Shown: one piece after another, positions 1-64,000 of the stretch
Layout of the letters: every line of letters starts with the position of its first letter
How positions within the stretch are numbered: the first letter of the stretch is position 1
Origin: Solirubrobacter pauli
GTDB taxonomy: Bacteria; Actinomycetota; Thermoleophilia; Solirubrobacterales; Solirubrobacteraceae
NCBI RefSeq assembly: GCF_003633755.1
Contig: NZ_RBIL01000001.1
Coordinates: 3,333,426-3,397,425 of the forward strand
DNA length: 64,000 nucleotides
Direction: 5' to 3'
Program-made: the position numbers and the translations under genes
Notes under the pieces: generated by a model
What the model saw: the letters and a program-made list of their open reading frames with translations, nothing else
Databases searched by the model: none
What the model was told of the DNA's origin: nothing

Positions 1-785
1 TCGAGCGACGCGGCGAACGGGTTGACGAGGCGGCCGGCGGCGAGGTCGCGCTCGACGAAGTGGCGGCTGGTGAGCGCGATGCCCTGGCCGCTGAGGGCGG
101 CGTCGATGGCCAGCGCGGTCTGGTTGAAGCGCGCGCCCTTGGTGGCGCCGGCGGCGGACCCGCCGAGGACGGTCTCGACGAACCGCGGCCACTGGCCGTG
201 GGAGTCGTGCAGCAGGGTGTGCTGCCTGAGCACGTCGGCGGTGAGCGGGAGCTCCGCGTCCGCGAGGAGGGCGGGGGTGCAGACCGCGATCAGCTCCTCG
301 TGGAAGAGCAGGTCGGCGACGACGTTGGTGGCCTCGGGGGCACGGCCGAAGCGCACGGCGAGGTCCACGTCGTCGCTGTGGAAGGTGGCGCGCCGGTCGG
401 TGGCGACGATCCCGAGGTCCAGATCGGGGTGGCGGGCCGTGAAGTCACCGAGCCGTGGCAGCAGCCACTTGGCGGCGAACGTCGGGGTGACGCTGATCTG
501 CAGTCGCAGCGGCTCGGGCTGCACGGCCGCGGTGGCTTCCACGATCAGCTCGAAGGCGCGCCGGATCGTGCCCGCGTATCGCCGTCCCGGCTCGGTGAGG
601 GCGAGCGTGCGCGGGAGGCGGTCGAACAGCATCACGCCGAGGTGGTCCTCCAGGCCGCGCACGTGCTGGGCGACCGCGCCCTGGGTCACGCCGAGCTCTT
701 CGGCGGCGAGCCGGAAGCTCAGGTGGCGGGAGGCGGCCTCGAAGGCGCGGATCGCGTTGAGCGACGGCAGCTGGCTCGTCTTCAT
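1..785 (-). CDS. LysR-family transcriptional regulator (GcvA-like), 3' end cut by window edge
   Basis: This is a DNA-binding regulator. It starts at the ATG at 785 (MKTSQLPSLNAIRAFEAA), a typical LysR opening, followed by the winged-helix segment with LGVTQGAVAQHVRGLED (about residues 30-50) and then the periplasmic-binding-like effector domain. The frame stays open to base 1, so about 261 residues are visible and the C-terminus is missing. It is divergent from the SDR gene at 862, with 76 bases between them, the usual arrangement for a LysR protein and its target. The 786-861 gap contains GTAG-N5-CTAC near the regulator start, a possible half-site. Family is certain; target and inducer are inferred only from the divergent neighbour. 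Confidence 0.9.
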   Translation of the reverse strand, partial: MKTSQLPSLNAIRAFEAASRHLSFRLAAEELGVTQGAVAQHVRGLEDHLGVMLFDRLPRTLALTEPGRRYAGTIRRAFELIVEATAAVQPEPLRLQISVTPTFAAKWLLPRLGDFTARHPDLDLGIVATDRRATFHSDDVDLAVRFGRAPEATNVVADLLFHEELIAVCTPALLADAELPLTADVLRQHTLLHDSHGQWPRFVETVLGGSAAGATKGARFNQTALAIDAALSGQGIALTSRHFVERDLAAGRLVNPFAASL

Positions 786-861
786 CCAGTAGTTCTTCTA
801 CAGCAGATCAGCCCGGAATATGACTGGTCACCGCCGAGTATCGAACGTATCGTCGGAGGCC

Positions 862-1566
862 ATGACGGCAGAAAAAGTAGCGATTGTGGTGGCGGGTGGA
901 AGCGGGATGGGGGCGGCCGCCGCGCGGCGCCTTGCCGGTGACGGCTTCCGGGTGGCGGTGCTGTCCTCGTCGGGCAAAGGCGAAGCCCTGGCGCGTGAGC
1001 TGGGCGGATTCGGCGTCACCGGCTCGAACCGGTCGAACGAGGACCTGCGGCGCCTGGTCGACGGGACGCTGGAGCGCTGGGGGCGCGTGGACGTGCTGGT
1101 CAACAGCGCGGGCCACGGGCCGCGCGCGCCGATCGTCGAGCTCACCGACGAGCAGTGGCAGGCGGGGATGGAGACCTACTTCCTCAACGTCGCCCGCTCG
1201 GTGCGCCTCGTCGCCCCGGTCATGCAGCGCCAGCGTGGTGGCTCGATCGTGAACATCTCGACCGCGTGGGTGATCGAGCCGAGCCACATGTTCCCGACGT
1301 CCGCGGTGTTCCGCGCCGGGCTCGCCGCCTACACGAAGCTCTTCGCCGGGGCGTACGCAGCCGACAACGTGCGCATCAACAACGTGCTGCCGGGCTGGAT
1401 CGACAGCCTCCCGGCGACCGAGGAGCGAGCGCAGAGCGTGCCGATGCAGCGCTATGGCACCAGCGAGGAGGTCGCGGCCGCGATCGCCTTCCTGGCCTCG
1501 GGTGAGTCGTCGTACATCACGGGGCAGAGCCTCCGCGTCGACGGCGGGGTCGTCCGCGCGCTCTGA
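862..1566 (+). CDS. SDR-family oxidoreductase with altered catalytic motif
   Basis: A short-chain dehydrogenase/reductase fold protein of 234 residues. It has an N-terminal nucleotide-binding GGSGMGAA, the NSAG motif and the C-terminal SYITGQSLRVDGG of classical SDRs. The ATG at 862 is chosen because GGAGG lies just upstream; an in-frame ATG at 820 lacks such a site. The usual YxxxK is absent: the aligned stretch reads TSAVFRAGLAAYTK, so Tyr appears replaced by Ser and Lys by Arg. The same substituted stretch seems, from memory, to recur in a subfamily near LysR genes, so it is probably not a sequencing error. The substrate is unknown, and non-canonical chemistry or a loss of reductase activity is possible. 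It is probably controlled by the divergent LysR gene. Confidence 0.9.
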   Translation: MTAEKVAIVVAGGSGMGAAAARRLAGDGFRVAVLSSSGKGEALARELGGFGVTGSNRSNEDLRRLVDGTLERWGRVDVLVNSAGHGPRAPIVELTDEQWQAGMETYFLNVARSVRLVAPVMQRQRGGSIVNISTAWVIEPSHMFPTSAVFRAGLAAYTKLFAGAYAADNVRINNVLPGWIDSLPATEERAQSVPMQRYGTSEEVAAAIAFLASGESSYITGQSLRVDGGVVRAL

Positions 1567-1584
1567 CCGGTCGAGACGAGAAGC

Positions 1585-1621
1585 GGAGAGGCTGTCCGCT
1601 AATCTTGTGGACAGCCTCTCC
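1585..1621. promoter_or_regulatory. 13-bp perfect inverted repeat, candidate TetR-type operator/promoter of the aldo/keto reductase gene
   Basis: GGAGAGGCTGTCC (1585-1597) and its exact complement GGACAGCCTCTCC (1609-1621) flank an 11-base spacer, GCTAATCTTGT. The repeat lies between the SDR stop (1566) and the reductase start (1645). TAATCT in the spacer could serve as a -10 element. The inner TGTCC-N11-GGACA resembles TetR-family operators. It could instead act as a terminator for the SDR gene, but no T-run follows. Confidence 0.5.
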
Positions 1622-1644
1622 ACTTCTTCGTCAGGAGCTTCCCC

Positions 1645-2667
1645 ATGGAGTACCGCCCCCTCGGACGCACCGGCGTCCATGTGAGCCAGCTGTGCCTCGG
1701 CGCGATGATGTTCGGCGCGTTCGGCAACGCGGATCACGACGACTCGATCCGGATCATCCACACGGCGCTGGACGCCGGCATCAACTTCATCGACACCGCC
1801 GACTTCTACTCGGCGGGCGAGTCGGAGGAGATCGTCGCCAAGGCGCTCGCCGGCGGACGGCGCGACGACGTCGTGCTCGCCACCAAGGTCGGGCTGCCGT
1901 TCGGCGAGAACGTGAACCATCGCGGCACGTCGCGGCGGTGGGTCACGGAGTCGGTCGAGCGGTCGCTGCGGCGGCTCGGCACCGACTGGATCGACCTGTA
2001 CCAGGTGCACCGCCTGGACCCGACCACCGACCTGGACGAGACGCTCGGCGTGCTGTCGGACCTGGTGCACGCGGGCAAGATCCGGGCGTTCGGCGCCTCC
2101 ACGGTGCCGGCGTCGCAGATCGTCGAGGCGCAGTGGGTCGCGGAGCGGCGCGGCCTCGAGCGCTTCCGCACGGAGCAGCCGCCGTACTCGCTGCTCAACC
2201 GCGGGATCGAGCACGACGTCCTGCCGACCACGCTGCGGCACGGGATGGGCGTGCTGACGTGGAGCCCGCTCGCCGGTGGCTGGCTGTCCGGGCGCTACCG
2301 CAAGGGCGTCGAGATCGAGGGCCCGACCGCGGCCGCGCGCCAGCGGTTCGCCGCGCTCTACGACACGACCGCCGCCGCCAACGCGGCCAAGCTCGACGCC
2401 GCCGACGCGCTCGGCGCGCTGGCCGACGAGGCCGGGATCACGCTGATCCAGCTGGCGATCGCGTTCGTCGTGCGCCACCCGGCGGTGACGTCGGCGATCA
2501 TCGGGCCGCGCACGCTCGCGCACCTCGAGTCCTACCTCGCGGCGGACGGCGTCGAGCTGTCGGATGACCTGCTGGACCGGATCGACGCGATCGTCCCGCC
2601 GGGCGTCACGCTCAACGTGGCCGACAGCGCCTGGACGATGCCGACGGCCGCGGAGCGCCGGCGCTAG
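1645..2667 (+). CDS. Aldo/keto reductase
   Basis: An NAD(P)H-dependent aldo/keto reductase of 340 residues, the usual length for the YajO/PdxI-like branch. It opens MEYRPLGRTGVHVSQLCLG and carries the family signatures FIDTADFYSAGESEE (catalytic Asp and Tyr), LATKVG (catalytic Lys), the DLYQVH segment and, near the C-terminus, the cofactor-binding IIGPRTLAHL. The physiological substrate cannot be told from sequence. It is preceded by a strong inverted repeat that is probably its operator. It converges on the next gene and shares with it the four bases CTAG, which give a TAG stop on each strand. Confidence 0.93.
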   Translation: MEYRPLGRTGVHVSQLCLGAMMFGAFGNADHDDSIRIIHTALDAGINFIDTADFYSAGESEEIVAKALAGGRRDDVVLATKVGLPFGENVNHRGTSRRWVTESVERSLRRLGTDWIDLYQVHRLDPTTDLDETLGVLSDLVHAGKIRAFGASTVPASQIVEAQWVAERRGLERFRTEQPPYSLLNRGIEHDVLPTTLRHGMGVLTWSPLAGGWLSGRYRKGVEIEGPTAAARQRFAALYDTTAAANAAKLDAADALGALADEAGITLIQLAIAFVVRHPAVTSAIIGPRTLAHLESYLAADGVELSDDLLDRIDAIVPPGVTLNVADSAWTMPTAAERRR

Positions 2668-3392
2668 GCCGCCGTGCGCCCGCCGTCGACCGCGAACGTG
2701 CCGCCCGTCGCGTAGCTCGCGCGCGGCGAGGCGAGGAACACGACGGCCTCGGCGATCTCGTCGGGGTCGGCGACGCGGTTGAGCGGCAGCGTCGGCGCGT
2801 AGGTGTCCATCACCTCACGCGAGGCGGCGCCCGTGTAGGTCGGCCCGGGTGCGACGCTGTTCACGCGCACGCCGTAGGGGCTGTACTCGGTCGCCCAGGC
2901 GCGGGTCATCGACTCCAGCGCGGCCTTGGTCGCGCCGTAGGCGGCTGATCCGGGGAGGCCTACGCTGCCGGCCATCGACCCGAGGTTGACGATGCTGCCG
3001 TGGCCGCGCACGGCCATCCCGGGCGCGAAGGCGGCGACGAGGAAGAACGGCCCGCGCACGTTCGTGGCGAACAGCGCGTCGAACACGTCGACGGCGAGGT
3101 CGGCGGTCGGGCCCCAGACGGCGAGGCCGGCGTTGTTGACGAGGATGTCGACCTCGCCGGCCACCGCATGCAGCGCGCGGACGCTGTCGGGGTCGCTGAT
3201 GTCGGCGCTGATGAAGCGCGCGCGGCCGTGGGCGGCGTGGATCGCGGCGACGGTGTCCGCGCCGCGCGCCGCGTCCCGGCCGACCGCGATCACCTCCGCG
3301 CCCTCGGCCGCGAGCCGGAGCGCCACCGCCCGGCCGATGCCGGAGGTGGCGCCGGTGACGAGCGCGGTACGTCCTGTGAGGTCCTGGTTCAT
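2664..3392 (-). CDS. SDR-family NAD(P)-dependent oxidoreductase
   Basis: A classical short-chain dehydrogenase of 242 residues. All signature elements are intact: TGATSGIG for cofactor binding, NNAG, the catalytic Ser in NLGSMAGS, YGATK (YxxxK) and the C-terminal ATGGTFAVDGG. ADISD after the second strand is the usual Asp preceding the adenine pocket. It resembles FabG-like and 3-ketoacyl/glucose dehydrogenases, but the substrate is not predictable. The gene is convergent with the aldo/keto reductase (CTAG overlap) and lies downstream of two leftward glycosyltransferase genes, with a 75-base gap. Confidence 0.93.
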   Translation of the reverse strand: MNQDLTGRTALVTGATSGIGRAVALRLAAEGAEVIAVGRDAARGADTVAAIHAAHGRARFISADISDPDSVRALHAVAGEVDILVNNAGLAVWGPTADLAVDVFDALFATNVRGPFFLVAAFAPGMAVRGHGSIVNLGSMAGSVGLPGSAAYGATKAALESMTRAWATEYSPYGVRVNSVAPGPTYTGAASREVMDTYAPTLPLNRVADPDEIAEAVVFLASPRASYATGGTFAVDGGRTAA

Positions 3393-3467
3393 GGCGGACG
3401 CGAAGCTAACGGCGCCCGCGCCGCCTGTCGTACGCCATCCGGTGCGGTCGCGTCCTCCTTCTGGGGG

Positions 3468-4262
3468 TCAGGCCAACACCCATCGATCGGTCGCGGCGTC
3501 GTGCCGGACCAGGCCGCGCTCGGCGAACGCCTGCAGCCAGCCGCCCATCGGCCACCACCCCCAGCGGTCGCGGAAGAGGCCGCCGTTGCGGACGATGTCC
3601 GCGAGATGCTGCACGGGCGGCGACTGCGTCTCGTGGTGCTGGTGGTACGCCCACGCGCCGCCGACCCAGACGAGCTCGACCCCCGCCCGTGCGGCGAGCT
3701 GGCCGAAGTCGGTGTCCTCCCCGCCGTAGCCCACGTAGGCCTCGCAGAACCCGCCGATCCGCCGCCACGTCCCCGCCGTGACGGCGAACGAGAGCGTCCA
3801 GAACAGCGCGTGGTCGCCGCCGGGCACGAGCTCGTCCTCGGCGGGCACGGGCCGCGCCGGGTGCGGCTGTGCGAGCGCGTGGAGGTCGCCGTCCGCGCCC
3901 GGCGGGAGGTAGCCGACCGGCCCGCACAGCAGCGCGGCGTCCGTCGTCGCGGCGGCGTCGCGGTAGCGCGGCAGCAGCGTCGCGCTCGGGATGCAGTCGA
4001 CGTCGAGGAAGACGAGCAGCTCGGCGCCGTGCTCGAGCGCGTGCTCGGCGCCGGCGTTGCGCGCGCGGGCGAGTGGCAGCCCCGCGGGCGTGGCGTCGAC
4101 GCCGATCACGTCGCTGCGGTCGCCGAGCACGGCGCGGCACCGCTCGACCTCGCCCTCGCCCATCGCGACGACCACGTGATGGACGCCCGGGTCGAGCGCC
4201 GCGCGCTGGCGCCGCAGGTGGTCGTGGCGCCCGGCCACGAGCGTGATCACCGCGGTGCGCAC
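3468..4262 (-). CDS. Family 2 glycosyltransferase (GT-A fold)
   Basis: A 264-residue nucleotide-sugar glycosyltransferase without signal peptide or membrane span. The GTG at 4262 gives MRTAVITLVAGR, the first strand of a GT-A domain. LLVFLDVDC provides the DxD metal site. FCEAYVGYGGEDTDFG matches the C-terminal galactosyltransferase-type ED motif that carries the catalytic base. It probably acts in the cytosol on a sugar acceptor. Its gene follows a second glycosyltransferase gene by 88 bases on the same strand, so the two probably work on the same glycan. Donor and acceptor are unknown. Confidence 0.88.
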   Translation of the reverse strand: MRTAVITLVAGRHDHLRRQRAALDPGVHHVVVAMGEGEVERCRAVLGDRSDVIGVDATPAGLPLARARNAGAEHALEHGAELLVFLDVDCIPSATLLPRYRDAAATTDAALLCGPVGYLPPGADGDLHALAQPHPARPVPAEDELVPGGDHALFWTLSFAVTAGTWRRIGGFCEAYVGYGGEDTDFGQLAARAGVELVWVGGAWAYHQHHETQSPPVQHLADIVRNGGLFRDRWGWWPMGGWLQAFAERGLVRHDAATDRWVLA

Positions 4263-4350
4263 ACGCGCTCCCGTCGCGTCGCCGCGGTCGCGCGGCGGCG
4301 CCGGTCCGCGCGCCGCCCGTCCGCTCCGCGCGCGCTTGCGCCACGGGCCG

Positions 4351-5346
4351 TCACTGCGGTGCCCACGCCAGCTCCTGCAGCACCGCGGCCGCTCGCTCGG
4401 CGCCCGTGCCGGTGTGCCAGCGCGCCCAGCCGGCGCCGCCGCGGTCGAGCGCCTGGCTCAGCAGCGCGTCCCACTCGTCCGGCTCAGGCCAGGTCGGGCG
4501 GACGACCGCCAGGCCGGCCTCGCCCAGCGCCCGCGCGGTCGCGTGCTGCTCGTCGTGCGGGCGAGGTTGCGGGATCACGATCGCCGGGCGGCCCGCGGCG
4601 GCGACGTCCGCGAGCGCGTTCTGGCCGGCGTGGGTGACGACCACGTCGGCGCCGCAGAGCAGCGGCCAGGGGTCGTCGACCCAGCGGTCCGACGGGGGAC
4701 CGAGGACGGTCCAGCTCCAGCCGGGCGTCGCGCGCTCGGCCTCGGCCAGCATCGTCAGCGACAGCTCCGTGCCGCCGCGGCCGGACAGGACGACGACGTT
4801 CGGCGGCCCGTCCTCGTGCTCGGCGCGCTCGCGGCCGTCGAAGCGCGAGATCGCGCCGACCGCGTGCAGCTTGTCCGCCCACGGCTCGCCGCCGCGGAGC
4901 ACCGGCGCCCACTCGGGCCAGGGCGCGACGATCGCGTCGGCCAGCCGGTAGCCGAGCTGGTGCGCGCGGTCCTCGCGCACGCCCGGGATGCCCATGACGA
5001 TCGTCGGCACGCCCATCGAGCGCACGAGCACGGTGACCTCGACCGACACGTCGACCACGACCAGGCGCGGCGCGTACGTCGCGACCCAGGCGGCGATCTG
5101 CGCCATCCGCTCGCGCAGGCCGGGATGCCCGGTCGGCGCCCAGTGCAGCGCGCCGCCGGCGGTCGCGTCCACGCCGTCGGCGGGCTCGGGGTCGTCGTCG
5201 CGTGCCAGCTGCAGCCACGGGCCCGCCCAGCCGTCCGGGCGCGGGCGCGAGCTGATCCCGGTCACCGGCTCACCCAGCTGCGCCGCGATCGCCTGGGCGC
5301 GCAGGACGTGGCCGTCGCCTTGGTGGTGGACGTAGTAGCCGATCAC
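4351..5346 (-). CDS. MurG/UGT-like glycosyltransferase (GT-B fold)
   Basis: A 331-residue GT-B glycosyltransferase. The GTG at 5346 gives MIGYYVHHQGDGHVLRA, the GxGH-type glycine loop of GT28-like enzymes. The C-terminal half has VVVLSGRGG, the hinge to the donor domain, and VVTHAGQNALADVAAAGRPA, the classic sugar-nucleotide-binding THxGxN/E motif; an IPQPRPHDEQ segment follows. Its leftward neighbour is a GT2 enzyme, suggesting a two-step glycan assembly. The reading frame continues upstream antisense to the next gene, but that part has no recognisable protein. The acceptor is unknown. Confidence 0.85.
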   Translation of the reverse strand: MIGYYVHHQGDGHVLRAQAIAAQLGEPVTGISSRPRPDGWAGPWLQLARDDDPEPADGVDATAGGALHWAPTGHPGLRERMAQIAAWVATYAPRLVVVDVSVEVTVLVRSMGVPTIVMGIPGVREDRAHQLGYRLADAIVAPWPEWAPVLRGGEPWADKLHAVGAISRFDGRERAEHEDGPPNVVVLSGRGGTELSLTMLAEAERATPGWSWTVLGPPSDRWVDDPWPLLCGADVVVTHAGQNALADVAAAGRPAIVIPQPRPHDEQHATARALGEAGLAVVRPTWPEPDEWDALLSQALDRGGAGWARWHTGTGAERAAAVLQELAWAPQ

Positions 5347-5402
5347 GCGCGGACTGCTCCCCAACGACGCTCGGCCGTGAAACGCACTTTGGCGCGTTCG
5401 TC

Positions 5403-5418
5403 TAGCCTCGCGGCCGTG
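5403..5418 (+). promoter_or_regulatory. Candidate -10 element of a leaderless gene
   Basis: TAGCCT (5403-5408) lies exactly 7 bases before the GTG at 5416. That spacing would place the transcription start at or next to the start codon. No ribosome-binding sequence is visible upstream, which fits a leaderless mRNA. Confidence 0.4.
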
Positions 5419-7644
5419 GACCGCGTGCTCAGCGGGCAGACCCCGCGCCTGACCGAGACCGACGCCGTCGAGATCGGCGCCGCACTGTTCGGCGTCCGCG
5501 CCGACACCGCCAGGGACCTCGGGAGCGAGCGCGACCGGACGTTCCTGCTCGAGGACGACGGGCCGGTGGCGATCCTGAAGGTGTCCAACTCCGCCGAAGA
5601 CCCGGACGTGCTCGACATGGAGGCCGCGGCGGCGCTGCACGTCACGGCGGTCGACCCGGGCCTGCGCGTCGCGCTGCCGAAGCCCGCGGCCGGCTCCGAC
5701 GCCCTGAAGGCGCGCTGGCAGGACCACTGGGTGCGGCTCTACGACGTGCTGCCCGGGAGCAGCCGGATCTCCGCGCTCGAGCTGTCGGACGCCGCGCTGG
5801 GCAACTGGGGCGAGACCACCGCACGGCTCGGCCAGGCGCTGCGCGCGTTCACCCATCCGCGCGCCACGCGCGTAATGCCGTGGGACGTCCAGCACGCGTT
5901 GCACGCCCGCGCGCAGCTCGCCGACATCCGCGACCCGCACGCGCGCGGGGTCGTGGCGCGGGTGCTCGACGCGTTCGAGGCGCACGCGGTCCCGCGCTGG
6001 CCGCGGCTGCGCGCGCAGGTCGCGCACACGGACCTGACGGTCGACAACGCGCTCACCGACGAGGCCGGCTTCGTCACCGGGATCATCGACTTCGGCGACA
6101 TGAGCCACACGGCGCTCGTCACCGACCTCGCGTCGGTGCTGGACTCCGTGTGCGGCGGCCGCGAGGGGCCCGAGCTGCTGCGCTCCGCGCGGCTCGTGCT
6201 CGACGGCTACCAGCGCCGCGTCCCGCTCGAGGACGTCGAGCTGGAGGTGCTCGGCGTCGCCTGGGCCGCCCGCGCGGCGATCACGATCGCGATCAGCTCC
6301 TGGCGCGCCGCCCAGGGCCTCGAGGACCCCGAGTGGGCGGAGCGCTACAACGCGATCGCGCTCAGGACGTGCACGACGCTCGAGTCGCTGGGCTGGGACG
6401 CCGTCGCGCGCGCACTCGGAGCGGAGGGCGCGCGCGAGCCCGACCCGTCGCTCGCCGCGCGCCGCGCCGCCGCCTTCGGGCCCGCCGTCGACCCGCTGTT
6501 CTACGCCGAGCCGATCGAGGTCCTGCGCTCCGAGGGCGTATGGATCACCGACACGTCGGGGCGCACGTTCCTCGACGCGTACAACAACGTCCCGTGCGTC
6601 GGCCACGCGCACCCGCGGATCACGTCCGCGATCGCCCGTCAGAGCCGCCGCATCAACACGCACACGCGCTACCTGCACCCGAGCGCGATCGAGCTCTCCG
6701 AGCGTCTCACCGCCACCTGCCCGCCCGAGCTGGACACCGTGCTGCTGGTCAACTCCGGCTCGGAGGCCAACGACCTCGCCTGGCGGATGGCGACCGCCGT
6801 GACCGGCAACCGCGGCGGGCTGTGCACCGACTTCGCCTACCACGGCATCACCGAGGCGATCGCCGCGCTCTCGCCCGAGGGCTGGTTCGGCGCGCCCGGG
6901 CCCGACCACGTCGAGACGTGGGACCCGACCGCCGACCCGTCCGCGCTCGACGCCGCGATCGAGCGCCTGCGCGCCCGTGGGCACGCGCCCGCCGCGACGA
7001 TCCTCGACGGCGTCGTCACCAGCGACGGCATCTTCGACCTCGATCCCGCGTACGTCCAGGCGCTCGCCGCGCGGACCCGCGCCGCCGGCGGCCTCTGGAT
7101 CGCCGACGAGGTCCAGTCCGGCCACGGCCGCACCGGCACGCATCTGTGGTGCTTCGAGCGCTTCGGGATCGTCCCGGACTTCGTCACGCTCGGCAAGCCG
7201 ATGGGCAACGGCCACCCGGTCGCCGCCGTCATCACCCGCAGCGACATCGTCGCCCAGCTCGTCGGCCACACGACGCTCTTCAGCACGTTCGGCGGCAACC
7301 CCGTCAGCGCCGCCGCGGCCCTCGCCGTGCTCGACGTCCTCGACGACGAGCGCGTGCTCGACCGCGTCCAGCGCACGAGCCACGGGCTCCGCGCCGCGCT
7401 GCTCGCGATCGACGACCCCGCCATCCTCGACGTGCGCGCCGTCGGCCTGGCGGTGGGCGTCGAGCTCGAGGGCGACCGCGCCCGCGCGGTGCGCGACCGG
7501 ATGCGCGAGCTGGGCGTGCTCGTGGGCACCACGGGACGCCACTCGGACACCGTCAAGATCCGCCCGCCGCTCGCGCTCGACGAGCACCACGTCCCGCAGC
7601 TCGCCGGCGCGCTCGGGGACGCGCTCAGCTCAACCCGACGGTGA
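5416..7644 (+). CDS. Fusion of aminoglycoside-phosphotransferase-like kinase and class III PLP aminotransferase/phospho-lyase
   Basis: A 742-residue two-enzyme fusion. Residues about 1-330 are an APH/homoserine-kinase-type domain with the catalytic HTDLTVDN (H204) and the metal-binding DFGD (D225). Residues about 350-742 are a class III aminotransferase, with NSGSEANDLAWRMA for PLP phosphate binding, WIADEVQSGHGRTG and the Schiff-base lysine K594 in TLGKPMGNGHP. In animals the separate counterparts are hydroxylysine kinase and the phospholyases AGXT2L1/2, which eliminate phosphate from phosphoethanolamine or phosphohydroxylysine. The predicted role is therefore phosphorylation of an amino alcohol or hydroxy-amino acid followed by PLP-dependent elimination. 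The substrate is inferred only. GTG 5416 is chosen from domain extent and the -10 spacing. Confidence 0.88.
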   Translation: MDRVLSGQTPRLTETDAVEIGAALFGVRADTARDLGSERDRTFLLEDDGPVAILKVSNSAEDPDVLDMEAAAALHVTAVDPGLRVALPKPAAGSDALKARWQDHWVRLYDVLPGSSRISALELSDAALGNWGETTARLGQALRAFTHPRATRVMPWDVQHALHARAQLADIRDPHARGVVARVLDAFEAHAVPRWPRLRAQVAHTDLTVDNALTDEAGFVTGIIDFGDMSHTALVTDLASVLDSVCGGREGPELLRSARLVLDGYQRRVPLEDVELEVLGVAWAARAAITIAISSWRAAQGLEDPEWAERYNAIALRTCTTLESLGWDAVARALGAEGAREPDPSLAARRAAAFGPAVDPLFYAEPIEVLRSEGVWITDTSGRTFLDAYNNVPCVGHAHPRITSAIARQSRRINTHTRYLHPSAIELSERLTATCPPELDTVLLVNSGSEANDLAWRMATAVTGNRGGLCTDFAYHGITEAIAALSPEGWFGAPGPDHVETWDPTADPSALDAAIERLRARGHAPAATILDGVVTSDGIFDLDPAYVQALAARTRAAGGLWIADEVQSGHGRTGTHLWCFERFGIVPDFVTLGKPMGNGHPVAAVITRSDIVAQLVGHTTLFSTFGGNPVSAAAALAVLDVLDDERVLDRVQRTSHGLRAALLAIDDPAILDVRAVGLAVGVELEGDRARAVRDRMRELGVLVGTTGRHSDTVKIRPPLALDEHHVPQLAGALGDALSSTRR

Positions 7645-9004
7645 TGCTCTTGCGCTGCGTGAAGCTCTCCAGCGCGCCCTCGATCGAGTACTCCGAGCCG
7701 AGGCCGGACAGCTTCTTGCCGCCGTAGCTCATGCCCGGGAGCTGGCCGCCGCTGCGGTTGACCTGGACCCAACCGGCCTCGATCGCGTGAGCGGCGCGGA
7801 GGGCGCGGTCGATGTCCTTGGCGAAGACGAACGCGGCGAGACCGTAGTGGGTGTCGTTGGCCCAGCGGATGACCTCGTCCTCGTCGGTCCATGGCAGGGC
7901 GACGAGCACCGGGCCGAAGACCTCCTCACGGGCGACGCGCCAGGACTGGTCGACGCCGGTGAGCACGGTCGGAGGGACCTGGTAGCCGGGACGGGCGCCC
8001 GGCAGGCCGCCGGTCAGCGCGGTCGCGCCCTGGTCGAGCGCTTCCTGCACGTACGCGCAGACGCGCGCGTCCTGCGTGCCGTTGATCAGCGAGCCGATGT
8101 CGGAGGCGTCGTCGAGGGCGTCGCCGACGACCAGGGCCTCGAGCGCGCTCGCCAGCCGCGCGGTGAAGTCCTCGAAGATTGACGCGTGCACGAACAGGCG
8201 CGAGCCGGCCGTGCAGGACTGGCCCTGGCGGGCGAAGCGCATCGCGGTGATCACGTGCTGGACGGTCGCGTCGTCGTCGGAGTCCGGGTACACGATCGCG
8301 GGCGCCTTGCCGCCGAGCTCCAAGGACACCGGCAGGATCCGCTCGGCCGCGGCGCGCATCGCGATCCGGCCGACCTCGGTGGAGCCAGTGAAGGTGATCT
8401 TGGCGATCCCCGGGTGGTTGAGCAGCGCGCCGCCGGTCTCCTCGCCGTAGCCGGTGACGACGTTCAGGACGCCCTCGGGCAGGTGGCGCCAGCACACGTC
8501 CGCCATCTGGAGCACGCCGAGCGGCGCGTCCTCCGCGGGCTTGAGCACGAGCGTGTTGCCGGTGCACAGCGCCATCGCCACCTTCAGCGACGCGAGCAGG
8601 ACCGGCGCGTTCCAGGGCACGATCGCGGCGACGACGCCGAGCGGCTCGCGCACCGTGTAGCTGAGCAGGGCGTCACCCATCGGCAGCACCTCGCCCTTCT
8701 GCTCGCTCGCGACGCCGCCGAAGTAGCGGAACACGTCCGCGGCGGTCGCGGCCTCGCCGCGCGCCTGCGTGCGGATCGCGTTGCCGGTCTCGGCCGCGAT
8801 CGTCCGCGCCAGCTCCTCGCCGATCGCCGACAGGTCCTCGGCGATCCGCAGCAGCAGCGTCCCCCGGTCACGCGCGGGCCGCGCGCGCCACGCCGGGAAG
8901 GCCGCCGCGGCGGCGCGCACCGCGCGGTCGACGTCGTCGGCGTCATGCCGCGGGACGGTCGCGATGACCTCGCGCCGCGACGGGTTCTCGACCTCGATGA
9001 CCAT
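7625..9004 (-). CDS. NAD(P)-dependent aldehyde dehydrogenase
   Basis: A 459-residue aldehyde dehydrogenase, slightly shorter than typical (about 480-500). It has the cofactor-site WNAPVLLAS, TFTGSTEVG (Rossmann glycine turn), the general-base Glu in LELGGKAP, and the nucleophile C264 in GQSCTAGSR; EEVFGPVL completes the family pattern. The ATG at 9004 (MVIEVENPSRRE) is the likeliest start; another ATG at 9022 adds six residues. The gene converges on the kinase/aminotransferase fusion and overlaps it by 20 bases. It could oxidise the aldehyde that such a phospho-lyase releases, but the convergent orientation gives only weak support. Confidence 0.9.
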   Translation of the reverse strand: MVIEVENPSRREVIATVPRHDADDVDRAVRAAAAAFPAWRARPARDRGTLLLRIAEDLSAIGEELARTIAAETGNAIRTQARGEAATAADVFRYFGGVASEQKGEVLPMGDALLSYTVREPLGVVAAIVPWNAPVLLASLKVAMALCTGNTLVLKPAEDAPLGVLQMADVCWRHLPEGVLNVVTGYGEETGGALLNHPGIAKITFTGSTEVGRIAMRAAAERILPVSLELGGKAPAIVYPDSDDDATVQHVITAMRFARQGQSCTAGSRLFVHASIFEDFTARLASALEALVVGDALDDASDIGSLINGTQDARVCAYVQEALDQGATALTGGLPGARPGYQVPPTVLTGVDQSWRVAREEVFGPVLVALPWTDEDEVIRWANDTHYGLAAFVFAKDIDRALRAAHAIEAGWVQVNRSGGQLPGMSYGGKKLSGLGSEYSIEGALESFTQRKSITVGLS

Positions 9005-9100
9005 GCCCGGAGTATCGGGCATGCCCGCCGCGCCCAGGCCGCTGTCGTCGGGCTGACCGCCACCGCCGACGGCACGTCCGGCCCCGGGTAGGCCCGAGGC

Positions 9101-9277
9101 ATGCGCGGGAAGCTGCCGCCCCCGGACCCGTTCGAGTCGTTCGACGACCCACGCCTCGTCATCCCGGCGCCGACGAGCGTGTTCCTGAAGGGCTGCACGA
9201 CCCCGGACGCCGAGCGCGTCGCGCGGGCGATCCTCGCCGCCCGTCCCGGGCTGCTCCTGATCTGCGTCGCCGACTAG
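9101..9277 (+). CDS. Small hypothetical protein (58 aa)
   Basis: Not recognised. The frame from ATG 9101 encodes 58 residues, beginning [19 protein letters not shown] and ending LLLICVAD. Nearly every codon ends in G or C, as in neighbouring genes, which argues that it is translated. It has no signal peptide; the C-terminal [11 protein letters not shown] stretch is hydrophobic but short. A Cys sits at about position 37 in KGCTTPD. It runs opposite to the flanking genes, and its TAG stop shares CTAG with the stop of the exporter gene. Confidence 0.5.
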
Positions 9278-9591
9278 CCCTCCGCGAGCGCGAGCCAGAC
9301 GATCCCGACGGCGATCAGCCCGATCGGGAGCAGCCGCGTGAGCGCGGCCGAGTCGCCCAGGAGGACGATCCCCGCGATCGCCGCGCCGACAGCGCCCGTG
9401 CCCGTCCACACCGCGTAGCCGGTGCCGACCGGGAGGTCCCGCAACGCGTAGGCCAGCAGCGCCATGCTCACGATCATCGCCACGACGAACAGCACCGACG
9501 GCCCGAGCCGCGTGAACCCGTGGGACTCCTTCAGGGCCAAGGCCCAGACCGTCTCGAACAGGCCGGCCACCAACAGCACTACCCAGGACAT
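9274..9591 (-). CDS. sugE: SMR-family guanidinium exporter Gdx (SugE)
   Basis: A four-helix small multidrug resistance transporter of 105 residues. It is very close in pattern to E. coli SugE/Gdx: [17 protein letters not shown] with the essential membrane Glu of helix 1, [18 protein letters not shown], and [16 protein letters not shown]. SugE-type SMRs are proton-coupled guanidinium exporters. The gene is directly preceded by a guanidine-III riboswitch on the same strand, which independently supports that function. The start is ATG 9591 with GGAGG a few bases upstream. The gene uses the dual-stop CTAG with the facing 58-residue gene. Confidence 0.95.
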
Positions 9592-9619
9592 CGCGCACCT
9601 CCGGATGAGATCGACAGGC

Positions 9620-9666
9620 TGCGCGTCGTCTTGTCTGTCCCGGGTACGGCGCGCGTCTCGTCCGGT
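9620..9666 (-). ncRNA. Guanidine-III (ykkC-III) riboswitch
   Basis: Read on the minus strand, the leader contains CCGGACGAG (from 9665), then GCGCGCCGTACCCGG, and then GACAAGACGACGCG ending near 9622. These blocks match, in order, those I recall for the structurally solved guanidine-III aptamer from Thermobifida. CCGG pairs with CCGG to form the first stem, and loop GCGCG can pair with the downstream CGCGC to form the pseudoknot. The element ends about 30 bases before the exporter ATG, close to its GGAGG, so ligand binding probably controls access to the ribosome-binding site. Confidence 0.9.
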
Positions 9667-9667
9667 G

Positions 9668-10528
9668 CTACGCCTCCCAGCCTAGCTGCACCACGTTGCG
9701 CAGCGGCCCGCCCGCCACGTACGTGCGCAGCTGGTCGACCGCGAGCGCGACCGCGCGGGCGTCCGCCTCGTGGCTGTCACCGGCGTGGTGGCTCGTGATC
9801 GCCAGCGTTCCGGGCGCCGACCACAACGGGTGGTCCTCGGGCAGCGGCTCCGGGTCGGTCACGTCGAGCACGGCGCGCAGGCGGGGCGCGCGCAGCTCGG
9901 CGAGCAGCGCCTCCTGGTCGACCGTGCCGCCGCGGCCGGCGTTGACGAACAGCGCGTCGTCGCGCATCGCGGCGAACACGTCCGCGTCGAAGACGTGGCG
10001 GCTGGCCTCGGTCAGCGGCACGAGGTTGACGACGACGTCCGCCCACGCGACCCGCCCCGCCAGCTGGGCCATCTCGCCGCGGCCGATGCCGATCACGGTC
10101 GCACCCAGCGCGGACAGCCGCTCCTCGGCCGCGCGTCCGATCGACCCGTGCCCGACGATCAGCACCCGCGAACCGTGCACCTCGGCGGGCGGGCGGTGCT
10201 CCCAGCGCCGGTCGCGCGCGCTCGCCAGCAGGCCGGTCGCGGCGCCCAGGAGCGCGCCGACGATCCACTCGGCGACCGGGATGTCCCGCGCCCCGCGGCC
10301 GTTGCAGAGGGTCACGCCCTCCGGCACGTGCTCGTCGATCCAGTCCGTCCCCGCCGACAGCACCTGCACGACCTTCAGCGCGGGCATCGCCGCCAGGTCC
10401 GGCACCTGCCCCCACTGGGGCACGAGGAACTCGACGTCGTCCAGGCGCTCGTCGAGCCCGCGCAGCTCGACGCCCTCCAGCTCCCGGGCGGCCTTGCGCA
10501 CGCTGTTGGCCACGGCCGCGACGATCAT
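9668..10528 (-). CDS. D-isomer 2-hydroxyacid dehydrogenase family protein
   Basis: A 286-residue NAD(P)-dependent 2-hydroxyacid dehydrogenase. The C-terminal NAD-binding domain shows [12 protein letters not shown] (Rossmann loop), the substrate-binding Arg in [28 protein letters not shown] with the catalytic Glu, and ITSHH with the catalytic His. The protein is shorter than full-length family members (about 320) because the N-terminal catalytic half is compact. The start is ATG 10528. The gene lies just upstream of the guanidine riboswitch on the same strand, with its stop at 9668, so the riboswitch has its own transcript or lies in a readthrough leader. The substrate is unknown. Confidence 0.9.
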
Positions 10529-10549
10529 GGCGTGGCATTGTGCCGGGTC

Positions 10550-10640
10550 GTGACGACGCGTTTCACCACCTCGGGCGTCCGGCTACGGATGCGCGCCCAG
10601 CGCCCCGGCGACCGCGACTGGCTGTTCCTGCCCGGTGGGC
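10550..10640 (+). pseudogene. Possible remnant of an alpha/beta-hydrolase N-terminus
   Basis: From GTG 10550 the frame reads VTTRFTTSGVRLRMRA, then GDRDWLFLPGG. This resembles the first strands and oxyanion-hole loop (LPGGPG type) of actinobacterial proline-iminopeptidase-like hydrolases. The similarity stops within about 30 codons, where the sequence runs into the antisense 3' end of the next gene, and no catalytic residues follow. This is judged by eye from family memory, so chance coding in a GC-rich intergenic stretch remains possible. Confidence 0.3.
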
Positions 10641-11029
10641 TACGCGAACGCCTGGGCCCGCTCGCGGTCGACCGCGACCCGGTAGACCACTCGCTCTTGC
10701 TCGCGCGGGTAGGGGCCGCCGACGTATTTGGTCGAGATCCGGTCGATGATCGCCCACGCCTCCTCGCCGGTCACGCACTCGGCCACGTGCCCGCGCAGGT
10801 AGGCCATGCGGAACGGGTTCTGGGCGTCGACCAGCGAGAGCGCAAGCCGTCCGTCACGGGCGAGGTTACGCGCCTTGACCGACTCCGGGCCGGTCAGGAA
10901 GACCACGTGCTCACCGTCCGTGCCGACCCAGACGGGCACCGAGTGGGGCGCGCCGTCAGGGCCGACCGTGGCGACGTGGGCGATGTTCGTGTCGTCGAGC
11001 AGGGAGCGCAGATCGTCGGTCATGCCCAT
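10640..11029 (-). CDS. Pyridoxamine 5'-phosphate oxidase-like (FMN/F420-binding split barrel) protein
   Basis: A 129-residue split beta-barrel flavin/F420-binding protein. The core NIAHVATVGPDGAPHSVPVWV, VFLTGPESVKARNLARDGR and the Pro-rich end GPYPREQERVVYRV are typical of the PPOX class of F420-dependent reductases in actinobacteria. Two adjacent ATGs (11029 and 11023) are possible starts; the longer frame upstream lacks conserved sequence. It probably reduces or binds an unknown substrate using F420 or FMN. The next leftward gene upstream is a zinc alcohol dehydrogenase, 32 bases away, so the two may be co-transcribed. Confidence 0.85.
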   Translation of the reverse strand: MGMTDDLRSLLDDTNIAHVATVGPDGAPHSVPVWVGTDGEHVVFLTGPESVKARNLARDGRLALSLVDAQNPFRMAYLRGHVAECVTGEEAWAIIDRISTKYVGGPYPREQERVVYRVAVDRERAQAFA

Positions 11030-11061
11030 ACGACGCACGCGACGACACGAAATCATCGGTC

Positions 11062-12111
11062 CTACAGCGTCGAGTTGTCGATCACGAAGCGGTAGCGCAC
11101 GTCCGAGGCGAGCACGCGCTCCCACGCCTCGTTGACCTGGTCGGCGCCGACGACCTCGATCTCGGCGGCGATGCCGTGTTCGGCGGAGAAGTCGAGCATC
11201 TCCTGGGTCTCGGCGATCGAGCCGATCGCCGAGCCGGCGAACGTGCGCCGCTGCATGAGCAGGCCGAACACCGGGACCGGCAGCGGCTCACCGGGGGCAC
11301 CGACGTTGACGAGCGCGCCGTCGGTCTTGACGAGGCCCAGGAAGCGACCGATGTCGAGCGGCGCGCTGACGGTGTTGATGATCAGGTCGAAGCGGTGCGC
11401 GAGCTGCTCGAAGGTGGCGTCGTCGCTCGTGGCGTAGTAGTGGTCGGCGCCGAGCTTGAGGCCGTCGTCCTGCTTGCGCAGCGACTGCGAGAGCACGGTG
11501 ACCTCGGAGCCGAGCGCCTTGGCGAACTTGACCGCCATGTGCCCGAGCCCGCCGAGGCCGACGATCGCGACCTGCTTGCCCGGACCGGCGTTCCAGTGGC
11601 GCAGCGGCGAGTAGGTGGTGATGCCGGCGCACAGCAGCGGGGCGGCGGCGTCGAGCTCGATCCCGTCCGGGATCCGCAGCACGAAGTGCTGGTCGACGAC
11701 CACGTGGTCGGAGTAGCCGCCGTAGGTCGGCGTTCCGTCCTTGTCGACGGAGCCGTAGGTCTGCGTGTTGCCGGGGATGCAGTACTGCTCGTTGCCGGCC
11801 TTGCAGTTCTCGCACTCGCCGCACGAGTTGACCATGCAGCCGACGCCGACGCGATCGCCGGGCGCGTACGCGGTGACGTTCGCGCCCACCTCCGCGACGA
11901 TGCCGGCGATCTCGTGGCCGGGCACCGCGGGGTAGGGGATCTCGCCCCACTCGCCGCGGGCGAAGTGGATGTCGGAGTGGCAGATGCCGCAGAACTTGAT
12001 GTCGATGCGGACGTCGTCGGGGCCGATCGCCCGGCGCTCGATCGCGAGCGGCTCGAGGGCGGCGGTGGCGGACGGGGCGCCGACGGCCTTGGCTGTGGTG
12101 GGAGCACTCAT
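11062..12111 (-). CDS. Zinc-dependent NAD(P) alcohol dehydrogenase (YahK/cinnamyl-alcohol dehydrogenase type)
   Basis: A 349-residue medium-chain zinc alcohol dehydrogenase. CGICHSDIH and PGHEIAG contribute catalytic-zinc ligands, [15 protein letters not shown] holds the structural zinc, and [15 protein letters not shown] is the cofactor loop. The NSCGECENC lobe and [11 protein letters not shown] are characteristic of the YahK/AdhC/CAD branch, which reduces a broad range of aldehydes with NADPH. The gene is divergent from an XRE/MmyB-type regulator with a 105-base gap that holds a palindromic candidate operator, a common arrangement in actinobacteria. CATAGT at 12123-12128 (minus strand) is a possible -10 element. 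Confidence 0.93.
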
Positions 12112-12164
12112 GTCGACGGCGCACTATGGGACGCCGGTCGAGGTGCGGAAAGGACCCTGCGAGA

Positions 12165-12185
12165 GGGGTACTGCCAGGGCACCCC
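12165..12185. promoter_or_regulatory. Imperfect palindrome, candidate operator of the XRE/MmyB regulator
   Basis: GGGGT (12165-12169) and ACCCC (12181-12185) flank ACTGCCAGGGC in the divergent gap between the alcohol dehydrogenase and the regulator. The site lies about 20 bases upstream of TAAAGT (12204-12209), which is a candidate -10 element spaced 7 bases from the regulator ATG. The position suits autoregulation and control of the divergent gene. The call rests on symmetry and location only. Confidence 0.35.
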
Positions 12186-12216
12186 GGCGCGCGCGCCACG
12201 GCCTAAAGTGGGAGCG

Positions 12217-13089
12217 ATGGGTGCCTCGTCCGATCAGCTGGCGCAGTTCCTGGCCACGCGGCGGGCGAACGTCACGCCGGCCGACGTCGGGCTCCCGGTC
12301 CACGGTCGCAGGCAGGTGAGCGGCTTGCGCCGCGAGGAGGTCGCCTCACTCGCCGGCGTGAGCGTCGAGTACTACAAGCGGCTCGAGCGCGGCCACGCGA
12401 CGGCACCTTCCGACAGCGTGCTCGCCGCCCTCGCCGAGGCGCTGCGACTCGACGACGCGGAGCGCACGCACCTGTTCGACCTCGTCCACGCGACCGGCCC
12501 GTCGGCGCGCCGGACCGCGCCGCCCGCCACCTCGCAGGAGATCCGCCCGGCCGCCCGCCGCGTGCTGGACTCGCTCGGCGCGCCGGCCACGATCACCAAC
12601 GCGCGCGGCGACTACCTGGGCGCCAACCCGCTCGGCCACGCGCTCTTCCAGCCGCTGTTCGAGAGCCCGGAGCAGCCGGCCAACGGCGCGCGCTTCACGT
12701 TCCTGGACTCCGCCGCCAAGACGTTCTGGCTCGACTGGGAGCAGGTCGCGAGGGACACCGTCGGCACGCTGCGCAGCTACCAGGGACGCAACCCGTTCGA
12801 CCCGACGCTGTGCGCGCTCGTCGAAGCGCTGTCCGCGCGCAGTGAGCCGTTCCGCGCCTGGTGGGCCGCGCACACCGTGCACGCGCACCGCACCGGCGTG
12901 AAGGCCATCCGCCATCCGATCGTCGGCGAGCTCGAGCTGAGCTACGAGATGGTCACCTTCACGGCCGACGAGCTGCCGATGGCGATCTTCACCGCCGCGC
13001 CGGGCAGCGCTTCCCAGCAGCGGCTGGACCTCCTCGCCAGCTGGATCGCCACGCCGAGCGATCCGGTCGCGCTGGTTGACGAGTCCTGA
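12217..13089 (+). CDS. XRE-family regulator with MmyB-like ligand-binding domain
   Basis: A 290-residue transcription factor. Residues about 10-75 form an XRE helix-turn-helix: GLRREEVASLAGVSVEYYKR followed by LERGHATAPSDSVL. Residues about 105-275 match the MmyB-like PAS-type domain, with ANPLGHALF, TFWLDWEQVARDTVGTLR and the C-terminal HPIVGELELSYE typical of that family. Actinobacterial members often control a divergent oxidoreductase gene, and here a zinc alcohol dehydrogenase is divergent. ATG 12217 lies 7 bases after a candidate -10 element, so the mRNA is probably leaderless. Family members are reported to bind fatty acids, but the ligand here is not known. The downstream hydrolase operon on the same strand starts 47 bases later. 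Confidence 0.92.
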   Translation: MGASSDQLAQFLATRRANVTPADVGLPVHGRRQVSGLRREEVASLAGVSVEYYKRLERGHATAPSDSVLAALAEALRLDDAERTHLFDLVHATGPSARRTAPPATSQEIRPAARRVLDSLGAPATITNARGDYLGANPLGHALFQPLFESPEQPANGARFTFLDSAAKTFWLDWEQVARDTVGTLRSYQGRNPFDPTLCALVEALSARSEPFRAWWAAHTVHAHRTGVKAIRHPIVGELELSYEMVTFTADELPMAIFTAAPGSASQQRLDLLASWIATPSDPVALVDES

Positions 13090-13094
13090 GCATC

Positions 13095-13117
13095 GGCTGT
13101 AGCGTCGGTCTACAGCC
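13095..13117. promoter_or_regulatory. 8-bp inverted repeat between the XRE gene and the hydrolase operon
   Basis: GGCTGTAG (13095-13102) and CTACAGCC (13110-13117) are perfect complements around a 7-base spacer. The repeat lies between the regulator stop at 13089 and the GTG at 13136. TGTAG-N7-CTACA resembles operators of BlaI/MecI-like repressors, but a weak terminator is equally possible; no T-run follows. AAAGGAGG follows as the ribosome-binding site of the next gene. Confidence 0.35.
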
Positions 13118-13135
13118 GCCCGAAAGGAGGTCCGC

Positions 13136-14884
13136 GTGAGCGGGCTCGCCGATCAGCAGGACGGTGCCGCGCCGCCGCGTCCGGCCTCGCGGACCCGGGT
13201 CATGACGATCATCGCTCAAGACCCCGCCGTGCAGCGCGACGGGCGGATCGTCCGGGCGGCCGCGACCGTGCCGGTGGATCGGCTCGAGCCCGGGCCGCGC
13301 TCGCATCGCTTCCACGTCGTCGACTACGACGGCACCTCCGGCGTGCTGCACCCGGCGGCCGACCTCGCGGACCCGCGCGAGCCGGACCCTCGGCCCGCGC
13401 GCTGGACGTACGCCGACCGCTTCGCGCAGGCGAGCGACGAGGTGCTGCTGGGCGACTTCGCCTTCCACGCCCAGAACGTCTACGCGATCGCCGCGCGCAC
13501 GCTGGCCCGGCTGGAGTTCGCGCTCGGCCGCCGGATCGAGTGGGAGTTCCGCAGCCACCAGCTGTACCTGGTGCCGCACGCGTTCGTCGAGGCCAACGCG
13601 TTCTACTCGCGCGACGACTGCGGCCTGTTCTTCGGCTACCTGCCGCAGCCCGACGGCACGACCGTCCACACGTGCCTCTCGCACGACATCGTCGCCCACG
13701 AGACGACGCACGCCATCCTGGACGGACTGCGACCGCGGTTCATGGAGCCCGGGCTGCCCGACCAGCCGGGCTTCCACGAGGCGCTGGGGGACATCGTCGC
13801 GCTGCTGTCGGTGTTCTCCCTCCCCGAGCTGATCGAGTTCGCGCTCACCACCGAGCAGGACGCGCGCAACCGCGTCGAGACCGGCAACGACCTGACCGAG
13901 CAGCTCGCGCAGGGCATCCTGTTCGGCGTCGCGGAGCAGTTCGGCTCCACCACCTCCGGCGTCCGCGGCTCCGCGCTGCGACGGTCGGTCAAGCTCGACC
14001 CGAACGCGGCCTGGCTGGGCGACCCCGGCTTCCAGGAGCCGCACCGGCGGGGCGAGATCCTGGTGGCGGCGCTCACCCGGGGGCTCGTGAAGATGTGGAC
14101 GGGCCGGCTCGCCCAGCTCGCGGACCGCGGCGCGATGAGCGTCCGGGCCGCCGCCGAGGCGGGCGCCAAGGCGGCCGAGCACCTGCTGACGATGTTCATC
14201 CGCGCGCTCGACTACGCGCCCGCGGTCGAGCTCGAGTTCGACGACGTGCTGGACGCGATGCTCGTCGCCGACGCCGTGGTCGCGCCCGACGACGCGCACG
14301 GCTACCGGGACGCCGTCCGCGAGGCGTTCGGCACGTACGGGATCGTCCAGCCCACCGACCGGATCGTCGACGTCGCCGCCGCGCCGCTGTACTACGACCA
14401 CGTCAACGCGACCGCGCTGCGGACGAACCCGGACGAGGTCTTCCGCTTCGTCTGGCAGAACCTCGACGCGCTCGGGCTGTGCCCGGAGTACGAGCTCGAG
14501 GTCGCGGCGGTGCGGCCCGCCGTGCGCATCGGGCCCGACGGGCTGCTCGTCGAGGAGGTGGTCGCCGACTACGTCCAGGTGCTCGACCTCACGGGCACCC
14601 AGGCCGGCGAGCGCGGCATCGGGCTTCCGCACTCGGTCAGCGGCGACACCCCGATCCAGATCTGGGGCGGCGGCACGCTGATCTTCGACCAGTTCGGGCG
14701 GCTGAAGTTCCACCAGCGCAAGCGGCTCGACGACTGGGACCGGCAGAGCCGGCGCGTGGCCTACCTCGCGCACCGCGGGCTGTTCGACACGCGCAACCGG
14801 CTCGGGTTCTCGCTCGGCGCCTCCCGCGGCCTGCCGTTCGCCGACCTGCACGCCCCCGACCGCGGGATCGAGGAGCGCTGGTGA
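13136..14884 (+). CDS. Thermolysin-like (gluzincin) HExxH metallopeptidase, cytosolic
   Basis: A 582-residue putative zinc metallopeptidase. The zinc-binding helix is HDIVAHETTHAILDGL, with H188-E-T-T-H192. A third ligand, E215, lies 23 residues later in GFHEALGDIVALL, the gluzincin spacing of thermolysin-like (M4-type) enzymes. There is no signal peptide, propeptide or membrane span, unlike secreted M4 proteases, so it probably acts inside the cell. A roughly 130-residue C-terminal extension has no recognised domain. GTG 13136 follows AAAGGAGG. The stop overlaps the next start (GTGA), so it is translationally coupled to a metallo-beta-lactamase fold gene and then a patatin gene. The function is unknown; an effector or quality-control operon is possible. 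Confidence 0.8.
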   Translation: MSGLADQQDGAAPPRPASRTRVMTIIAQDPAVQRDGRIVRAAATVPVDRLEPGPRSHRFHVVDYDGTSGVLHPAADLADPREPDPRPARWTYADRFAQASDEVLLGDFAFHAQNVYAIAARTLARLEFALGRRIEWEFRSHQLYLVPHAFVEANAFYSRDDCGLFFGYLPQPDGTTVHTCLSHDIVAHETTHAILDGLRPRFMEPGLPDQPGFHEALGDIVALLSVFSLPELIEFALTTEQDARNRVETGNDLTEQLAQGILFGVAEQFGSTTSGVRGSALRRSVKLDPNAAWLGDPGFQEPHRRGEILVAALTRGLVKMWTGRLAQLADRGAMSVRAAAEAGAKAAEHLLTMFIRALDYAPAVELEFDDVLDAMLVADAVVAPDDAHGYRDAVREAFGTYGIVQPTDRIVDVAAAPLYYDHVNATALRTNPDEVFRFVWQNLDALGLCPEYELEVAAVRPAVRIGPDGLLVEEVVADYVQVLDLTGTQAGERGIGLPHSVSGDTPIQIWGGGTLIFDQFGRLKFHQRKRLDDWDRQSRRVAYLAHRGLFDTRNRLGFSLGASRGLPFADLHAPDRGIEERW

Positions 14885-16197
14885 CGCCCGTCCCCGACCG
14901 CGTGGTGTTGCGGCTCTACCAGGTCGGCTTCGGCGAGGTCCAGCTGCTGAGCTGCTTCTACGCCGCGCCGCTGCCCGACGGCCGCGCCGAGCGTCACGTC
15001 CTGATCGACTTCGGCTCCACCCACCGCCCGAAGGACGCCAAGGCGGACATGATGGTGCGCGTCGCGGAGCTGATCCGCGAGCACAGCGGCGGCGTGCTGG
15101 ACGCGATCGTCGTCACGCATCGCCACAAGGACCACCTCTCCGGCTTCGCCGTCGACGAGGCGGCGGACATCATCGCCGGCTTGCAGCCGAAGCTCGTCGT
15201 GCGCCCGTGGACGGAAGACCCGGCGCTCCCGCGGGACGCGACCGCCCCGCTCGCCGCCGACGCCGACCCGGAGCGCGTCTTCGGGGTGCGGCTCGCCGCC
15301 GGCCAGCAGCTCGCGGGGCGGATCGAGGCGCTCGTGCGTGGCGCGCACGCCAACAGCGTCAGCGGGCGGCTCCTGCACGCCGCGGCCGACCAGCTGCCCA
15401 ACGCGAAGGCCATCCGCTTCCTCGACGACCTCGCGGCCGCGACCGAGGGCGAGTACCTGCACGCGGGCGACTCGACCAAGCTCGAGCAGCTCGTGCCCGG
15501 CATCGGCGTGCGCGTGCTCGGGCCACCGACGATCGCCGAGTCGGACGCGGTGCTCCGTCAGCGCGACCGCGATCCCGAGGAGTTCTGGATGCTCCAGCTC
15601 GACGCGGTCGACGGGCTCACGCCCGAGCGGCTGGACACGCGCGCTCCGAAGCGGCCGCCCGACGTCCCGCCCGGCCCGGTGGCGTGGCTCGTGGACCGGC
15701 TCGCGCGCCAGCAGCTCGGGACGCTGATGCGGCTCGTCCGCACGGTCGACGACGCGCTCAACAACACGAGCCTGATCCTGCTGATCGACGTCGGCGACCG
15801 GCGGCTCCTGCTGCCCGGCGACGCGCAGATCGAGAACTGGTCCTGGGCGCTCAGGGAAGCCTCGGACGCGGCCGAGCTGCGCGCGCTGCTGGCGGACGTC
15901 GACCTCTACAAGGTCGGCCATCACGGCTCGCGCAACGCGACGCCGAAATCGCTGTTCGGGCTGTGGACGGACGGTGCGGCCGACCCGCAGCGGCCGATGT
16001 GCGCGGTGATGTCGACGATGGCGGACGTGCACGGCGACACCGACGCCACGGCTGTGCCGCGCGCGACGCTGGTGGAGGCGCTCAGCGCGCGGATGGCCGT
16101 GTTCGCGCGCACCGACACGCTCGAAGCGGGCGTGCCGCTGGTGGCCGTCGAGGCGCCGACGACCGGTCGCGTGCCGTTCCAGCAGGTCACGAGTTGA
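14881..16197 (+). CDS. Metallo-beta-lactamase-fold hydrolase, ComEC-like
   Basis: A 438-residue metallo-beta-lactamase fold protein without membrane spans. VVTHRHKDHLSGF supplies the HxHxDH motif (H80, H82, D84, H85), LLLPGDAQIENW the bridging Asp region, and YKVGHHGSRNAT (H347, H348) the late histidine typical of the ComEC/Rec2-associated subfamily. A long insertion between about residues 110 and 270 is unusual. Members of this branch are often nucleases or phosphodiesterases, but the activity here is undetermined. GTG 14881 overlaps the previous TGA. Patatin follows 13 bases after the stop, with GAGGAGGGG as its ribosome-binding site. It is part of the three-hydrolase operon. Confidence 0.85.
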   Translation: MTPVPDRVVLRLYQVGFGEVQLLSCFYAAPLPDGRAERHVLIDFGSTHRPKDAKADMMVRVAELIREHSGGVLDAIVVTHRHKDHLSGFAVDEAADIIAGLQPKLVVRPWTEDPALPRDATAPLAADADPERVFGVRLAAGQQLAGRIEALVRGAHANSVSGRLLHAAADQLPNAKAIRFLDDLAAATEGEYLHAGDSTKLEQLVPGIGVRVLGPPTIAESDAVLRQRDRDPEEFWMLQLDAVDGLTPERLDTRAPKRPPDVPPGPVAWLVDRLARQQLGTLMRLVRTVDDALNNTSLILLIDVGDRRLLLPGDAQIENWSWALREASDAAELRALLADVDLYKVGHHGSRNATPKSLFGLWTDGAADPQRPMCAVMSTMADVHGDTDATAVPRATLVEALSARMAVFARTDTLEAGVPLVAVEAPTTGRVPFQQVTS

Positions 16198-16210
16198 GCG
16201 AGGAGGGGCG

Positions 16211-17356
16211 ATGACCCGACCCGAACTTCCCCAGCCCGTCCGGATCATCCCGGGGGAGCCCGAGTACGAGCCCGAGGGCACCGGCCTGTGCCTGTCGGGC
16301 GGCGGCTACCGCGCGATGCTGTTCCACCTCGGCACGCTCTGGCGGCTGAACGAGGCCGGCCGGGTACGCGGCCTCGCCCGCGTCTCCAGCGTCTCGGGCG
16401 GCTCGATCACGGCGGCGACGCTCGGCGCGGCGTGGACGCGCCTGACGTGGCAGGGCGACGTGGCCACGAACCTCGACGCGCTGGTGATCGCGCCGGTCCG
16501 CGAGCTGGCGCGGCACACGATCGACATCTCGTCGTTCCTGAAGGGGTTGCTGCCGTTCGAGACCGTGGGCAAGGAGGTGGCGGGCGCCTACCGCAAGCAC
16601 CTGTTCGGCGACGCCACGCTGCAGGACCTGCCGGACGACGACCGCGGGCCTCGCTTCGTGATCTGCGCGACGAACCTGGAGTCCGGCGTGCTGTTCCGCT
16701 TCTCGCGCCCGTACCTCGCCGACTACCGGGTCGGGATGGTCGACGACCCGGACACGCCGCTCGCCGACGCGGTCGCGGCGTCCTCCGCGTTCCCGCCGTT
16801 CCTGTCGCCTTGCACGCTCGACCTCGCCGACGCGACCTGGAAGACCGTCGCGGGCAACGACCTGACCGCGCGCGGCTACCGCGAGAAGATCACGCTCTCG
16901 GACGGCGGCGTCTACGACAACCTGGGGCTCGAGACGGTCTGGAAGCGCTGCCGTAGCGTGCTCGTCTCGGACGCGGGCGGGCAGATGGACGACGACGAGT
17001 CGCCGTCGACCGCGCTGCAGATGCTGCGCGTGCTCAACGTGATCGACAACCAGGTGCGCGACCTGCGCAAGCGCTGGACGGTCTACGCGTTCCAGCAGGG
17101 CCAGCGCGACGGCACGTACTTCGGCATCCGCTCGCACGTGCGCGACTACGGGCTGCCCGACCCGATCGTCGATCCGTCCGACGCGGCCGTGCTCGCGCTC
17201 GCGGAGGTGCCGACCCGGCTGGCGAAGCTCGACGACCGGCTGCAGGAGCGCCTGATCAACTGGGGGTACGCGATCTGCGACACGGCGCTGCGCCGGTGGG
17301 TGGATCCGCAGATCCCCCGGCCGGCGCAGCTGCCCTATCCGGCTGCGGGGATCTAG
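16211..17356 (+). CDS. Patatin-like phospholipase
   Basis: A 381-residue patatin-fold lipid acyl hydrolase. CLSGGGYRAMLFHLG is the oxyanion-hole glycine motif, SSVSGGS places the nucleophile at S62, and LSDGGVYDNLG gives the dyad aspartate D231. Residues ATNLESGVLFRFS and ASSAFPPF are further family landmarks. There is no signal peptide. The first residue of the nucleophile elbow is Ser rather than Gly, as in the cPLA2-like branch. It is the last gene of the peptidase/MBL/patatin operon. Patatins serve as membrane-degrading effectors in several bacterial defence systems (for example CBASS CapV), but no sensor or cyclase gene is present here. It converges on the next gene, sharing CTAG. Confidence 0.9.
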   Translation: MTRPELPQPVRIIPGEPEYEPEGTGLCLSGGGYRAMLFHLGTLWRLNEAGRVRGLARVSSVSGGSITAATLGAAWTRLTWQGDVATNLDALVIAPVRELARHTIDISSFLKGLLPFETVGKEVAGAYRKHLFGDATLQDLPDDDRGPRFVICATNLESGVLFRFSRPYLADYRVGMVDDPDTPLADAVAASSAFPPFLSPCTLDLADATWKTVAGNDLTARGYREKITLSDGGVYDNLGLETVWKRCRSVLVSDAGGQMDDDESPSTALQMLRVLNVIDNQVRDLRKRWTVYAFQQGQRDGTYFGIRSHVRDYGLPDPIVDPSDAAVLALAEVPTRLAKLDDRLQERLINWGYAICDTALRRWVDPQIPRPAQLPYPAAGI

Positions 17357-18480
17357 CGCAGCGGGAGCTTGACGATCTCGCCCGCGCCGGCCTGGTCGCC
17401 CTTGTTGGCGACGTAGGCGGAGTTGCCGTCGACCGCGAGGCCGGTCGGCGAGGTCAGCGTGCCCGGGGCGATCTCGGTGCGCGGGCCGCGCTTGGGGACG
17501 CGGATCAGCTTGCCGGGGGTCGGCGGGCCGATCAGCGTGGCGCTCGTCATCTGCAGCACGTAGAGCGTGCCGTCCTTGCCGAACGCGAGGTCGGTGATGG
17601 TGGTGAAGCCGGTGGCGTACTCGGTCGGCGCCTGGCCGGGGACGATCCGCCAGACGCTCGCGCCGCCGGTCGGGAACGGGAAGCCCGTGAGCTGGCCGAC
17701 GTAGTACGCGCCGTCCGGGCCGCGGACGATCGAGGTCGGCACGGACTGCGTCGGGATCGGCGTGCCGGGCGGCACCGGGAAGTCGGGGATCTCCGGCGCG
17801 GGGCTCATCTTGAACGGGATCACGCCGAGCGTCTCCGGGCCGCGCAGGCCGTAGCGGATGAGGCTGTTGCCGCCCGCGTCGGCGACCGCGACGTGGAGGC
17901 CGGTGGCGTCGACCGAGTTCGGGTTCGAGTCGACCTCGGCGGTCGGCTGGTCCGCGTCCGGGTTGTGCGCCGCCTCGTAGCCGGCGACGTCGCCCGCGAC
18001 CCCCGCCACGTGGCCGGTCGGCAGGACGCGGTACAGCTTGCCCATGCCGGCGGTCTGCGGGTACTGCTCGCGTTGCGCCGGGTTGGCGCCGAGGCCGACG
18101 GTGAAGTAGCCGAGCAGGCCGCCGAGCGTGAAGGAGATGTCCGACGGGCCGCTGGCCTCGTTGCCGCTCTGGGAGGCGACGGACGGCAGGTTGCTGACGA
18201 CCCGCTTCTTGTTGCCGCGCTTGTCGATCTTCGTGATCGCGCCCGTCTTGCCGAAGCAGCCGGCGCCGCCGCCTTCGGGGCTCTCGAGGGTGCAGTCGCT
18301 GCCGCCGCGCCCGGCTTCGGCGACCCACAGCTCGCCGCCGAGGCCGAAGTCGAGCCCGCGCGGGTTGTCGAGGCCGGTCGCGATCACCTGCGGCCCGGGC
18401 GCCCCGGCCGAGGCGGCGGGCGCCGCGATGGCGAGCACGCCCGCGGCCAGCGCGAGGGATTTGCGCACGTCGAATGTCAT
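17353..18480 (-). CDS. Secreted ScyD/ScyE-family beta-propeller protein
   Basis: A 375-residue exported protein. The first roughly 25 residues are a Sec signal peptide (basic start, then LALAAGVLAIAAPAASAGA). The rest resembles ScyD/ScyE-type six-bladed propellers: QVIATGLDNPRGLDFG, GKTGAITKIDK, GKLYRV, GADAGGNSL-like repeats, DLAFGKDGTLYVLQ and GLAVDGNSAYVANKG. Homologues sit near scytonemin genes in cyanobacteria and are widespread as secreted propellers in actinobacteria; there is no enzymatic evidence here. The stop shares CTAG with the patatin gene. The next gene upstream is 47 bases away on the same strand. Confidence 0.85.
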   Translation of the reverse strand: MTFDVRKSLALAAGVLAIAAPAASAGAPGPQVIATGLDNPRGLDFGLGGELWVAEAGRGGSDCTLESPEGGGAGCFGKTGAITKIDKRGNKKRVVSNLPSVASQSGNEASGPSDISFTLGGLLGYFTVGLGANPAQREQYPQTAGMGKLYRVLPTGHVAGVAGDVAGYEAAHNPDADQPTAEVDSNPNSVDATGLHVAVADAGGNSLIRYGLRGPETLGVIPFKMSPAPEIPDFPVPPGTPIPTQSVPTSIVRGPDGAYYVGQLTGFPFPTGGASVWRIVPGQAPTEYATGFTTITDLAFGKDGTLYVLQMTSATLIGPPTPGKLIRVPKRGPRTEIAPGTLTSPTGLAVDGNSAYVANKGDQAGAGEIVKLPLR

Positions 18481-18527
18481 GTCCGCGAACCTACGGACGC
18501 GCCGTCCCGCTTGGATCGGGGAAATCC

Positions 18528-18953
18528 CTAGCGCCCGCGCGGAGGGAGGTGCGGCAACGCGTCCAGCTCCTGCAGGGTGACGACGCTTTCCTGCTCGTTC
18601 GGGTCCGTGCGGGCGATCACGACGTCCAGCGTCTCCGGGCCCGGGTTGTACGGCAGATGCGGCATGCCGGCCGGGATGTGGATGAAGTCACCGGCCTCGA
18701 TGACCTCGTGGTGCTCGAGCTGCGGTCCCCACCAGAACTCGCCGCGGCCGCTGATGACGCAGATGGCGGACTCGTGCTCGGCGTGCAGGTGCGCGGTGGG
18801 ACGCAGGCCGGCCGGCATCGGCGCGCGGTGCAGGCACAGCGCCCGGGCGCCCGCCGTCCCGTTCGAGATCCCGGTCCGGTAGTCGATCCCCTGCCGGCCG
18901 CTGTAGCCGCCGGCGGCGCGGACGACGGTGCATGCCTCGGTGTCTACGTTCAT
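18528..18953 (-). CDS. Cupin-domain protein
   Basis: A 141-residue single-domain cupin. THLHAEHESAICVISG provides the first metal-binding cupin motif (H-x-H...E), and AGDFIHIPAGMPHLPYN the second, with its His. Family members range from dioxygenases and isomerases to small-molecule sensors, and no function can be assigned. ATG 18951-18953 (MNVDTEACTVVRAA) is chosen because the upstream in-frame extension overlaps the next gene and lacks conserved sequence. It lies between the ScyD-like gene and the SARP-like regulator, all leftward, so co-transcription is possible. Confidence 0.87.
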   Translation of the reverse strand: MNVDTEACTVVRAAGGYSGRQGIDYRTGISNGTAGARALCLHRAPMPAGLRPTAHLHAEHESAICVISGRGEFWWGPQLEHHEVIEAGDFIHIPAGMPHLPYNPGPETLDVVIARTDPNEQESVVTLQELDALPHLPPRGR

Positions 18954-18993
18954 GCCAGGCCAGACGTCGCCCGGCGGCGCGCCATTCCCGGGC

Positions 18994-21039
18994 TCACACG
19001 AGGAACCGTGCCACGGGGCCGAGGCTGACCACGCCGCTGCCCGCCGCATGCTCGTCGCGGGCGAGCTCGAGCCGCGCCCGCGCGCGGTCGAGCGTCCGGC
19101 GGTCGCCGAGCGCGGCGGCCGCGCTCGCCGTCAGGCACCACAGCGCTTCCTGCAACAGGTCGGCGGGCGGGTCGGGCACGGCGTCGAGCGCGCGCGCGGC
19201 GCGCCCGCGCTCGTTGCGAGCAAGCAGGACGTGCGGCCGCGCCCAGGGCTCGTACGGCCCGAAGTCGCCGTCCACGTGCGTGCGCTCGCCCCGCGCGACA
19301 CGCAGGCACAACAGGGCGAGCGGAACGAGTCCTCGCTCCAGTCCGGGCATGCCGGCGCCGGGCAACCGCGCGCCGGCTGCGAGCACCGCGTCGGCGGCGG
19401 CCTCGTGCGGCGCCGGGCCGGGCGCGGTCCTGGCGGCGTCGTGCCGCGTCGCGGCCTGTGCGGTCCCGGCGGCGGCCTCGTGCGCCGTCGCGGCGGGCGC
19501 GGTCGCGGTCGTGGCCGCACGCATCGCGCGGTACCAGGTCGTGAACACGGCCACGAGCGGGCGCTCGTGGCGGGCGTCGAGGCGGTCCGCCGCGGCCGCG
19601 TGCCCATCGGCGGCGGTGAAGTCGCCGAGTGCGCCGAGGGCCTGCATGCGCACGAGGTGGCCGAGCACGGCGACCGACGGCAGGTCGTGGCGGGTGGCCA
19701 GCGCGACGAGCTCGGCGCCGATAGCGTCGCGGCGCGCGGCCAGGCCGCAGCGCTCGAACGACTGCATCCAGACGGCGTTGAGGGCGAACGCGAGCAGCGC
19801 GGGGTCGTCGAGGTCGCGGGCCAGGCGCTCGGCTTCGCGCGCGGCGTCGGCCACCTCGCGCGTGCCCGCGCCGCGCGACTCGAGCGCGATCGTCGCCAGC
19901 AGCGGCGCGCGCAGCGCGTCCGGAAGCTCGGCCCGCAGCGTCCGGCCGGCGGCGGCGACGATCGCGGCCGCGTGCTCCGGATCGTCCGAGCGCGTCCAGA
20001 TCGCGGGGACGTCGTACGCGCCGATCACGCGCGCCGTCAACCCCGGGTCGCCGAGCTCCTCGGCCGCCGCGACGGCGGCGAGCCGGTGCGTGCGCGCCTC
20101 GGCCAGGCCCCCGCCCCCGGTCACCGCGAGCGAGCGCAGGAGCGAGACCGTCGATTCGAGCCGCACCCGCGCGCGGGTGCCGACCTCGCGGTCGTAGGCG
20201 GCCGCCGCCCGCGCCCACACCGCATCCACGCCCGCCGCCGGCGCCTCGTCGCCGGCCAAGAGGTCCTCCTGGAGCCGCCGGAGCGGCTGGCCGGGTGCGA
20301 TCCCGAGCTGCTCGACCAGCTCGACGTGCGCGCGCCGCAGCACCACGAGCGCGTCGCCACGGCGGCCGCTGCCGGCCAGCGCGACCGCGAGCAGCCGCCA
20401 GCCCTCCTCCCGCCACGGATGCGCCGCGACGTGCGCGTCGAGGTCCGGCACGGCCGCCGCGGCGAGCCCGAGCCGCAGCCGCGCGTCCGCGATCGACTCG
20501 ACCGCCGCGAGCCGCAACTCCGCGAGCCGCGCCCGCTCCACCCGCGCCCAGTCGAAGTCGTCGAGCCCTGCGAACGCCGGCCCACGCCACAGGCCCACGG
20601 CCTCGACCAGCGCGGCGAGCCGCGCCTCGCTGGGCAGCGAAGCCGCGCCCGCGACGGACGCCTCGAACCGCCACGCATCGACGCCGCCGCGGGCCGCGCC
20701 GCCCGCGCCGGCCGGGCCGCTCGCACCGGCCGGGCCGCTCGCACCGCTCGCGCCATCCAGCCGGAGCGCGTATCCCGGGCCTTCCGTGACGAGCGCCGTG
20801 CGGGCGTCACCCAGCGCGCGGCGCAGGTCGCTGACGAACGTGCGCACCGCGCCGACGGCACGGGGCGGCGGGTCGGCGGGCCACAGGTCCGCGACCAGCC
20901 CCTCGACGGGCACGACCGCGCCGCGGGCGACGATCAGCCGTGCGAGCACGGCGCGGTGGCGGGGGCCGCGCAACGCCAACGGCGCGCCGGACGCGTCCCA
21001 TGCCGCCACCGGCCCCAGCACCCCGAACTCGACCGGCAC
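18994..21039 (-). CDS. AfsR/SARP-type regulator with BTAD domain
   Basis: A 681-residue regulator. Residues 1-95 form an OmpR-like winged helix: MPVEFGVLGPVAAWD, LRGPRHRAVLARL, and AVRTFVSDLRRALGDA. Residues about 120-250 are a bacterial transcriptional activator (BTAD) domain, with LWRGPAFAGL, ARLAELRLAAVESIADARL and EEGWRLLAVALAGSGRRGDAL. The remaining roughly 400 residues are Ala-rich TPR-like helices; there is no NB-ARC ATPase. Two low-complexity insertions occur: a Gly-Ala-Ser-Pro linker (20700-20765) and an Ala-Thr-His stretch (about 19430-19520). GTG 21039 is the start. It faces a dehalogenase-like gene across a 52-base gap that holds 11-bp direct repeats typical of SARP sites. Confidence 0.87.
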   Translation of the reverse strand: MPVEFGVLGPVAAWDASGAPLALRGPRHRAVLARLIVARGAVVPVEGLVADLWPADPPPRAVGAVRTFVSDLRRALGDARTALVTEGPGYALRLDGASGASGPAGASGPAGAGGAARGGVDAWRFEASVAGAASLPSEARLAALVEAVGLWRGPAFAGLDDFDWARVERARLAELRLAAVESIADARLRLGLAAAAVPDLDAHVAAHPWREEGWRLLAVALAGSGRRGDALVVLRRAHVELVEQLGIAPGQPLRRLQEDLLAGDEAPAAGVDAVWARAAAAYDREVGTRARVRLESTVSLLRSLAVTGGGGLAEARTHRLAAVAAAEELGDPGLTARVIGAYDVPAIWTRSDDPEHAAAIVAAAGRTLRAELPDALRAPLLATIALESRGAGTREVADAAREAERLARDLDDPALLAFALNAVWMQSFERCGLAARRDAIGAELVALATRHDLPSVAVLGHLVRMQALGALGDFTAADGHAAAADRLDARHERPLVAVFTTWYRAMRAATTATAPAATAHEAAAGTAQAATRHDAARTAPGPAPHEAAADAVLAAGARLPGAGMPGLERGLVPLALLCLRVARGERTHVDGDFGPYEPWARPHVLLARNERGRAARALDAVPDPPADLLQEALWCLTASAAAALGDRRTLDRARARLELARDEHAAGSGVVSLGPVARFLV

Positions 21040-21050
21040 GTGTCCAGTGT

Positions 21051-21072
21051 TGCTGATCGGATGCTGATCGCC
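21051..21072. promoter_or_regulatory. Direct repeat with 11-bp period, candidate SARP operator
   Basis: TGCTGATCG occurs at 21051-21059 and again at 21062-21070, giving an exact 11-bp period (one helical turn). SARP-family winged-helix proteins are known to bind heptameric direct repeats with this period. The site lies in the divergent gap between the SARP-like gene (start 21039) and the hydrolase gene (start 21092). It could therefore control both. Function is inferred from spacing and location. Confidence 0.5.
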
Positions 21073-21091
21073 CGCGTCCACGCTGCCGCGC

Positions 21092-21955
21092 ATGATCGAC
21101 GGCTTCGAACACCGCGACGTCAGCGTCGCCGACGACGTCACCCTCCACACCGCCATCGGCGGCACCGGCCCGGCGCTCGTGCTGCTGCACGGGTTCCCGC
21201 AGACGCACGCGATGTGGCGCAAGGTCGCGCCCGCGCTCGCGCAGACGCACACGGTGATCTGCCCGGACCTGCGCGGGTACGGACGCTCCAGCAAGCCCGC
21301 GGACGGCTACGCCAAGCGCACGATGGCGCAGGACGTCGTGAACCTCGCGCGGGCGCTCGGCCACGAGACGTTCGCGCTCGCCGGCCACGACCGGGGCGCG
21401 CTCGTCGCGTTCCGGGCCGGCCTCGACCATCCCGACCGGATCACGCGCCTGGCGATCCTCGACGTGCTGCCGACGCTCGACATGTGGGAGGTCCTGCACG
21501 GCGAGACCGCGGCGGTCGCGTTCCACCTGTACCTGATGGCGCAGCCGCCCGGCCTGCCGGAGCAGCTGATCGCGGGCGCGCCGGACGCCTTCTTCGGCCA
21601 CTTCCTCGACGCGTGGGGCGCGGCGCCGCAGCCGGCCGCGATCCGCGCGCACTACCTCGAGGCCAGCCGCGACGCGATCCCGTCGATCGTCGCCGACTAC
21701 CGCGCCTCGGCCACGATCGACGTCGAGCACGACCGGCAGGACCGCGCGCAGGGCACGCGGCTCACGATGCCGGTCACCGTCCTGCAGCAGGACTGGGGCG
21801 CCGCGCTCGGCTACGACGCCCGCGCGCTGTGGAGCGCGTGGGCCGAGGACCTCGACCACCGGACCGTCAGCAGCGGCCACTTCATGGCCGAGGACGACCC
21901 CGACACGGTCATCGAGGCCCTGCGCACGCTCATGGCGACGACGTCGACAGCGTGA
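21092..21955 (+). CDS. Alpha/beta hydrolase, haloacetate dehalogenase/epoxide hydrolase-like
   Basis: A 287-residue alpha/beta hydrolase. LVLLHGFPQTHAMW provides the oxyanion-hole HG and PDLRGYGRSSKP is typical of the dehalogenase branch. The nucleophile position carries Asp (D100 in AGHDRGALVAFR) rather than Ser, as in fluoroacetate/haloacetate dehalogenases and epoxide hydrolases. The catalytic His is in SSGHFMAED near residue 265. It is predicted to hydrolyse a carbon-halogen bond or an epoxide in the cytosol. ATG 21092 opens MIDGFEHRDVSVADDV. It is divergent from the SARP-like regulator, which probably controls it, and overlaps the facing secreted hydrolase gene by 26 bases. Confidence 0.9.
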   Translation: MIDGFEHRDVSVADDVTLHTAIGGTGPALVLLHGFPQTHAMWRKVAPALAQTHTVICPDLRGYGRSSKPADGYAKRTMAQDVVNLARALGHETFALAGHDRGALVAFRAGLDHPDRITRLAILDVLPTLDMWEVLHGETAAVAFHLYLMAQPPGLPEQLIAGAPDAFFGHFLDAWGAAPQPAAIRAHYLEASRDAIPSIVADYRASATIDVEHDRQDRAQGTRLTMPVTVLQQDWGAALGYDARALWSAWAEDLDHRTVSSGHFMAEDDPDTVIEALRTLMATTSTA

Positions 21956-23645
21956 ACGTGAGCGTCTTCGCGTAGGCGCCGGTCCGCAGTGGCTGGGTGC
22001 GTCCGATCGGCTGCCGGAAGTCGATCGTGGCCACGGCGTGGCTGACCGGACCGGCGTAGCTGAGCACCGGGCCGAGCGGCCCGAAGGCCGCGCCGTTCGC
22101 GCGGACCTGGAGCGGCTGGTCGAGCACGTAGCTGCCGTTGACCAGCCGGCCCGGGGCCACGACGCTCGGGTCGCTGATCGAGAGCAGCGCGCTGGACGTC
22201 GTGATGACGGTCGCCGTGGTGCTCGCGTCGTAGCTGCCGTCCACGCCGGGCACGAAGGTCCCGAACGAGGCCGGCGCGCCAAGCGTGAGCGCGAGCGTCG
22301 CGGGCACCGTGCCCTGGACGGACACGCCCGCGGCGCGTGCCAGCCGGCTGCCGAAGAACGCGACCGCCAGCTGGGCCATCTGCGTCTTGACCGTGTCGGT
22401 GTCCAACCCCGTCCTCGGCACGTTGGCGGGGGTCGGGGTGAAGCCGCCGGTCACGTCGCGGGTGAGCTGCTCGAGGCCGGCGAAGCTCGCGAACGGGCAG
22501 TAGTCGATGCCCAGGCCCGAGTTGGGGCTGCTGGCGATCCGGTCGAACGTGTGCTTGTCGAGCACCGCGTTCGCGTCCGCGGCCGCGATCAGCCCGGCGG
22601 CGCGCATCTCGGCGCAGTAGTTCGAGTCGAAGCTGCGATGGACGCCGTTGGTCAGCGACACGAGCTGCTTGTCGGGGTTCGCGCGCATCTCGAGCATCGC
22701 GCGCTCGCTCACCGACGGCGGCGACATCGCGTCGCCGGAGGCGGAGACCAGCAGCGTCGGCACGCGGACGCCCAGGTAGTCGACGCCGAGCGAGATCGGC
22801 TGTTGGCCGATCGCCATCCCCATCACGGCCACGACGCGCGGGTCGGCCGACAGCGGCCAGCAGCGCGCCGGGTCCCCGGAGCACGGGACGCCGGGCAGTG
22901 GGGCGGCGCTGCCGCCGGCGGTCGCGAGCGCCGTCAGCGTGCCGCGCGAGTGCCCGAGCAGGCCGACCTGCGCCGCGTCCACGCGCGTCCCGAACCATCC
23001 GCCGACGGCGTCCAGGACCTTCGAGACGTCCCGCGTGCGGTCGGCCATGCTGAACGGGACGTTGGTGCGCGAGCACGGGCCGGCGCGGCCGTCGTTGCAC
23101 GGCACCCGCACCGCGCCCGGCAGGGCGTTGAGGGCGTCGATCCGCGTGTCGTCCTGGGTGTTGCCCGTGTGGGCCGGGGCGGCGACGACGAACCCGCCGG
23201 CCGCGATCCGCTCCAGCGTCGGGGCGTAGTCGATGGGGTCGTTGGTGTTGCCGTGCGAGAAGACGATCACTCCGAATGGCTTGCCGTCCGGGGCGATCGC
23301 CGCGTCCTCGCGCGCGCTCTCGGCGTCGACCGTCCACGCCAGCGGCGTGTAGGGCGCGGGGACGGCGACGCCGTGCACCACGGACCGGTACACGGTCTTG
23401 GGACGCGCCGCGACCGTCGCCGGGTCGGCGGGGTACCAGAGGTGCACGTCGACCTGCCGGACCGTGTCGGTGGTCGCCGAGTCCGGCACGACGATCCGCT
23501 GCACGTCGTGGCCGACCGGATGCTCGGCGGCCCCCACCGGCGCCGCGCCGGCGCCCAGGCCTCCCAGCAAGACCGTCACGGTGGACCCCACCAGGCGCGT
23601 ACGCGTGGTGTTCCGGCAGCCGACTCGCAGCGTCATGGCCGTCAC
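21930..23645 (-). CDS. Secreted alpha/beta hydrolase with C-terminal surface-type module
   Basis: A 571-residue exported hydrolase. Residues about 1-40 are a signal peptide (basic N-terminus, hydrophobic core, GAAEHP). The catalytic domain resembles platelet-activating-factor acetylhydrolase/dienelactone-type enzymes: GVIVFSHGNTND, the nucleophile elbow LLGHSRGTL, and a VHRSFDSNYC region near the His. Four to six cysteines (VPCNDGRAGPC, VPCSGDPARC) suggest disulfides, fitting secretion. Residues about 441-571 form a separate beta-rich module that also ends the GH95 protein at 63340; both finish in TGAY-x-KTLTFTLST. The substrate is unknown. The preceding gene on this strand, MMPL, is separated by a strong hairpin. 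Confidence 0.85.
   Translation of the reverse strand: MTAMTLRVGCRNTTRTRLVGSTVTVLLGGLGAGAAPVGAAEHPVGHDVQRIVVPDSATTDTVRQVDVHLWYPADPATVAARPKTVYRSVVHGVAVPAPYTPLAWTVDAESAREDAAIAPDGKPFGVIVFSHGNTNDPIDYAPTLERIAAGGFVVAAPAHTGNTQDDTRIDALNALPGAVRVPCNDGRAGPCSRTNVPFSMADRTRDVSKVLDAVGGWFGTRVDAAQVGLLGHSRGTLTALATAGGSAAPLPGVPCSGDPARCWPLSADPRVVAVMGMAIGQQPISLGVDYLGVRVPTLLVSASGDAMSPPSVSERAMLEMRANPDKQLVSLTNGVHRSFDSNYCAEMRAAGLIAAADANAVLDKHTFDRIASSPNSGLGIDYCPFASFAGLEQLTRDVTGGFTPTPANVPRTGLDTDTVKTQMAQLAVAFFGSRLARAAGVSVQGTVPATLALTLGAPASFGTFVPGVDGSYDASTTATVITTSSALLSISDPSVVAPGRLVNGSYVLDQPLQVRANGAAFGPLGPVLSYAGPVSHAVATIDFRQPIGRTQPLRTGAYAKTLTFTLSTSSP
21933..22326 (-). other. C-terminal module shared with the GH95 protein (copy 1)
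   Basis: This segment encodes about 131 residues. It runs from VSVQGTVPATLALTL through GSYVL-x-Q-x-LQVRA and LSYAGP to the terminus TGAYAKTLTFTLSTSSP. Copy 2 at 62921-63337 keeps the same order of conserved blocks: LGTF-x-PGV, APG-x-LV-x-GSYVL, QPI, and KTLTFTLST plus two hydroxy residues and Pro. It is beta-rich by appearance and always at the extreme C-terminus, which suggests a cell-surface attachment or stability module. Confidence 0.8.
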
Positions 23646-23682
23646 CCTCTCGGTTGGTAGGCCGACGCTACAGGAACGGCGA

Positions 23683-23709
23683 ACGCCCCGCCGAGAATCG
23701 GCGGGGCGT
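23683..23709 (-). terminator. Strong hairpin downstream of the MMPL gene
   Basis: ACGCCCCGCCGA (23683-23694) and its exact complement TCGGCGGGGCGT (23698-23709) form a 12-bp GC-rich stem with a GAA loop. It lies 27 bases after the leftward MMPL stop codon and before the start of the next leftward gene. It has no T-run, as is common for actinobacterial terminators. Confidence 0.75.
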
Positions 23710-23735
23710 CCGGGTGACCGAACGGAGACGAGGCT

Positions 23736-25928
23736 CTAGGCGGGCACCACCTCCGGCTCGTGCTCGAGCTTCGGGAGCCAGCGCAGCGGCCGCGGGAGCC
23801 ACCAGTTGCGCTCGCCCAGCAGCTTCATCGTCGCGGGCAGGAGCACCGCGCGGACGATCGTCGCGTCGATCAGCACGGCGGCCGCGAGGCCGATGCCGAG
23901 CTGTTTCATGGTCTGGTCCGAGCCCGTCGCGAACGCGGCGAAGGTGACGACCATGACCGCCGCGGCGCTGGTGATCACGCTCGCCGTGGACTTGATGCCC
24001 TCGGCCACGGCCTGCTCGGTCGTGCGGCCACGGTCGACCAGCTCGCGCACCTTGCTCAGCACGAAGACGTGGTAGTCCATCGACAGGCCGAAGAGCACGA
24101 CGAACAGGAACAGCGGCAGCCACGGCGTGATCCCGCCCACCGACGTGAAGCCGAGCAGGGCCTCGCCGTGCCCGTCCTGGAAGACGAGCGTGAGCACGCC
24201 GTAGGCCGCGCCGACCGACAGCAGGTTGAGCACGATCGCCTTCAACGGCACGACCACCGAGCGGAACGTGACCAGCAGGAGCAGGAACGCCAGCGTCAGC
24301 ACGAACCCGAACACCAGCGGCAGACGCGCCTGCATCGTGTCCAGGAAGTCCTTCGACCAGGCGGTCAAGCCGCCCACGGCCACCTCGGCGCCGGGCAGGC
24401 GCCCGACCGTCGCGGGCACGACGTCGTCACGCAGCGCGGCGAGCGAGGCCTCCGACGCCGCGTCGGTGCCCTTGCCCTTGATCGCGAACGACACGATCGC
24501 CACGGACTTGTCCGGGCTGACGTCCACGCGCGTCGGCTCGGACAGCTCGCCGGTGGCCAGAGCCTGCTGCTGGAGCTCCTGGATCGAGTCCTGCACGGCC
24601 GGCCGCGTGACGTCGTCGGCCTTGATGGCGACGGTCGCGGGCAGCGTGTCGCCGGGGAAGGCGGCGTCGATCCGGTCGAGCGTCTGGATGATCGGCTCGC
24701 TGCGGGACATGCCCTCGATGCCGGGCTCCTTGAAGTGCATGCCGAGCGCGGGCACGGACAGCGCGAGGAGCGCGCCACCGGCGACGACGACCGACACGAC
24801 CGGACGCGCGAGCACCCGGTTGAGCACGGCGTTCCACACGCGCGACTCCCCGCGGGTGCGGTGCCGGCGCTTGAGGATGAACGGCAGCCGGCCCTTCTCG
24901 AGCCAGCCCTTCTCGCCGAGGAACGACAGCACGGCGGGCACGAACGTCAGCGAGCCGAGCATGGCGACGGCGACCACGAGGATCGTGCCGATGCCGAACG
25001 AGGAGAAGATCGCGTTGCCCGACAGGAACATGCCGGCCATCGCGGCCATCACGGTGAAGCCGGAGATGAGCACGGCGCGCCCTGAGGTCGCCGCGGCGAC
25101 GGCGAGCGCCGCTTCGGGGGAGCGCCCACGGTCCTGCTCCTGCGTCATCCGGCGCAGGTAGAACATCGCGTAGTCGACGCCGACGGCGAGGCCGATCAGC
25201 AGCACGACCTGCTGGACCGCGGCGTGCAGCGGGCTGAGCTGGCTCAGCGGCGCGAGCAGGCCGATGGTCGCCATGATCGACGTGACGCCCAGCAGCAGCG
25301 GGACGCCCGCGGCCACGAGCGCGCCGAACGTGAGCGCGAGGATGAGCAGCGTGCCGCCTATCGAGAGCTGCTGCTCGCGCGCCTCCTCGGCCTTGCGCTT
25401 GTCGCCGAGCGCGCGCTCCTCGGACGCGTCGCCGTGCTGCTCGACGCGCAGCTCGGGATGCGCCTTCGCGACGGCGTCGACCGCTGCGAGCGGCGCCGCG
25501 CCCACGCGCTGGAGGTGCTTGCGGTCGTTGCGCTTCTCGCTGCCGGGCAGCTGGTAGGCGACGAGCACGGACCGCCCGTCCTTGGACAGCAACGGCTTCT
25601 CGACGTCGGTGACGCCAGGGATCTGCCCGAGGCGGGACCGGACGTCCGTGACGGCGGCCGTGACCTGCGGGCTGTCGCTGCGCAGGCCGCCCTTGCCCTG
25701 GACGAGGACACGCTCGCCGGCGGTGGTCGGGAAGTCGGCGGCCTCGACGATCAGGTCGTGGCGCTTGGACTCGCCGTTGCCCATCTTGGCCGACTCGAGG
25801 CTCTTCTGGCCGACCGAGCCGCCGATCACGGTCGCGAGGACCACGAACAGCAGCCATCCGAAGATGGCGGTCTTGCGGTGGCGCGCGGACCAGCGTCCGG
25901 CACGTGCCGCGAGGTTGGTGGAAGACAA
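23736..25928 (-). CDS. MMPL-family RND transporter
   Basis: A 730-residue membrane exporter of the MMPL type. It has an N-terminal span (KTAIFGWLLFVVLATVIGG), two large extracytoplasmic loops, and two sets of five spans around the conserved GLAVGVDYAMFYLRR and VLFGLSMDYHVFVLSKVRE, which carry the proton-relay DY pairs. MMPL proteins export lipids or hydrophobic compounds. TTG 25928 is preferred: GGAG sits 7 bases upstream and the product begins MSSTNLAARAGRWSARHRK. GTG 25970 would add 14 residues. It is divergent from a two-component system at 26109, the likely regulator. Confidence 0.9.
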   Translation of the reverse strand: MSSTNLAARAGRWSARHRKTAIFGWLLFVVLATVIGGSVGQKSLESAKMGNGESKRHDLIVEAADFPTTAGERVLVQGKGGLRSDSPQVTAAVTDVRSRLGQIPGVTDVEKPLLSKDGRSVLVAYQLPGSEKRNDRKHLQRVGAAPLAAVDAVAKAHPELRVEQHGDASEERALGDKRKAEEAREQQLSIGGTLLILALTFGALVAAGVPLLLGVTSIMATIGLLAPLSQLSPLHAAVQQVVLLIGLAVGVDYAMFYLRRMTQEQDRGRSPEAALAVAAATSGRAVLISGFTVMAAMAGMFLSGNAIFSSFGIGTILVVAVAMLGSLTFVPAVLSFLGEKGWLEKGRLPFILKRRHRTRGESRVWNAVLNRVLARPVVSVVVAGGALLALSVPALGMHFKEPGIEGMSRSEPIIQTLDRIDAAFPGDTLPATVAIKADDVTRPAVQDSIQELQQQALATGELSEPTRVDVSPDKSVAIVSFAIKGKGTDAASEASLAALRDDVVPATVGRLPGAEVAVGGLTAWSKDFLDTMQARLPLVFGFVLTLAFLLLLVTFRSVVVPLKAIVLNLLSVGAAYGVLTLVFQDGHGEALLGFTSVGGITPWLPLFLFVVLFGLSMDYHVFVLSKVRELVDRGRTTEQAVAEGIKSTASVITSAAAVMVVTFAAFATGSDQTMKQLGIGLAAAVLIDATIVRAVLLPATMKLLGERNWWLPRPLRWLPKLEHEPEVVPA

Positions 25929-26073
25929 GTTGGTGCTCCGGGGAGGAAGGGGAGGACTGACGTTCAGCACTGTCCCAACGCGGCGGCCCGCCGCCCATGC
26001 GGGGCAACTGGCGTCCGCGGGGCTCGATAAAGGAGCCGTAAGGTGCGGCCACCTCCACCTTCCGGGATCGCGC

Positions 26074-26102
26074 TTGACGACGGCCCGCGGTGCGGGCAGA
26101 GT
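26074..26102 (+). promoter_or_regulatory. Sigma-70-like promoter of the two-component operon
   Basis: TTGACG (26074-26079) and CAGAGT (26097-26102) are separated by exactly 17 bases. The -10 element ends 6 bases before the response-regulator ATG at 26109, so the transcript is probably leaderless. No ribosome-binding sequence precedes the ATG. Confidence 0.55.
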
Positions 26103-26108
26103 CGGCCG

Positions 26109-26765
26109 ATGCGGGTCGTGATCGCCGATGACAGCCTGCTGGTCCGCGAGGGCATCGCCTCGCTGCTGCGGCGCGCCGGGTTCGAGGTCGTCGGCGAGGC
26201 AGCCGACGGTGACGAGGCGGTCGCGCTGGTCGACGCGCACACGCCCGACATCGCGATCCTCGACATCCGGATGCCGCCCTCGCACACCGACGAGGGCCTG
26301 CGCGCCGCGCACGCGATCCGCGGCGGCCACCCGGAGGTCGCGATCGTGATCCTCTCCCAGCACGTCGAGGCCGGCGTCGCGATGCGGCTGCTCGCGGAGA
26401 ACCCCGAGCGGCTCGGCTACCTGCTCAAGGACCGCGTGACCGAGATCGAGGAGTTCGCGGCCACGCTGCAGCGCGTCGCGGCGGGCGGGTCGGCGCTGGA
26501 CCCGAGGGTGTTCGAGCGCCTGCTGGCGGCCCAGCGGCCGGGCGGACCCCTCAGCGCGCTGTCCGACCGCGAGCGCGAGGTGCTCGGCCTCGTCGCCGAA
26601 GGGCTTTCCAACCGCGCGATCGGCGAGCTGCTGGCGATCAGCGAAGGCGGCGTGCAGAAGCACGTGCGCGCGATCTTCGCCAAGCTCGGCCTCGCGGCCG
26701 GCGACGACGCGCACCGTCGGGTGCTCGCCGTGCTGACGTACTTGTCGCCCGACGGCTCGCGGTGA
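26109..26765 (+). CDS. NarL/FixJ-family response regulator
   Basis: A 218-residue two-component response regulator. The receiver domain (residues 1-120) has the acidic pair in MRVVIADDS, the phospho-acceptor D52 in ILDIRMP, the switch Ser of ILSQHVE and the lysine of YLLKDRV. A LuxR-type helix-turn-helix follows (residues about 150-210: LSDREREVLGLVAEG, then SNRAIGELLAISEGGVQKHV). ATG 26109 is chosen from the receiver boundary and the promoter spacing. The cognate kinase starts 14 bases downstream, so the pair forms an operon. The divergent MMPL exporter is the most likely target. Confidence 0.95.
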   Translation: MRVVIADDSLLVREGIASLLRRAGFEVVGEAADGDEAVALVDAHTPDIAILDIRMPPSHTDEGLRAAHAIRGGHPEVAIVILSQHVEAGVAMRLLAENPERLGYLLKDRVTEIEEFAATLQRVAAGGSALDPRVFERLLAAQRPGGPLSALSDREREVLGLVAEGLSNRAIGELLAISEGGVQKHVRAIFAKLGLAAGDDAHRRVLAVLTYLSPDGSR

Positions 26766-26778
26766 GAGGATCGGACGC

Positions 26779-28455
26779 GTGAGGCGTTGGGTCTGGCCTG
26801 TAGCGGTGGCCGCGATCCTGCTGGGGTTCGCGCTGCTGGACGAGCACTCGCCCGCCGCGGTCGTCAACCGCGCCGTGGGTGGCTCCTTCATCGTCTGCGG
26901 GCTGGTCGTGTGGCAGCGCCGCCCCGACACGCGAACCGGGGCGCTGATGACCGCGACCGGGTTCCTCGACCTGATCCCGCAGCTGCTCGGCGAGAGCGGC
27001 GCGCCCGCGCTGCACACGCTCGGCGAGGCGTTCGCGAACGTGTGGCTCGCGGGCTTCGGCGCGCTCGTGCTGTCGTTCCCGAGCGGCCGGCTGAAGGGCT
27101 TCGACCGCGTGCTCGTCGGCGCCTGGGTCTTCGGCACGCTGATCTGGCAGATCGTCTGGCTGCTGTTCCTGCCCGGGGACGACAACGTGCTCGCGCTGTG
27201 GCCGGACGCGGGCGCCGCCGACGCGATCGACACCGCCCAACGCTGGTTCAACACGCTGGTGGGCACCGCCATCGCGGCGGTCGCGCTCGCGCGCTGGTGG
27301 CGCGCCGGGCCGGCGCTGCGGGCGCTGCTGCTGCCGAGCCTCGCGGGCGCGCTGGCGATCATCGTGCTCGCGGTGCACTCCTACTCGTCGCTGCTCGTCG
27401 GCGACTGGATGCGGCCGACGCAGGAGCTGACCGCGTTCGTCCTGTTCGCGGTGCCGGTCGCGTTCCTGTTCGGCATGCTGCGCGCGCAGCTCGCTCGCGC
27501 CGGGATGGCGGACCTGGTGGTCGCGCTCCAGCGCGCGCCCGACGAGCACACGCTCGGCGAGATCCTCGCCCGCACGCTGCACGACCCGTCGCTGGAGCTC
27601 GTCTTCTGGCTGCCCGGGTTCGAGACCTACGTCGACGAGGACGGGCGGCCGTTCCCGCCGCCGGCTGACGGGCGCGTGCTGACGCCGATCGAGCACGACG
27701 GCGTGCCGGTCGCGGCGCTCGTGCACGACGCGGCGCTCACCTACGAGCCCGACCTGCTCGCGGGCGTGTGCGCGGCGGCGGACGTCGCGCTCGCGCACAC
27801 GCGGCTCGTGCAGGAGCTCTCGCGCTCACGTGTGCGGATCGTCGAGGCGGGCGACGCCGCCCGGCGGCGGATCGAGCGGGACCTGCACGACGGCGCGCAG
27901 CAGCGGCTCGTCTCGCTCGCGATCGCCCTGCGGCTCACCGAGGACCGGATCAAGGAAGACCCCGACACGGCGGTGACGCTCGTGGCCGCCGCGCGCAAGG
28001 AGCTCTCCGAGTCGCTGGAGGAGCTGCGCGAGCTCGCGCGCGGCATCCACCCCGCGGTGCTCGAGCACGGCCTCGCGACCGCGCTGAGCTCGCTCGCGAT
28101 CCGCTCGCCGACGCCCGTCCAGGTCACGTGCGCGCTGGACGGCCCGCTGCCCGAGGCGGTCGAGCTCGCGCTCTACTTCGTCGCCTGCGAGGGGCTCGCC
28201 AACGTCGCCAAGTACGCCCACGCCGACGCGGCCGAGGTGCGCGTCACCCGCCACGGCGACGAGGTGGAGATCGAGGTGCGCGACGACGGCGTCGGCGGTG
28301 CGGACGGCGCCGGCGGCAGCGGGTTGCGCGGCCTCGCCGACCGGGTGGAGGCCCTGGGCGGCCGGCTGCGCGTGAGCAGCCCGGCGGGCGCCGGCACCGT
28401 CCTGCGCGCGGAGCTGCCCTGTGGCGCGGGCACACGCACGCTGGCGCGCTCCTGA
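26779..28455 (+). CDS. NarL-type sensor histidine kinase (HisKA_3)
   Basis: A 558-residue membrane kinase. The N-terminal part has about six to seven hydrophobic spans up to residue 240. A cytoplasmic GAF-like segment follows, then the dimerisation/phospho-acceptor helix RRRIERDLHDGAQQRLVSL with H370. The ATPase domain shows ACEGLANVAKYAHA (N box), DDGVGGAD (G1) and SGLRGLADRVEALGG. This is the partner of the preceding response regulator. GTG 26779 is 14 bases after that gene. The sensed signal is unknown; multiple spans with little external loop suggest sensing of the membrane state, which fits control of a lipid-type MMPL exporter. Confidence 0.95.
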   Translation: MRRWVWPVAVAAILLGFALLDEHSPAAVVNRAVGGSFIVCGLVVWQRRPDTRTGALMTATGFLDLIPQLLGESGAPALHTLGEAFANVWLAGFGALVLSFPSGRLKGFDRVLVGAWVFGTLIWQIVWLLFLPGDDNVLALWPDAGAADAIDTAQRWFNTLVGTAIAAVALARWWRAGPALRALLLPSLAGALAIIVLAVHSYSSLLVGDWMRPTQELTAFVLFAVPVAFLFGMLRAQLARAGMADLVVALQRAPDEHTLGEILARTLHDPSLELVFWLPGFETYVDEDGRPFPPPADGRVLTPIEHDGVPVAALVHDAALTYEPDLLAGVCAAADVALAHTRLVQELSRSRVRIVEAGDAARRRIERDLHDGAQQRLVSLAIALRLTEDRIKEDPDTAVTLVAAARKELSESLEELRELARGIHPAVLEHGLATALSSLAIRSPTPVQVTCALDGPLPEAVELALYFVACEGLANVAKYAHADAAEVRVTRHGDEVEIEVRDDGVGGADGAGGSGLRGLADRVEALGGRLRVSSPAGAGTVLRAELPCGAGTRTLARS

Positions 28456-28535
28456 CGCCCCGGCCCGGGAGGCCAGGGGGTCGACCCGGGTGTTCCCCGG
28501 ACGCGAAGGACCCGGGTCCGCGGGACGCTGTCGAC

Positions 28536-29201
28536 ATGACCACCACCCAGACATCCAACGGCACGGCGACGCAGGCCCAGGGCACCGGAGACCTCAAGCT
28601 GGAGGTCGTCGTGATCCCCGTCACCGACGTGGACCGCGCGAAGGCGTTCTACACGGGCCTCGACTGGCGGCTGGACGCGGACTTCGCCGACGAGCAGGGC
28701 TTCCGGATCGTCCAGCTGACGCCTCCCGGCTCGCCCACGTCGATCCAGTTCGGGTCGCAGGTCACGACCGCGCCGGCCGGCTCGGCGACCAACGTCTACC
28801 TCGTGGTCGAGGACGTCCAGGCGGCGCGCGACGCGCTCGCGGCCCGCGGCGTCGACGTCTCCGAGGTCTTCCACGAGGGCGGCCTCGGCGACCGCTTCCA
28901 CCCCGAGGCGCGCGTCGCCGGGCCGGCGGCCGACGGCGCGACCTACAGCTCGTTCGCGTCCTTCAGCGACCCCGACGGCAACACCTGGCTGCTGCAGGAG
29001 ATCACCTCGCGGCTGCCCGGCCGGATCGAGGCGGGCGTGACCACGTTCGGCTCGGTCGCCGACCTCGCCGAGGCCCTGCGCCGTGCGGCCGCCGCCCACG
29101 GCGAGCACGAGGCCCGCACGGGCGTCGAGGACGCCAACTGGCCCGACTGGTACGGCGCCTGGATCGCGGCCGACCAGGCCGGCGCCGAGCTGCCGGTGTA
29201 A
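28536..29201 (+). CDS. VOC-family (glyoxalase/bleomycin-resistance-like) protein
   Basis: A 221-residue vicinal-oxygen-chelate protein. KLEVVVIPVTDVDRAKAFYT opens the first beta-alpha-beta module, and SDPDGNTWLLQEI closes the second, with its metal-ligand Glu. An extra roughly 55-residue C-terminal tail follows, with WPDWYGAWIAADQAG, the Asp-Trp-rich pattern often seen attached to actinobacterial VOC proteins. The enzyme function is not predictable from sequence. ATG 28536 is the only start upstream of the conserved block. An SDR gene follows 4 bases later, so the two form an operon. Confidence 0.88.
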   Translation: MTTTQTSNGTATQAQGTGDLKLEVVVIPVTDVDRAKAFYTGLDWRLDADFADEQGFRIVQLTPPGSPTSIQFGSQVTTAPAGSATNVYLVVEDVQAARDALAARGVDVSEVFHEGGLGDRFHPEARVAGPAADGATYSSFASFSDPDGNTWLLQEITSRLPGRIEAGVTTFGSVADLAEALRRAAAAHGEHEARTGVEDANWPDWYGAWIAADQAGAELPV

Positions 29202-29205
29202 GGCG

Positions 29206-29913
29206 ATGACGCTCTCCGGGCAGACCGTCGCCGTCCTCGGCGGCACGGCCGGGATCGGCCTCGAGACGGCGCGGCTCGCCCGGGCCGAGGGCGCCGACGT
29301 GATCGTCGCGGCCCGCAACGCGGACCGCCTGCGCGAGGTCGCGCGCGAGCTGGACGCCGAGGCGGTCGCCTTCGACGTCACCGACTTCGACCGGCTCCGG
29401 CGCTTCTTCGAGGAGCGGCCGGAACCGATCGACCACCTGCTCCTCACGGGGCCCGGCCCGTACTACGCGCCGCTCGCCGACTTCGACCCCGCCGAGGCGC
29501 GGGCCGACGTCGAGTCCCACCTGCTGCTGCCGATCATGATCGCCAAGCACGCCGTCGGCCGCGTGCGCGGTTCGCTGCTGTTCATGGGCGGGACCGGCGG
29601 CCGCCGCACGGCGCCCGGGCTCTCGCTGATCGGCGCGCTCACGAGCGCGATGCCGGCGCTGACCAAGAACCTCGCGCTCGAGGTCGCCCCGCTCCGCGTG
29701 AACCTGATCGCCGCGGGCTTCGTCGACACACCGCTGTCGGCGACGCTGCTCGGGGACCAGCTGCAGGCACGCCGCGAGGAGCTGCGCGCCACGCTCCCGG
29801 TCCGCCGGGTCATCGGCCCCGACGACGTCGCGGCCCTCGCGCTGCACCTGATGGCCAACACCGCCCTGACCGGCGGCACGTACGACATCGACGGCGGCCA
29901 GCAGCTGATCTAG
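29206..29913 (+). CDS. SDR-family protein lacking the canonical YxxxK
   Basis: A 235-residue SDR-fold protein. VAVLGGTAGIGLETA is the cofactor loop and TGGTYDIDGGQQLI the C-terminal signature. The catalytic region reads FMGGTGGRRTAPGLSLIGALTSA, with no Tyr-x-x-x-Lys, and the usual NNAG is replaced by LLTGPGPYY. These changes match an atypical SDR subgroup rather than random decay, since the rest is intact. It probably binds NAD(P)H, but activity is uncertain. It is coupled to the VOC gene (4-base gap) and converges on the nucleoside hydrolase, sharing CTAG as a stop for both genes. Confidence 0.87.
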   Translation: MTLSGQTVAVLGGTAGIGLETARLARAEGADVIVAARNADRLREVARELDAEAVAFDVTDFDRLRRFFEERPEPIDHLLLTGPGPYYAPLADFDPAEARADVESHLLLPIMIAKHAVGRVRGSLLFMGGTGGRRTAPGLSLIGALTSAMPALTKNLALEVAPLRVNLIAAGFVDTPLSATLLGDQLQARREELRATLPVRRVIGPDDVAALALHLMANTALTGGTYDIDGGQQLI

Positions 29914-30668
29914 AGCAAGGGGAGCACGCGCTCGGCGAACAGCGCGTCGAACGCCGCGACGTCGACGCCGGTGGCGACGAGCGCGTTCGCCGGCGCGTCG
30001 TGGTCGGCGACGCTCGTGCCGTCGGGCGCGATCGTCACGCGCGCCGGCACGACGGTCAGCAGCTCGGGCCGGATCGTGGCCGCGACCGCCAGCGAGTCGT
30101 ACAGGTACGGCCCGTCGGAGGCGAGCCACGGCCCGGCCACCGCTTCGAAGTAGGCGCCCACCGGCGTGCGCGGCCGCACCGTCGGCAGGCGCGTCTCGTG
30201 GCAGACGTCGAGCCCGACGAGCGTCGGTCGCAGGCCCGCGTCGAGCACCGCCTGCGCGGCCTCCGGGTCCTCGGCGAAGTTGAACTCGGCGGTCGGAGAC
30301 ACGTTCCCGGGCACGGCGAACGCGCCGCCCATGATCACCACGCGCTCGAGCCGCTCCACGAGCGACGGGTCGGCTCGCAGCGCAGCCGCGACGTTGGTCA
30401 ACGGGCCGATGGCGACGAGCGCCCGCGCGTGCTCGACGATCGCGCGCGCCGCGTCGTCGGCCGCCAGCGGCACGTCCTGGCGGCCGAGCCGCTCGAGCCA
30501 TCGCGTCGCGTTGGCGAAGGCGTCGGGCAGCGGGACGTTGCCCGCGACGCAGGTGATCGCGCGCACGCGCAGCTCCGGCGAGGCGAGCGCCAAGGCGAGC
30601 GCGAGCGCGTCCTCGGGGTCCGCGCCGGGGGTGCCCAGGCCGGGGTCCGTGTCGACGACGACGTCCAT
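29910..30668 (-). CDS. Inosine-uridine nucleoside hydrolase family protein
   Basis: A 252-residue nucleoside N-ribohydrolase-fold protein. VVVDTDPGLGTPGADPEDALAL is a stretched form of the calcium-binding DTDPGxDDA motif. VIMGGAF and AEFNFAEDPEAA supply ribose and metal contacts. The usual C-terminal HDPLA appears as YDSLAVAA, so the base-side His is Tyr while the Asp is kept. It is shorter than typical members (about 310). It is predicted to cleave the N-glycosidic bond of a ribonucleoside, with altered base preference. ATG 30668 is 7 bases after the MarR gene stop, so the two are co-transcribed. Confidence 0.85.
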   Translation of the reverse strand: MDVVVDTDPGLGTPGADPEDALALALALASPELRVRAITCVAGNVPLPDAFANATRWLERLGRQDVPLAADDAARAIVEHARALVAIGPLTNVAAALRADPSLVERLERVVIMGGAFAVPGNVSPTAEFNFAEDPEAAQAVLDAGLRPTLVGLDVCHETRLPTVRPRTPVGAYFEAVAGPWLASDGPYLYDSLAVAATIRPELLTVVPARVTIAPDGTSVADHDAPANALVATGVDVAAFDALFAERVLPLL

Positions 30669-30675
30669 CCCACGC

Positions 30676-31056
30676 TCAGCAGTCGGCGACAGTGGGCGCC
30701 GACTCGGTGCAGCTGTGGCCGCCGACGACGCGCTGGAGGAGCGCGTGCAGCGTCCGCCGGTCCTCGTCGTCGAGGGCGCTGAGCACCTCGTCCTCGACCG
30801 CGGCGAGCGCGAACTCGGCGCGGCTGAGGAGCTCGTGGCCGGCCGTCGTGAGCTCCACCGTGTGCCGTCGGCGGTCCTCGGGAGAGCGGCGGCGCTCGAT
30901 CCATCCGCCGCTCTCGAGCTCGTTCAGGAGCCCGACGAGGTTCGTGCGGTCGATCCGGATCGTGTCCGCGAGGTCCGTCTGCGAGATGCCGCCGGTGTCA
31001 CGCAGGATCGTGAGCGTGACCAGGTGGCGCGGGCGCAGGCCGAGCGCGTCCAGCAC
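30676..31056 (-). CDS. MarR-family transcriptional regulator (true N-terminus probably further upstream)
   Basis: A winged-helix MarR regulator: LVTLTILRDTGGISQTDLAD, IDRTNLVGLLNELESGGWI and RSPEDRRRHTVELTTAG. From the first usable start, GTG 31056, it has 126 residues and lacks part of the first dimerisation helix. The missing part is encoded in frame just upstream (SLRVSALLDHVGRQLRGR) up to a TAG at 31159-31161, but that stretch contains no ATG, GTG or TTG. An ATC at 31147-31149 would give 157 residues. The start may be non-standard, or a base change may have removed it. The gene is divergent from the azoreductase gene, its probable target. Confidence 0.8.
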   Translation of the reverse strand: MLDALGLRPRHLVTLTILRDTGGISQTDLADTIRIDRTNLVGLLNELESGGWIERRRSPEDRRRHTVELTTAGHELLSRAEFALAAVEDEVLSALDDEDRRTLHALLQRVVGGHSCTESAPTVADC

Positions 31057-31165
31057 CGGCTCCGACCGGCCGCGCAGCTGGCGGCCGACGTGGTCCAGGA
31101 GGGCGGAGACCCGCAGCGACGGTTGGTTGACGACGGGGAGCGAGTCGATGCGTGAAGTCTAGGCC

Positions 31166-31210
31166 TTGACGTCAACAGATGATGGTGTATATATGTTTTG
31201 TGTAACACCA
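31166..31210 (+). promoter_or_regulatory. azoR promoter with overlapping MarR-type palindrome
   Basis: TTGACG (31166-31171) and TATATA (31188-31193) form a promoter with a 16-base spacer. TGGTGT (31183-31188) and ACACCA (31205-31210) are exact complements around the -10 and start region. The stretch is strikingly AT-rich compared with its surroundings. Binding of the divergent MarR protein here would block azoreductase transcription. Confidence 0.6.
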
Positions 31211-31231
31211 ACGATCTTTTGAGGGTCACAC

Positions 31232-31825
31232 ATGCATCTGCTCCACATCGACTCGTCCTTCCAAGGCGAGCGCTCGGTCAGCCGTGCCCTGAGCGCCCGT
31301 GCGGCGCAGCGCTGGCAGGCGCTGCACCCCGACGGCACGGTCACCTACCGCGACTTCCACGCCGATCCGCTCCCCCACTACACGCTGGAAGAGGGCCCCG
31401 CCCGCAGCGTCGCGCTGATCGAGGAGGTCAAGCGGGCGGACACCGTCCTGCTCGGGCTGCCGCTCTACAACTTCGGCGCGCCGAGCACGGTCAAGGCGTG
31501 GGTGGACCACCTGATCCTCGGGGGCGAGTCGTTCGACGCGGAGACGCGCGAGCCGTTCCTGGTCGACAAGGACTTCATCGTGCTCGCCTCGCGCGGCGGC
31601 GGCTACGCGCCGGGCACGCCGCGTGACGGCTGGGACCACGCCGAGACCTGGCTCCCGCACGGCATCAGCCTCACCGGGCTCGAGCCGCGCTTCATCACGG
31701 CGGAGCTCACGCTGGCGCCGGTCACGCCCGCGATGGCCGAGCTGATCCCGCTGGCGGAGCAGAGCCGCGCCGCCGCGGAGGCGGAGATCGACGCCCTGTG
31801 GACGCCGATCCCCGCAGCGGCCTAG
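31232..31825 (+). CDS. azoR: FMN-dependent NADH:quinone oxidoreductase/azoreductase
   Basis: A 197-residue flavodoxin-like enzyme of the AzoR family. It transfers two electrons from NADH via FMN to quinones and azo compounds. MHLLHIDSSFQGERSVSR is the FMN-phosphate loop, PLYNFGAPSTVKAWVDH the isoalloxazine-binding segment, and ASRGGGYAPG the second flavin contact. The length matches the family (about 200). ATG 31232 is preceded by GAGGG. It is divergent from a MarR regulator, as is common for quinone-stress reductases. Its stop shares CTAG with the facing PKD-protein gene. Confidence 0.93.
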   Translation: MHLLHIDSSFQGERSVSRALSARAAQRWQALHPDGTVTYRDFHADPLPHYTLEEGPARSVALIEEVKRADTVLLGLPLYNFGAPSTVKAWVDHLILGGESFDAETREPFLVDKDFIVLASRGGGYAPGTPRDGWDHAETWLPHGISLTGLEPRFITAELTLAPVTPAMAELIPLAEQSRAAAEAEIDALWTPIPAAA

Positions 31826-32961
31826 GGTCGGACGTCGGCCGGCAGGACCGTGATCGGGAAGTCCTTCTTGGCCTGCATCCCGGACGTGTCCGTGACGGTC
31901 AGCTGCACGCTGTACTCACCCGGCGTGGCGAACGTGCGCTGCGGCGTCTTGCCGTACGAGGTGGTCCCGTTGGAGAACTTCCACTCGTAGGTGGCGATGT
32001 CGCAGTGCCCGAGCGCGCCGACCGTGAACGTGATCGGCGTGCCCGCCTTGCCCTGGAAGTAGTAATAGGGCGTGATGATCGGCGCCCAGTTGTTGGCCAG
32101 GATGTCGCCGAGCTGCGTGGTGTGGCCGGTGCCGACCAGGTCGAACGACGGGTTGGTCTTCACGGCCGCGCCGAAGGGCGCGTCGACCAGCGCGGGGGAC
32201 TCGGCGATCCCGAGCACCGGGTCCATCAGGCCGACCTGGATCGCCGGCTGCTGCGTCACCGCCACCTTCGGCGTGTAGTGCAGCGCGTGCAGGCGGTAGG
32301 AGGCCGCCGCGCCGACCGGCGCGCACGGCACGTCGATCTTCTCGTAGCCGAACGTGGGCGCCAGGGACAGGCCGGACGCGGCCGACGACGGCGTGCCCGC
32401 GACCGAGAACGTGCGGTTGGTGACGACACCCTCGGGCGTGATCGAGAACTTCGCCTTCAGCACCACCTTCACGTAGGGGCTGGCCGGGATGCCCGGCGTC
32501 TTGACGAGCGTGAGCGCGGGCGACTGCGCGGTGCACTCGTACGCGCCGCCGACGAGCTTCGGCATGCAGAACGCCTCGTCGGAGACGTTCTTGGTCGCGA
32601 ACGCGCCGCCCGCGAGGTCGCCGACGTCGACGCGGCCGCTGACCTTCCACGAGACGGTCAGCTCGCCCGACTGCAGCGGCGAGTTGCGCGCGACGGTCAG
32701 CGTCTCGCCCTGGCGGACGTTCGTGCTGTCCCAGCCGACGACCGTGGAGAGCTCGCCCTTCCAGCTCGCCTTGGCGGCCACGTCGACGTCGAACTCGGCG
32801 ATCTTGAAGGCGTCGTGCCCACCGATGTGGTAGCTGCCGATGCTCTCGGTCTCCGACTGCAACGTGTGGGTGTACATCTCGGCCTTGGAGGCGGCCGAAG
32901 CCATGCCGGGCACAGCGAGCGAGGCCGCCGCGGCGAGGCCCAGCGCGAGGAGCGTCTTCAT
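31822..32961 (-). CDS. Secreted PKD-domain protein
   Basis: A 379-residue exported protein. A Sec signal peptide (MKTLLALGLAAAASLAVPGMASA) is followed by about 250 residues of unrecognised beta-rich sequence. A C-terminal PKD-type Ig domain (residues about 285-375) is recognisable by GTPITFTVGALGHCDIATYEWKF-like strands and ATPGEYSVQLTVTDTSG. Cysteines at CMPK, YECTA, VPCAP and GHCD could form disulfides. PKD domains usually mediate binding on the cell surface; the ligand is unknown. ATG 32961 follows GGAAGGACC-type sequence in its leader. Confidence 0.82.
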   Translation of the reverse strand: MKTLLALGLAAAASLAVPGMASAASKAEMYTHTLQSETESIGSYHIGGHDAFKIAEFDVDVAAKASWKGELSTVVGWDSTNVRQGETLTVARNSPLQSGELTVSWKVSGRVDVGDLAGGAFATKNVSDEAFCMPKLVGGAYECTAQSPALTLVKTPGIPASPYVKVVLKAKFSITPEGVVTNRTFSVAGTPSSAASGLSLAPTFGYEKIDVPCAPVGAAASYRLHALHYTPKVAVTQQPAIQVGLMDPVLGIAESPALVDAPFGAAVKTNPSFDLVGTGHTTQLGDILANNWAPIITPYYYFQGKAGTPITFTVGALGHCDIATYEWKFSNGTTSYGKTPQRTFATPGEYSVQLTVTDTSGMQAKKDFPITVLPADVRP

Positions 32962-33013
32962 TGGGGTCCTTCCCTTGGGGAGTTCGATTGCGGGGCGGAG
33001 CCTCCAAGGGAGC

Positions 33014-33034
33014 TGGGTGAGCGCACATCACCCA
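33014..33034. repeat. TGGGTGA inverted repeat between the LuxR and PKD genes
   Basis: TGGGTGA (33014-33020) and TCACCCA (33028-33034) are perfect complements with a 7-base loop. A further TCACCCAG lies at about 33045. The hairpin is between the leftward PKD-protein start (32961) and the LuxR gene stop (33059). It may terminate the regulator transcript or act in the PKD promoter; the sequence does not decide. Confidence 0.4.
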
Positions 33035-33058
33035 CCCCACCGAATCACCCAGGGCGAT

Positions 33059-35290
33059 CTACAGCAGGCCCAGCTCGCGCCCGCGCGCGACGGCGTCGGC
33101 GCGGCTCGACACGCCGAGCTTGCGGAAGACGGTCTTCGTGTGCGTCTTGACGGTGTTGAAGGAGACGAACAGCTCCGCGCCGATCTCGCGCTGGGAGAGG
33201 TCGCCGGCGAGCAGCCGCAGCACGTCCAGCTCGCGCTCGCTGAGGTCTCCGTCGACCCGTTCGCGCGTGACCGGCGCGGCGAGCTGGAGCGTGCGCTCGA
33301 GCGCCGCCAGCCGCTCGCTCAGCGCGCCGGGGTCGGGCGCCGTCGCCAGGACCGTGCGGGCGTCGCGGGCCAGCGCGCGGGCGCCCGCCGTGTCGCGCCG
33401 GCGGCGCCGGCACGCCGCGTGGGTCAGCAGCGCGTGCGCGTGGTCCAGCGGCCAGCGGGCCCGCGCCGCGAGCACCGCCGCACGCGCGTAGGACGCCTCG
33501 GCCGCGTCGAGGTCGCCGCGCGCCTCGGCCAGCATCCCCGCGCCCGTGTGCGTGAGCGAGGCCGTCGGCGACTCCACGAACCCGCTGTCCTCGATGAGCC
33601 GCTCGGCGTCGGCGATCAGCACGGCCGCGGCCTCCGTCTCGCCCGCCTCCAGCCGCACCACGGCCAACGTGCCGAGCGTCGTCAGGCGCATCTGCGGCGC
33701 CGGGGCGTGCTCGAGCATCCGCCGCGTCGGCTCGAGCACCTCGGCCGCGCCCGTCCCGTCACCGGCGAAGGCGCGGGCCGCGCCCAGCAGCATGCCCGCG
33801 AGCGCCTTCGCGGCCGGCGCCTCCTCGTCGACGGCCGAGCCGGCGAGCGCGGCCGTCCGGCCGACGTCGCCGCGCATGTAGGCGAGCGACGCGCGCGTGA
33901 GCGCGACCTTGCCCTCGAGCGTGCCGAACGCGTCCGGCGCGACGCCGCGCAGGGGGTGGCGCTCGGCGGCGTCGAGCACCGGCTCGGCCGCGTCGAAGCG
34001 CCCCGACAGCATCAGCGTCCACGCCCGCGCGACGCACAGCCGCGCGTCGGCCTGCACCACCGCCTCGCCGAGCCCGTCGAGCCAGCGCTCGACCGTGCGC
34101 GGCCCGCCCTGCAGGAACGGGTGCCAGTGGGCGGCGATCATGTCGCTCGCGGTCTCGACCTCGCCGGCGGCGATCGCGTGCACGATCGCGTCGTCCACGT
34201 CTCCCGCACGCCAGTGCCAGGCCGAGGCGCGTGCGTGCAGGTCACGCACCGCGTCGCCCTCGCGGCGGCCGAGCTCGGAGCGCAGCAGGTCCCGCAGCAG
34301 GTGGTGGTAGCGGTACCAGTGCCCGCGCTCGTCGAGCGCGACCACGAACAGGTTCGAGCGGTAGGCCTCGTCGAGCAGCGCGCCCGCGTCGGGGTCGCCG
34401 ACGACCGCCTCGCACAGCGGCGCGCACATGCGCTCGAGCACGGAGGTCCGCAGCAGGAACTCGCGCAGGCGCTCGGGCACCGCGTCGATCACCTCGCCGA
34501 GGAAGTCGCCGATCTGGCGGTCGTCGCCGGACAGCTCGCGCACGTACGCGCCGCGGTCGGCTCGCGTGCGCAGCGAGAGCGCGGCGAGCTGCAACCCGGC
34601 CGGCCAGCCCTCCGTGCGCTCCTGCAGCCGCGCGACGTCCTCGTCGTCCAGCCCGAGCGCGAGCGAGCCGTTGAGCAGCGTGGCCGCCTCGGCGCCATCG
34701 AAGCGCAGGTCGTCGGCGCGGATCTCCACGAGCTGTCCGGCGGCACGCAGCTTGGGCAGCGAGAGCGGCGGCTCGGTGCGGCTGGCGACCGCGAGCTGCA
34801 ACGTCCGCGGCGCGTGCTGGACGAGGTACGCGAGCGACGCGTGCACGAGCTCGTCGCGGATCGCGTGGTAGTCGTCGAGGACGAGCACGACCGGCGCCTC
34901 CAGCTCGGCCAGCTCGTTGATCAGCCGCGGCAGCACGACGTCGATCAGCGCCGGCCCGGCGTTCGGCAGCGCCGCGAGCGTCCCGCCGCCGAAGCCCGGC
35001 GCGACCGTCCGCAGCGCGCCGATCACGTAGCTCCAGAACCGCACCGGGTCATCGTCGGTCGGGTCGAGCGAGACCCACGCGAACGGCCGGTGCTTGCGCT
35101 CCGCGATCCGCCACTGCGACAGCAGCGTCGTCTTCCCCCAGCCGGCCGGCGCGCACACGAGCGCGAGCCGGCCCTTGACGCCGCCGGCCAGCCGCACGAC
35201 GAGGACGTCACGCGGCACGTGCCCGCGCTCGAGGTCGGGCGCGTGCAGCTTGGTCGCGACGAGGACGGGCTCGGGCAGGGTGCCTGACAC
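33059..35290 (-). CDS. MalT-like LuxR-family regulator (STAND ATPase)
   Basis: A 743-residue ATP-dependent activator of the MalT/LAL group. VCAPAGWGKTTLLSQW is the Walker A loop and VVLVLDDYHAI the Walker B. Tetratricopeptide-like helices fill residues about 380-650. A C-terminal LuxR helix-turn-helix (LSERELDVLRLLAGDLSQRE, then FVSFNTVKTHTKTVFRKLGV) binds DNA. STAND regulators switch on by nucleotide-driven oligomerisation after ligand binding; the inducer is unknown. GTG 35290 is chosen because a TAGGAT element ends 7 bases upstream and the earlier in-frame starts overlap the divergent sigma-factor gene. Confidence 0.9.
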   Translation of the reverse strand: MSGTLPEPVLVATKLHAPDLERGHVPRDVLVVRLAGGVKGRLALVCAPAGWGKTTLLSQWRIAERKHRPFAWVSLDPTDDDPVRFWSYVIGALRTVAPGFGGGTLAALPNAGPALIDVVLPRLINELAELEAPVVLVLDDYHAIRDELVHASLAYLVQHAPRTLQLAVASRTEPPLSLPKLRAAGQLVEIRADDLRFDGAEAATLLNGSLALGLDDEDVARLQERTEGWPAGLQLAALSLRTRADRGAYVRELSGDDRQIGDFLGEVIDAVPERLREFLLRTSVLERMCAPLCEAVVGDPDAGALLDEAYRSNLFVVALDERGHWYRYHHLLRDLLRSELGRREGDAVRDLHARASAWHWRAGDVDDAIVHAIAAGEVETASDMIAAHWHPFLQGGPRTVERWLDGLGEAVVQADARLCVARAWTLMLSGRFDAAEPVLDAAERHPLRGVAPDAFGTLEGKVALTRASLAYMRGDVGRTAALAGSAVDEEAPAAKALAGMLLGAARAFAGDGTGAAEVLEPTRRMLEHAPAPQMRLTTLGTLAVVRLEAGETEAAAVLIADAERLIEDSGFVESPTASLTHTGAGMLAEARGDLDAAEASYARAAVLAARARWPLDHAHALLTHAACRRRRRDTAGARALARDARTVLATAPDPGALSERLAALERTLQLAAPVTRERVDGDLSERELDVLRLLAGDLSQREIGAELFVSFNTVKTHTKTVFRKLGVSSRADAVARGRELGLL

Positions 35291-35294
35291 GCAG

Positions 35295-35336
35295 GCGATC
35301 CTAAACGGGTTCAGTTGCGCGCGATCGTAGGATCGC
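35295..35336. promoter_or_regulatory. Symmetric divergent promoter pair
   Basis: GCGATCCTA (35295-35303) and TAGGATCGC (35328-35336) form a perfect 9-bp inverted repeat. Each arm contains TAGGAT, readable as a -10 element pointing outward: on the minus strand 7 bases before GTG 35290, on the plus strand 9 bases before ATG 35343. The arrangement suggests coupled, nearly leaderless transcription of the LuxR gene and the sigma-factor gene. Confidence 0.5.
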
Positions 35337-35342
35337 TGTGGC

Positions 35343-36218
35343 ATGACGACGGTCTCGGACTCGGACATCGACGTCTTCCAGGCGGCGCGGCCACGGCTGT
35401 TCGGGATCGCCTACCGGATGCTCGGCAGCCGCCAGGAGGCCGAGGAGATCGTCCAGGACGCTTGGCTGCGCTGGCAGGGCACGGACCGCGCCGCGGTGCG
35501 CGACCCCGGCGCGTTCCTGGCCACGGCCACCACGCGGCTGGCGATCAACGCCGCGCAGTCGGCGCGCGCGCGGCGCGAGACGTACATCGGGCCGTGGTTG
35601 CCCGAGCCGGTCGACACGGCCGAGGACCCGCTGCTCGGCGCGGTGCGCGGCGAGGCGCTGGAGGTCGGGGTGCTGATGCTGCTGGAGAAGCTGACGCCGA
35701 CCGAGCGGGCGACGTACGTGCTGCGCGAGGCGTTCGACTACGCGTACGGCGAGATCGCGACGGCGCTGGAGATCAGCGAGGCCAACGCGCGTCAGCTCGC
35801 CGCACGTGCGCGCGGGAAGCTCGAGGGTGGGCGGCGCACGACCGCGGACGCGGAGACCCACCGGCGGCTGCTGGAGGCGATCGTGAACGCGGCGCAGGCC
35901 GGTGACGTCGAGGCGCTCGAGCGGATGCTGGCCGAGGACGTCGTCACGTACTCCGACGGTGGTGGCGTCGTGCACGCGGCGCGCAAGCCGCTGGTGGGCC
36001 GTGAGCGGGTCATCAAGGCGCTGCTCGGGTTCGCGCGCAAGTACTGGTCGGGGGCGAGCGCGTCCACGGTCGATGCCAACGGGCAGCCGGGGATCGTCGT
36101 CGAGAGCGGGGAAGGCGAGGTCATCACCTTCGCCGCCATCACGGCGACCGGCGACGGCGTCGAGCAGCTGCTGTTCGTCGTCAACCCGGACAAGCTGAAA
36201 TTCCCTGTCACGCCCTGA
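35343..36218 (+). CDS. sigJ: ECF41-group RNA polymerase sigma factor (SigJ-like)
   Basis: A 291-residue extracytoplasmic-function sigma factor with a C-terminal SnoaL-like extension. Region 2 is RPRLFGIAYRMLGSRQEAEE, and region 4 is LTPTERATYVLREAFDYAYG with the SEANARQLAARA helix. The linker WLPEP and the C-terminal DGGG motif are diagnostic of ECF41, whose extension acts as a built-in regulator in place of an anti-sigma factor. ECF41 factors usually transcribe an adjacent oxidoreductase or epimerase gene, and the next gene (36243) fits. ATG 35343 follows a TAGGAT element closely. Confidence 0.92.
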   Translation: MTTVSDSDIDVFQAARPRLFGIAYRMLGSRQEAEEIVQDAWLRWQGTDRAAVRDPGAFLATATTRLAINAAQSARARRETYIGPWLPEPVDTAEDPLLGAVRGEALEVGVLMLLEKLTPTERATYVLREAFDYAYGEIATALEISEANARQLAARARGKLEGGRRTTADAETHRRLLEAIVNAAQAGDVEALERMLAEDVVTYSDGGGVVHAARKPLVGRERVIKALLGFARKYWSGASASTVDANGQPGIVVESGEGEVITFAAITATGDGVEQLLFVVNPDKLKFPVTP

Positions 36219-36232
36219 CGAGGTCGCCGGTC
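36206..36232 (+). promoter_or_regulatory. Candidate ECF41-type promoter
   Basis: TGTCAC (36206-36211) and CGGTC (36228-36232), separated by 16 bases, resemble the TGTCACA / CGTC consensus reported for ECF41 targets. The site straddles the sigma-factor stop codon, and the -10 block ends 10 bases before the reductase ATG. It would make the reductase gene the direct target of the neighbouring sigma factor. Confidence 0.55.
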
Positions 36233-36242
36233 TAAGCCTTCC

Positions 36243-36971
36243 ATGAAGATCGTCATCATCGGAGGCACCGGCCAGATCGGCTCCAAGCTCGTCGACCAGC
36301 TCACCGCGCAGGGCCACGAGGCCATCGCCGCGGCGCCGTCCACGGGCGTCAACACGCTCACGGGCGAAGGCCTCGCCGACGTGCTCGCCGGCACGGAGGT
36401 CGTCGTCGACGTCACCAACGCGCCGTCGTGGGAGGACCAGGCCGTCCTGGACTTCTTCACGACCTCGACGCGCAACCAGCTCGCCGCGGAGGCCGAGGCG
36501 GGCGTGCGCCACCACGTCGCGCTCTCGATCGTCGGCTCGCGCAAGATGGCCGACAGCGGCTACATGCGCGCGAAGATCGCCCAGGAGGACTTGATCATCG
36601 ACGGGCCGACCCCGTACACGATCGTCCACGCGGCGCAGTTCTTCGAGTTCGTGCCGTGGATCGCCCAGGCCTCGACGGGTGAGGACGGCAAGGTGCGCGT
36701 CTCGCCGCGGCTGTTCCAGCCGATCGCGGTCGACGACGTCGTCGACTACCTCGCGCGGGTCGCGACGGGCGAGCCGGCGGGCGCGGTCGAGATCGCCGGG
36801 CCGGACAAGCTCGGGATCGACGCGGCCGTGCGCGCCGCGGTGCCGGACGCGGACGTCGTGTCCGACCCGGCCGCCGGCTACTTCGGCGCGGACGTGGACG
36901 ACGAGTCGCTCACGGCCGGCGCAGGCGCGTGGCTCGGGAAGCGCCGCTTCGCGGACTTCGTCGCGCGCTGA
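36243..36971 (+). CDS. NAD(P)H-binding atypical SDR (NmrA/YwnB-like), ECF41 partner
   Basis: A 242-residue Rossmann protein of the atypical SDR/NmrA-like group. It has MKIVIIGGTGQIGSKLV at the N-terminus, a central VVDVTNAPSW, and HHVALSIVGSRKM; the segment YMRAKIAQEDLI carries the YxxxK-like pattern. Homologues are the standard gene partners of ECF41 sigma factors. A matching promoter lies immediately upstream. Its substrate is unknown; the ECF41 partner genes generally encode carboxymuconolactone decarboxylases, oxidoreductases or epimerases. It is a probable single-gene target of the sigma factor. Confidence 0.9.
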   Translation: MKIVIIGGTGQIGSKLVDQLTAQGHEAIAAAPSTGVNTLTGEGLADVLAGTEVVVDVTNAPSWEDQAVLDFFTTSTRNQLAAEAEAGVRHHVALSIVGSRKMADSGYMRAKIAQEDLIIDGPTPYTIVHAAQFFEFVPWIAQASTGEDGKVRVSPRLFQPIAVDDVVDYLARVATGEPAGAVEIAGPDKLGIDAAVRAAVPDADVVSDPAAGYFGADVDDESLTAGAGAWLGKRRFADFVAR

Positions 36972-36995
36972 CGCGGAGGCGTAACGTCCGCGGCC

Positions 36996-39341
36996 ATGCT
37001 CAAAACGGGGCTGGTCGTGATCGCGTTGTCGCTGCTGTTGGCCGCGCCCGCGGGCGCGGCCGACCGCTACTCGTTCGCCGGCGGCTGCTACGCCGTCGGC
37101 GGTCTCGCCGGCGCGGAGCAGGTGCGGATGCAGGCCACGGCGCTCGGCCGCTACCTGCTCTACCGGCCCGACGGCACGTACGTCACGCCCGGCGGGATCT
37201 CGGCCACGCCCGCCGACTGGGGCATGGGCGCGGACGCGCGGACGCTCGACGGCGTCCCGGTCACGATCACCCCCGCGAGCGGCTGCGCCGCGTTCCCCGA
37301 GGCGCCGCTGAACGCCACCGGCACGCCGTCCAAAGGCGCGACCGAGTTCGGCCGCGTCGGCGGCGTGGTCGACGGCCACATGCACTGGATGACGTACGAG
37401 TACTTCGGCGGGCGCTTCCACTGCGGCAAGCCGTGGGACTCGTTCGGGATCACGTACGCGCTGCCCGACTGCGCCGCGATCGAAGGGCCCGGCGGCACGG
37501 CCGCGGTCTTCCAGAACTTCCTCAACTACGGCAATCCGGCACAGGCGCACGACACGCGCGGCTACCCCTACCTGACCGAGACCAAGGCGACCAACCTCAC
37601 GCGCGAGGGCACGTACTGGCGCTGGGTGCAGCGCGCCTGGATGGCCGGCCTGCGGCTGATGGTCATGGGCGTCAATGAGAACCGCGTCCTCTGCACGCTC
37701 CAGCCGGTCAAGGTCACCGACTGCGACGAGATGGCGACCGTGCACCGCGGCCTCGACGACATCCACCGGCTGCAGGACTACGTCGACGCCCAGGCCGGCG
37801 GGCCGGGCAAGGGCTTCTTCCAGGTCGTCACCGACCCCTACGAGGCCCGGCGGGTGATCAACCGCGGGCAGATGGCGGTCGTGCTCGAGATCGAGATCTC
37901 CGAGCCGTTCGGCTGCCGCGGCTGGACGGTGCGCTCGTGCGACCGCGCGCAGATCGACCGCGAGCTCGCCGACCTCCACCGGCGTGGTGTGCGCTCGGCG
38001 CTGCTGCTGAACAAGTACGACAACCCGCTCACCGGCGTGCGCTTCGACAGCGGCGCGCAGGGCGCGCTGATCAACGTCGGCAACCTCGCGAGCGCGGGCT
38101 CCTTCTGGAGCGCGAAGACGTGCACCGGCCCGCTCGCCGACAACCCGATCGCCACCGCGGACCCGGGTCTCCTGACCGGCATCAGCGGGCTGCTGGGGAT
38201 CACGCTGCCGCCCCCGCCGCTGTATCCGAAGGCGCCCCACTGCAACACGCGCGGGCTGACCGACCTCGGCGAGCACGTGGTCACGTCGATGATGGACAAG
38301 CGGATGATCGTCAACCCCGACCACATGAGCCAGGCGGCCGTGGACGCGACGCTCACGCTGCTCGAGCGGCGCGGCTACTCGGGCGTGATCTCCCCGCACG
38401 GCTGGATGGACCCCGGCAACTGGCCGCGCCTGTGGAAGCTCGGCGGGCTCGCGTTCCCCGGGCACTCCGACGCGGCCCGGTACGTCGAGGACTGGCAGCG
38501 ATACCGACCGCGCTCGACGCCGTACGAGCTCGGCTGGGGCTTCGGTGCCGACCTCGGCGGGCTCTCCACGCAACCCGGCAAGGGCGGGCTCACGTACCCC
38601 TTCAAGTCGCTGGACGGCGCGGTCACGTTCGACCGCCAGACGACCGGGCAGCGCACGTTCGACTACGCGGCCGAGGGCGTCGCCACCTACGGGCAGTACG
38701 CGGACTGGCTGGCGGACCTCAAGCGCGTGGGCGGCGACCAGCTCGCGGACGACCTGTGGGACGGCGCCGAGGCGTACCTGCAGATGTGGGAGCGCGCCGA
38801 CGGCGTGCCCACCGGCGGGTGCGCCGCGCGCACGCAGGGGCTGACGAAGCGGCTCAAGCTCGGCGCGAGCTGGACCGGCGTGTTGCGCGGGACCGGCCAG
38901 CCGCAGCAGCGCGACCGCGCGTGGAGCTGGTGCGTGAAGGGCACGGGCAACCCGCGCGCGGCCGACGTGGCCGTGTTCGGCGACGACGGGCGCGTGGCGG
39001 TCGTCGGCTCGACCGCGCAGGGCCGCAGGTCGGCCGGCGTGGCGGTCGGGCGGCGCGTGGGCGGCAAGCCGCGGATCGTGATCGACGGGCGGCGGGCGTA
39101 CGCGGTGCGCGGCGGGCGCGTGCGGGCGGTGGCGGTGGCGACCAGGGCGTTCGCACGCGACCGCACGGCGCTGCGGGCGGCGGTGCGCGCGGTGAGCGCG
39201 GCGCGCGCGACCCAGTCGCGGCCGGCGTTCGTGGCGGGCGCGAAGGCGGCCACGGCACCCACGGGGCGGACGCTCGCGGGGAGCGGAAATCCGGTGGATG
39301 ACGCCGCGCTGACACTGCTCTGCAAGCTCGTCGGCGCGTAG
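36996..39341 (+). CDS. Secreted M19-like membrane-dipeptidase/amidohydrolase superfamily protein
   Basis: A 781-residue exported protein. The signal peptide is MLKTGLVVIALSLLLAAPAGA. VDGHMHWM gives the HxH metal motif of the amidohydrolase superfamily; VVLEIEISEPFGC, LLLNKYDNPLTG and MIVNPDHMSQAAVD provide later barrel strands, and VISPHGWM a further His. Overall this matches the large M19-like group common in actinobacteria and myxobacteria. Many Cys residues suggest disulfides. The C-terminal roughly 120 residues are Arg/Ala-rich low-complexity sequence (GRRVGGKPRIVIDGRR). TAACGT lies 8 bases before ATG 36996, another near-leaderless start. The substrate is unknown. Confidence 0.8.
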   Translation: MLKTGLVVIALSLLLAAPAGAADRYSFAGGCYAVGGLAGAEQVRMQATALGRYLLYRPDGTYVTPGGISATPADWGMGADARTLDGVPVTITPASGCAAFPEAPLNATGTPSKGATEFGRVGGVVDGHMHWMTYEYFGGRFHCGKPWDSFGITYALPDCAAIEGPGGTAAVFQNFLNYGNPAQAHDTRGYPYLTETKATNLTREGTYWRWVQRAWMAGLRLMVMGVNENRVLCTLQPVKVTDCDEMATVHRGLDDIHRLQDYVDAQAGGPGKGFFQVVTDPYEARRVINRGQMAVVLEIEISEPFGCRGWTVRSCDRAQIDRELADLHRRGVRSALLLNKYDNPLTGVRFDSGAQGALINVGNLASAGSFWSAKTCTGPLADNPIATADPGLLTGISGLLGITLPPPPLYPKAPHCNTRGLTDLGEHVVTSMMDKRMIVNPDHMSQAAVDATLTLLERRGYSGVISPHGWMDPGNWPRLWKLGGLAFPGHSDAARYVEDWQRYRPRSTPYELGWGFGADLGGLSTQPGKGGLTYPFKSLDGAVTFDRQTTGQRTFDYAAEGVATYGQYADWLADLKRVGGDQLADDLWDGAEAYLQMWERADGVPTGGCAARTQGLTKRLKLGASWTGVLRGTGQPQQRDRAWSWCVKGTGNPRAADVAVFGDDGRVAVVGSTAQGRRSAGVAVGRRVGGKPRIVIDGRRAYAVRGGRVRAVAVATRAFARDRTALRAAVRAVSAARATQSRPAFVAGAKAATAPTGRTLAGSGNPVDDAALTLLCKLVGA

Positions 39342-39342
39342 C

Positions 39343-39358
39343 TATATTCGCCGCCGTG
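39343..39358 (+). promoter_or_regulatory. Candidate -10 element of leaderless def gene
   Basis: TATATT (39343-39348) directly follows the stop of the preceding gene and lies 7 bases before GTG 39356. That spacing implies a transcript starting at the GTG. It is one of the best -10 matches in the window. Confidence 0.55.
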
Positions 39359-39925
39359 TCCGAGTCCAAAGAGCGTGCGTTCGCACTCATCCGCCAGTGG
39401 GGCGACCCCGTGCTGCGCGAGCGCGCGCGCCCGGTCGAGGCGTTCGACGCGGCCTTCGCCCAGCACGTCGCGGAGCTGGAGGAGATCATGCGCGCCGCGG
39501 ACGGCGCCGGGCTCGCCGCGCCCCAGGTCGGGTCCCTGCGGCGCGTGTTCGTCTACCGCCTGCCCGACGACGCCGAGGACGCGCCCGCCCGCGTGGTCGT
39601 GAACCCGACGATCGTGTCCAACGGCGACGAGCGCGAGTCCGTGCTCGAGGGATGCCTGTCGCTCGGCAAGGCGCAGGTGCACGTCTCGGTCGAGCGGCCC
39701 GTGGAGATCGTCCTGGAAGGCCAGGACGCGCACGGCGAGCCGCTCCGGCTCGAGGTCTCCGGCCTGCACGCACGGATCCTCCAGCACGAGACCGACCACC
39801 TGGACGGCGTGCTGATGCTCGACCGCACGCTGCCCGAGCACAAGCGCGCCGCGATCCGCGCGCTGAACGCGGGGGAGGCCTGGCGTCCCCCGCGCCCCGA
39901 CGACGAAGACGAAGTCGACGCTTAG
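39356..39925 (+). CDS. def: Peptide deformylase
   Basis: A 189-residue metal-dependent deformylase that removes formyl from nascent N-terminal methionine. All three motifs are intact: GAGLAAPQVG, EGCLS with metal-ligand C100, and QHETDHLDG (H144, E145, H148). The acidic C-terminal tail (DDEDEVDA) is typical of actinobacterial type I enzymes. GTG 39356 is set by the -10 spacing and the domain start. It is not in the usual fmt/priA context, so it may be a second, accessory deformylase. It converges on the UlaG-like gene, sharing TTAG as overlapping stops. Confidence 0.95.
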   Translation: MSESKERAFALIRQWGDPVLRERARPVEAFDAAFAQHVAELEEIMRAADGAGLAAPQVGSLRRVFVYRLPDDAEDAPARVVVNPTIVSNGDERESVLEGCLSLGKAQVHVSVERPVEIVLEGQDAHGEPLRLEVSGLHARILQHETDHLDGVLMLDRTLPEHKRAAIRALNAGEAWRPPRPDDEDEVDA

Positions 39926-40692
39926 AGGACGATCGGCTCGCCGATCGGCGCCCAGCGGAAGCGCTGCAGCGTGTCGGCCGGTGCCTGCGCGACGGCCTGC
40001 TCCACGCCCAGCTTGCCGTCGCGGAAGTGCTTCCAGCCCTCGTAGTGGATCGGCACCGCGACCCGCGGCTCGAGCAGCTTCGTCAGCTCGACCGCGTCGT
40101 GGCCGGTCATCGTGTAGCGCGCTGGGCCGGTGACCGGGAACTGCACGCCGCCGACGTGCAGGACCGCGATGTCCACGTCCAGCCGCTGGGCGACCGACTT
40201 GACGCCGTCGTAGAGGACGGTGTCGCCGCTGAACCACAGGATGCCCTCGCCCCAGTCGAGCGCGAAGCCGATCACGTCGCCGACGATCGGGTGGCTGAGC
40301 GGCGGGCCGTGGCGGCAGGGCGTGGCGGTGACCTTGATCGTCGGCGAGCCGGGCTTGGCCAGCTCGGTCGTCTGCCAGTCGGTGAGCCCGCGCGTGGCGC
40401 CGCCGAGCCGCCGCGCGCCCGACGCGGTGGTGATCACGGTCCCGGCCTGCGGCAGGAACGCGCGTCCGGCGGCGTCGAGGTTGTCCTCGTGGTGGTCGTG
40501 CGTGAGCAGGACCGCGTCGATCGGGCCGAGGTCGGCCGGGGCGATCGCCGGGCCGGTCGTCTTCGTCGAGCCGGTGCCCCAGCCGAACTTGTACGTTCCG
40601 CCGGCGGGATCGAACGTCGGGTCGGTGAGGATCCGCCAGCCGGCGACTTCGACCAGGGCGGTCGGTCCGCCGATGTGCGTGAACGTGACCAC
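39922..40692 (-). CDS. UlaG-like metallo-beta-lactamase fold hydrolase
   Basis: A 256-residue metal-dependent hydrolase of the UlaG/YfaD type. It starts at GTG 40692 with MVTFTHIGGPTALVEVAGWR, has the metal motif LLTHDHHEDN (HxHxDN variant of HxHxDH), CRHGPP, WFSGDTVLYD (bridging Asp) and PIHYEGW (late His). This branch includes lactonases such as UlaG and phosphodiesterases; the substrate is not predictable. It is divergent from the PASTA/propeller gene across an 86-base gap containing a near-palindrome at 40703-40722. Confidence 0.9.
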   Translation of the reverse strand: MVTFTHIGGPTALVEVAGWRILTDPTFDPAGGTYKFGWGTGSTKTTGPAIAPADLGPIDAVLLTHDHHEDNLDAAGRAFLPQAGTVITTASGARRLGGATRGLTDWQTTELAKPGSPTIKVTATPCRHGPPLSHPIVGDVIGFALDWGEGILWFSGDTVLYDGVKSVAQRLDVDIAVLHVGGVQFPVTGPARYTMTGHDAVELTKLLEPRVAVPIHYEGWKHFRDGKLGVEQAVAQAPADTLQRFRWAPIGEPIVL

Positions 40693-40702
40693 GCGCGGAA
40701 GA

Positions 40703-40722
40703 TAAAGGTGCCAGGCACTTTA
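40703..40722. repeat. Near-palindrome centred on CCAGG
   Basis: TAAAGGTGCC at 40703-40712 is followed by AGGCACTTTA (40713-40722). It forms a stem with one unpaired G, AT-rich ends and a GC core. Its design resembles the perfect palindrome at 50703-50727, which has a CCTGG centre and TTAAAC/GTTTAA ends. It lies in a divergent gap, so a terminator role is less likely here than regulation or a dispersed short repeat. Confidence 0.45.
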
Positions 40723-40778
40723 AGGTCGGTCGGCGCGTTGCACCGCGCTTAAGGCTGCGCTCGTACGATCGGTTTCCA

Positions 40779-42872
40779 GTGTTCCGCGAAGACACGACAG
40801 GACGGCATCGGCACGCCATCGGCGTCGCTGTCCGCGTGCCTGAGGGCGAGTACGGCAGCGGCGTCCCGGAGACCGTGGTCCACCCGGCCATGACGGCTCG
40901 CATGCTCGTCCGCGTGGACAACCGCTCGGACGCCGCCGAGCGGCTCGAGCTGACCGTCGAGGGCATGCCCGCCGGCTGGGCCGAGGTCTTCCCCCGCACC
41001 GTCCAGGTGCCCGCGGGCGAGCAGCGCGAGGCCGAGGTCACCGTGCAGGTCCCGCATGCGGCCGAGTTCAAGGCCGCCGAGTGGCCGCTCCGCGTCGTCG
41101 CCTTCGCGCGCGGCCGCCGCGTCGGCTCGGCCGCCGCGCGCGTCCGCGTCGCCCCGCACGCGGTCGTCTCGCTCGAGCTGCGCCCGAGCGAGCTGCGCGC
41201 CCGCCGCCGCGCACTCGCCGAGGTCCGCGTCCGCAACGAGGGCGACGCGCCCGCGGACGTCGAGCTGAGCGCCGCCGTCCGCGCGCTCGCCGACGCCGAT
41301 GGCCACCACGCGGCCCACGGCCGCGGACGCCACGCGGGCACCGGCCGCGACCGCCACGGTGCGGAGACCGCCCACGACCGCGCCGGCCGCCACGGTGCCG
41401 ACGCCGCCCATGGCCGCGACGCCGCCCACGGCCGCGACGCGGCCCTCGGCCGTGAGGCCGGCCGCGGCCCCGATGCCGGCCACGGCCGCGACGGCGACGC
41501 CGGCGGCCGCGCCGACTCGTCCGCTGCGTTCGAGCGCCCCGGCCAGGCCCCGATCGCGTGCGCGCTCTCGCCCTCCCGGGTGCACGTCGCGCCCGGCGAG
41601 GAGGTCGTCGCCCGGCTCGAGATCCGCGGCCCGCGGCACTGGCTGCGGCGCGGCGAGCCCGTGCCCGTCACGGTCGTCACCCGCGGCGCACGGGCCGACG
41701 GCACGTTCCGCCCGCGGCCCATGGTGCCCAAGTGGGCGGTGGTCCTGCCGCTGATCGCCGCGGCCGTCGGCGTCTGGCTGGCCACGCGGCCCGACGGGAT
41801 CTCCGTCCCGCAGGTGACCGGCCTCTCGGTGCCCGAGGCGCGCGAGAAGCTGCGCGAGGCCGGGCTGCGGCCCAAGCAGTCGCGGCTGCCCGCCCCGGCG
41901 GCGGAGGCGTCCGAGGCCCGCGGCGTCGTCAGCCAGAACCCGCCGCCCGGCACGCAGATCGCCGACGGCGGCGACGTGACCATCTCCTTCTACGGCGGCG
42001 AGGGCGCCGGCACGGTCGCGCCGGAGGTCACCGCCGCGCAGGTCGCTCCGGCCGCTCCGGCCGACCAGCAGGCGCCGGTGATCGCCTACACGCGCGCGAA
42101 CCGCGTCTACGTCCAGTTCCCGGGCGAGAGCGAGAGCGCGGTCGGCGGCACGGTCGGCGAGCTCAGCGGCGACCCCGCTTGGGACCCGCGCACCGGCGAG
42201 CTGGCGTACGTGCGCCGCGCGGCCGCGTCCTCGGCCGCGGAGGTCGTGGCCGTGGACCCGCACGCGCCGGGCACGCCGCGCTCACTCATCCAGGGCGGCG
42301 GCTCGTACGTGAGCCCGGCGTTCGCACCCGACGGCACGCGCCTCGCGGTCATCGCCGAGGACGGCACCGGCTACGGCGGCTCGCTGTGCGTCGTCGTCCC
42401 GCCGGCGCTCGCCCCGCGCTGCCAGCACGACCCCGACTGGCGCTACGGCCGGCCCACCTACGGCGCCGACGGCGCGCTCTACGCGCTCCGGCGCAGCACC
42501 GCGACCACGCGCGAGGGCGGCTGGGACGAGCTCGTGCGCGTCAACGCCGACCTCGTGCCCGAGGGCGAGCCACTCGTCCGCGGCGACCTGCGCGCGGTGG
42601 CCGCCGGGCGCGACGGGGGCTTCGCCGTCCTGAGCCGTCGCGCGGGCGACGCGGGCTACCACGCCGAGGTGCTGTCGCCGGCCGGCGCGGCGATGGCCGT
42701 GCAGGCCACGGACACGTCGTCGTGCGACGTCGCCTGGAGCGGCGGCGCCCTGATCGTCAGCACCGGCGCGTGCGACACCGGGTCCGAGCAGATCCTGCGC
42801 CTGGACCCGGCGAACCTGGACGCGTCGGCGACGAAGCTGCTCGACGGAGGAGAACCGGCCCTGGTGGGGTAG
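40779..42872 (+). CDS. Membrane protein with Ig-like, His/Gly/Asp/Arg repeat, PASTA and beta-propeller regions
   Basis: A 697-residue protein. Residues about 1-165 form two Ig-like CARDB/NPCBM-associated-type domains (LVRVDNRSDAAERLEL, VPAGEQREAEVTVQV). Residues about 171-247 are a low-complexity repeat built on units such as AAHGRDAAHGRD and DAGHGRDGD. After a third beta domain comes one transmembrane span (about 318-338, WAVVLPLIAAAVGVWLA) and a PASTA domain (about 341-405: VPQVTGLSVPEAREKL). A C-terminal WD/TolB-like propeller follows (SYVSPAFAPDGTRLAVIAEDG). There is no signal peptide, so the N-terminus is probably cytosolic and PASTA outside, where it may sense peptidoglycan. The function is unknown. 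Confidence 0.78.
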   Translation: MFREDTTGRHRHAIGVAVRVPEGEYGSGVPETVVHPAMTARMLVRVDNRSDAAERLELTVEGMPAGWAEVFPRTVQVPAGEQREAEVTVQVPHAAEFKAAEWPLRVVAFARGRRVGSAAARVRVAPHAVVSLELRPSELRARRRALAEVRVRNEGDAPADVELSAAVRALADADGHHAAHGRGRHAGTGRDRHGAETAHDRAGRHGADAAHGRDAAHGRDAALGREAGRGPDAGHGRDGDAGGRADSSAAFERPGQAPIACALSPSRVHVAPGEEVVARLEIRGPRHWLRRGEPVPVTVVTRGARADGTFRPRPMVPKWAVVLPLIAAAVGVWLATRPDGISVPQVTGLSVPEAREKLREAGLRPKQSRLPAPAAEASEARGVVSQNPPPGTQIADGGDVTISFYGGEGAGTVAPEVTAAQVAPAAPADQQAPVIAYTRANRVYVQFPGESESAVGGTVGELSGDPAWDPRTGELAYVRRAAASSAAEVVAVDPHAPGTPRSLIQGGGSYVSPAFAPDGTRLAVIAEDGTGYGGSLCVVVPPALAPRCQHDPDWRYGRPTYGADGALYALRRSTATTREGGWDELVRVNADLVPEGEPLVRGDLRAVAAGRDGGFAVLSRRAGDAGYHAEVLSPAGAAMAVQATDTSSCDVAWSGGALIVSTGACDTGSEQILRLDPANLDASATKLLDGGEPALVG

Positions 42873-42884
42873 GTTGCGGCGATG
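42870..42884 (+). promoter_or_regulatory. Candidate -10 element of the cyd-fdh operon
   Basis: TAGGTT (42870-42875) overlaps the stop codon of the upstream gene and lies 6 bases before the cydA ATG at 42882. It would give a leaderless cydA transcript and start the whole respiratory operon. No convincing -35 block is visible. Confidence 0.45.
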
Positions 42885-44255
42885 ACCGCGATGGTCTTCG
42901 CCGCCGAGCAGGTCCGGGGCGTCCTCGAAGGCGCGCCGCAGCCTGACGCCGTCGCCGCGCGCCAGATGCAGGCGCTCTCGCTGGCGGTGCATATCCCGCT
43001 GGTGTGCTTCGGGATCGCGTTCCCGGCGATGTTCCTGTTCGTGGAGGGCCTGTACCTGCGGACCGGGGACCCCGTCTACAAGGCGCTGGCGAAGCGCTGG
43101 TCGAAGGTGGCGCTGATCATCTTCGCCACGGGTGTCGTAACGGGGACCATCCTGTCGTTCGAGTTCGGACTGCTGTGGCCGGACTTCATGGCGACGTTCG
43201 GCGAGGTGTTCGGCGTCGCGTTCGGCCTCGAGGGCATCTCGTTCTTCCTCGAGGCGATCTTCATCGCGATCTACGTCTACGGCTGGGACCGGCTCCCGCG
43301 CCGGGCGCACATCCTCACCGGCGTCCCGATCATCATCACCGGCGCCACCGGCAGCGCGTTCGTCATCTCCGTCAACGGCTGGATGAACGACCCGCAGGGC
43401 TTCGAGGTCGTCAACGGCCAGGTCGTGGACCCGGTGCCCTTCTCGGCGCTGCTCAACGGCCACGTCGCGCACGAGCTCGTGCACATGTACCTGGCGGGCT
43501 ACCTGGTCACGGGCTTCCTGCTCGCCGCCTACTACGCGCGCCGGTGGCTGAAGGGCAATCACAGCCGCTACACGCGGACCGCGCTGGTCGTGCCGCTCAC
43601 GTTCGCCGCGCTCGCCGCGCCGATCCAGGTCGTCGTCGGCGACTGGGCGGGCCGCAAGGTCGCCGAGAACCAGCCCGTCAAGCTCGCCGCCTTCGAGGGC
43701 GTCTACCGGACCGAGGAGGGCGCCGCGTTCCACATCGGCGGCTTCTACGACTCGGGCCGCAACGAGGTGCGGTTCGGCATCAAGATCCCGTACCTGCTCT
43801 CGATCCTCGCCCACCACAACCCGACCGCCGAGGTGATCGGCCTCGAGAGCGTCCCGCCCGAGGACCGCCCGCCGGTGAACATCGTGCGCACCGCGTTCCA
43901 GACGATGATCGCGATCGGCACCTTCCTGGCCGCGCTCGGCGTGTTCTTCATCTTCATCTGGCTGCGCAAGCGCCGATTGCCGGCGTCGAAGTGGTTCTTC
44001 CGCGCGCTGCTCGTCGCCGGTCCGCTGTCGGTGGTCGCGCTCATCTCCGGCTGGATCACCACCGAGGTCGGCCGCCAGCCGTGGATCGTCTACCGGTTCA
44101 TGCGCACCGAGGACGCGGTCACGTCCGCGAGCAACCTGGAGATCGCCTACGTAGCGCTGGTCGCCGTGTACGTGCTGCTGTTCGGCTCGGTGATCTGGTT
44201 GCTGCGCCGGCTTGCGGCACGCCCGCCCGAAGCGGAGCTCGAGCACCATGGCTGA
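42882..44255 (+). CDS. cydA: Cytochrome bd-type quinol oxidase subunit I
   Basis: A 457-residue membrane subunit that oxidises quinol and binds hemes b558, b595 and d. MQALSLAVHIPLVCFGI has the N-terminal heme-ligand His, FGLEGISFFLEAIFIAIY the conserved Glu residues of the proton path, LNGHVAHELVHMYLAGY the b558 region, and TTEVGRQPWIVY the conserved GRQPW. About nine spans are visible. The protein is shorter than E. coli CydA (522) with a short Q-loop, as in CioA/bd-II-like oxidases. It is the first gene of a six-gene operon with cydB and formate dehydrogenase, and overlaps cydB by 8 bases. Confidence 0.95.
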   Translation: MTAMVFAAEQVRGVLEGAPQPDAVAARQMQALSLAVHIPLVCFGIAFPAMFLFVEGLYLRTGDPVYKALAKRWSKVALIIFATGVVTGTILSFEFGLLWPDFMATFGEVFGVAFGLEGISFFLEAIFIAIYVYGWDRLPRRAHILTGVPIIITGATGSAFVISVNGWMNDPQGFEVVNGQVVDPVPFSALLNGHVAHELVHMYLAGYLVTGFLLAAYYARRWLKGNHSRYTRTALVVPLTFAALAAPIQVVVGDWAGRKVAENQPVKLAAFEGVYRTEEGAAFHIGGFYDSGRNEVRFGIKIPYLLSILAHHNPTAEVIGLESVPPEDRPPVNIVRTAFQTMIAIGTFLAALGVFFIFIWLRKRRLPASKWFFRALLVAGPLSVVALISGWITTEVGRQPWIVYRFMRTEDAVTSASNLEIAYVALVAVYVLLFGSVIWLLRRLAARPPEAELEHHG

Positions 44256-45288
44256 GATCTGCGCCGCACTCGTGATCCTCGGCGTGACCGCCTACGCCGT
44301 GTTCGGCAGCGCTGACTTCGGCGCCGGCTTCTGGGACCTGACCGCCGGCGGCGCCGAGCGGGGCGGCCGCATGCGGGGCATGATCCAGCGCTCGATGAGC
44401 CCGGTGTGGGAGGCCAACCACGTGTGGCTGATCTTCGTGCTGGTGATGGTCTGGACGGCGTTCCCGGTGGCGTTCGGCTCGCTGATGTCGACCCTGTCGA
44501 TCCCGCTCTTCCTCGCCGCGCTCGGCGTGATCTTCCGCGGGATGGCGTTCGCGCTCCGCGGCCAGGCCGCGACGATCAACGAGGCGCGCGTGCTCGGCGC
44601 CGTGTTCGCCCTCTCGTCCGTGCTCATCCCGTTCTTCTTCGGCGCGGCGATCGGCGGCGTCGCGAGCGGGCGCGTCCCGGTCGGCAACGCGGCCGGGGAC
44701 CTGATCGACTCGTGGTTGAACCCGACGTCGATCGCGATCGGCGTCGTCGCCATCCTCACCGGCGCGCACCTCGCCGCCGTCTTCCTCACCGGTGACGCCA
44801 AGCGCGCCGACCTGCCGGACATGGTCGCGGCCTTCCGCAAGCGCGCGATCGGCTCGGGGATCGCCGCCGGCGCCGTCGCGCTGGTCAGCCTGTTCGTGGT
44901 CCGCTCGGACGCGCGTGACCTCTACGACGGCCTGACGTCCGGCGACGGCCTGGTCGCGGTGCTCGGCTCCGCGCTGTTCGGCCTGCTGACGATCGTGCTC
45001 GTCGCGGTCGGCCGCTACGGCCCGGCCCGGTTCGCGGCGGCCGCCGCCGTAGGCGCGATGACGATCGGCTGGGCGCTCGCGCAGGACCCGTACATCCTTC
45101 CCGGCGCGCTGACGCTCGACGACGCCGCCGCGAGCGACACAACCCTGACCGCGCTGGTGGTCAGCGTCGGCCTCGGCATGCTCGTATTGGTGCCATCGCT
45201 GTGGTGGCTGTACCGACTCGTCCTGCGGGGGACGCTCGACCAGGAGTACGAGCCCCTCGACCAGCGCTTCCGGCCGGTGGACTCATGA
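44248..45288 (+). CDS. cydB: Cytochrome bd-type quinol oxidase subunit II
   Basis: A 346-residue partner of CydA with about eight to nine spans. It opens MAEICAALVILGVTAYAVFGSADFGAGFWDL, with the conserved FGxxDFGxG-type Asp, followed by WEANHVWLIFVLVMVWTAFP, the family hallmark. It carries no heme ligands itself and stabilises the quinol-oxidising core. ATG 44248 lies inside the cydA end (8-base overlap), so the two are translationally coupled. The stop overlaps the next small gene as ATGA. Confidence 0.94.
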   Translation: MAEICAALVILGVTAYAVFGSADFGAGFWDLTAGGAERGGRMRGMIQRSMSPVWEANHVWLIFVLVMVWTAFPVAFGSLMSTLSIPLFLAALGVIFRGMAFALRGQAATINEARVLGAVFALSSVLIPFFFGAAIGGVASGRVPVGNAAGDLIDSWLNPTSIAIGVVAILTGAHLAAVFLTGDAKRADLPDMVAAFRKRAIGSGIAAGAVALVSLFVVRSDARDLYDGLTSGDGLVAVLGSALFGLLTIVLVAVGRYGPARFAAAAAVGAMTIGWALAQDPYILPGALTLDDAAASDTTLTALVVSVGLGMLVLVPSLWWLYRLVLRGTLDQEYEPLDQRFRPVDS

Positions 45289-45446
45289 AGCTGATGTTCG
45301 CCTGCCTCATCCTGGGGCTGCCGCTGATGCTGCTGTTCGAGAACACGTTCACCCGCATCGCCGGCGTGCTGCTGTGCCTCGGGTTCATCATCTCCGGGGT
45401 GTTCGTCATTGCCAACCCGGAGGACCTGGGTAGGGAACCCGAGTGA
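45285..45446 (+). CDS. Small two-span membrane protein between cydB and fdhA (53 aa)
   Basis: A 53-residue protein, MKLMFACLILGLPLMLLFENT and onward, with two hydrophobic stretches (residues about 3-18 and 24-45) and a charged tail (NPEDLGREPE). Its start overlaps the cydB stop (ATGA) and its end overlaps the fdhA GTG, so it is translationally coupled on both sides. This makes it very likely real. Its position suggests an accessory of the oxidase, comparable to CydX, or a connector to the formate dehydrogenase. It does not obviously match CydX in sequence (CydX has one span). Confidence 0.7.
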   Translation: MKLMFACLILGLPLMLLFENTFTRIAGVLLCLGFIISGVFVIANPEDLGREPE

Positions 45447-48400
45447 GCTCCCGTCCGAAAGGCTTCAAGCGGCTCCGTGAGCTGCCCGTGGTCGGCAAGG
45501 CCATGGACTGGGGGATGGGCTCCGCGGCCGCGGCGGACACGACGCGCAAGGCGGGCTCGCGGATCGCCGGGCTGAAGGTGACCGAGTCGATCTGCCCGTA
45601 CTGCGCGGTCGGCTGCGGCCAGCTCGTCTACACGCGCGACGGCGAGCTCGTCGACATCGAGGGCAACCCGAACTCGCCGATCAGCCAGGGGACGTTGTGC
45701 CCCAAGGGCTCGGCGTCCCGCCAGCTCATCCAGCAGCCCGGGCGGCTGACCAAGATCCGCTACCGGCGCCCGGGCGGCACCGAGTGGGAGGAGCTGGACC
45801 TCGAGACGGCGATGGACATGATCGCCGAGCGCGTGATCGCCGCCCGCGAGAACCACTGGCAGTCCCACGACGAGCAGGGGCGCCGCGTGGACCGCACGCT
45901 CGGCTTCGCGCACCTGGGCGGCGCGACGCTCGACAATGAGGAGAACTACCTCATCAAGAAGCTCTTCACCGCCGTCGGCGCGCTGCAGATCGAGAACCAG
46001 GCGCGCATATGACACTCCTCCTCGGTCCCCGGTCTGGGGACCTCGTTCGGCCGCGGCGCGGCAACCAACTACCAGCAGGACTTCCAGAACGCCGACTGCA
46101 TCTGGATCCAGGGGTCTGGGCTCATGGAGGCCCATCCGGTCGGGTCCCGCTGGGCCATGAAGGCGCGTGAGCGTGGCGCCACGCTGATCCACGTCGACCC
46201 GCACTTCAGCCGGACGAGCGCCGTGTCGAACATGCACGTCCCGATCCGCGCCGGGTCCGACATCGCGTTCCTGGGCGGCCTGATCCGCCACATCATCGAG
46301 ACCAAGTCGTACTTCGAGGAGTACGTCGTCAACTACACGAACGCGCCGCACCTCGTGCGCGAGGACTTCAAGGACACGGAGGATCTCGAGGGCCTGTTCT
46401 CGGGCTTCGACCCCGAGAAGGGCACCTACGACCGCACCACGTGGTTGTTCGAGGGCATGGAGCCTCCGGGCAAGACCTCGAGCGCCGAGGTCCAGTCCAC
46501 GCAGGCGTTCACCGACCGCACGCAGGCGGGCGAGACGCTCGAGCAGGTGCCCAACGACCCGACGCTCCAGCATCCGCGCTGCGTGTTCCAGGTGCTACGC
46601 CGCCACTACTCGCGCTACACGCCCGAGATGGTGTCGAAGGTCTGCGGCATCCCGGAGGACCAGTTCCTGAAGGTGGCCGAGACGCTGATCGCCAACTCGG
46701 GTCGCGAGCGGACGACGATGCTCGCCTACGCCGTGGGCTGGACCCAGCACACCGCCGGCGTCCAGATGATCCGCGCGGGGTCGATCGTGCAGCTGCTGCT
46801 CGGCAACATCGGGCGCCCGGGCGGCGGGATCATGGCCATGCGCGGCCACGCGTCGATCCAGGGCTCCAGCGACATCCCCACCCTGTACGACCTGCTGCCG
46901 GGCTACCTCCCGATGCCGCGCGCCACCGAGCACGACCAGACGCTCGCCGAGTACGTGGAGGCGGGCGGCAAGAAGAGCGGCTGGTGGTCGCACTTCGACG
47001 AGTACATCATCAGCCTCCTGAAGGCCTGGTTCGGCGACGCCGCGACCGCGGAGAACGACTACGGGTTCGGCCACCTGCCCAAGCTCACCGGCAACCACTC
47101 CCACTACGTGACGACGTTGCGGGCGCTGGACGGCGGGCTGGACGGCCTGTTCGTGATGGGCCAGAACCCGGCCGTCGGCTCCCAGCACGCGGGCCTGCAG
47201 CGAAGGGCGCTGGCCAAGATGAAGTGGCTGGTGGTCCGCGACCTCGCCGACCTGGAGACCGCCTCGTTCTGGAAGGACTCGCCGGAGATCCGCTCGGGGG
47301 AGATGAAGCCCGAGGACATCCAGACCGAGGTCTTCCTGATGCCCGCGGCCGGCCACGTGGAGAAGGAAGGGCACTTCACGAACACGCAGCGGCTGCTGCA
47401 GTGGCGCGACAAGGCGCTGGACCCGCCGGGCGACGCCCGCTCGGAGCTGCACTTCACCTACCACCTCGGCAAGCGCATCAAGGCGCACTACGCCGACTCC
47501 GAGCGCGCCCGCGACTGGCCGATCCGCAACCTCACCTGGGACTACGCCGAGCACGGCGTGCACGACGAGCCCAACGCCGAGGACGTGCTGCGCGAGATCA
47601 ACGGCTACGACCTCACGACGGGCAAGCTGCTCAACGGGTTCGGCGAGATGCGCAACGACGGCACGACGTCGAGCGGCTGCTGGATCTACTCCGGCTGCTT
47701 CGCCGACAACGTCAACCAGCCGCGCCGGCGCAACCCGGGCGACCTGGACGCGCCCGGCGGCTCGGTCTCACCCGAGTGGGGCTGGGCGTGGCCGGCGAAC
47801 CGCCGCATCCTCTACAACCGCGCGTCTGCCGACCCGTCCGGGAAGCCGTGGTCCGAGCGCAAGAAGCTCGTGTGGTGGGACGAGGAGCAGGGCAAGTGGG
47901 CCGGCTACGACGTGCCCGACTTCCCACCCGACAAGCGACCGGACTACGAGCCGAACCCGGACGCGGAGGGCATGGAAGCGATCCCCGGCAGCGCGCCGTT
48001 CATGATGATGCCGGACGGCCGCGGCGCGCTGTTCTCGCCCAGCGGCCCGTTGGACGCGCCGATCCCGACGCACTACGAGCCGCTCGAGTCACCGGTGCCC
48101 AACGAGCTCTATCCCAAGCTGGGGGCGAACCCGCTCGGCATCACGTGGGTGCGTCCCGAGAACCCGCTGGTCGAGGAGAACGACGACCGCTACCCGCTCG
48201 TCGCCTCGACGTTCCGGCTCACCGAGCACCACACGGCCGGGCCGATGAGCCGCAACCTGCCGTGGCTGGCCGAGCTGCAACCCGAGATGTTCGCCGAGAT
48301 CGATCCGGTGCTCGCGCGCGAGCGCGGCATCGTCGACGGCGAGTGGATGGTGATCGAGACGCCGCGCGCGGAGATCGAGGCGCGGGCCAAGGTCACCAAC

Positions 48401-48718
48401 CGCGTGCAGCCGCTGCGCATGGGGGAGCGGACCATCCACCAGGTCTGCCTGCCGTGGCACTGGGGCACGTTCAAGACCAACCCGCAGGGGGTCACGGGCG
48501 ACACGGTCAACGACTTGATCGCCATCTCCGGCGACCCGAACACGACGATCCACGAGTCCAAGGCCTTCCGCTGCAACGTGCGGGCCGGTCGCCGCCAGGG
48601 CGAGAGCACCGAGCGGCTCGCGGACGTCGAGACCCACGAGGACCCGGACAGCCACCAGCGGCCGGACTTCGCGAGCAAGACCCCCCACAGCGTGCTGGGC
48701 GACGAGGAGCAGGCCTGA
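45443..48718 (+). CDS. fdhA: Formate dehydrogenase catalytic subunit, selenocysteine-containing
   Basis: A 1091-residue molybdenum/tungsten bis-MGD enzyme that oxidises formate to CO2. ICPYCAVGCGQ and TLCPKGSASRQ bind the proximal 4Fe-4S cluster. The frame continues through an in-frame TGA at 46010-46012 (codon 190), between NQARI and HSSSVPGLGTSFGRGAATN; the same position is Sec in E. coli FdnG (Sec196, ARV-U-HGPTVA). A SECIS hairpin follows. Downstream come GSGLMEAHPVGSRW, GNIGRPGGGIMAMRGHA and the C-terminal cofactor domain. The size matches FdnG/FdoG. No twin-arginine signal is visible, so it probably faces the cytosol. GTG 45443 overlaps the previous stop. Annotation pipelines may split it at 46012. 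Confidence 0.96.
46024..46042 (+). promoter_or_regulatory. Bacterial SECIS element of fdhA
   Basis: GGTCCCC (46024-46030) and GGGGACC (46036-46042) form a perfect 7-bp stem closing the loop GGTCT. The loop matches the apical GGUCU of the E. coli fdhF SECIS recognised by SelB. The stem begins 11 bases after the UGA, the spacing needed for selenocysteine insertion. The bases also encode protein (SVPGLG). Confidence 0.93.
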
Positions 48719-49572
48719 TGGAAGTCGCCATCCAGCGACCCGAGGCCCAGCGCATGGGCTTCTTCACGGACACGACGGTGTGCATCGGCTGCAAGGCGTG
48801 CGAGGTCGCGTGCAAGCAGTGGAACGACCTGCCCGCGGACGAGCTGCAGCCGTCGCAGTCCTACGACGCGACGCGCTCGCTGTCGGCCTCGACGTGGCGG
48901 CACGTGCGCTTCGTCGAGACGCTGACGTTGCTCGAGCCCGAGCCCGAGCCGACGCTGAACTTCGTCGAGGCCGCGCTGGGGGCGACGCTGGACCGCTGGG
49001 TGTTCATGTCCGACGTGTGCAAGCACTGCACCAACGCCGGCTGCCTGGACGCGTGCCCGACGGGCGCGCTGATCCGCACGGAGTTCGACACCGTGATCGT
49101 CCAGCCCGACGTGTGCAACGGCTGTGGCTACTGCGTGCCGTCGTGCCCGTTCGGCGTGATCGACCGCGACCCGTACGACGGGCGCGCCGCCAAGTGCACG
49201 CTCTGCTACGACCGGCTCGAGGACGGGCTGGAGCCCGCGTGCGCGAAGGCGTGCCCGACCGACTCGATCCAGTTCGGCCCGTACGACGAGCTGGTCGAGC
49301 GCGCGGAGGCGCGCGTGGCCACGCTGCAGGAGCGCGGGCTGGAGGGGGCGTACCTGTACGGCGCCGGGGAGGGCATCGAGCCGCTCGCCGGGGGCCTCGG
49401 GGCGTTCTTCCTGCTCACCGAGCCACCCGAGCGCTACGGCCTCCCCGCCCACGCGGACTCGCCGAGCCAGCAGAACGGACCGATCGCCACCGCGGCGGGC
49501 CTGGGCGCGGCGGTCGCGGCGATCGGCGTCGCCCTCGGCAGCTTCGCCGCCGCCTACCGGAGGAAGCGTTGA
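48718..49572 (+). CDS. fdhB: Formate dehydrogenase iron-sulfur subunit
   Basis: A 284-residue electron-transfer subunit with four 4Fe-4S cluster motifs: CIGCKACEVAC, CKHCTNAGCLDAC, CNGCGYCVPSC and CTLCYDRLEDG followed by CAKAC. A single C-terminal transmembrane helix (about 255-278, ATAAGLGAAVAAIGVALGSFAA) followed by RRKR anchors it, as in FdoH/FdnH. It takes electrons from FdhA and passes them to the membrane subunit. ATG 48718 overlaps the fdhA TGA by one base, so they are coupled. Confidence 0.95.
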   Translation: MEVAIQRPEAQRMGFFTDTTVCIGCKACEVACKQWNDLPADELQPSQSYDATRSLSASTWRHVRFVETLTLLEPEPEPTLNFVEAALGATLDRWVFMSDVCKHCTNAGCLDACPTGALIRTEFDTVIVQPDVCNGCGYCVPSCPFGVIDRDPYDGRAAKCTLCYDRLEDGLEPACAKACPTDSIQFGPYDELVERAEARVATLQERGLEGAYLYGAGEGIEPLAGGLGAFFLLTEPPERYGLPAHADSPSQQNGPIATAAGLGAAVAAIGVALGSFAAAYRRKR

Positions 49573-50708
49573 GCCAGAAGAAGGGGCCGCCACCCGAGGA
49601 GGTGATGCGCCGCGAGCAGGCGGGGCGCACGCCCGAAGGGCGCGTGACGACGCCTGCCGTCGGCACCCGCGGGCAGGCCGGCGTGTGGCAGCGCGCGGGC
49701 GAGAAGGTCGCGCTCGCCAAGGAGCACTTCGGCGACTCGCGCTGGTCGTTCCTCTACGACAAGGACACGGACTACGCGTCGGCGGAGAACGGCGCCGGGC
49801 GCGCGAAGGCGGTCAAGGCCGCGCACGACGCGCGCGCCTCCGAGGAGCTGCCCGTGCCCGTCCAGGGGCCGATGATCCACGCCGCCGTGTGGACGTGGGA
49901 GGTGCCGGTCTACTTCTTCGTCGGCGGGATGGCGAGCGGCTCGGCCTTCGTCTCGGTCGCGTGCGACGCGGTCGGCGACCACGACGCCGCCGCGCTCGCC
50001 CGCAAGGTCGCGCTCGCCGCCGTCATCCCGGGCGCGCCGCTGCTGATCGCCGACCTCGGCCGCCCGGCGCGCTTCCTGAACATGCTGCGGATCTTCAAGA
50101 CGCGCTCGCCGATGTCGATGGGGGCCTGGTGCCTCGTCGCGTTCTCGACGAGCGCCGCGGGCGCGGTCGCCGCGGACGTGCTCGGCTTCAAGCGGCTCGC
50201 GCGCGTGGGTGGAGGCGGGACGGCGCTGTTCGGCACCTACCTCGGCTCGTACACCGGCGTCCTGCTGGCCGCGACCGCCACGCCGCTGTGGGCCCGCTCG
50301 CGCACGCTGCTCGCGCCGATCTTCATCACCACCGCCCTGGCCTCCGGCGCCGGCGCGAACCGCCTCTTCCACCGCCACGGCCCGGCCCGCGACGCGCTCG
50401 GCCACATCGAGCTGATCGCGATGGGCTCCAAGCTCGTGCTGTCGGCGATCAACGACCGCTCGCTGGGCGAGCTCGCGGAGCCGCTCGAGGAGCACCGGAT
50501 CTACAAGGTCTCCAACTGGGCGGCCCGGATCGCGGTCGCCCTGCGCCTGCTCCGTCGCGGCGGCGACCTCCCGAGCCTGCTCGTGATGCTGTCCGCGCTC
50601 TGCACCCGCATCGCCTGGGTCGAGGCGGGCGTGCACCAGGCCAAGCACGACGACACCGCGGTGGCCAAGATGGCCCGCCGCCCGTGGAACAAGCCGCGCC
50701 GGGCTTAA
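49569..50708 (+). CDS. nrfD: NrfD/PsrC-type membrane quinone-reducing subunit
   Basis: A 379-residue integral membrane protein of the NrfD/PsrC type. About 80 soluble N-terminal residues precede roughly eight spans. WTWEVPVYFFVGGMASGSAF, APLLIADLGRPARFLNMLRI and SPMSMGAW are the family signatures of the quinone site. It replaces the cytochrome b gamma subunit of E. coli FdnI, so electrons probably enter the quinone pool here for use by CydAB. TTG 49569 is the start: GGAGG lies 5 bases upstream and it overlaps the fdhB stop. The stop codon lies inside a bidirectional terminator. Confidence 0.92.
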   Translation: MSQKKGPPPEEVMRREQAGRTPEGRVTTPAVGTRGQAGVWQRAGEKVALAKEHFGDSRWSFLYDKDTDYASAENGAGRAKAVKAAHDARASEELPVPVQGPMIHAAVWTWEVPVYFFVGGMASGSAFVSVACDAVGDHDAAALARKVALAAVIPGAPLLIADLGRPARFLNMLRIFKTRSPMSMGAWCLVAFSTSAAGAVAADVLGFKRLARVGGGGTALFGTYLGSYTGVLLAATATPLWARSRTLLAPIFITTALASGAGANRLFHRHGPARDALGHIELIAMGSKLVLSAINDRSLGELAEPLEEHRIYKVSNWAARIAVALRLLRRGGDLPSLLVMLSALCTRIAWVEAGVHQAKHDDTAVAKMARRPWNKPRRA

Positions 50709-50727
50709 ACGTCCTGGACGTTTAAGC
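50703..50727. terminator. Bidirectional terminator spanning both stop codons
   Basis: GCTTAAACGTCC (50703-50714) and GGACGTTTAAGC (50716-50727) form a perfect 12-bp palindrome around one base. It contains the TAA of the rightward NrfD gene (50706-50708) and, on the other strand, the TAA of the leftward synthetase gene (50722-50724). AT-rich ends on both sides give U-rich ends in both directions. Confidence 0.75.
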
Positions 50728-52329
50728 TCGGAGCTCCGGGAAGTCGGCCTCCGACCAGCCGCCCTCGGCGCGTTCGCGCAGCTCGACGCGGCGGATCTTG
50801 CCGGAGATCGTCTTGGGCAGCTCGGCGAACTCGATCCGGCGGACGCGCTTGTACGGCGCGAGGTGCTCGCGGCAGTGGCGCATGATCGCCAGGGCGGTCT
50901 CCCGCGTCGGCTCGTGGCCGGCGGCCAGCACGACGTACGCCTTCGGCACGGCGAGGCGCACCGGGTCCGGGAACGGCACGACCGCCGCCTCGGCGACCGC
51001 CTCGTGCTCGATCAGCACCGACTCGAGCTCGAAGGGCGAGATGCGGTAGTCGCTCGCCTTGAAGACGTCGTCGGTGCGGCCGACGTAGGTGATGTAGCCG
51101 TCCTCGTCCTGGGTGGCGACGTCACCGGTGTGGTAGTAGCCGTCGCGCATCGCCTCGGAGGTGCGCTCGTCGTCGTCGCGGTAGCCGACCATCAGGCCGA
51201 GCGGGCGGTTGTCGAGTGGCAGGCAGATCTCGCCCTCCACGAGGACGATGTCGTAGCCGGGTAGCGGCCGACCCATCGAGCCGGGCTTGAGCGGCTGGCC
51301 GGGCGTGTTGCCGATCATCGCCGTCGTCTCGGTCTGGCCGTAGCCGTCGCGGAGCGTGAGGCCCCAGCGGCGCTGGACCTGCTCGATGACCTCGGGGTTC
51401 AGCGGCTCGCCCGCGCCGACCACCTCGCGCAGCGCCGCCGGCCTGGAGCCCAGATCGGCCTGGATCAGCATGCGCCAGACCGTCGGCGGGGCGCAGAACG
51501 TGCTCACGTCGTGCTTGGCGATCACGCGCAGCAGCGCGGCGGCGTCGAAGCGCTCGTAGTTGAAGATCGCCACGGTCGCGCCCGCGAGCCACGGCGCGAA
51601 GACGTTGCTCCACGCGTGCTTGGCCCAGCCCGGCGACGAGAGGTTCAGGTGCACGTCGCCCGGCTGCAACCCGAGCCAGTACATCGTCGACAGGTGGCCG
51701 ACCGGATACGACGCGTGCGTGTGCTCGACGAGCTTCGGCTTGGCCGTCGTGCCGCTCGTGAAGTACAGCAGCAGCGTGTCGGACGCGCGCGTCACGCCCT
51801 CGGCGACGAATCCGTCCGCGGAGCCGTACGAGCGCCACCCGTCGACGTCGCCCCCCACGGCGATCCGCGTGTAGTCGCCGGCGACGCCGTCCCACTTGCC
51901 GGTGTCGGCCGCGCGCACGATCACGTGCTTGGCCCGGCCGCGCTCGATCCGGTCCCGCAGGTCCGCCTCGGCCAGCAGGGTGGTGGCCGGGATGATGACC
52001 GCGCCGAGCTTGATCGCCGCGAGCATCGACTCCCAGAGCTCGACCTGGTTGCCGAGCATCAGCACGATCCGGTCGCCGCGGGCCACGCCGATCGAGCGCA
52101 GCCAGGCGGCGCGTCCGTCGGACCGCCGCGCCAGGTCGTCGAAGCTCAGGACCTCCGACGACCCGTCGCCTTCCACCACCAGCAGCCCGGGCGCCGCGTT
52201 CCCCCGTGCGAACGGGTCGAACCAGTCGAGCGCCCAGTTGAACTCGTCCAGCTCGGGCCACGCGAACGCGGCCCGAGCGGCTTCGTAGTCGTCCCGATGC
52301 TGAAGCAGCAGGTCCCGCAGCGCCTTCAT
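50722..52329 (-). CDS. Acyl-CoA synthetase (AMP-binding, ANL superfamily)
   Basis: A 535-residue adenylate-forming enzyme that activates a carboxylic acid with ATP and CoA. LLYFTSGTTAKPKLVEHTH is the P-loop-like motif; GYGQTETTAMIG, YYHTGDVATQDEDGYITYVGR and the C-terminal lysine loop LPKTISGKIRR are intact. It resembles acetyl/medium-chain acyl-CoA synthetases. The gene begins 10 bases after the stop of the sugar-binding-protein gene, so it may be the last gene of the L-fucose operon, where it could activate a short-chain acid from lactaldehyde/lactate metabolism. That link is inference from position. Terminated by the palindrome at 50703. Confidence 0.92.
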   Translation of the reverse strand: MKALRDLLLQHRDDYEAARAAFAWPELDEFNWALDWFDPFARGNAAPGLLVVEGDGSSEVLSFDDLARRSDGRAAWLRSIGVARGDRIVLMLGNQVELWESMLAAIKLGAVIIPATTLLAEADLRDRIERGRAKHVIVRAADTGKWDGVAGDYTRIAVGGDVDGWRSYGSADGFVAEGVTRASDTLLLYFTSGTTAKPKLVEHTHASYPVGHLSTMYWLGLQPGDVHLNLSSPGWAKHAWSNVFAPWLAGATVAIFNYERFDAAALLRVIAKHDVSTFCAPPTVWRMLIQADLGSRPAALREVVGAGEPLNPEVIEQVQRRWGLTLRDGYGQTETTAMIGNTPGQPLKPGSMGRPLPGYDIVLVEGEICLPLDNRPLGLMVGYRDDDERTSEAMRDGYYHTGDVATQDEDGYITYVGRTDDVFKASDYRISPFELESVLIEHEAVAEAAVVPFPDPVRLAVPKAYVVLAAGHEPTRETALAIMRHCREHLAPYKRVRRIEFAELPKTISGKIRRVELRERAEGGWSEADFPELRA

Positions 52330-52339
52330 GGCGCAGAGG

Positions 52340-53329
52340 CTACTCGTACAGGACGGCGGCGATCTTCGGGTCGTCGATGTTCGTCTTGTCGTACCAGTAG
52401 AAGCCCGTGTCGATCACCTTCGGCTGCTGCTCGCCGTTGATCGCGGCCAGCGCGCTGTCGACCAGCTGCTTGCCCATGCCGACCGGGTTCTGCGTGATCG
52501 CGCCGGCCATCACGCCGCTGCGGATCGCGTCCATCTGCGCCTTGCCGGAGTCGAAGCCGACGATCGTGATGCCCTTCTTGCCGCTCTCCTCGACGCCCTT
52601 GACGACGCCGATGGCCGAGCCCTCGTTCGCGCCGTAGAAGCCCTTGAGGTCGGGGTTGGCCTGGATGATCGACTTCGCGATGTCAGCCGACTTGGCCTGG
52701 TCGCCCGCGCCGTACTGCACCGGCAGCAGCTCGACGTCCGGCGCGTTGGCCTTCATCCACTCGACGAAGCCGTCACGGCGCTCGATGCCCGTGCGCGACG
52801 TCTGGTCGTGCACCACGAGGGCGACCTTGCCCTTGCCGCCGATCAGCTCGGACATGTGCTTGGCGGCCTCGGCGGCCGCGGCCTTGTTGTCCGTCGCGGC
52901 GGTCGTCACCGGCACGTCGGACTCCACGCCGGAGTCGAACGCGATCACCGGGATGTTCGCCGACTTGGCCTGCTCCATCAGCGGCGCGCTCGCCTTCGAG
53001 TCCAGCGCGGCGAAGCCGATCGCGGCCGGCTTCTTCTGGATCGCGTTGGTGAGCATCGTGACCTGCTGCTCGATGTCCTGCTCGGTCGGCGGGCCCTCGA
53101 ACGTGATCTTCGCGCCCTTGGCCTTCGCCTCGTCCTCGGCGCCCTGCTTGACCGCCTGCCAGAACTGGTGCTGGAAGCCCTTCGACACGATGGCGATGTA
53201 CGGCTGCTCACCGCCTCCACCACCACCGCCGCCCGCGGACGCGCCGCCGGTCGTCTCCCCACCGTCGTCACCGCACGCCGCGAAGCCCAACGCGAGGCTC
53301 GCCGCGCACACCATCAGCCACTTGCCCAT
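52340..53329 (-). CDS. Sugar ABC transporter substrate-binding lipoprotein (RbsB-like)
   Basis: A 329-residue periplasmic-binding-protein-like lipoprotein. The signal is MGKWLMVCAASLALGFAAC with lipobox Cys19, followed by an acidic, Gly-rich linker. The binding domain shows IAIVSKGFQHQFWQAVKQG, GFAALDSKASAPLMEQ, IPVIAFDSG and ITIVGFDSGKAQMDAI, all typical of the ribose/galactose-type cluster (CUT2). It is the extracellular receptor for the transporter encoded just upstream. Given the flanking fucose genes, L-fucose is the likeliest ligand. ATG 53329 follows an AGAGAA-type purine-rich stretch. Confidence 0.92.
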   Translation of the reverse strand: MGKWLMVCAASLALGFAACGDDGGETTGGASAGGGGGGGGEQPYIAIVSKGFQHQFWQAVKQGAEDEAKAKGAKITFEGPPTEQDIEQQVTMLTNAIQKKPAAIGFAALDSKASAPLMEQAKSANIPVIAFDSGVESDVPVTTAATDNKAAAAEAAKHMSELIGGKGKVALVVHDQTSRTGIERRDGFVEWMKANAPDVELLPVQYGAGDQAKSADIAKSIIQANPDLKGFYGANEGSAIGVVKGVEESGKKGITIVGFDSGKAQMDAIRSGVMAGAITQNPVGMGKQLVDSALAAINGEQQPKVIDTGFYWYDKTNIDDPKIAAVLYE

Positions 53330-53353
53330 GAGTTCTCTCCCCTAGCTTGTGAT

Positions 53354-54307
53354 TCACACAGTGCTGCTGCGCTTGCGCGCCATGTCGGCGTAGACGGCGA
53401 CGAGGATCACGGCCCCAAGGATCACGTTCTGCCACTCCTGGGGGATCGACATGATCTGCAGGCCGTTGTTGAGGACGGAGATGATCAGCGCGCCGATCAG
53501 CGTGCCGACGATCGAGCCCTTGCCGCCGGCCAACGAGGTGCCGCCGATCACCACGGCGGCGATGGCCTGCAGCTCGTAGCCGATGCCCGTGCCGGGCTGC
53601 GCGGACGCCAGCCGCGCGGAGATCATCACGCCGGCGAGCCCGGTGAAGAGCCCGGCCAGCGTGTAGATGGCCAGCTTCCACTTGCGCACGCTGATCCCCG
53701 ACAGCGCGGTCGCCTCCTCGTTGGAGCCGATCGAGTACGTGTAGCGCCCGAGGATCGTCCGGTTGAGCACCACGGCGGCGATCACCGTGGCCACCGCGAG
53801 CACGAGCACGGCGTTCGGGAAGTCGACCCCGAGCAGGTGGCCGGTCGAGATCGCGATGTAGCCGGGCTCGTCGTTGAAGTAGATCGGCGTGCTGTCGGAG
53901 ATGACGAGCGCGAGCCCTTGCGCCACGAGCATCATCGCCAGCGTCGCGATGAACGGCGGGATGCCGAGGAACGAGACGTTGAACCCGTTCACGAAGCCGA
54001 TCAGGCCCCCGAACAGGATCGTGCCCAGCACGCCCAGCCACACGGGCAGCCCGGTGTTGACGATCAGCACGCCGGACATGACCGCGCACAGCGTCATCCC
54101 GGTGCCGATCGACAGGTCGATCCCGCTCGTGATGATCACGAACGTGGTGCCGAGCGCGAGCAGGCCGATCACGACCGTCGAGAACAGGATCGACGTGACG
54201 TTCGAGTAGTTCAGGAAGCTCGAGCTCGCGATCGAGAAGAACAGGAAGATCGCGATCAGCGACCCGAACGCGAGGAACTGCTGCAGCCGGTCGCGGACCG
54301 CGCTCAC
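53354..54307 (-). CDS. Sugar ABC transporter permease (RbsC-like)
   Basis: A 317-residue CUT2-family permease with about eight to ten spans. TTFVIITSGIDLSIGTGMTL and AAVVIGGTSLAGGKGSIVGTLIGA are the family signature loops that contact the ATPase. GTG 54307 (MSAVRDRLQQFLAFG) overlaps the stop of the ATPase gene as GTGA, so the two are translationally coupled; a longer in-frame extension upstream is antisense to nothing recognisable and is rejected. It functions as a homodimer with the preceding ATPase and the lipoprotein that follows. Confidence 0.93.
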   Translation of the reverse strand: MSAVRDRLQQFLAFGSLIAIFLFFSIASSSFLNYSNVTSILFSTVVIGLLALGTTFVIITSGIDLSIGTGMTLCAVMSGVLIVNTGLPVWLGVLGTILFGGLIGFVNGFNVSFLGIPPFIATLAMMLVAQGLALVISDSTPIYFNDEPGYIAISTGHLLGVDFPNAVLVLAVATVIAAVVLNRTILGRYTYSIGSNEEATALSGISVRKWKLAIYTLAGLFTGLAGVMISARLASAQPGTGIGYELQAIAAVVIGGTSLAGGKGSIVGTLIGALIISVLNNGLQIMSIPQEWQNVILGAVILVAVYADMARKRSSTV

Positions 54308-55794
54308 GCCGCGACCCGTCGCTGAGTCGCGAGGTGCATGACCTGCTCCTGCGTCGCGTCCGAAGCGTCCAGCGTTCCCGTCACGCGGCCCTCGCTCATG
54401 ACCACGATCCGATGCGACATCCGCAGGATCTCCGGCAGCTCCGACGAGATCATCACGATCGACTTGCCGCTCTCCGCCAGCTGGTTCAGCAGCCGGTAGA
54501 TCTCCTCCTTGGCGCCCACGTCGATCCCCCGCGTCGGCTCGTCGAAGATCAGGATGTCGCAGTCCTTCACGAGCCATTTCGCGATCACCACCTTCTGCTG
54601 GTTGCCACCGGAGAGGTTCTTGGCCGTCTGCTTGACCGACGGCGTCTTGATGCGCAGCGTGTCCACGTACTCGCGGGCGGTCGCGCGCATCGCCTTGTCC
54701 TTGACGAAGCCCCAGGACTGGAAGCGCTCGGCCAGCGCGCTGAGGCCGACGTTGGCGCCGACCTCCTGCTCGAGCAGGAGCCCGTAGCGCTTGCGGTCCT
54801 CGGACAGGTAGCCGATCCGGTGGCGCGCCGCGTCCGCCGGGTTGGCGATCTTGACCTCGCGCCCGTGCAGCCGGATCGTGCCGCCGTCGGTCCGGTCGGC
54901 ACCGACGACCGCGCGCGCGACCTCCGTCCGCCCGGCGCCCATCAGGCCGGCGAAGCCGAGGATCTCGCCCTTGCGCAGCTCGAAGCTGACGTCCCGCAGC
55001 AGGTCCTTGGTGCTGAGCCCTTCGACCGACAGCACGACCTCGCGGTCCTCGCGCACGCCGACCGGCTGGGCGTCCATGTCGAGCTCGCGACCGACCATCA
55101 TCGCGATGACGTCCCGCATGGTCGTCTCGGCGGTCTCGCGCGTGCCGACGTAACGGCCGTCGCGGATGACCGTGATGCGGTCGGCGATCCGGCGCAGCTC
55201 GTCCATGCGGTGCGAGATGTAGATCACGCCGGTGCCGGGCGTGACGAACCGGCGGATGAGGTCGTGCAGCACCTCGACCTCGGCGTCGTTGAGCGCCGCG
55301 GTCGGCTCGTCCATGATCAGCAGCCGCGCGTCGTAGGACAGCGCCTTGCCGATCTCCACCATCTGCTGCTTGGCCACCGTGAGGTCGCCGACGAGCTGCT
55401 TGGGCTCGAGCGGCAGGTGCAGGCGCTCGATCAGCGCCTGCGCCCGCGCGTTGAGCGCCCGCTCGCTCGTGAAGAACCCACCCTCGCGCCCGATGAACAG
55501 GTTCTGCGCGACCGTGAGGTCGGGCATCAGGTTGAACTCCTGGTGGATGATGCTGATGCCGAGCTCGAGCGCGTGCTTGGCCGATGTCGGCTCGTAGCGC
55601 TCGCCCGCGAACGTGAACACGCCCGCGTCGACCTCGTAGATCCCCGACAGCAGCTTCATCAGCGTCGACTTGCCCGCGCCGTTCTCGCCCACGAGGCCGA
55701 GCACCTCGCCCGCGCGTACGTCGAGGTGCATGTCCTCGAGCGCCTTCACGCCCGGGAACGCCTTGCTGACGCCCTTGACCTCGAGCAGGTTCAT
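54304..55794 (-). CDS. Sugar ABC transporter ATP-binding protein (RbsA-like)
   Basis: A 496-residue double ATPase typical of CUT2 importers. The first cassette has Walker A GENGAGKSTLMK and Walker B LLIMDEPTAAL. The second has the degenerate GLMGAGRTEVAR loop normal for RbsA proteins, then signature LSGGNQQKVVIAKWL and Walker B ILIFDEPTRGIDVG. It powers sugar uptake. ATG 55794 overlaps the end of the aldo/keto reductase gene. The order dehydratase-reductase-ATPase-permease-binding protein forms one leftward operon. Confidence 0.95.
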   Translation of the reverse strand: MNLLEVKGVSKAFPGVKALEDMHLDVRAGEVLGLVGENGAGKSTLMKLLSGIYEVDAGVFTFAGERYEPTSAKHALELGISIIHQEFNLMPDLTVAQNLFIGREGGFFTSERALNARAQALIERLHLPLEPKQLVGDLTVAKQQMVEIGKALSYDARLLIMDEPTAALNDAEVEVLHDLIRRFVTPGTGVIYISHRMDELRRIADRITVIRDGRYVGTRETAETTMRDVIAMMVGRELDMDAQPVGVREDREVVLSVEGLSTKDLLRDVSFELRKGEILGFAGLMGAGRTEVARAVVGADRTDGGTIRLHGREVKIANPADAARHRIGYLSEDRKRYGLLLEQEVGANVGLSALAERFQSWGFVKDKAMRATAREYVDTLRIKTPSVKQTAKNLSGGNQQKVVIAKWLVKDCDILIFDEPTRGIDVGAKEEIYRLLNQLAESGKSIVMISSELPEILRMSHRIVVMSEGRVTGTLDASDATQEQVMHLATQRRVAA

Positions 55795-56759
55795 GCCGGC
55801 ACCGGCGCGGTCTCGCGCAGCAGGCCCTCGGCGACGAGCTCCTCCCACGCGGCGGCGGGCACGGGCGTGTCGAAGAGCGCGGCGTTGCGCTCCACCTGCG
55901 CGCGGTTGCGCGCCCCGAGGCAGACCGTCGCGACGGCCGGGTGGGCGAGCGCGAACTGCGCGGCCGCGACCGGCAGCGTCGTGCCGTGGCGCTCGAGCAC
56001 GTCGGCGATCCGGTGCACGCGCGCGAGGATCTCCGGCGGCGCCGGCTCGTAGTTGTAGGTCACGTCCTCACGCGGGCGTGCGCGCGCGAGAAGCCCGGAG
56101 TTGAAGACGCCCGCGGCGACCACGGACACGCCGCGGCGCTCGCACTCGGGCAGTAGGTCGTCGAGCGCGCCCTGCTCGAGCAGCGTGTACCGGCCGGCCA
56201 GCATCAGCACGTCGAGGTCGGTCTCGCGCACGAAGTCCGCGAGCATCTCGCTCTGGTTCATGCCGGCACCGTATGAGGAGATCACGCCCTGTGACCTGAG
56301 CTCCTCGAGCGCGGGGAACGCGCCCTCGAGCGCCTCGCGGTGGTGCTCGTCGGGATCGTGGACGAAGAGGATGTCGACGCGGTCGCGGCCGAGGCGCTCC
56401 AGGCTCGCCTCGAGCGAGCGCAGCACGCCGTCGCGGCTGTAGTCGCGCACGCGCACCCGGGTGGTCGGGACGACGTAGCCCTCGTCGTCCATGCCGTCGC
56501 CGGGACCGGGGACGAGGACGCGCCCGACCTTCGTGGAGATGACGCAGTCGCGCGGGAGGGAGGCGCCGAGCCGCTGCTCGGCGAGCCCGAGCCCGTAGTG
56601 CGGCGCGGTGTCGAAGTAGCGCACGCCGTGCTCGAGCGCCGCCGCCGGCGCGCCCGGCCACTCGTCGTCGGGGACGACGCGGCCGAGGTTGCCGATCGGC
56701 GCCGACCCGAAGGCGAGCGGTCCGACCTCCAGACCTCCGCGACCCAGCGGTCGCATCAT
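55791..56759 (-). CDS. Aldo/keto reductase, predicted L-fucose (D-threo-aldose) 1-dehydrogenase
   Basis: A 322-residue aldo/keto reductase. [20 protein letters not shown] carries the catalytic Asp and Tyr, and VISTKVGR the catalytic Lys. The long [20 protein letters not shown] insert and [15 protein letters not shown] place it in the pyridoxal-4-dehydrogenase/L-fucose dehydrogenase branch. Located between L-fuconate dehydratase and the sugar importer, it probably oxidises L-fucose to L-fuconolactone with NAD(P), the first step of the oxidative pathway. The start is one of two adjacent ATGs (56759 or 56756), which overlap the dehydratase stop as ATGATGA. Confidence 0.88.
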
Positions 56760-58066
56760 GCGTGCGACGGCTGCGGTCGCGTCCACACGGTCCCGCCCGG
56801 GTAGCGGTGGGCGGCGATCGCCTCGGTCGACATCTGCGACGAGAAGCCAGATGCGGTCGGCGCGCGGTAGCGTGCGCGCTCGACCACGACCGGGTCGAGG
56901 AAGTGCTCGTGCAGGTGGTCGACGTACTCGATCACGCGGCCGTCGAGGCTGCCAGAGACGGCGACGAAGTCGAACATCGCCAGGTGCTGGACGAGCTCGC
57001 ACAGGCCCACGCCGCCCGCGTGTGGGCACACGGGCAGGCCGAACTTCGCGGCCAGCAGCAGGATCGCCAGGTTCTCGTTGACGCCCGCGACCCGCGCGGC
57101 GTCGATCTGCACGACGTCGATCGCGCGCGCCTGCATCAGCTGCTTGAACACGACGCGGTTCTGCACGTGCTCGCCGGTGGCGACCTTGATCGGGCGCACC
57201 GCGTGGCGGATCGTCGCGTGGCCGAGCACGTCGTCGGGGCTGGTGGGCTCCTCGATCCAGTACGGGGCGTACGGCTCGAGCGCGTGGATCCAGCGGATCG
57301 CGTCGTCGACGTCCCAGCGCTGGTTGGCGTCGACCGCGATCCGGATCTCCGGGCCGCAGACGGCGCGCGCGATGCGCAGCCGGCGGACGTCGTCCTCCAG
57401 GTTCGCGCCGACCTTGAGCTTGATCTGCTCGTACCCGGCGGCGAGCGCCTCCTGGCAGAGCCGCGTGAGCTTCGCGTCCGAGTAGCCGAGCCAGCCGGGT
57501 GTGGTCGTGTAGGCGGGGTAGCCGTCGCGCAGCAGCTGCGCGGCACGCTCCTCGCGGCCGGCCCGCGCGCGCTGCAGGATCTCCAGCGCCTCCTCGCGGG
57601 TCAGCGCGTCCGTGAGATAGCGGAAGTCGACGAGGTCGACGAGCGCCTCCGGCTCCATGTCGGCGAGCAGCCGCCACAGCGGCTTCTCGGCACGCTTGGC
57701 CGCCAGGTCCCAGAGCGCGTTGACCACGGCGGAGATCGCCATGTGCATGACGCCCTTCTCCGGGCCGAGCCAGCGCAGGTGCGAGTCGTGCACGAGCCGG
57801 CGCCAGACGTCCCCGATGTCGTCGATCGACGCGCCGAGCACGAACGGCTCGAGCGCGCGGATCGCCGCCACCTGCACGTCGTTGCCGCGCCCGATCGTGA
57901 ACGCGAACCCGTGGCCTTCGAGCCCGTCTCCGGCGTCGGTGCCGATCACCACGTAGGCCGCGGAGTAGTCCGGGTCCGGGTTCATCGCGTCCGAGCCGTC
58001 GAGCTGGAGGGACGTGGGGAAGCGGACGTCGAACGTCTCGAGCGACGTGATGACGGCCGGAAACAT
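56756..58066 (-). CDS. fucD: L-fuconate dehydratase (enolase superfamily)
   Basis: A 436-residue enolase-superfamily dehydratase that converts L-fuconate to 2-keto-3-deoxy-L-fuconate. From the ATG at 58066 the N-terminus [20 protein letters not shown] and [10 protein letters not shown] match characterised Xanthomonas FucD closely. Catalytic and metal elements follow: [12 protein letters not shown] (base lysines), [28 protein letters not shown] and [18 protein letters not shown]-type His loop. The length equals the family standard. It heads a leftward operon with the reductase and sugar transporter. Its start codon is covered by the palindrome AAACAT-GGG-ATGTTT, a probable GntR operator. Confidence 0.95.
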
Positions 58067-58075
58067 GGGATGTTT
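58061..58075. promoter_or_regulatory. Fucose operator copy 1 (over the fucD start)
   Basis: AAACATGGGATGTTT is a perfect 6-bp palindrome around GGG. It contains CATGGGATG, a copy of the CATNGGAT(G/C) element repeated across this locus, and it covers the fucD start codon on the minus strand. It is the probable binding site of the FadR-type GntR protein encoded at 58985. Confidence 0.6.
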
Positions 58076-58091
58076 GGTGGCCACGGGTGGC

Positions 58092-58120
58092 AGAAAATCA
58101 TCGGATGACTGCGCTGTCAA
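58092..58120 (-). promoter_or_regulatory. fucD promoter with operator copy 2 in the spacer
   Basis: On the minus strand TTGACA (58120-58115) and TTTTCT (58097-58092) are separated by 17 bases. The element CATCGGATG (58099-58107, plus-strand reading) lies entirely within that spacer. A repressor bound there would exclude RNA polymerase. The -35 is consensus; the -10 is weak. Confidence 0.6.
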
Positions 58121-58125
58121 GCGAG

Positions 58126-58149
58126 TATGCTCGCCGAGGTCATTGGATG
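58126..58149 (+). promoter_or_regulatory. Lactonase promoter -10 and operator copy 3
   Basis: TATGCT (58126-58131) is a candidate -10 for the rightward arm. CATTGGATG (58141-58149) overlaps the ATG of the lactonase gene at 58147. The transcript leader would be only about 8-10 bases. This is the third copy of the locus element. Confidence 0.5.
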
Positions 58150-58968
58150 TTTCGCGCTGACGCCCATCATCACCTATGGAACCTCGAGGTGCGGGACCAG
58201 CCGTGGATCGACCCCGCTTCGCCGCTTCGGCGCTCGTTCGGCGTGGACGAGCTCGCGGCGGTCGCACGGGGGTTCGACGCCACGGTGCTGGTGCAGACCG
58301 TCACGGAGCCCGAGGAGACGCCGGAGCTGCTGGCCCTCGCGGCCGAGCACGAGCTGATCGCGGGGGTGGTCGGCTGGGTCGACCTCACGGCGCCGGACGT
58401 GGGCGACCGGCTCGCGGAGCTGCGCAGCGACTGGCTCGTGGGCATCCGCCATCAGGTGCAGGGCGAGCCGGACCCGCGCTGGCTCTGCCGTGACGACGTG
58501 CGGCGCGGGCTGCGGGCCGTCGCCGACGCCGGCCTCGTCTATGACCTGCTCACGCTCCCGCCGCAGCTGCCGGCCGCGATCGAGACCGCCTGGGCGCTCG
58601 ACGACCTCGTCTTCGTCGTCGACCACCTCTCCAAGCCGCCGATCGCGAACGGCGAGCTCGAGCCGTGGGCGAGCGACGTCCGCGCGCTGGCCCAGCACGA
58701 GCACGTCAGCTGCAAGCTCTCCGGCATGGTCACCGAGGCCGACTGGTCCACGTGGACCGTCGCCGACCTCGCGCCCTACTTCGAGGTGGTGCTCGAGGCG
58801 TTCGGCCCGGAGCGGCTGCTGTTCGGCTCGGACTGGCCGGTCTGCACGCTCGCGGCGAGCTACGACGAGGTGGTCGAGGCGGCGGAGGCGCTGACCGCGA
58901 GCCTGAGCGCGGCGGAGCGCGCGCAGATCTTTGGTGAAACGTGTCGTCGGACCTATACGCTGGCCTGA
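58147..58968 (+). CDS. L-fuconolactonase (COG3618 amidohydrolase)
   Basis: A 273-residue TIM-barrel amidohydrolase predicted to open L-fucono-1,4(1,5)-lactone to L-fuconate. [20 protein letters not shown] is the signature N-terminus, with the HxH metal/active site; [58 protein letters not shown] and [10 protein letters not shown] are the conserved barrel-end motifs of COG3618 lactonases. ATG 58147 is fixed by the N-terminal motif. It is divergent from L-fuconate dehydratase and upstream of the GntR regulator by 16 bases, so it heads the rightward arm of the fucose locus. Confidence 0.93.
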
Positions 58969-58984
58969 GCCAAAGGAGCACCAC

Positions 58985-59686
58985 GTGAGCGTCACCCAGC
59001 GAGCGATCGACGACATCAAGGCGATGATCATCCGCGGCGAGTTGGCCGCGGGAGCCCGGCTGCCCAAGGAGGCCGACCTCGCCGCCCGCCTCGGCATCTC
59101 CCGCAACTCCTTGCGCGAAGCCGTACGCGCCCTGACGCTCGCCAACATCCTCGAGGCGCGCCAGGGCGACGGCACGTACGTGACGAGCCTGGAGCCGAGC
59201 ATGCTGCTCGAGCCCTTGACGTTCATGGCCGACTTCCACCAGGACCGCACGCTGCTGCACGTGCTCGAGGTGCGCCGCATCCTCGAGGCGGCGGTCGCGG
59301 CGCTGGCGGCGCAGTACATCACCGACGAGGAGCTCGTCGAGCTGCACTCGATCGTCGAGGAGATGGACGCCTGCGACACGGTCGAGGCGTTCGTGGCCAA
59401 CGACCTGCGCTTCCACCGGCTGATCGGCGCGGCGTCGCGCAACCCGGTCCTGGCGTCCGTGCTCGACTCGTTCTCGACGCCGATGAGCCGCACCCGCGTG
59501 TGGCGGGGCGTCACCCAGGCCAACGCCATCGCGCAGACCAAGGCGCAGCACGCGGCGCTCTACGACGCGCTCGCGCACCATCGCCCGGACGTCGCCCGCG
59601 CGGTGGCCACCGCGCACATCGCCGGCGTCGAGGCGTGGCTCGAGACCGCGCTCGACGAGACCGAGCCCGACGCGCTCGCAGCCTAG
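58985..59686 (+). CDS. FadR-subfamily GntR regulator, predicted fucose repressor
   Basis: A 233-residue GntR regulator. The winged helix occupies residues about 5-70 (AGARLPKEADLAARLGISRN, SLREAVRALTLANILEARQG). The C-terminal FCD helical effector domain (VLEVRRILEAAVAALAAQ, NDLRFHRLIGAASRNPVL, HAALYDALAHHRPD) usually binds an organic acid, often via a metal. GTG 58985 has GGAG 6 bases upstream. It lies in operon with the lactonase. The repeated CATNGGAT element at the surrounding promoters is its likely target, with a pathway acid such as fuconate or its keto-deoxy product as the inferred effector. Confidence 0.92.
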   Translation: MSVTQRAIDDIKAMIIRGELAAGARLPKEADLAARLGISRNSLREAVRALTLANILEARQGDGTYVTSLEPSMLLEPLTFMADFHQDRTLLHVLEVRRILEAAVAALAAQYITDEELVELHSIVEEMDACDTVEAFVANDLRFHRLIGAASRNPVLASVLDSFSTPMSRTRVWRGVTQANAIAQTKAQHAALYDALAHHRPDVARAVATAHIAGVEAWLETALDETEPDALAA

Positions 59687-59763
59687 TCGGACTCGCCAGA
59701 CCTCCCACCATTGCGCGTCCGGGTCGCGAAGAAGTTCGCGCCGAAACCGGTTTCGACCGGAAA

Positions 59764-59806
59764 CATCGGATCTCTGCTTGACATCTGACTCGGCTGGGTG
59801 AATAGT
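59764..59806 (+). promoter_or_regulatory. Promoter of the secreted fucosidase gene with operator copy 4
   Basis: TTGACA (59778-59783) and AATAGT (59801-59806) have a 17-base spacer, a good sigma-70-type promoter. CATCGGATC (59764-59772, preceded by AAA) lies just upstream of the -35 and is the fourth copy of the locus element. The 162-base gap 59687-59848 holds this promoter and, before ATG 59849, the ribosome-binding sequence GAGGAGAG. Confidence 0.62.
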
Positions 59807-59848
59807 TGCGCGGCCGTTCAAACCGGTCGCACCTAGAGGAGAGTTCTG

Positions 59849-62800
59849 ATGTCGGGGAGGAGAGCCCCACGCCGCGCCGCGGCGTTGCTGGTCGCTGGAT
59901 TGACAGGGATGGTCATCGCGCCGCCGAGCGTCTCGGCCGCGCCGAGCACCGCATGGGTGGACAACGCCTTCCGCGTGGACACGCCGAACGTCGTGCGCCG
60001 CGCGAACATCGTCCTCGGATCACCGCCGCTGCAGGCGAACCAGCTGATGCCGCTGGGCAACGGCACGTTCGGCGCCGCCGTCTGGGGCGCGGGCGGCTTC
60101 ACCGCCCAGTTGAACCGGGGCGACACCTGGCCGACGCGCAAGTCGCCCGGCCAGGTCACGATCCCCGGCCTCGCGCCGCTGACGAACGCCGCCGACTACC
60201 GCGGCAGCGTCGACCTGTACGACGCCACCTTCCGCCAGTCGGGCGGCGGCATGACCGCCACCACCTACGTCCGCGCGGACAAGGACCAGCTCGTGGTCGA
60301 CGTCACCGGCGCGGACCCCAACTCCACGCAGACCGCGCGGATCAACCTGCAGAGCGGCCGCAACCCCACCGCGGGCGCGAGCGACGGCATCGCCCGGCTC
60401 GCGGAGACGTGGGTGGACACCGGCTCGTTCACCGGCGGCACCGGCAAGACCTTCGGCTCGCTCGCGGCGGTCACCGCTGGCGGGCGCGAGGTCAGCGCCC
60501 GCGTGGTCGACGCGCGCACGGTCGAGGTGAGCTTCAAGCCCAACGCCGACGGCACGTTCCGCGTGCTGATCGGCTCGCCGAGCTACAACGGCGGCGACGC
60601 GCAGGCCGCGGCCGCCGGCGTGCTCGGCTCCGACACGACCGGCAACCTGCGCACCGCGCACCTCGCGTGGTGGCAGCAGTACTGGAACAAGGTCGGGCTG
60701 ATCCGCCTGCAGTCCGCCGACGGCACCGCGGACTACATGGAGAACCTCCGCACGATCTTCCTGTACGTGCAGGGCGCCTCCGAGCGCGGTGAGTTCCCGA
60801 CCGGTCAGGCGGGCACCAACCCGCTGTTCAACTTCAGCCGCGACTCGCAGGGCTGGGGCGGTGGCCACTACTGGCACTGGAACATGCGCATGCACCTCGC
60901 GGCCAACATGGGCGCGGGCAACACCGACGCGAACCTCCCGCGCTACCGGCTCTACCGCGACAACCTCGAGAACATCCGCAAGTGGACGACGGAGCGCATG
61001 GGCGGCCGCCCGGGCATCTGCGTCCCGGAGACGATGCGCTTCGACGGCACCGGCTGGTACACGGGCACCGACGACGGCAACCCGAGCTGCATCGCGGCCG
61101 GCCCGCCGGAGTGGAACCGCCGCAACCTGACCACCGGCGCGAACGTCAGCCTGTCGATGTGGCGCCACTACCTGGCGACCGACGACCGCACGTTCCTCGA
61201 GCGCAACTACCCGTTCATGGCCGACGCGGCGCGCTTCCTGCTCGCCTACGCGGTCGAGGGCGCGGACGGCAAGCTGCACACCTCGCCGTCGAACGCGCAC
61301 GAGACGCAGTGGGACGTCAGCGACCCGATCACCGACCGGCTCGCGATGAAGACCCTGTTCCCGATCGTGGTCGAAGCGGCGACGCTGCTCGGCCAGGACG
61401 CGGCGCTCGTCACGCAGCTGCAGGCCGCGATCCCGAAGATCCTCGATCTGCCGACCGAGACGCGCAACGGCCAGACCGCGTTCGCCTACTCGGCGCAGCC
61501 GCTCGCCCAGCTGCGCAACGTCGAGAACCTGGACCTGGAGACGGTCTTCCCGTTCAACACGGTGACCGACCAAACGCCGGCGGAGTTCGAGCTGGCCAAG
61601 GCGAGCTACGCCACGCGCCGCTTCGTCAACGCCAACGACTGGAGCCTGGACGCGGTCGACGCCGCGCGGCTGCACAACGGGCCTGAGGTCGCCGCGCGCC
61701 TGCGCGCGACCACGAGCTCCTACCAGATCTTCTCCAACGGCCTGGCCAATCTCGGCCCGACCGGCGCGACCAACACCTACGACGAGCACGCGGGCGTGAC
61801 GGCGCTGGCGATCAACGAGGCGCTCGCGACCGACTTCGACGGGATCGTGCGCATCGCGCCCGCGGTGCCGCCGGGCTGGACCGCCGAAGGCACCGTGTTC
61901 CTGCAGCACCGCTCGAAGATCAGCGTCCAGGTGCAGGAGGGCGCGGTCACCACGGCGGCGCTCGTCAACGGCCCGGCCGCGCGCAGCATCCGGATCAAGA
62001 ACCCGTGGCCCGGCCAGGAGGCGCAGATCGTCTCCGGCTCGAGCCCCGGCACGGTCGTCGTGCCGGCGACCACCGCGGCGCTCATCACGCTCCCCGCGGC
62101 CGCCAACGGCACGTACCTGATCCAGCGCCCGAGCGCGCCGACCAGCGCGCTGCCGACGGCGGTCCTCACCGGCGCCGCGCCGACCGAGGCGCGCCACCTG
62201 GCGGGCTCGAACGCGCGGATCGGCATCGACGTCCCCGGCTACGAGCCGCCCGGCCCGTGCCCGACGCCGACGCAGACGCCGCTGTTCGCCTGGGACCCGT
62301 CCTCGGGGAACACCATCGACGACGCGTCCGGCTACGACCGTGACGGCGTCTGGGCCGGCGGCGCCGCCAGCTACCTCGCCACGGGCCCGACCGGCTCGAG
62401 CGCGAGCATCGACGGTCCGCGCTACCTGCGCACGAACGGTGTTGCCACGCTCGGCTACCTGCGCGAGGCCACCTGGGCGGCGGAGATCAAGATCAACGCG
62501 TCCAACTCGTACCGCCGGATCTGGGACTGGAAGACGCCCAGCGGCGGCGACAGCGTCGGCTTCCTGATCGACCTCACGCCCAGCGGCCAGGTGCGCATCA
62601 TCACCTCGGGCGTGGGCGTCACCACCAACGCCGTGCTGCCGACCGGGCGCTTCATCAACCTGGTCATCACCGCGTCGCGGTCGGGTGAGATCGACGTCTA
62701 CGTCGACGGCACCCGCGTCGGCGGCGGCTCGATCCCGAACCTGGCGATCGACGGCTGCGCGCCGGCGGAGCTGCGGATCGGCGCCGACCAGGGCGGCGGC

Positions 62801-63340
62801 CAGCGCATCAGCGCCGAGGTCGACCGCACGGCGATGTTCACCAAGGCGCTCGGCGCCGAGGACCGCGGGCGCTGGCAGGCGCTGGCGTTCACGGCCCCGG
62901 GTGAGTCGGTGACCGCGGAGACCGAGATCAGCGGCTCCGTGCCGCAGGTCCTGTCGCTCGCCTTCAACCAGGCGACCGCCAACCTCGGCACGTTCAAGCC
63001 CGGCGTCACCGCCGACTACACGGCGACGCTGGACGCCACCGTCACGAGCACCGCGCCGAACGCGGCGCTGACCGTGCACGACGCGTCCGCGACGGCACCC
63101 GGGCACCTCGTGCAGGGCAGCTACGTGCTCCCGCAGGCCTTGCAGGTCCGGGCGGGGGCCGGTGCGTTCGCGCCCGTGGGGGGCGCGAGCGCACCCACAC
63201 CGCTCGTCAGCTACACGGGCCCGAAGAGCCTCGACGCCGTCGCGATCGCGCTCAAGCAGCCGATCGCCGCGACGGACGGGCTGCACACGGGCGCGTACGG
63301 CAAGACGCTCACGTTCACGCTTTCGACGACGACACCGTAG
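59849..63340 (+). CDS. Secreted GH95-like alpha-L-fucosidase with LamG and C-terminal module
   Basis: A 1163-residue exported glycosidase. The signal peptide covers residues about 1-32 (RRAAALLVAGLTGMVIAPPSVSA). Residues about 50-800 resemble glycoside hydrolase family 95: MPLGNGTFGAAVWGAGG and AQLNRGDTW at the start, KLHTSPSNAHETQW with candidate catalytic acid E485, and a late NTYDEHAGVTALAINEAL and IAPAVPPGW. Residues about 806-1020 form a LamG/concanavalin-like sugar-binding domain. Residues about 1025-1163 are the module shared with the hydrolase at 21930. It would release L-fucose outside the cell for the adjacent importer. GH95 is judged by motif order, not by alignment; fine specificity is uncertain. 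Confidence 0.82.
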   Translation: MSGRRAPRRAAALLVAGLTGMVIAPPSVSAAPSTAWVDNAFRVDTPNVVRRANIVLGSPPLQANQLMPLGNGTFGAAVWGAGGFTAQLNRGDTWPTRKSPGQVTIPGLAPLTNAADYRGSVDLYDATFRQSGGGMTATTYVRADKDQLVVDVTGADPNSTQTARINLQSGRNPTAGASDGIARLAETWVDTGSFTGGTGKTFGSLAAVTAGGREVSARVVDARTVEVSFKPNADGTFRVLIGSPSYNGGDAQAAAAGVLGSDTTGNLRTAHLAWWQQYWNKVGLIRLQSADGTADYMENLRTIFLYVQGASERGEFPTGQAGTNPLFNFSRDSQGWGGGHYWHWNMRMHLAANMGAGNTDANLPRYRLYRDNLENIRKWTTERMGGRPGICVPETMRFDGTGWYTGTDDGNPSCIAAGPPEWNRRNLTTGANVSLSMWRHYLATDDRTFLERNYPFMADAARFLLAYAVEGADGKLHTSPSNAHETQWDVSDPITDRLAMKTLFPIVVEAATLLGQDAALVTQLQAAIPKILDLPTETRNGQTAFAYSAQPLAQLRNVENLDLETVFPFNTVTDQTPAEFELAKASYATRRFVNANDWSLDAVDAARLHNGPEVAARLRATTSSYQIFSNGLANLGPTGATNTYDEHAGVTALAINEALATDFDGIVRIAPAVPPGWTAEGTVFLQHRSKISVQVQEGAVTTAALVNGPAARSIRIKNPWPGQEAQIVSGSSPGTVVVPATTAALITLPAAANGTYLIQRPSAPTSALPTAVLTGAAPTEARHLAGSNARIGIDVPGYEPPGPCPTPTQTPLFAWDPSSGNTIDDASGYDRDGVWAGGAASYLATGPTGSSASIDGPRYLRTNGVATLGYLREATWAAEIKINASNSYRRIWDWKTPSGGDSVGFLIDLTPSGQVRIITSGVGVTTNAVLPTGRFINLVITASRSGEIDVYVDGTRVGGGSIPNLAIDGCAPAELRIGADQGGGQRISAEVDRTAMFTKALGAEDRGRWQALAFTAPGESVTAETEISGSVPQVLSLAFNQATANLGTFKPGVTADYTATLDATVTSTAPNAALTVHDASATAPGHLVQGSYVLPQALQVRAGAGAFAPVGGASAPTPLVSYTGPKSLDAVAIALKQPIAATDGLHTGAYGKTLTFTLSTTTP
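62921..63337 (+). other. C-terminal module shared with the secreted hydrolase (copy 2)
   Basis: This segment encodes about 139 residues after the LamG domain. It begins TEISGSVPQVLSLAF, and carries LGTFKPGV, APGHLVQGSYVLPQALQVRA, LVSYTGP and the terminus TGAYGKTLTFTLSTTTP. Against copy 1 it has a short insertion before LVSYTGP. The invariant aromatic/Thr-rich last strand, KTLTFTLST, followed by hydroxy residues and Pro, is the clearest marker. Confidence 0.8.
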
Positions 63341-63352
63341 GGGGAGAGGGAA

Positions 63353-64000
63353 TTGGGTCTCAGGACGGTCGCGGCGGTCATCGCCGCGGTCCTCTCGTGC
63401 CTTTGCTGGACGGCCGCGGCCGGCGCGCAGACGCCGGTCGCGGGTGACTTCCAGAAGGTCACGCTGGACGACAACACGCAGAACCCGATGGAGCTGGACA
63501 TCGCCCCGGACGGGCGCGTCTTCTACATCGAGCGCGATGGACGGCTGATGATCTGGAAGCCGAACACGCAGCAGACGCTCACAGCGGGCACGGTGCCCGT
63601 CACCCGCAGCCAGGAGAACGGCCTGCTCGGCCTCCAGCTCGCCCCGGACTTCGCGACGTCGAAGTGGGTCTACCTCTTCTACTCGCAGCTGCCCGACAGC
63701 TCGAACACGCAGGTGGTCGCCCGCTTCAAGGTCAACGGCGACACGCTCGACCTCGCGTCCGAGCAGAAGATCCTCACGTTCACCCACCAGCGTGGGCAGT
63801 GCTGCCACTCGTCCGGCTCGATGTCCTTCGGTCCCGACGGGAGCCTGTTCATCTCCACGGGCGACAACACGAACCCGTTCGACTCGGGCGGCTACAACCC
63901 GATCGACGAGCGCTCCGGCCGCTCCGCGTGGGACGCGCAGCGCACGTCGGCCAACACCAACGACCTCAACGGCAAGATCCTGCGGATCAAGCCGGTCGAG
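63353..64000 (+). CDS. Secreted PQQ-dependent sugar dehydrogenase-like protein, cut by window edge
   Basis: The first 216 residues of an exported propeller enzyme. TTG 63353 (SD GGGAGAGGG) gives MGLRTVAAVIAAVLSCLCWT and a signal peptide ending near AGAQ. LDIAPDGRVFYIERDGRLMIW, NGLLGLQLAPDFATSKWVYL, HSSGSMSFGPDGSLFISTGDN and NDLNGKILRIKP are typical of the glucose/sorbosone dehydrogenase family, including the active-site His region. It starts 12 bases after the fucosidase stop, so it is co-transcribed and probably acts on an extracellular sugar. It may be fused to further domains downstream. The frame is open at base 64000. Confidence 0.88.
   Translation, partial: MGLRTVAAVIAAVLSCLCWTAAAGAQTPVAGDFQKVTLDDNTQNPMELDIAPDGRVFYIERDGRLMIWKPNTQQTLTAGTVPVTRSQENGLLGLQLAPDFATSKWVYLFYSQLPDSSNTQVVARFKVNGDTLDLASEQKILTFTHQRGQCCHSSGSMSFGPDGSLFISTGDNTNPFDSGGYNPIDERSGRSAWDAQRTSANTNDLNGKILRIKPVE

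What the first reader, a model, noticed from the sequence alone, without database searches (positions are those of the whole stretch)
62921..63337. A roughly 130-residue C-terminal module shared by two unrelated secreted enzymes 38 kb apart
The end of the GH95-like protein (62921-63337) and of the secreted alpha/beta hydrolase (21933-22326, minus strand) share ordered blocks: LGTF-x-PGV, APG-x-LV-x-GSYVL-x-Q-x-LQVRA, SY-x-GP, QPI, and a final TGAY-x-KTLTFTLST. The upstream catalytic domains are unrelated, and both proteins have signal peptides. A beta-rich module fixed at the extreme C-terminus suggests a lineage-specific cell-surface anchoring or secretion domain, possibly WxL-like in role. 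I know of no name for it.
Basis: seen in the sequence. Interest (0 to 1): 0.72.

Follow-up and report, generated by a model that had tools for sequence, protein, structure and literature searches.

The report
WxL-like display tag on Solirubrobacter enzymes
Soil bacteria of the genus Solirubrobacter put the same small domain on the very end of 69 to at least 150 otherwise unrelated secreted proteins per genome, and nearby partner genes suggest that it docks those enzymes on the cell surface in the way WxL domains do in gut bacteria.

Summary
The module has 107 copies in the window's genome. Every copy ends exactly at its stop codon, with an invariant final proline and invariant Gly(-16) and Tyr(-14). 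102 of 107 carry a recognisable signal peptide, and 104 cargo regions fall into 43 unrelated clusters. Six other Solirubrobacter genomes hold 69 to at least 150 copies each; the other 139 genomes of the family hold 0-3. The module matches no Pfam or NCBIfam model and no PDB sequence. Its predicted fold is a pilin/TasA-like beta-sandwich, at borderline score.

Its likely partners are new here. A conserved cluster (B-D1-small module-D2) encodes two-Ig proteins (D) whose predicted structure matches Enterococcus WxLIP best (Z 15.7), ahead of PapD-type chaperones. D is homologous to WxLIP by profile comparison. A membrane-anchored WxLIP-like gene lies directly downstream of a module-bearing phosphatase; one orthologue passes Pfam's WxLIP cut-off. 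D and module co-occur across the family (14 of 15 versus 4 of 131 genomes).

Best reading: a divergent, Trp-less, WxL-like C-terminal docking domain spread over an enzyme repertoire. Function is inferred. Direct sequence homology to canonical WxL was not demonstrated.

The parts
62921..63337 (+). C-terminal WxL-like docking module of the GH95-like protein; last codon is the invariant Pro
59849..63340 (+). Secreted GH95-like glycosidase (1163 aa): signal peptide, GH95 catalytic domain, LamG domain, module
21933..22325 (-). C-terminal WxL-like docking module of the secreted alpha/beta hydrolase
21930..23645 (-). Secreted alpha/beta hydrolase (PAF-AH/PETase-like, up to 571 aa) carrying the module
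63353..64000 (+). Start of a secreted glucose/sorbosone-dehydrogenase-like protein (ORF 1809 aa, locus L023); its own C-terminal module lies just outside the window (contig C1:3401788-3402192)

Best explanation
The module is a C-terminal surface-docking domain, a divergent Trp-less counterpart of the WxL domain. Secreted enzymes are exported by their signal peptide. The C-terminal beta-sandwich, ending in an exposed strand and an invariant -TxP carboxyl end, is then bound by a WxLIP/PapD-like two-Ig partner: the soluble D proteins, or the membrane-anchored WxLIP-like protein. This probably happens by strand complementation and holds the enzyme at the envelope. A small stand-alone module protein (C) plays the part of 'small WxL'. 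Shown here: copy number, extreme C-terminal position, signal peptides, cargo diversity, conserved partner cluster, co-occurrence, and D's fold and homology to WxLIP. Inferred: physical binding of module to D, strand complementation, recognition of the terminal proline, and retention at the surface.
For: 107 copies, all ending at the stop codon, with P(-1), Y(-14) and G(-16) in 107 of 107 although median pairwise identity is 54%. 102 of 107 signal peptides. 43 unrelated cargo clusters. AlphaFold pLDDT 96.3; nearest folds are pilin domains and TasA-like proteins. The B-D1-C-D2 cluster is syntenic in the genus and adjacent to module genes in other genera. D fold: pLDDT 93.7, best match E. faecium WxLIP bound to long WxL, 9i25, Z 15.7 over 215 residues, then PapD-type chaperones. 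D versus Thermoleophilia WxLIP by hhalign: 98.7%, E 2e-16, 225 columns; reversed control nil. A membrane-anchored WxLIP-like gene lies directly downstream of a module phosphatase in the own genome, three other Solirubrobacter genomes and one genome of another genus; one passes Pfam PF06030 at 30.3 bits against a cut-off of 27.3. Co-occurrence of D and module: Fisher p 4e-15, and 1.5e-8 outside the genus. Vestigial WxL motifs: ATLSVxD for WTLSIxD and TFTLS for TWTLS. Canonical WxL proteins of the same class also end ...GP* in 24 of 27 cases. Published WxL clusters have the same design of small WxL, large C-terminal WxL and WxLIP (PMC10599100).
Against: The module itself shows no significant sequence match to WxL: Pfam none, hhalign 2-7%. 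Its fold matches are borderline (E 6e-3, Z about 9), and no WxL chain appeared among the top 50. No complex could be modelled. The D proteins lack a membrane anchor, so what holds them is unknown. Co-occurrence counts are inflated by shared ancestry. There are one WxLIP-like and 3-4 D genes for about 100 clients, so high expression of the partners would be needed.
Confidence: 0.66

Rival explanations
1. The module is a pilin-like or TasA-like subunit domain. The small stand-alone protein polymerises by donor-strand exchange with D as chaperone, and module-bearing enzymes cap or decorate a fibre, as adhesins do in chaperone-usher pili.
For: The nearest folds of the module are CsuA/B, FimA, the CfaE pilin domain and TasA-like TLP-1. 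D resembles PapD-family chaperones at Z 13-14. Two-domain tip adhesins have the same layout, cargo first and an extreme C-terminal pilin domain after it.
Against: No usher and no TasA/M73 family in the genome. There are over 100 'caps' to two small subunits. WxLIP is the better match for D (Z 15.7). No N-terminal donor strand was identified in the small protein.
Confidence: 0.15
2. The module is only a folding or export tag recognised by D during secretion; the enzymes are then released into the medium.
For: D proteins are soluble and chaperone-like. The last-made strand and the terminal carboxylate are what PapD-type chaperones recognise (general knowledge).
Against: The module is kept as a folded 115-135 residue domain with no cleavage site seen. 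A membrane-anchored WxLIP-like gene is paired with a module gene.
Confidence: 0.1
3. The module binds the envelope (peptidoglycan or glycan) or an extracellular substrate on its own; D is unrelated to its function.
For: WxL domains are reported to bind peptidoglycan (PMC10599100). Beta-sandwich modules on hydrolases are often carbohydrate-binding (general knowledge).
Against: Cargo substrates are too diverse for one substrate-binding module (peptidases, amidases, phosphatases, esterases). Strict C-terminality to the last residue and co-occurrence with D point to a partner protein.
Confidence: 0.09

Closest known systems
WxL domain / WxL gene clusters of Bacillota (Pfam PF13731; PMC10599100, PMC9772566)
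   Same: Extreme C-terminal beta-sandwich on secreted proteins. Small (domain-only) and large (cargo plus domain) forms. Encoded with WxLIP homologues. Residual ATLSVxD and TFTLS motifs, and a terminal ...P end as in Thermoleophilia WxL proteins.
   Different: No Pfam WxL match; both Trp replaced (mostly A; F, L or Y); 115-135 residues instead of 160-190. Cargo is mostly enzymes, not host adhesins. About 100 copies per genome instead of a few. Partner D lacks the membrane helix.
WxLIP, DUF916-DUF3324 (PF06030, PF11797; PDB 9i25, 9i1y)
   Same: D shares the two-Ig fold over nearly its full length, and D and its anchored relatives show significant profile similarity; one membrane-anchored partner passes the Pfam cut-off.
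   Different: D has no transmembrane helix and does not reach Pfam cut-offs.
PapD-family chaperones with FimA/CsuA/B-type pilins
   Same: Overall folds of D and module; final strand at the chain end.
   Different: No usher in the genome, enzyme cargo, better fit of D to WxLIP.
T9SS C-terminal domains of Bacteroidota
   Same: One C-terminal domain shared by many unrelated secreted enzymes.
   Different: No sequence similarity seen beyond one weak chance-level NCBIfam hit; different phylum; WxLIP-type partner instead of an outer-membrane machine. Comparison from general knowledge, machinery not tested.

Membership tests
WxL domain (PF13731) | Match to the Pfam WxL profile | tested here: not met
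   0 of 61 module copies hit it at E 1; 0 in own genome while the control rings in Lactococcus lactis
WxL domain (PF13731) | Two W-x-L motifs | tested here: not met
   Motif-1 column A in 94 of 107 and no W, with L in 107 of 107; motif-2 F 88, L 10, Y 5, no W, then L in 105 of 107
WxL domain (PF13731) | Profile-level homology to canonical WxL sequences | tested here: inconclusive
   Module alone 1-7%. Module plus the small Trp-containing relatives 91-94% against one WxL set, but signal peptides contribute to that score and a narrower WxL set gives only 7-24%
WxL domain (PF13731) | Always the C-terminal domain of secreted proteins | tested here: met
   107 of 107 end at the stop codon; 102 of 107 have a signal peptide
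WxL domain (PF13731) | Gene cluster with small form, large form and WxLIP | tested here: met
   Small form with D proteins in own genome; large form adjacent in other genera; WxLIP-like gene adjacent to a large form in own genome
WxL domain (PF13731) | Binds peptidoglycan | not testable with these tools
   Needs a binding assay
WxLIP (PF06030/PF11797) | Two Ig-like domains in the WxLIP arrangement | tested here: met
   D model against 9i25_C: Z 15.7, 215 of 228 residues, rmsd 4.9
WxLIP (PF06030/PF11797) | Pfam PGBD profile over cut-off | tested here: inconclusive
   Anchored partner in Ca. S. pratensis over it (30.3 bits, cut-off 27.3); own copy E 0.0027 below it; D below it
WxLIP (PF06030/PF11797) | C-terminal transmembrane helix | tested here: inconclusive
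   By inspection present in the partner at C1:208577-209458, absent in D1 and D2
Chaperone-usher pili | Outer-membrane usher (PF00577) | tested here: not met
   None in own genome; control rings in E. coli
TasA/camelysin fibres | Peptidase_M73 family member (PF12389) | tested here: not met
   None in own genome; control rings in B. subtilis
TasA/camelysin fibres | TasA-like fold | tested here: inconclusive
   TLP-1a/b Z 8.6-8.7 over 137 residues, tied with pilins and near the background level

The most novel reading that the evidence does not exclude
Solirubrobacter runs a genome-wide enzyme-display system. A hundred or more different exoenzymes share one C-terminal socket domain that is captured by soluble WxLIP/PapD-like proteins through strand complementation and recognition of the free -TxP carboxyl end. 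The result is a non-covalent, sortase-independent surface enzyme array, comparable in scale to T9SS or cellulosome systems and previously undescribed in Actinomycetota.
Probability: 0.4. Interest if true: 0.85.

Novelty: new variant of a known kind. Interest (0 to 1): 0.72.

Why it matters
It would give a function to the tails of about a hundred exoenzymes per genome in a common soil genus. It would extend WxL/WxLIP logic from host adhesion in Bacillota to enzyme display in Actinomycetota, and offer a simple C-terminal tag for display on these cells. It also links WxL systems and chaperone-usher-type strand complementation through a shared partner fold. A profile of the module would annotate about 800 proteins in seven genomes at once.

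Tried and rejected
Pfam, NCBIfam and PDB-sequence searches for the module: nothing. Organism look-up with alignments A1 and A3 failed for lack of conserved stretches and worked with D2. Phylum search: 396 genomes, no module outside the family except one fragment with six internal stop codons in G048, rejected as chance. The first profile comparison of module and small proteins was circular because two small copies sat in both sets; it was repeated without them. The anchored-partner profile in the genus mostly re-found D proteins. PDB search with the Trp-containing small proteins and the anchored partner: only chance matches. No WxL chain was among the 50 structures listed for the module, which excludes nothing. 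Considered and set aside: sortase anchoring (every copy ends in the module, with no LPXTG-hydrophobic-basic tail), autotransporter or T9SS (no similarity). No paper on the module or on a Solirubrobacter display system was found in the held library.

Full report
OBSERVATION. A genome search with the window copy found 107 copies in the 7.14 Mb genome. All were fetched. Every one ends exactly at its stop codon: no residue follows ...TLSTTxP. At the end, P(-1), Y(-14) and G(-16) are present in 107 of 107, L(-6) in 105, T(-7) in 106, while position -2 varies freely. Median pairwise identity is 54%, so the invariant end is not explained by recent duplication. A simple n-region/h-region test gives a signal peptide in 102 of 107; two of the other five are cut by contig ends. 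Lengths split into a long form (about 135 residues) and a short form (about 116) that lacks a hairpin.

CARGO. 104 cargo regions fall into 43 single-linkage clusters, 30 of them singletons. Pfam names include zinc carboxypeptidases M14, X-Pro peptidases S15, amidases, M1, M28, M64 and S8 peptidases, GH10, GH67, GH95, 3-keto-disaccharide hydrolases, alkaline phosphatase, metallophosphatases, GDPD, tannase-like DUF6351, ThuA and sugar dehydrogenases, often with PKD, CBM6 or LamG domains.

DISTRIBUTION. The other 139 genomes of the family hold 0-3, and 396 genomes across the phylum gave none outside the family apart from one chance fragment. The genus is Solirubrobacter: the D2 protein is in S. 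phytolaccae, S. taibaiensis, S. deserti, S. soli and Candidatus S. pratensis, and the lengths of the contigs that carry it match those of the unnamed genus genomes. Module genes read from other species of the genus (23) also end in ...P, and so do those from outside the genus; only three weak, Trp-containing relatives (L118, L135, L146) do not.

FOLD. AlphaFold2 on 61 own-genome copies gives pLDDT 96.3, an all-beta sandwich whose last strand is the C-terminal TLTFTLS. Foldseek and VIA-align rank chaperone-usher pilin domains and TasA-like TLP-1 highest, at E 6e-3 and Z about 9, which is borderline.

PARTNER CLUSTER. A divergent stand-alone copy in the own genome (signal peptide plus module; C2:413833-414339) sits in a run B-D1-C-D2. 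B is a secreted protein of about 450 aa with a WACHGP motif, D1 and D2 are secreted proteins of about 260 aa, and C is the small module protein. The same run is syntenic in other Solirubrobacter species. In other genera (G404 twice, G527, G121, G100, G499, G502) most of the run lies next to a large module-bearing gene. Small proteins of other genera are down to 22% identical yet all end in P. Profile comparison without shared members links module and small proteins at 98.9-99.3%, with reversed controls nil. Across 146 family genomes D occurs in 14 of 15 module genomes and 4 of 131 others; outside the genus 7 of 8 against 4 of 131, p 1.5e-8.

D IS A WxLIP HOMOLOGUE. AlphaFold2 of D2 (27 sequences) gives pLDDT 93.7 and two Ig domains. 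Best matches are Enterococcus faecium WxLIP bound to long WxL (9i25, Z 15.7, 215 residues) and WxLIP alone (9i1y, Z 15.5), then PapD-family chaperones at Z 11-14. Against Thermoleophilia proteins that match Pfam WxLIP_PGBD, D scores 98.7%, E 2e-16 over 225 columns; reversed D scores nil. In the own genome a metallophosphatase with the module is followed, 4 bases after its stop, by a protein with signal peptide, WxLIP-like region and C-terminal membrane helix with basic tail (C1:208577-209458). The same pair occurs in S. soli and S. taibaiensis and, with slightly wider spacing, in Ca. S. pratensis and G404. The Ca. S. pratensis protein exceeds Pfam's WxLIP_PGBD cut-off. Published WxL clusters consist of a small WxL, a large WxL with the domain at the C-terminus and a WxLIP, and an AlphaFold model there shows a WxLIP strand completing the WxL sandwich (PMC10599100).

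BRIDGE TO WxL. In other Thermoleophilia the anchored partner is preceded by one or two small secreted proteins with a SWTLSxxD-type motif, one of them with both W-x-L motifs. The module aligns to such proteins over its full length at 98.6%, E 1e-15, pairing ATLSVxD with WTLSIxD. Canonical Pfam WxL proteins exist in 26 of 299 Thermoleophilia genomes and WxLIP in 30 of 299, but neither is found in the own genome at those thresholds. Of 27 such WxL proteins read, 25 end in P (24 in GP), with Y at -13 in 24 of 25. Direct module-to-WxL profile comparison is not significant (at most 6.7%). So 'works like WxL' is well supported, while 'is a WxL domain' is unproven.

MECHANISM. Most likely the exported enzyme's C-terminal sandwich is captured by a WxLIP/PapD-like partner and held at the envelope. 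Strand complementation is inferred from WxLIP and PapD precedent. Recognition of the free carboxyl end is inferred from the invariant terminal proline. Neither interaction nor localisation is shown. A fibre-capping version is the main rival, but the genome has no usher and no TasA family member.

Noticed in passing
window 63353-64000 and contig C1 to 3402192 (locus L023): The gene after the GH95 protein, a glucose/sorbosone-dehydrogenase-like secreted protein (ORF 1809 aa), also ends with the module, so two neighbouring genes at the window edge carry it.
   Followed up: partly
L027 (C2 right end) and L040 (C3 left end): Two contigs of the assembly end inside near-identical module-bearing genes, suggesting an assembly break at paralogues.
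   Followed up: no
G381, G474, G558, G356, G743 and others (loci L267-L288): Thermoleophilia carry Pfam-recognisable WxL and WxLIP genes side by side; their WxL proteins almost all end in GP at the stop codon.
   Followed up: partly
L158:6504-7954, L150:5733-7049, L151:9516-10952 and others: A conserved secreted protein of about 450 aa with a WACHGPxGQALG start (protein B) accompanies the D and small-module genes in several genera; no Pfam family reaches its cut-off in the two copies scanned.
   Followed up: partly
L258:4564-6205 (S. phytolaccae): Another small secreted protein plus membrane-anchored Ig protein pair next to a module gene, possibly a second WxL-like set.
   Followed up: no
L149:10018-11652, L207:5193-6677, L208:3422-4933: In some Thermoleophilia the open frame of the membrane-anchored WxLIP-like protein continues into a helix-hairpin-helix segment (Pfam-confirmed for L149, by eye for the others).
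   Followed up: no
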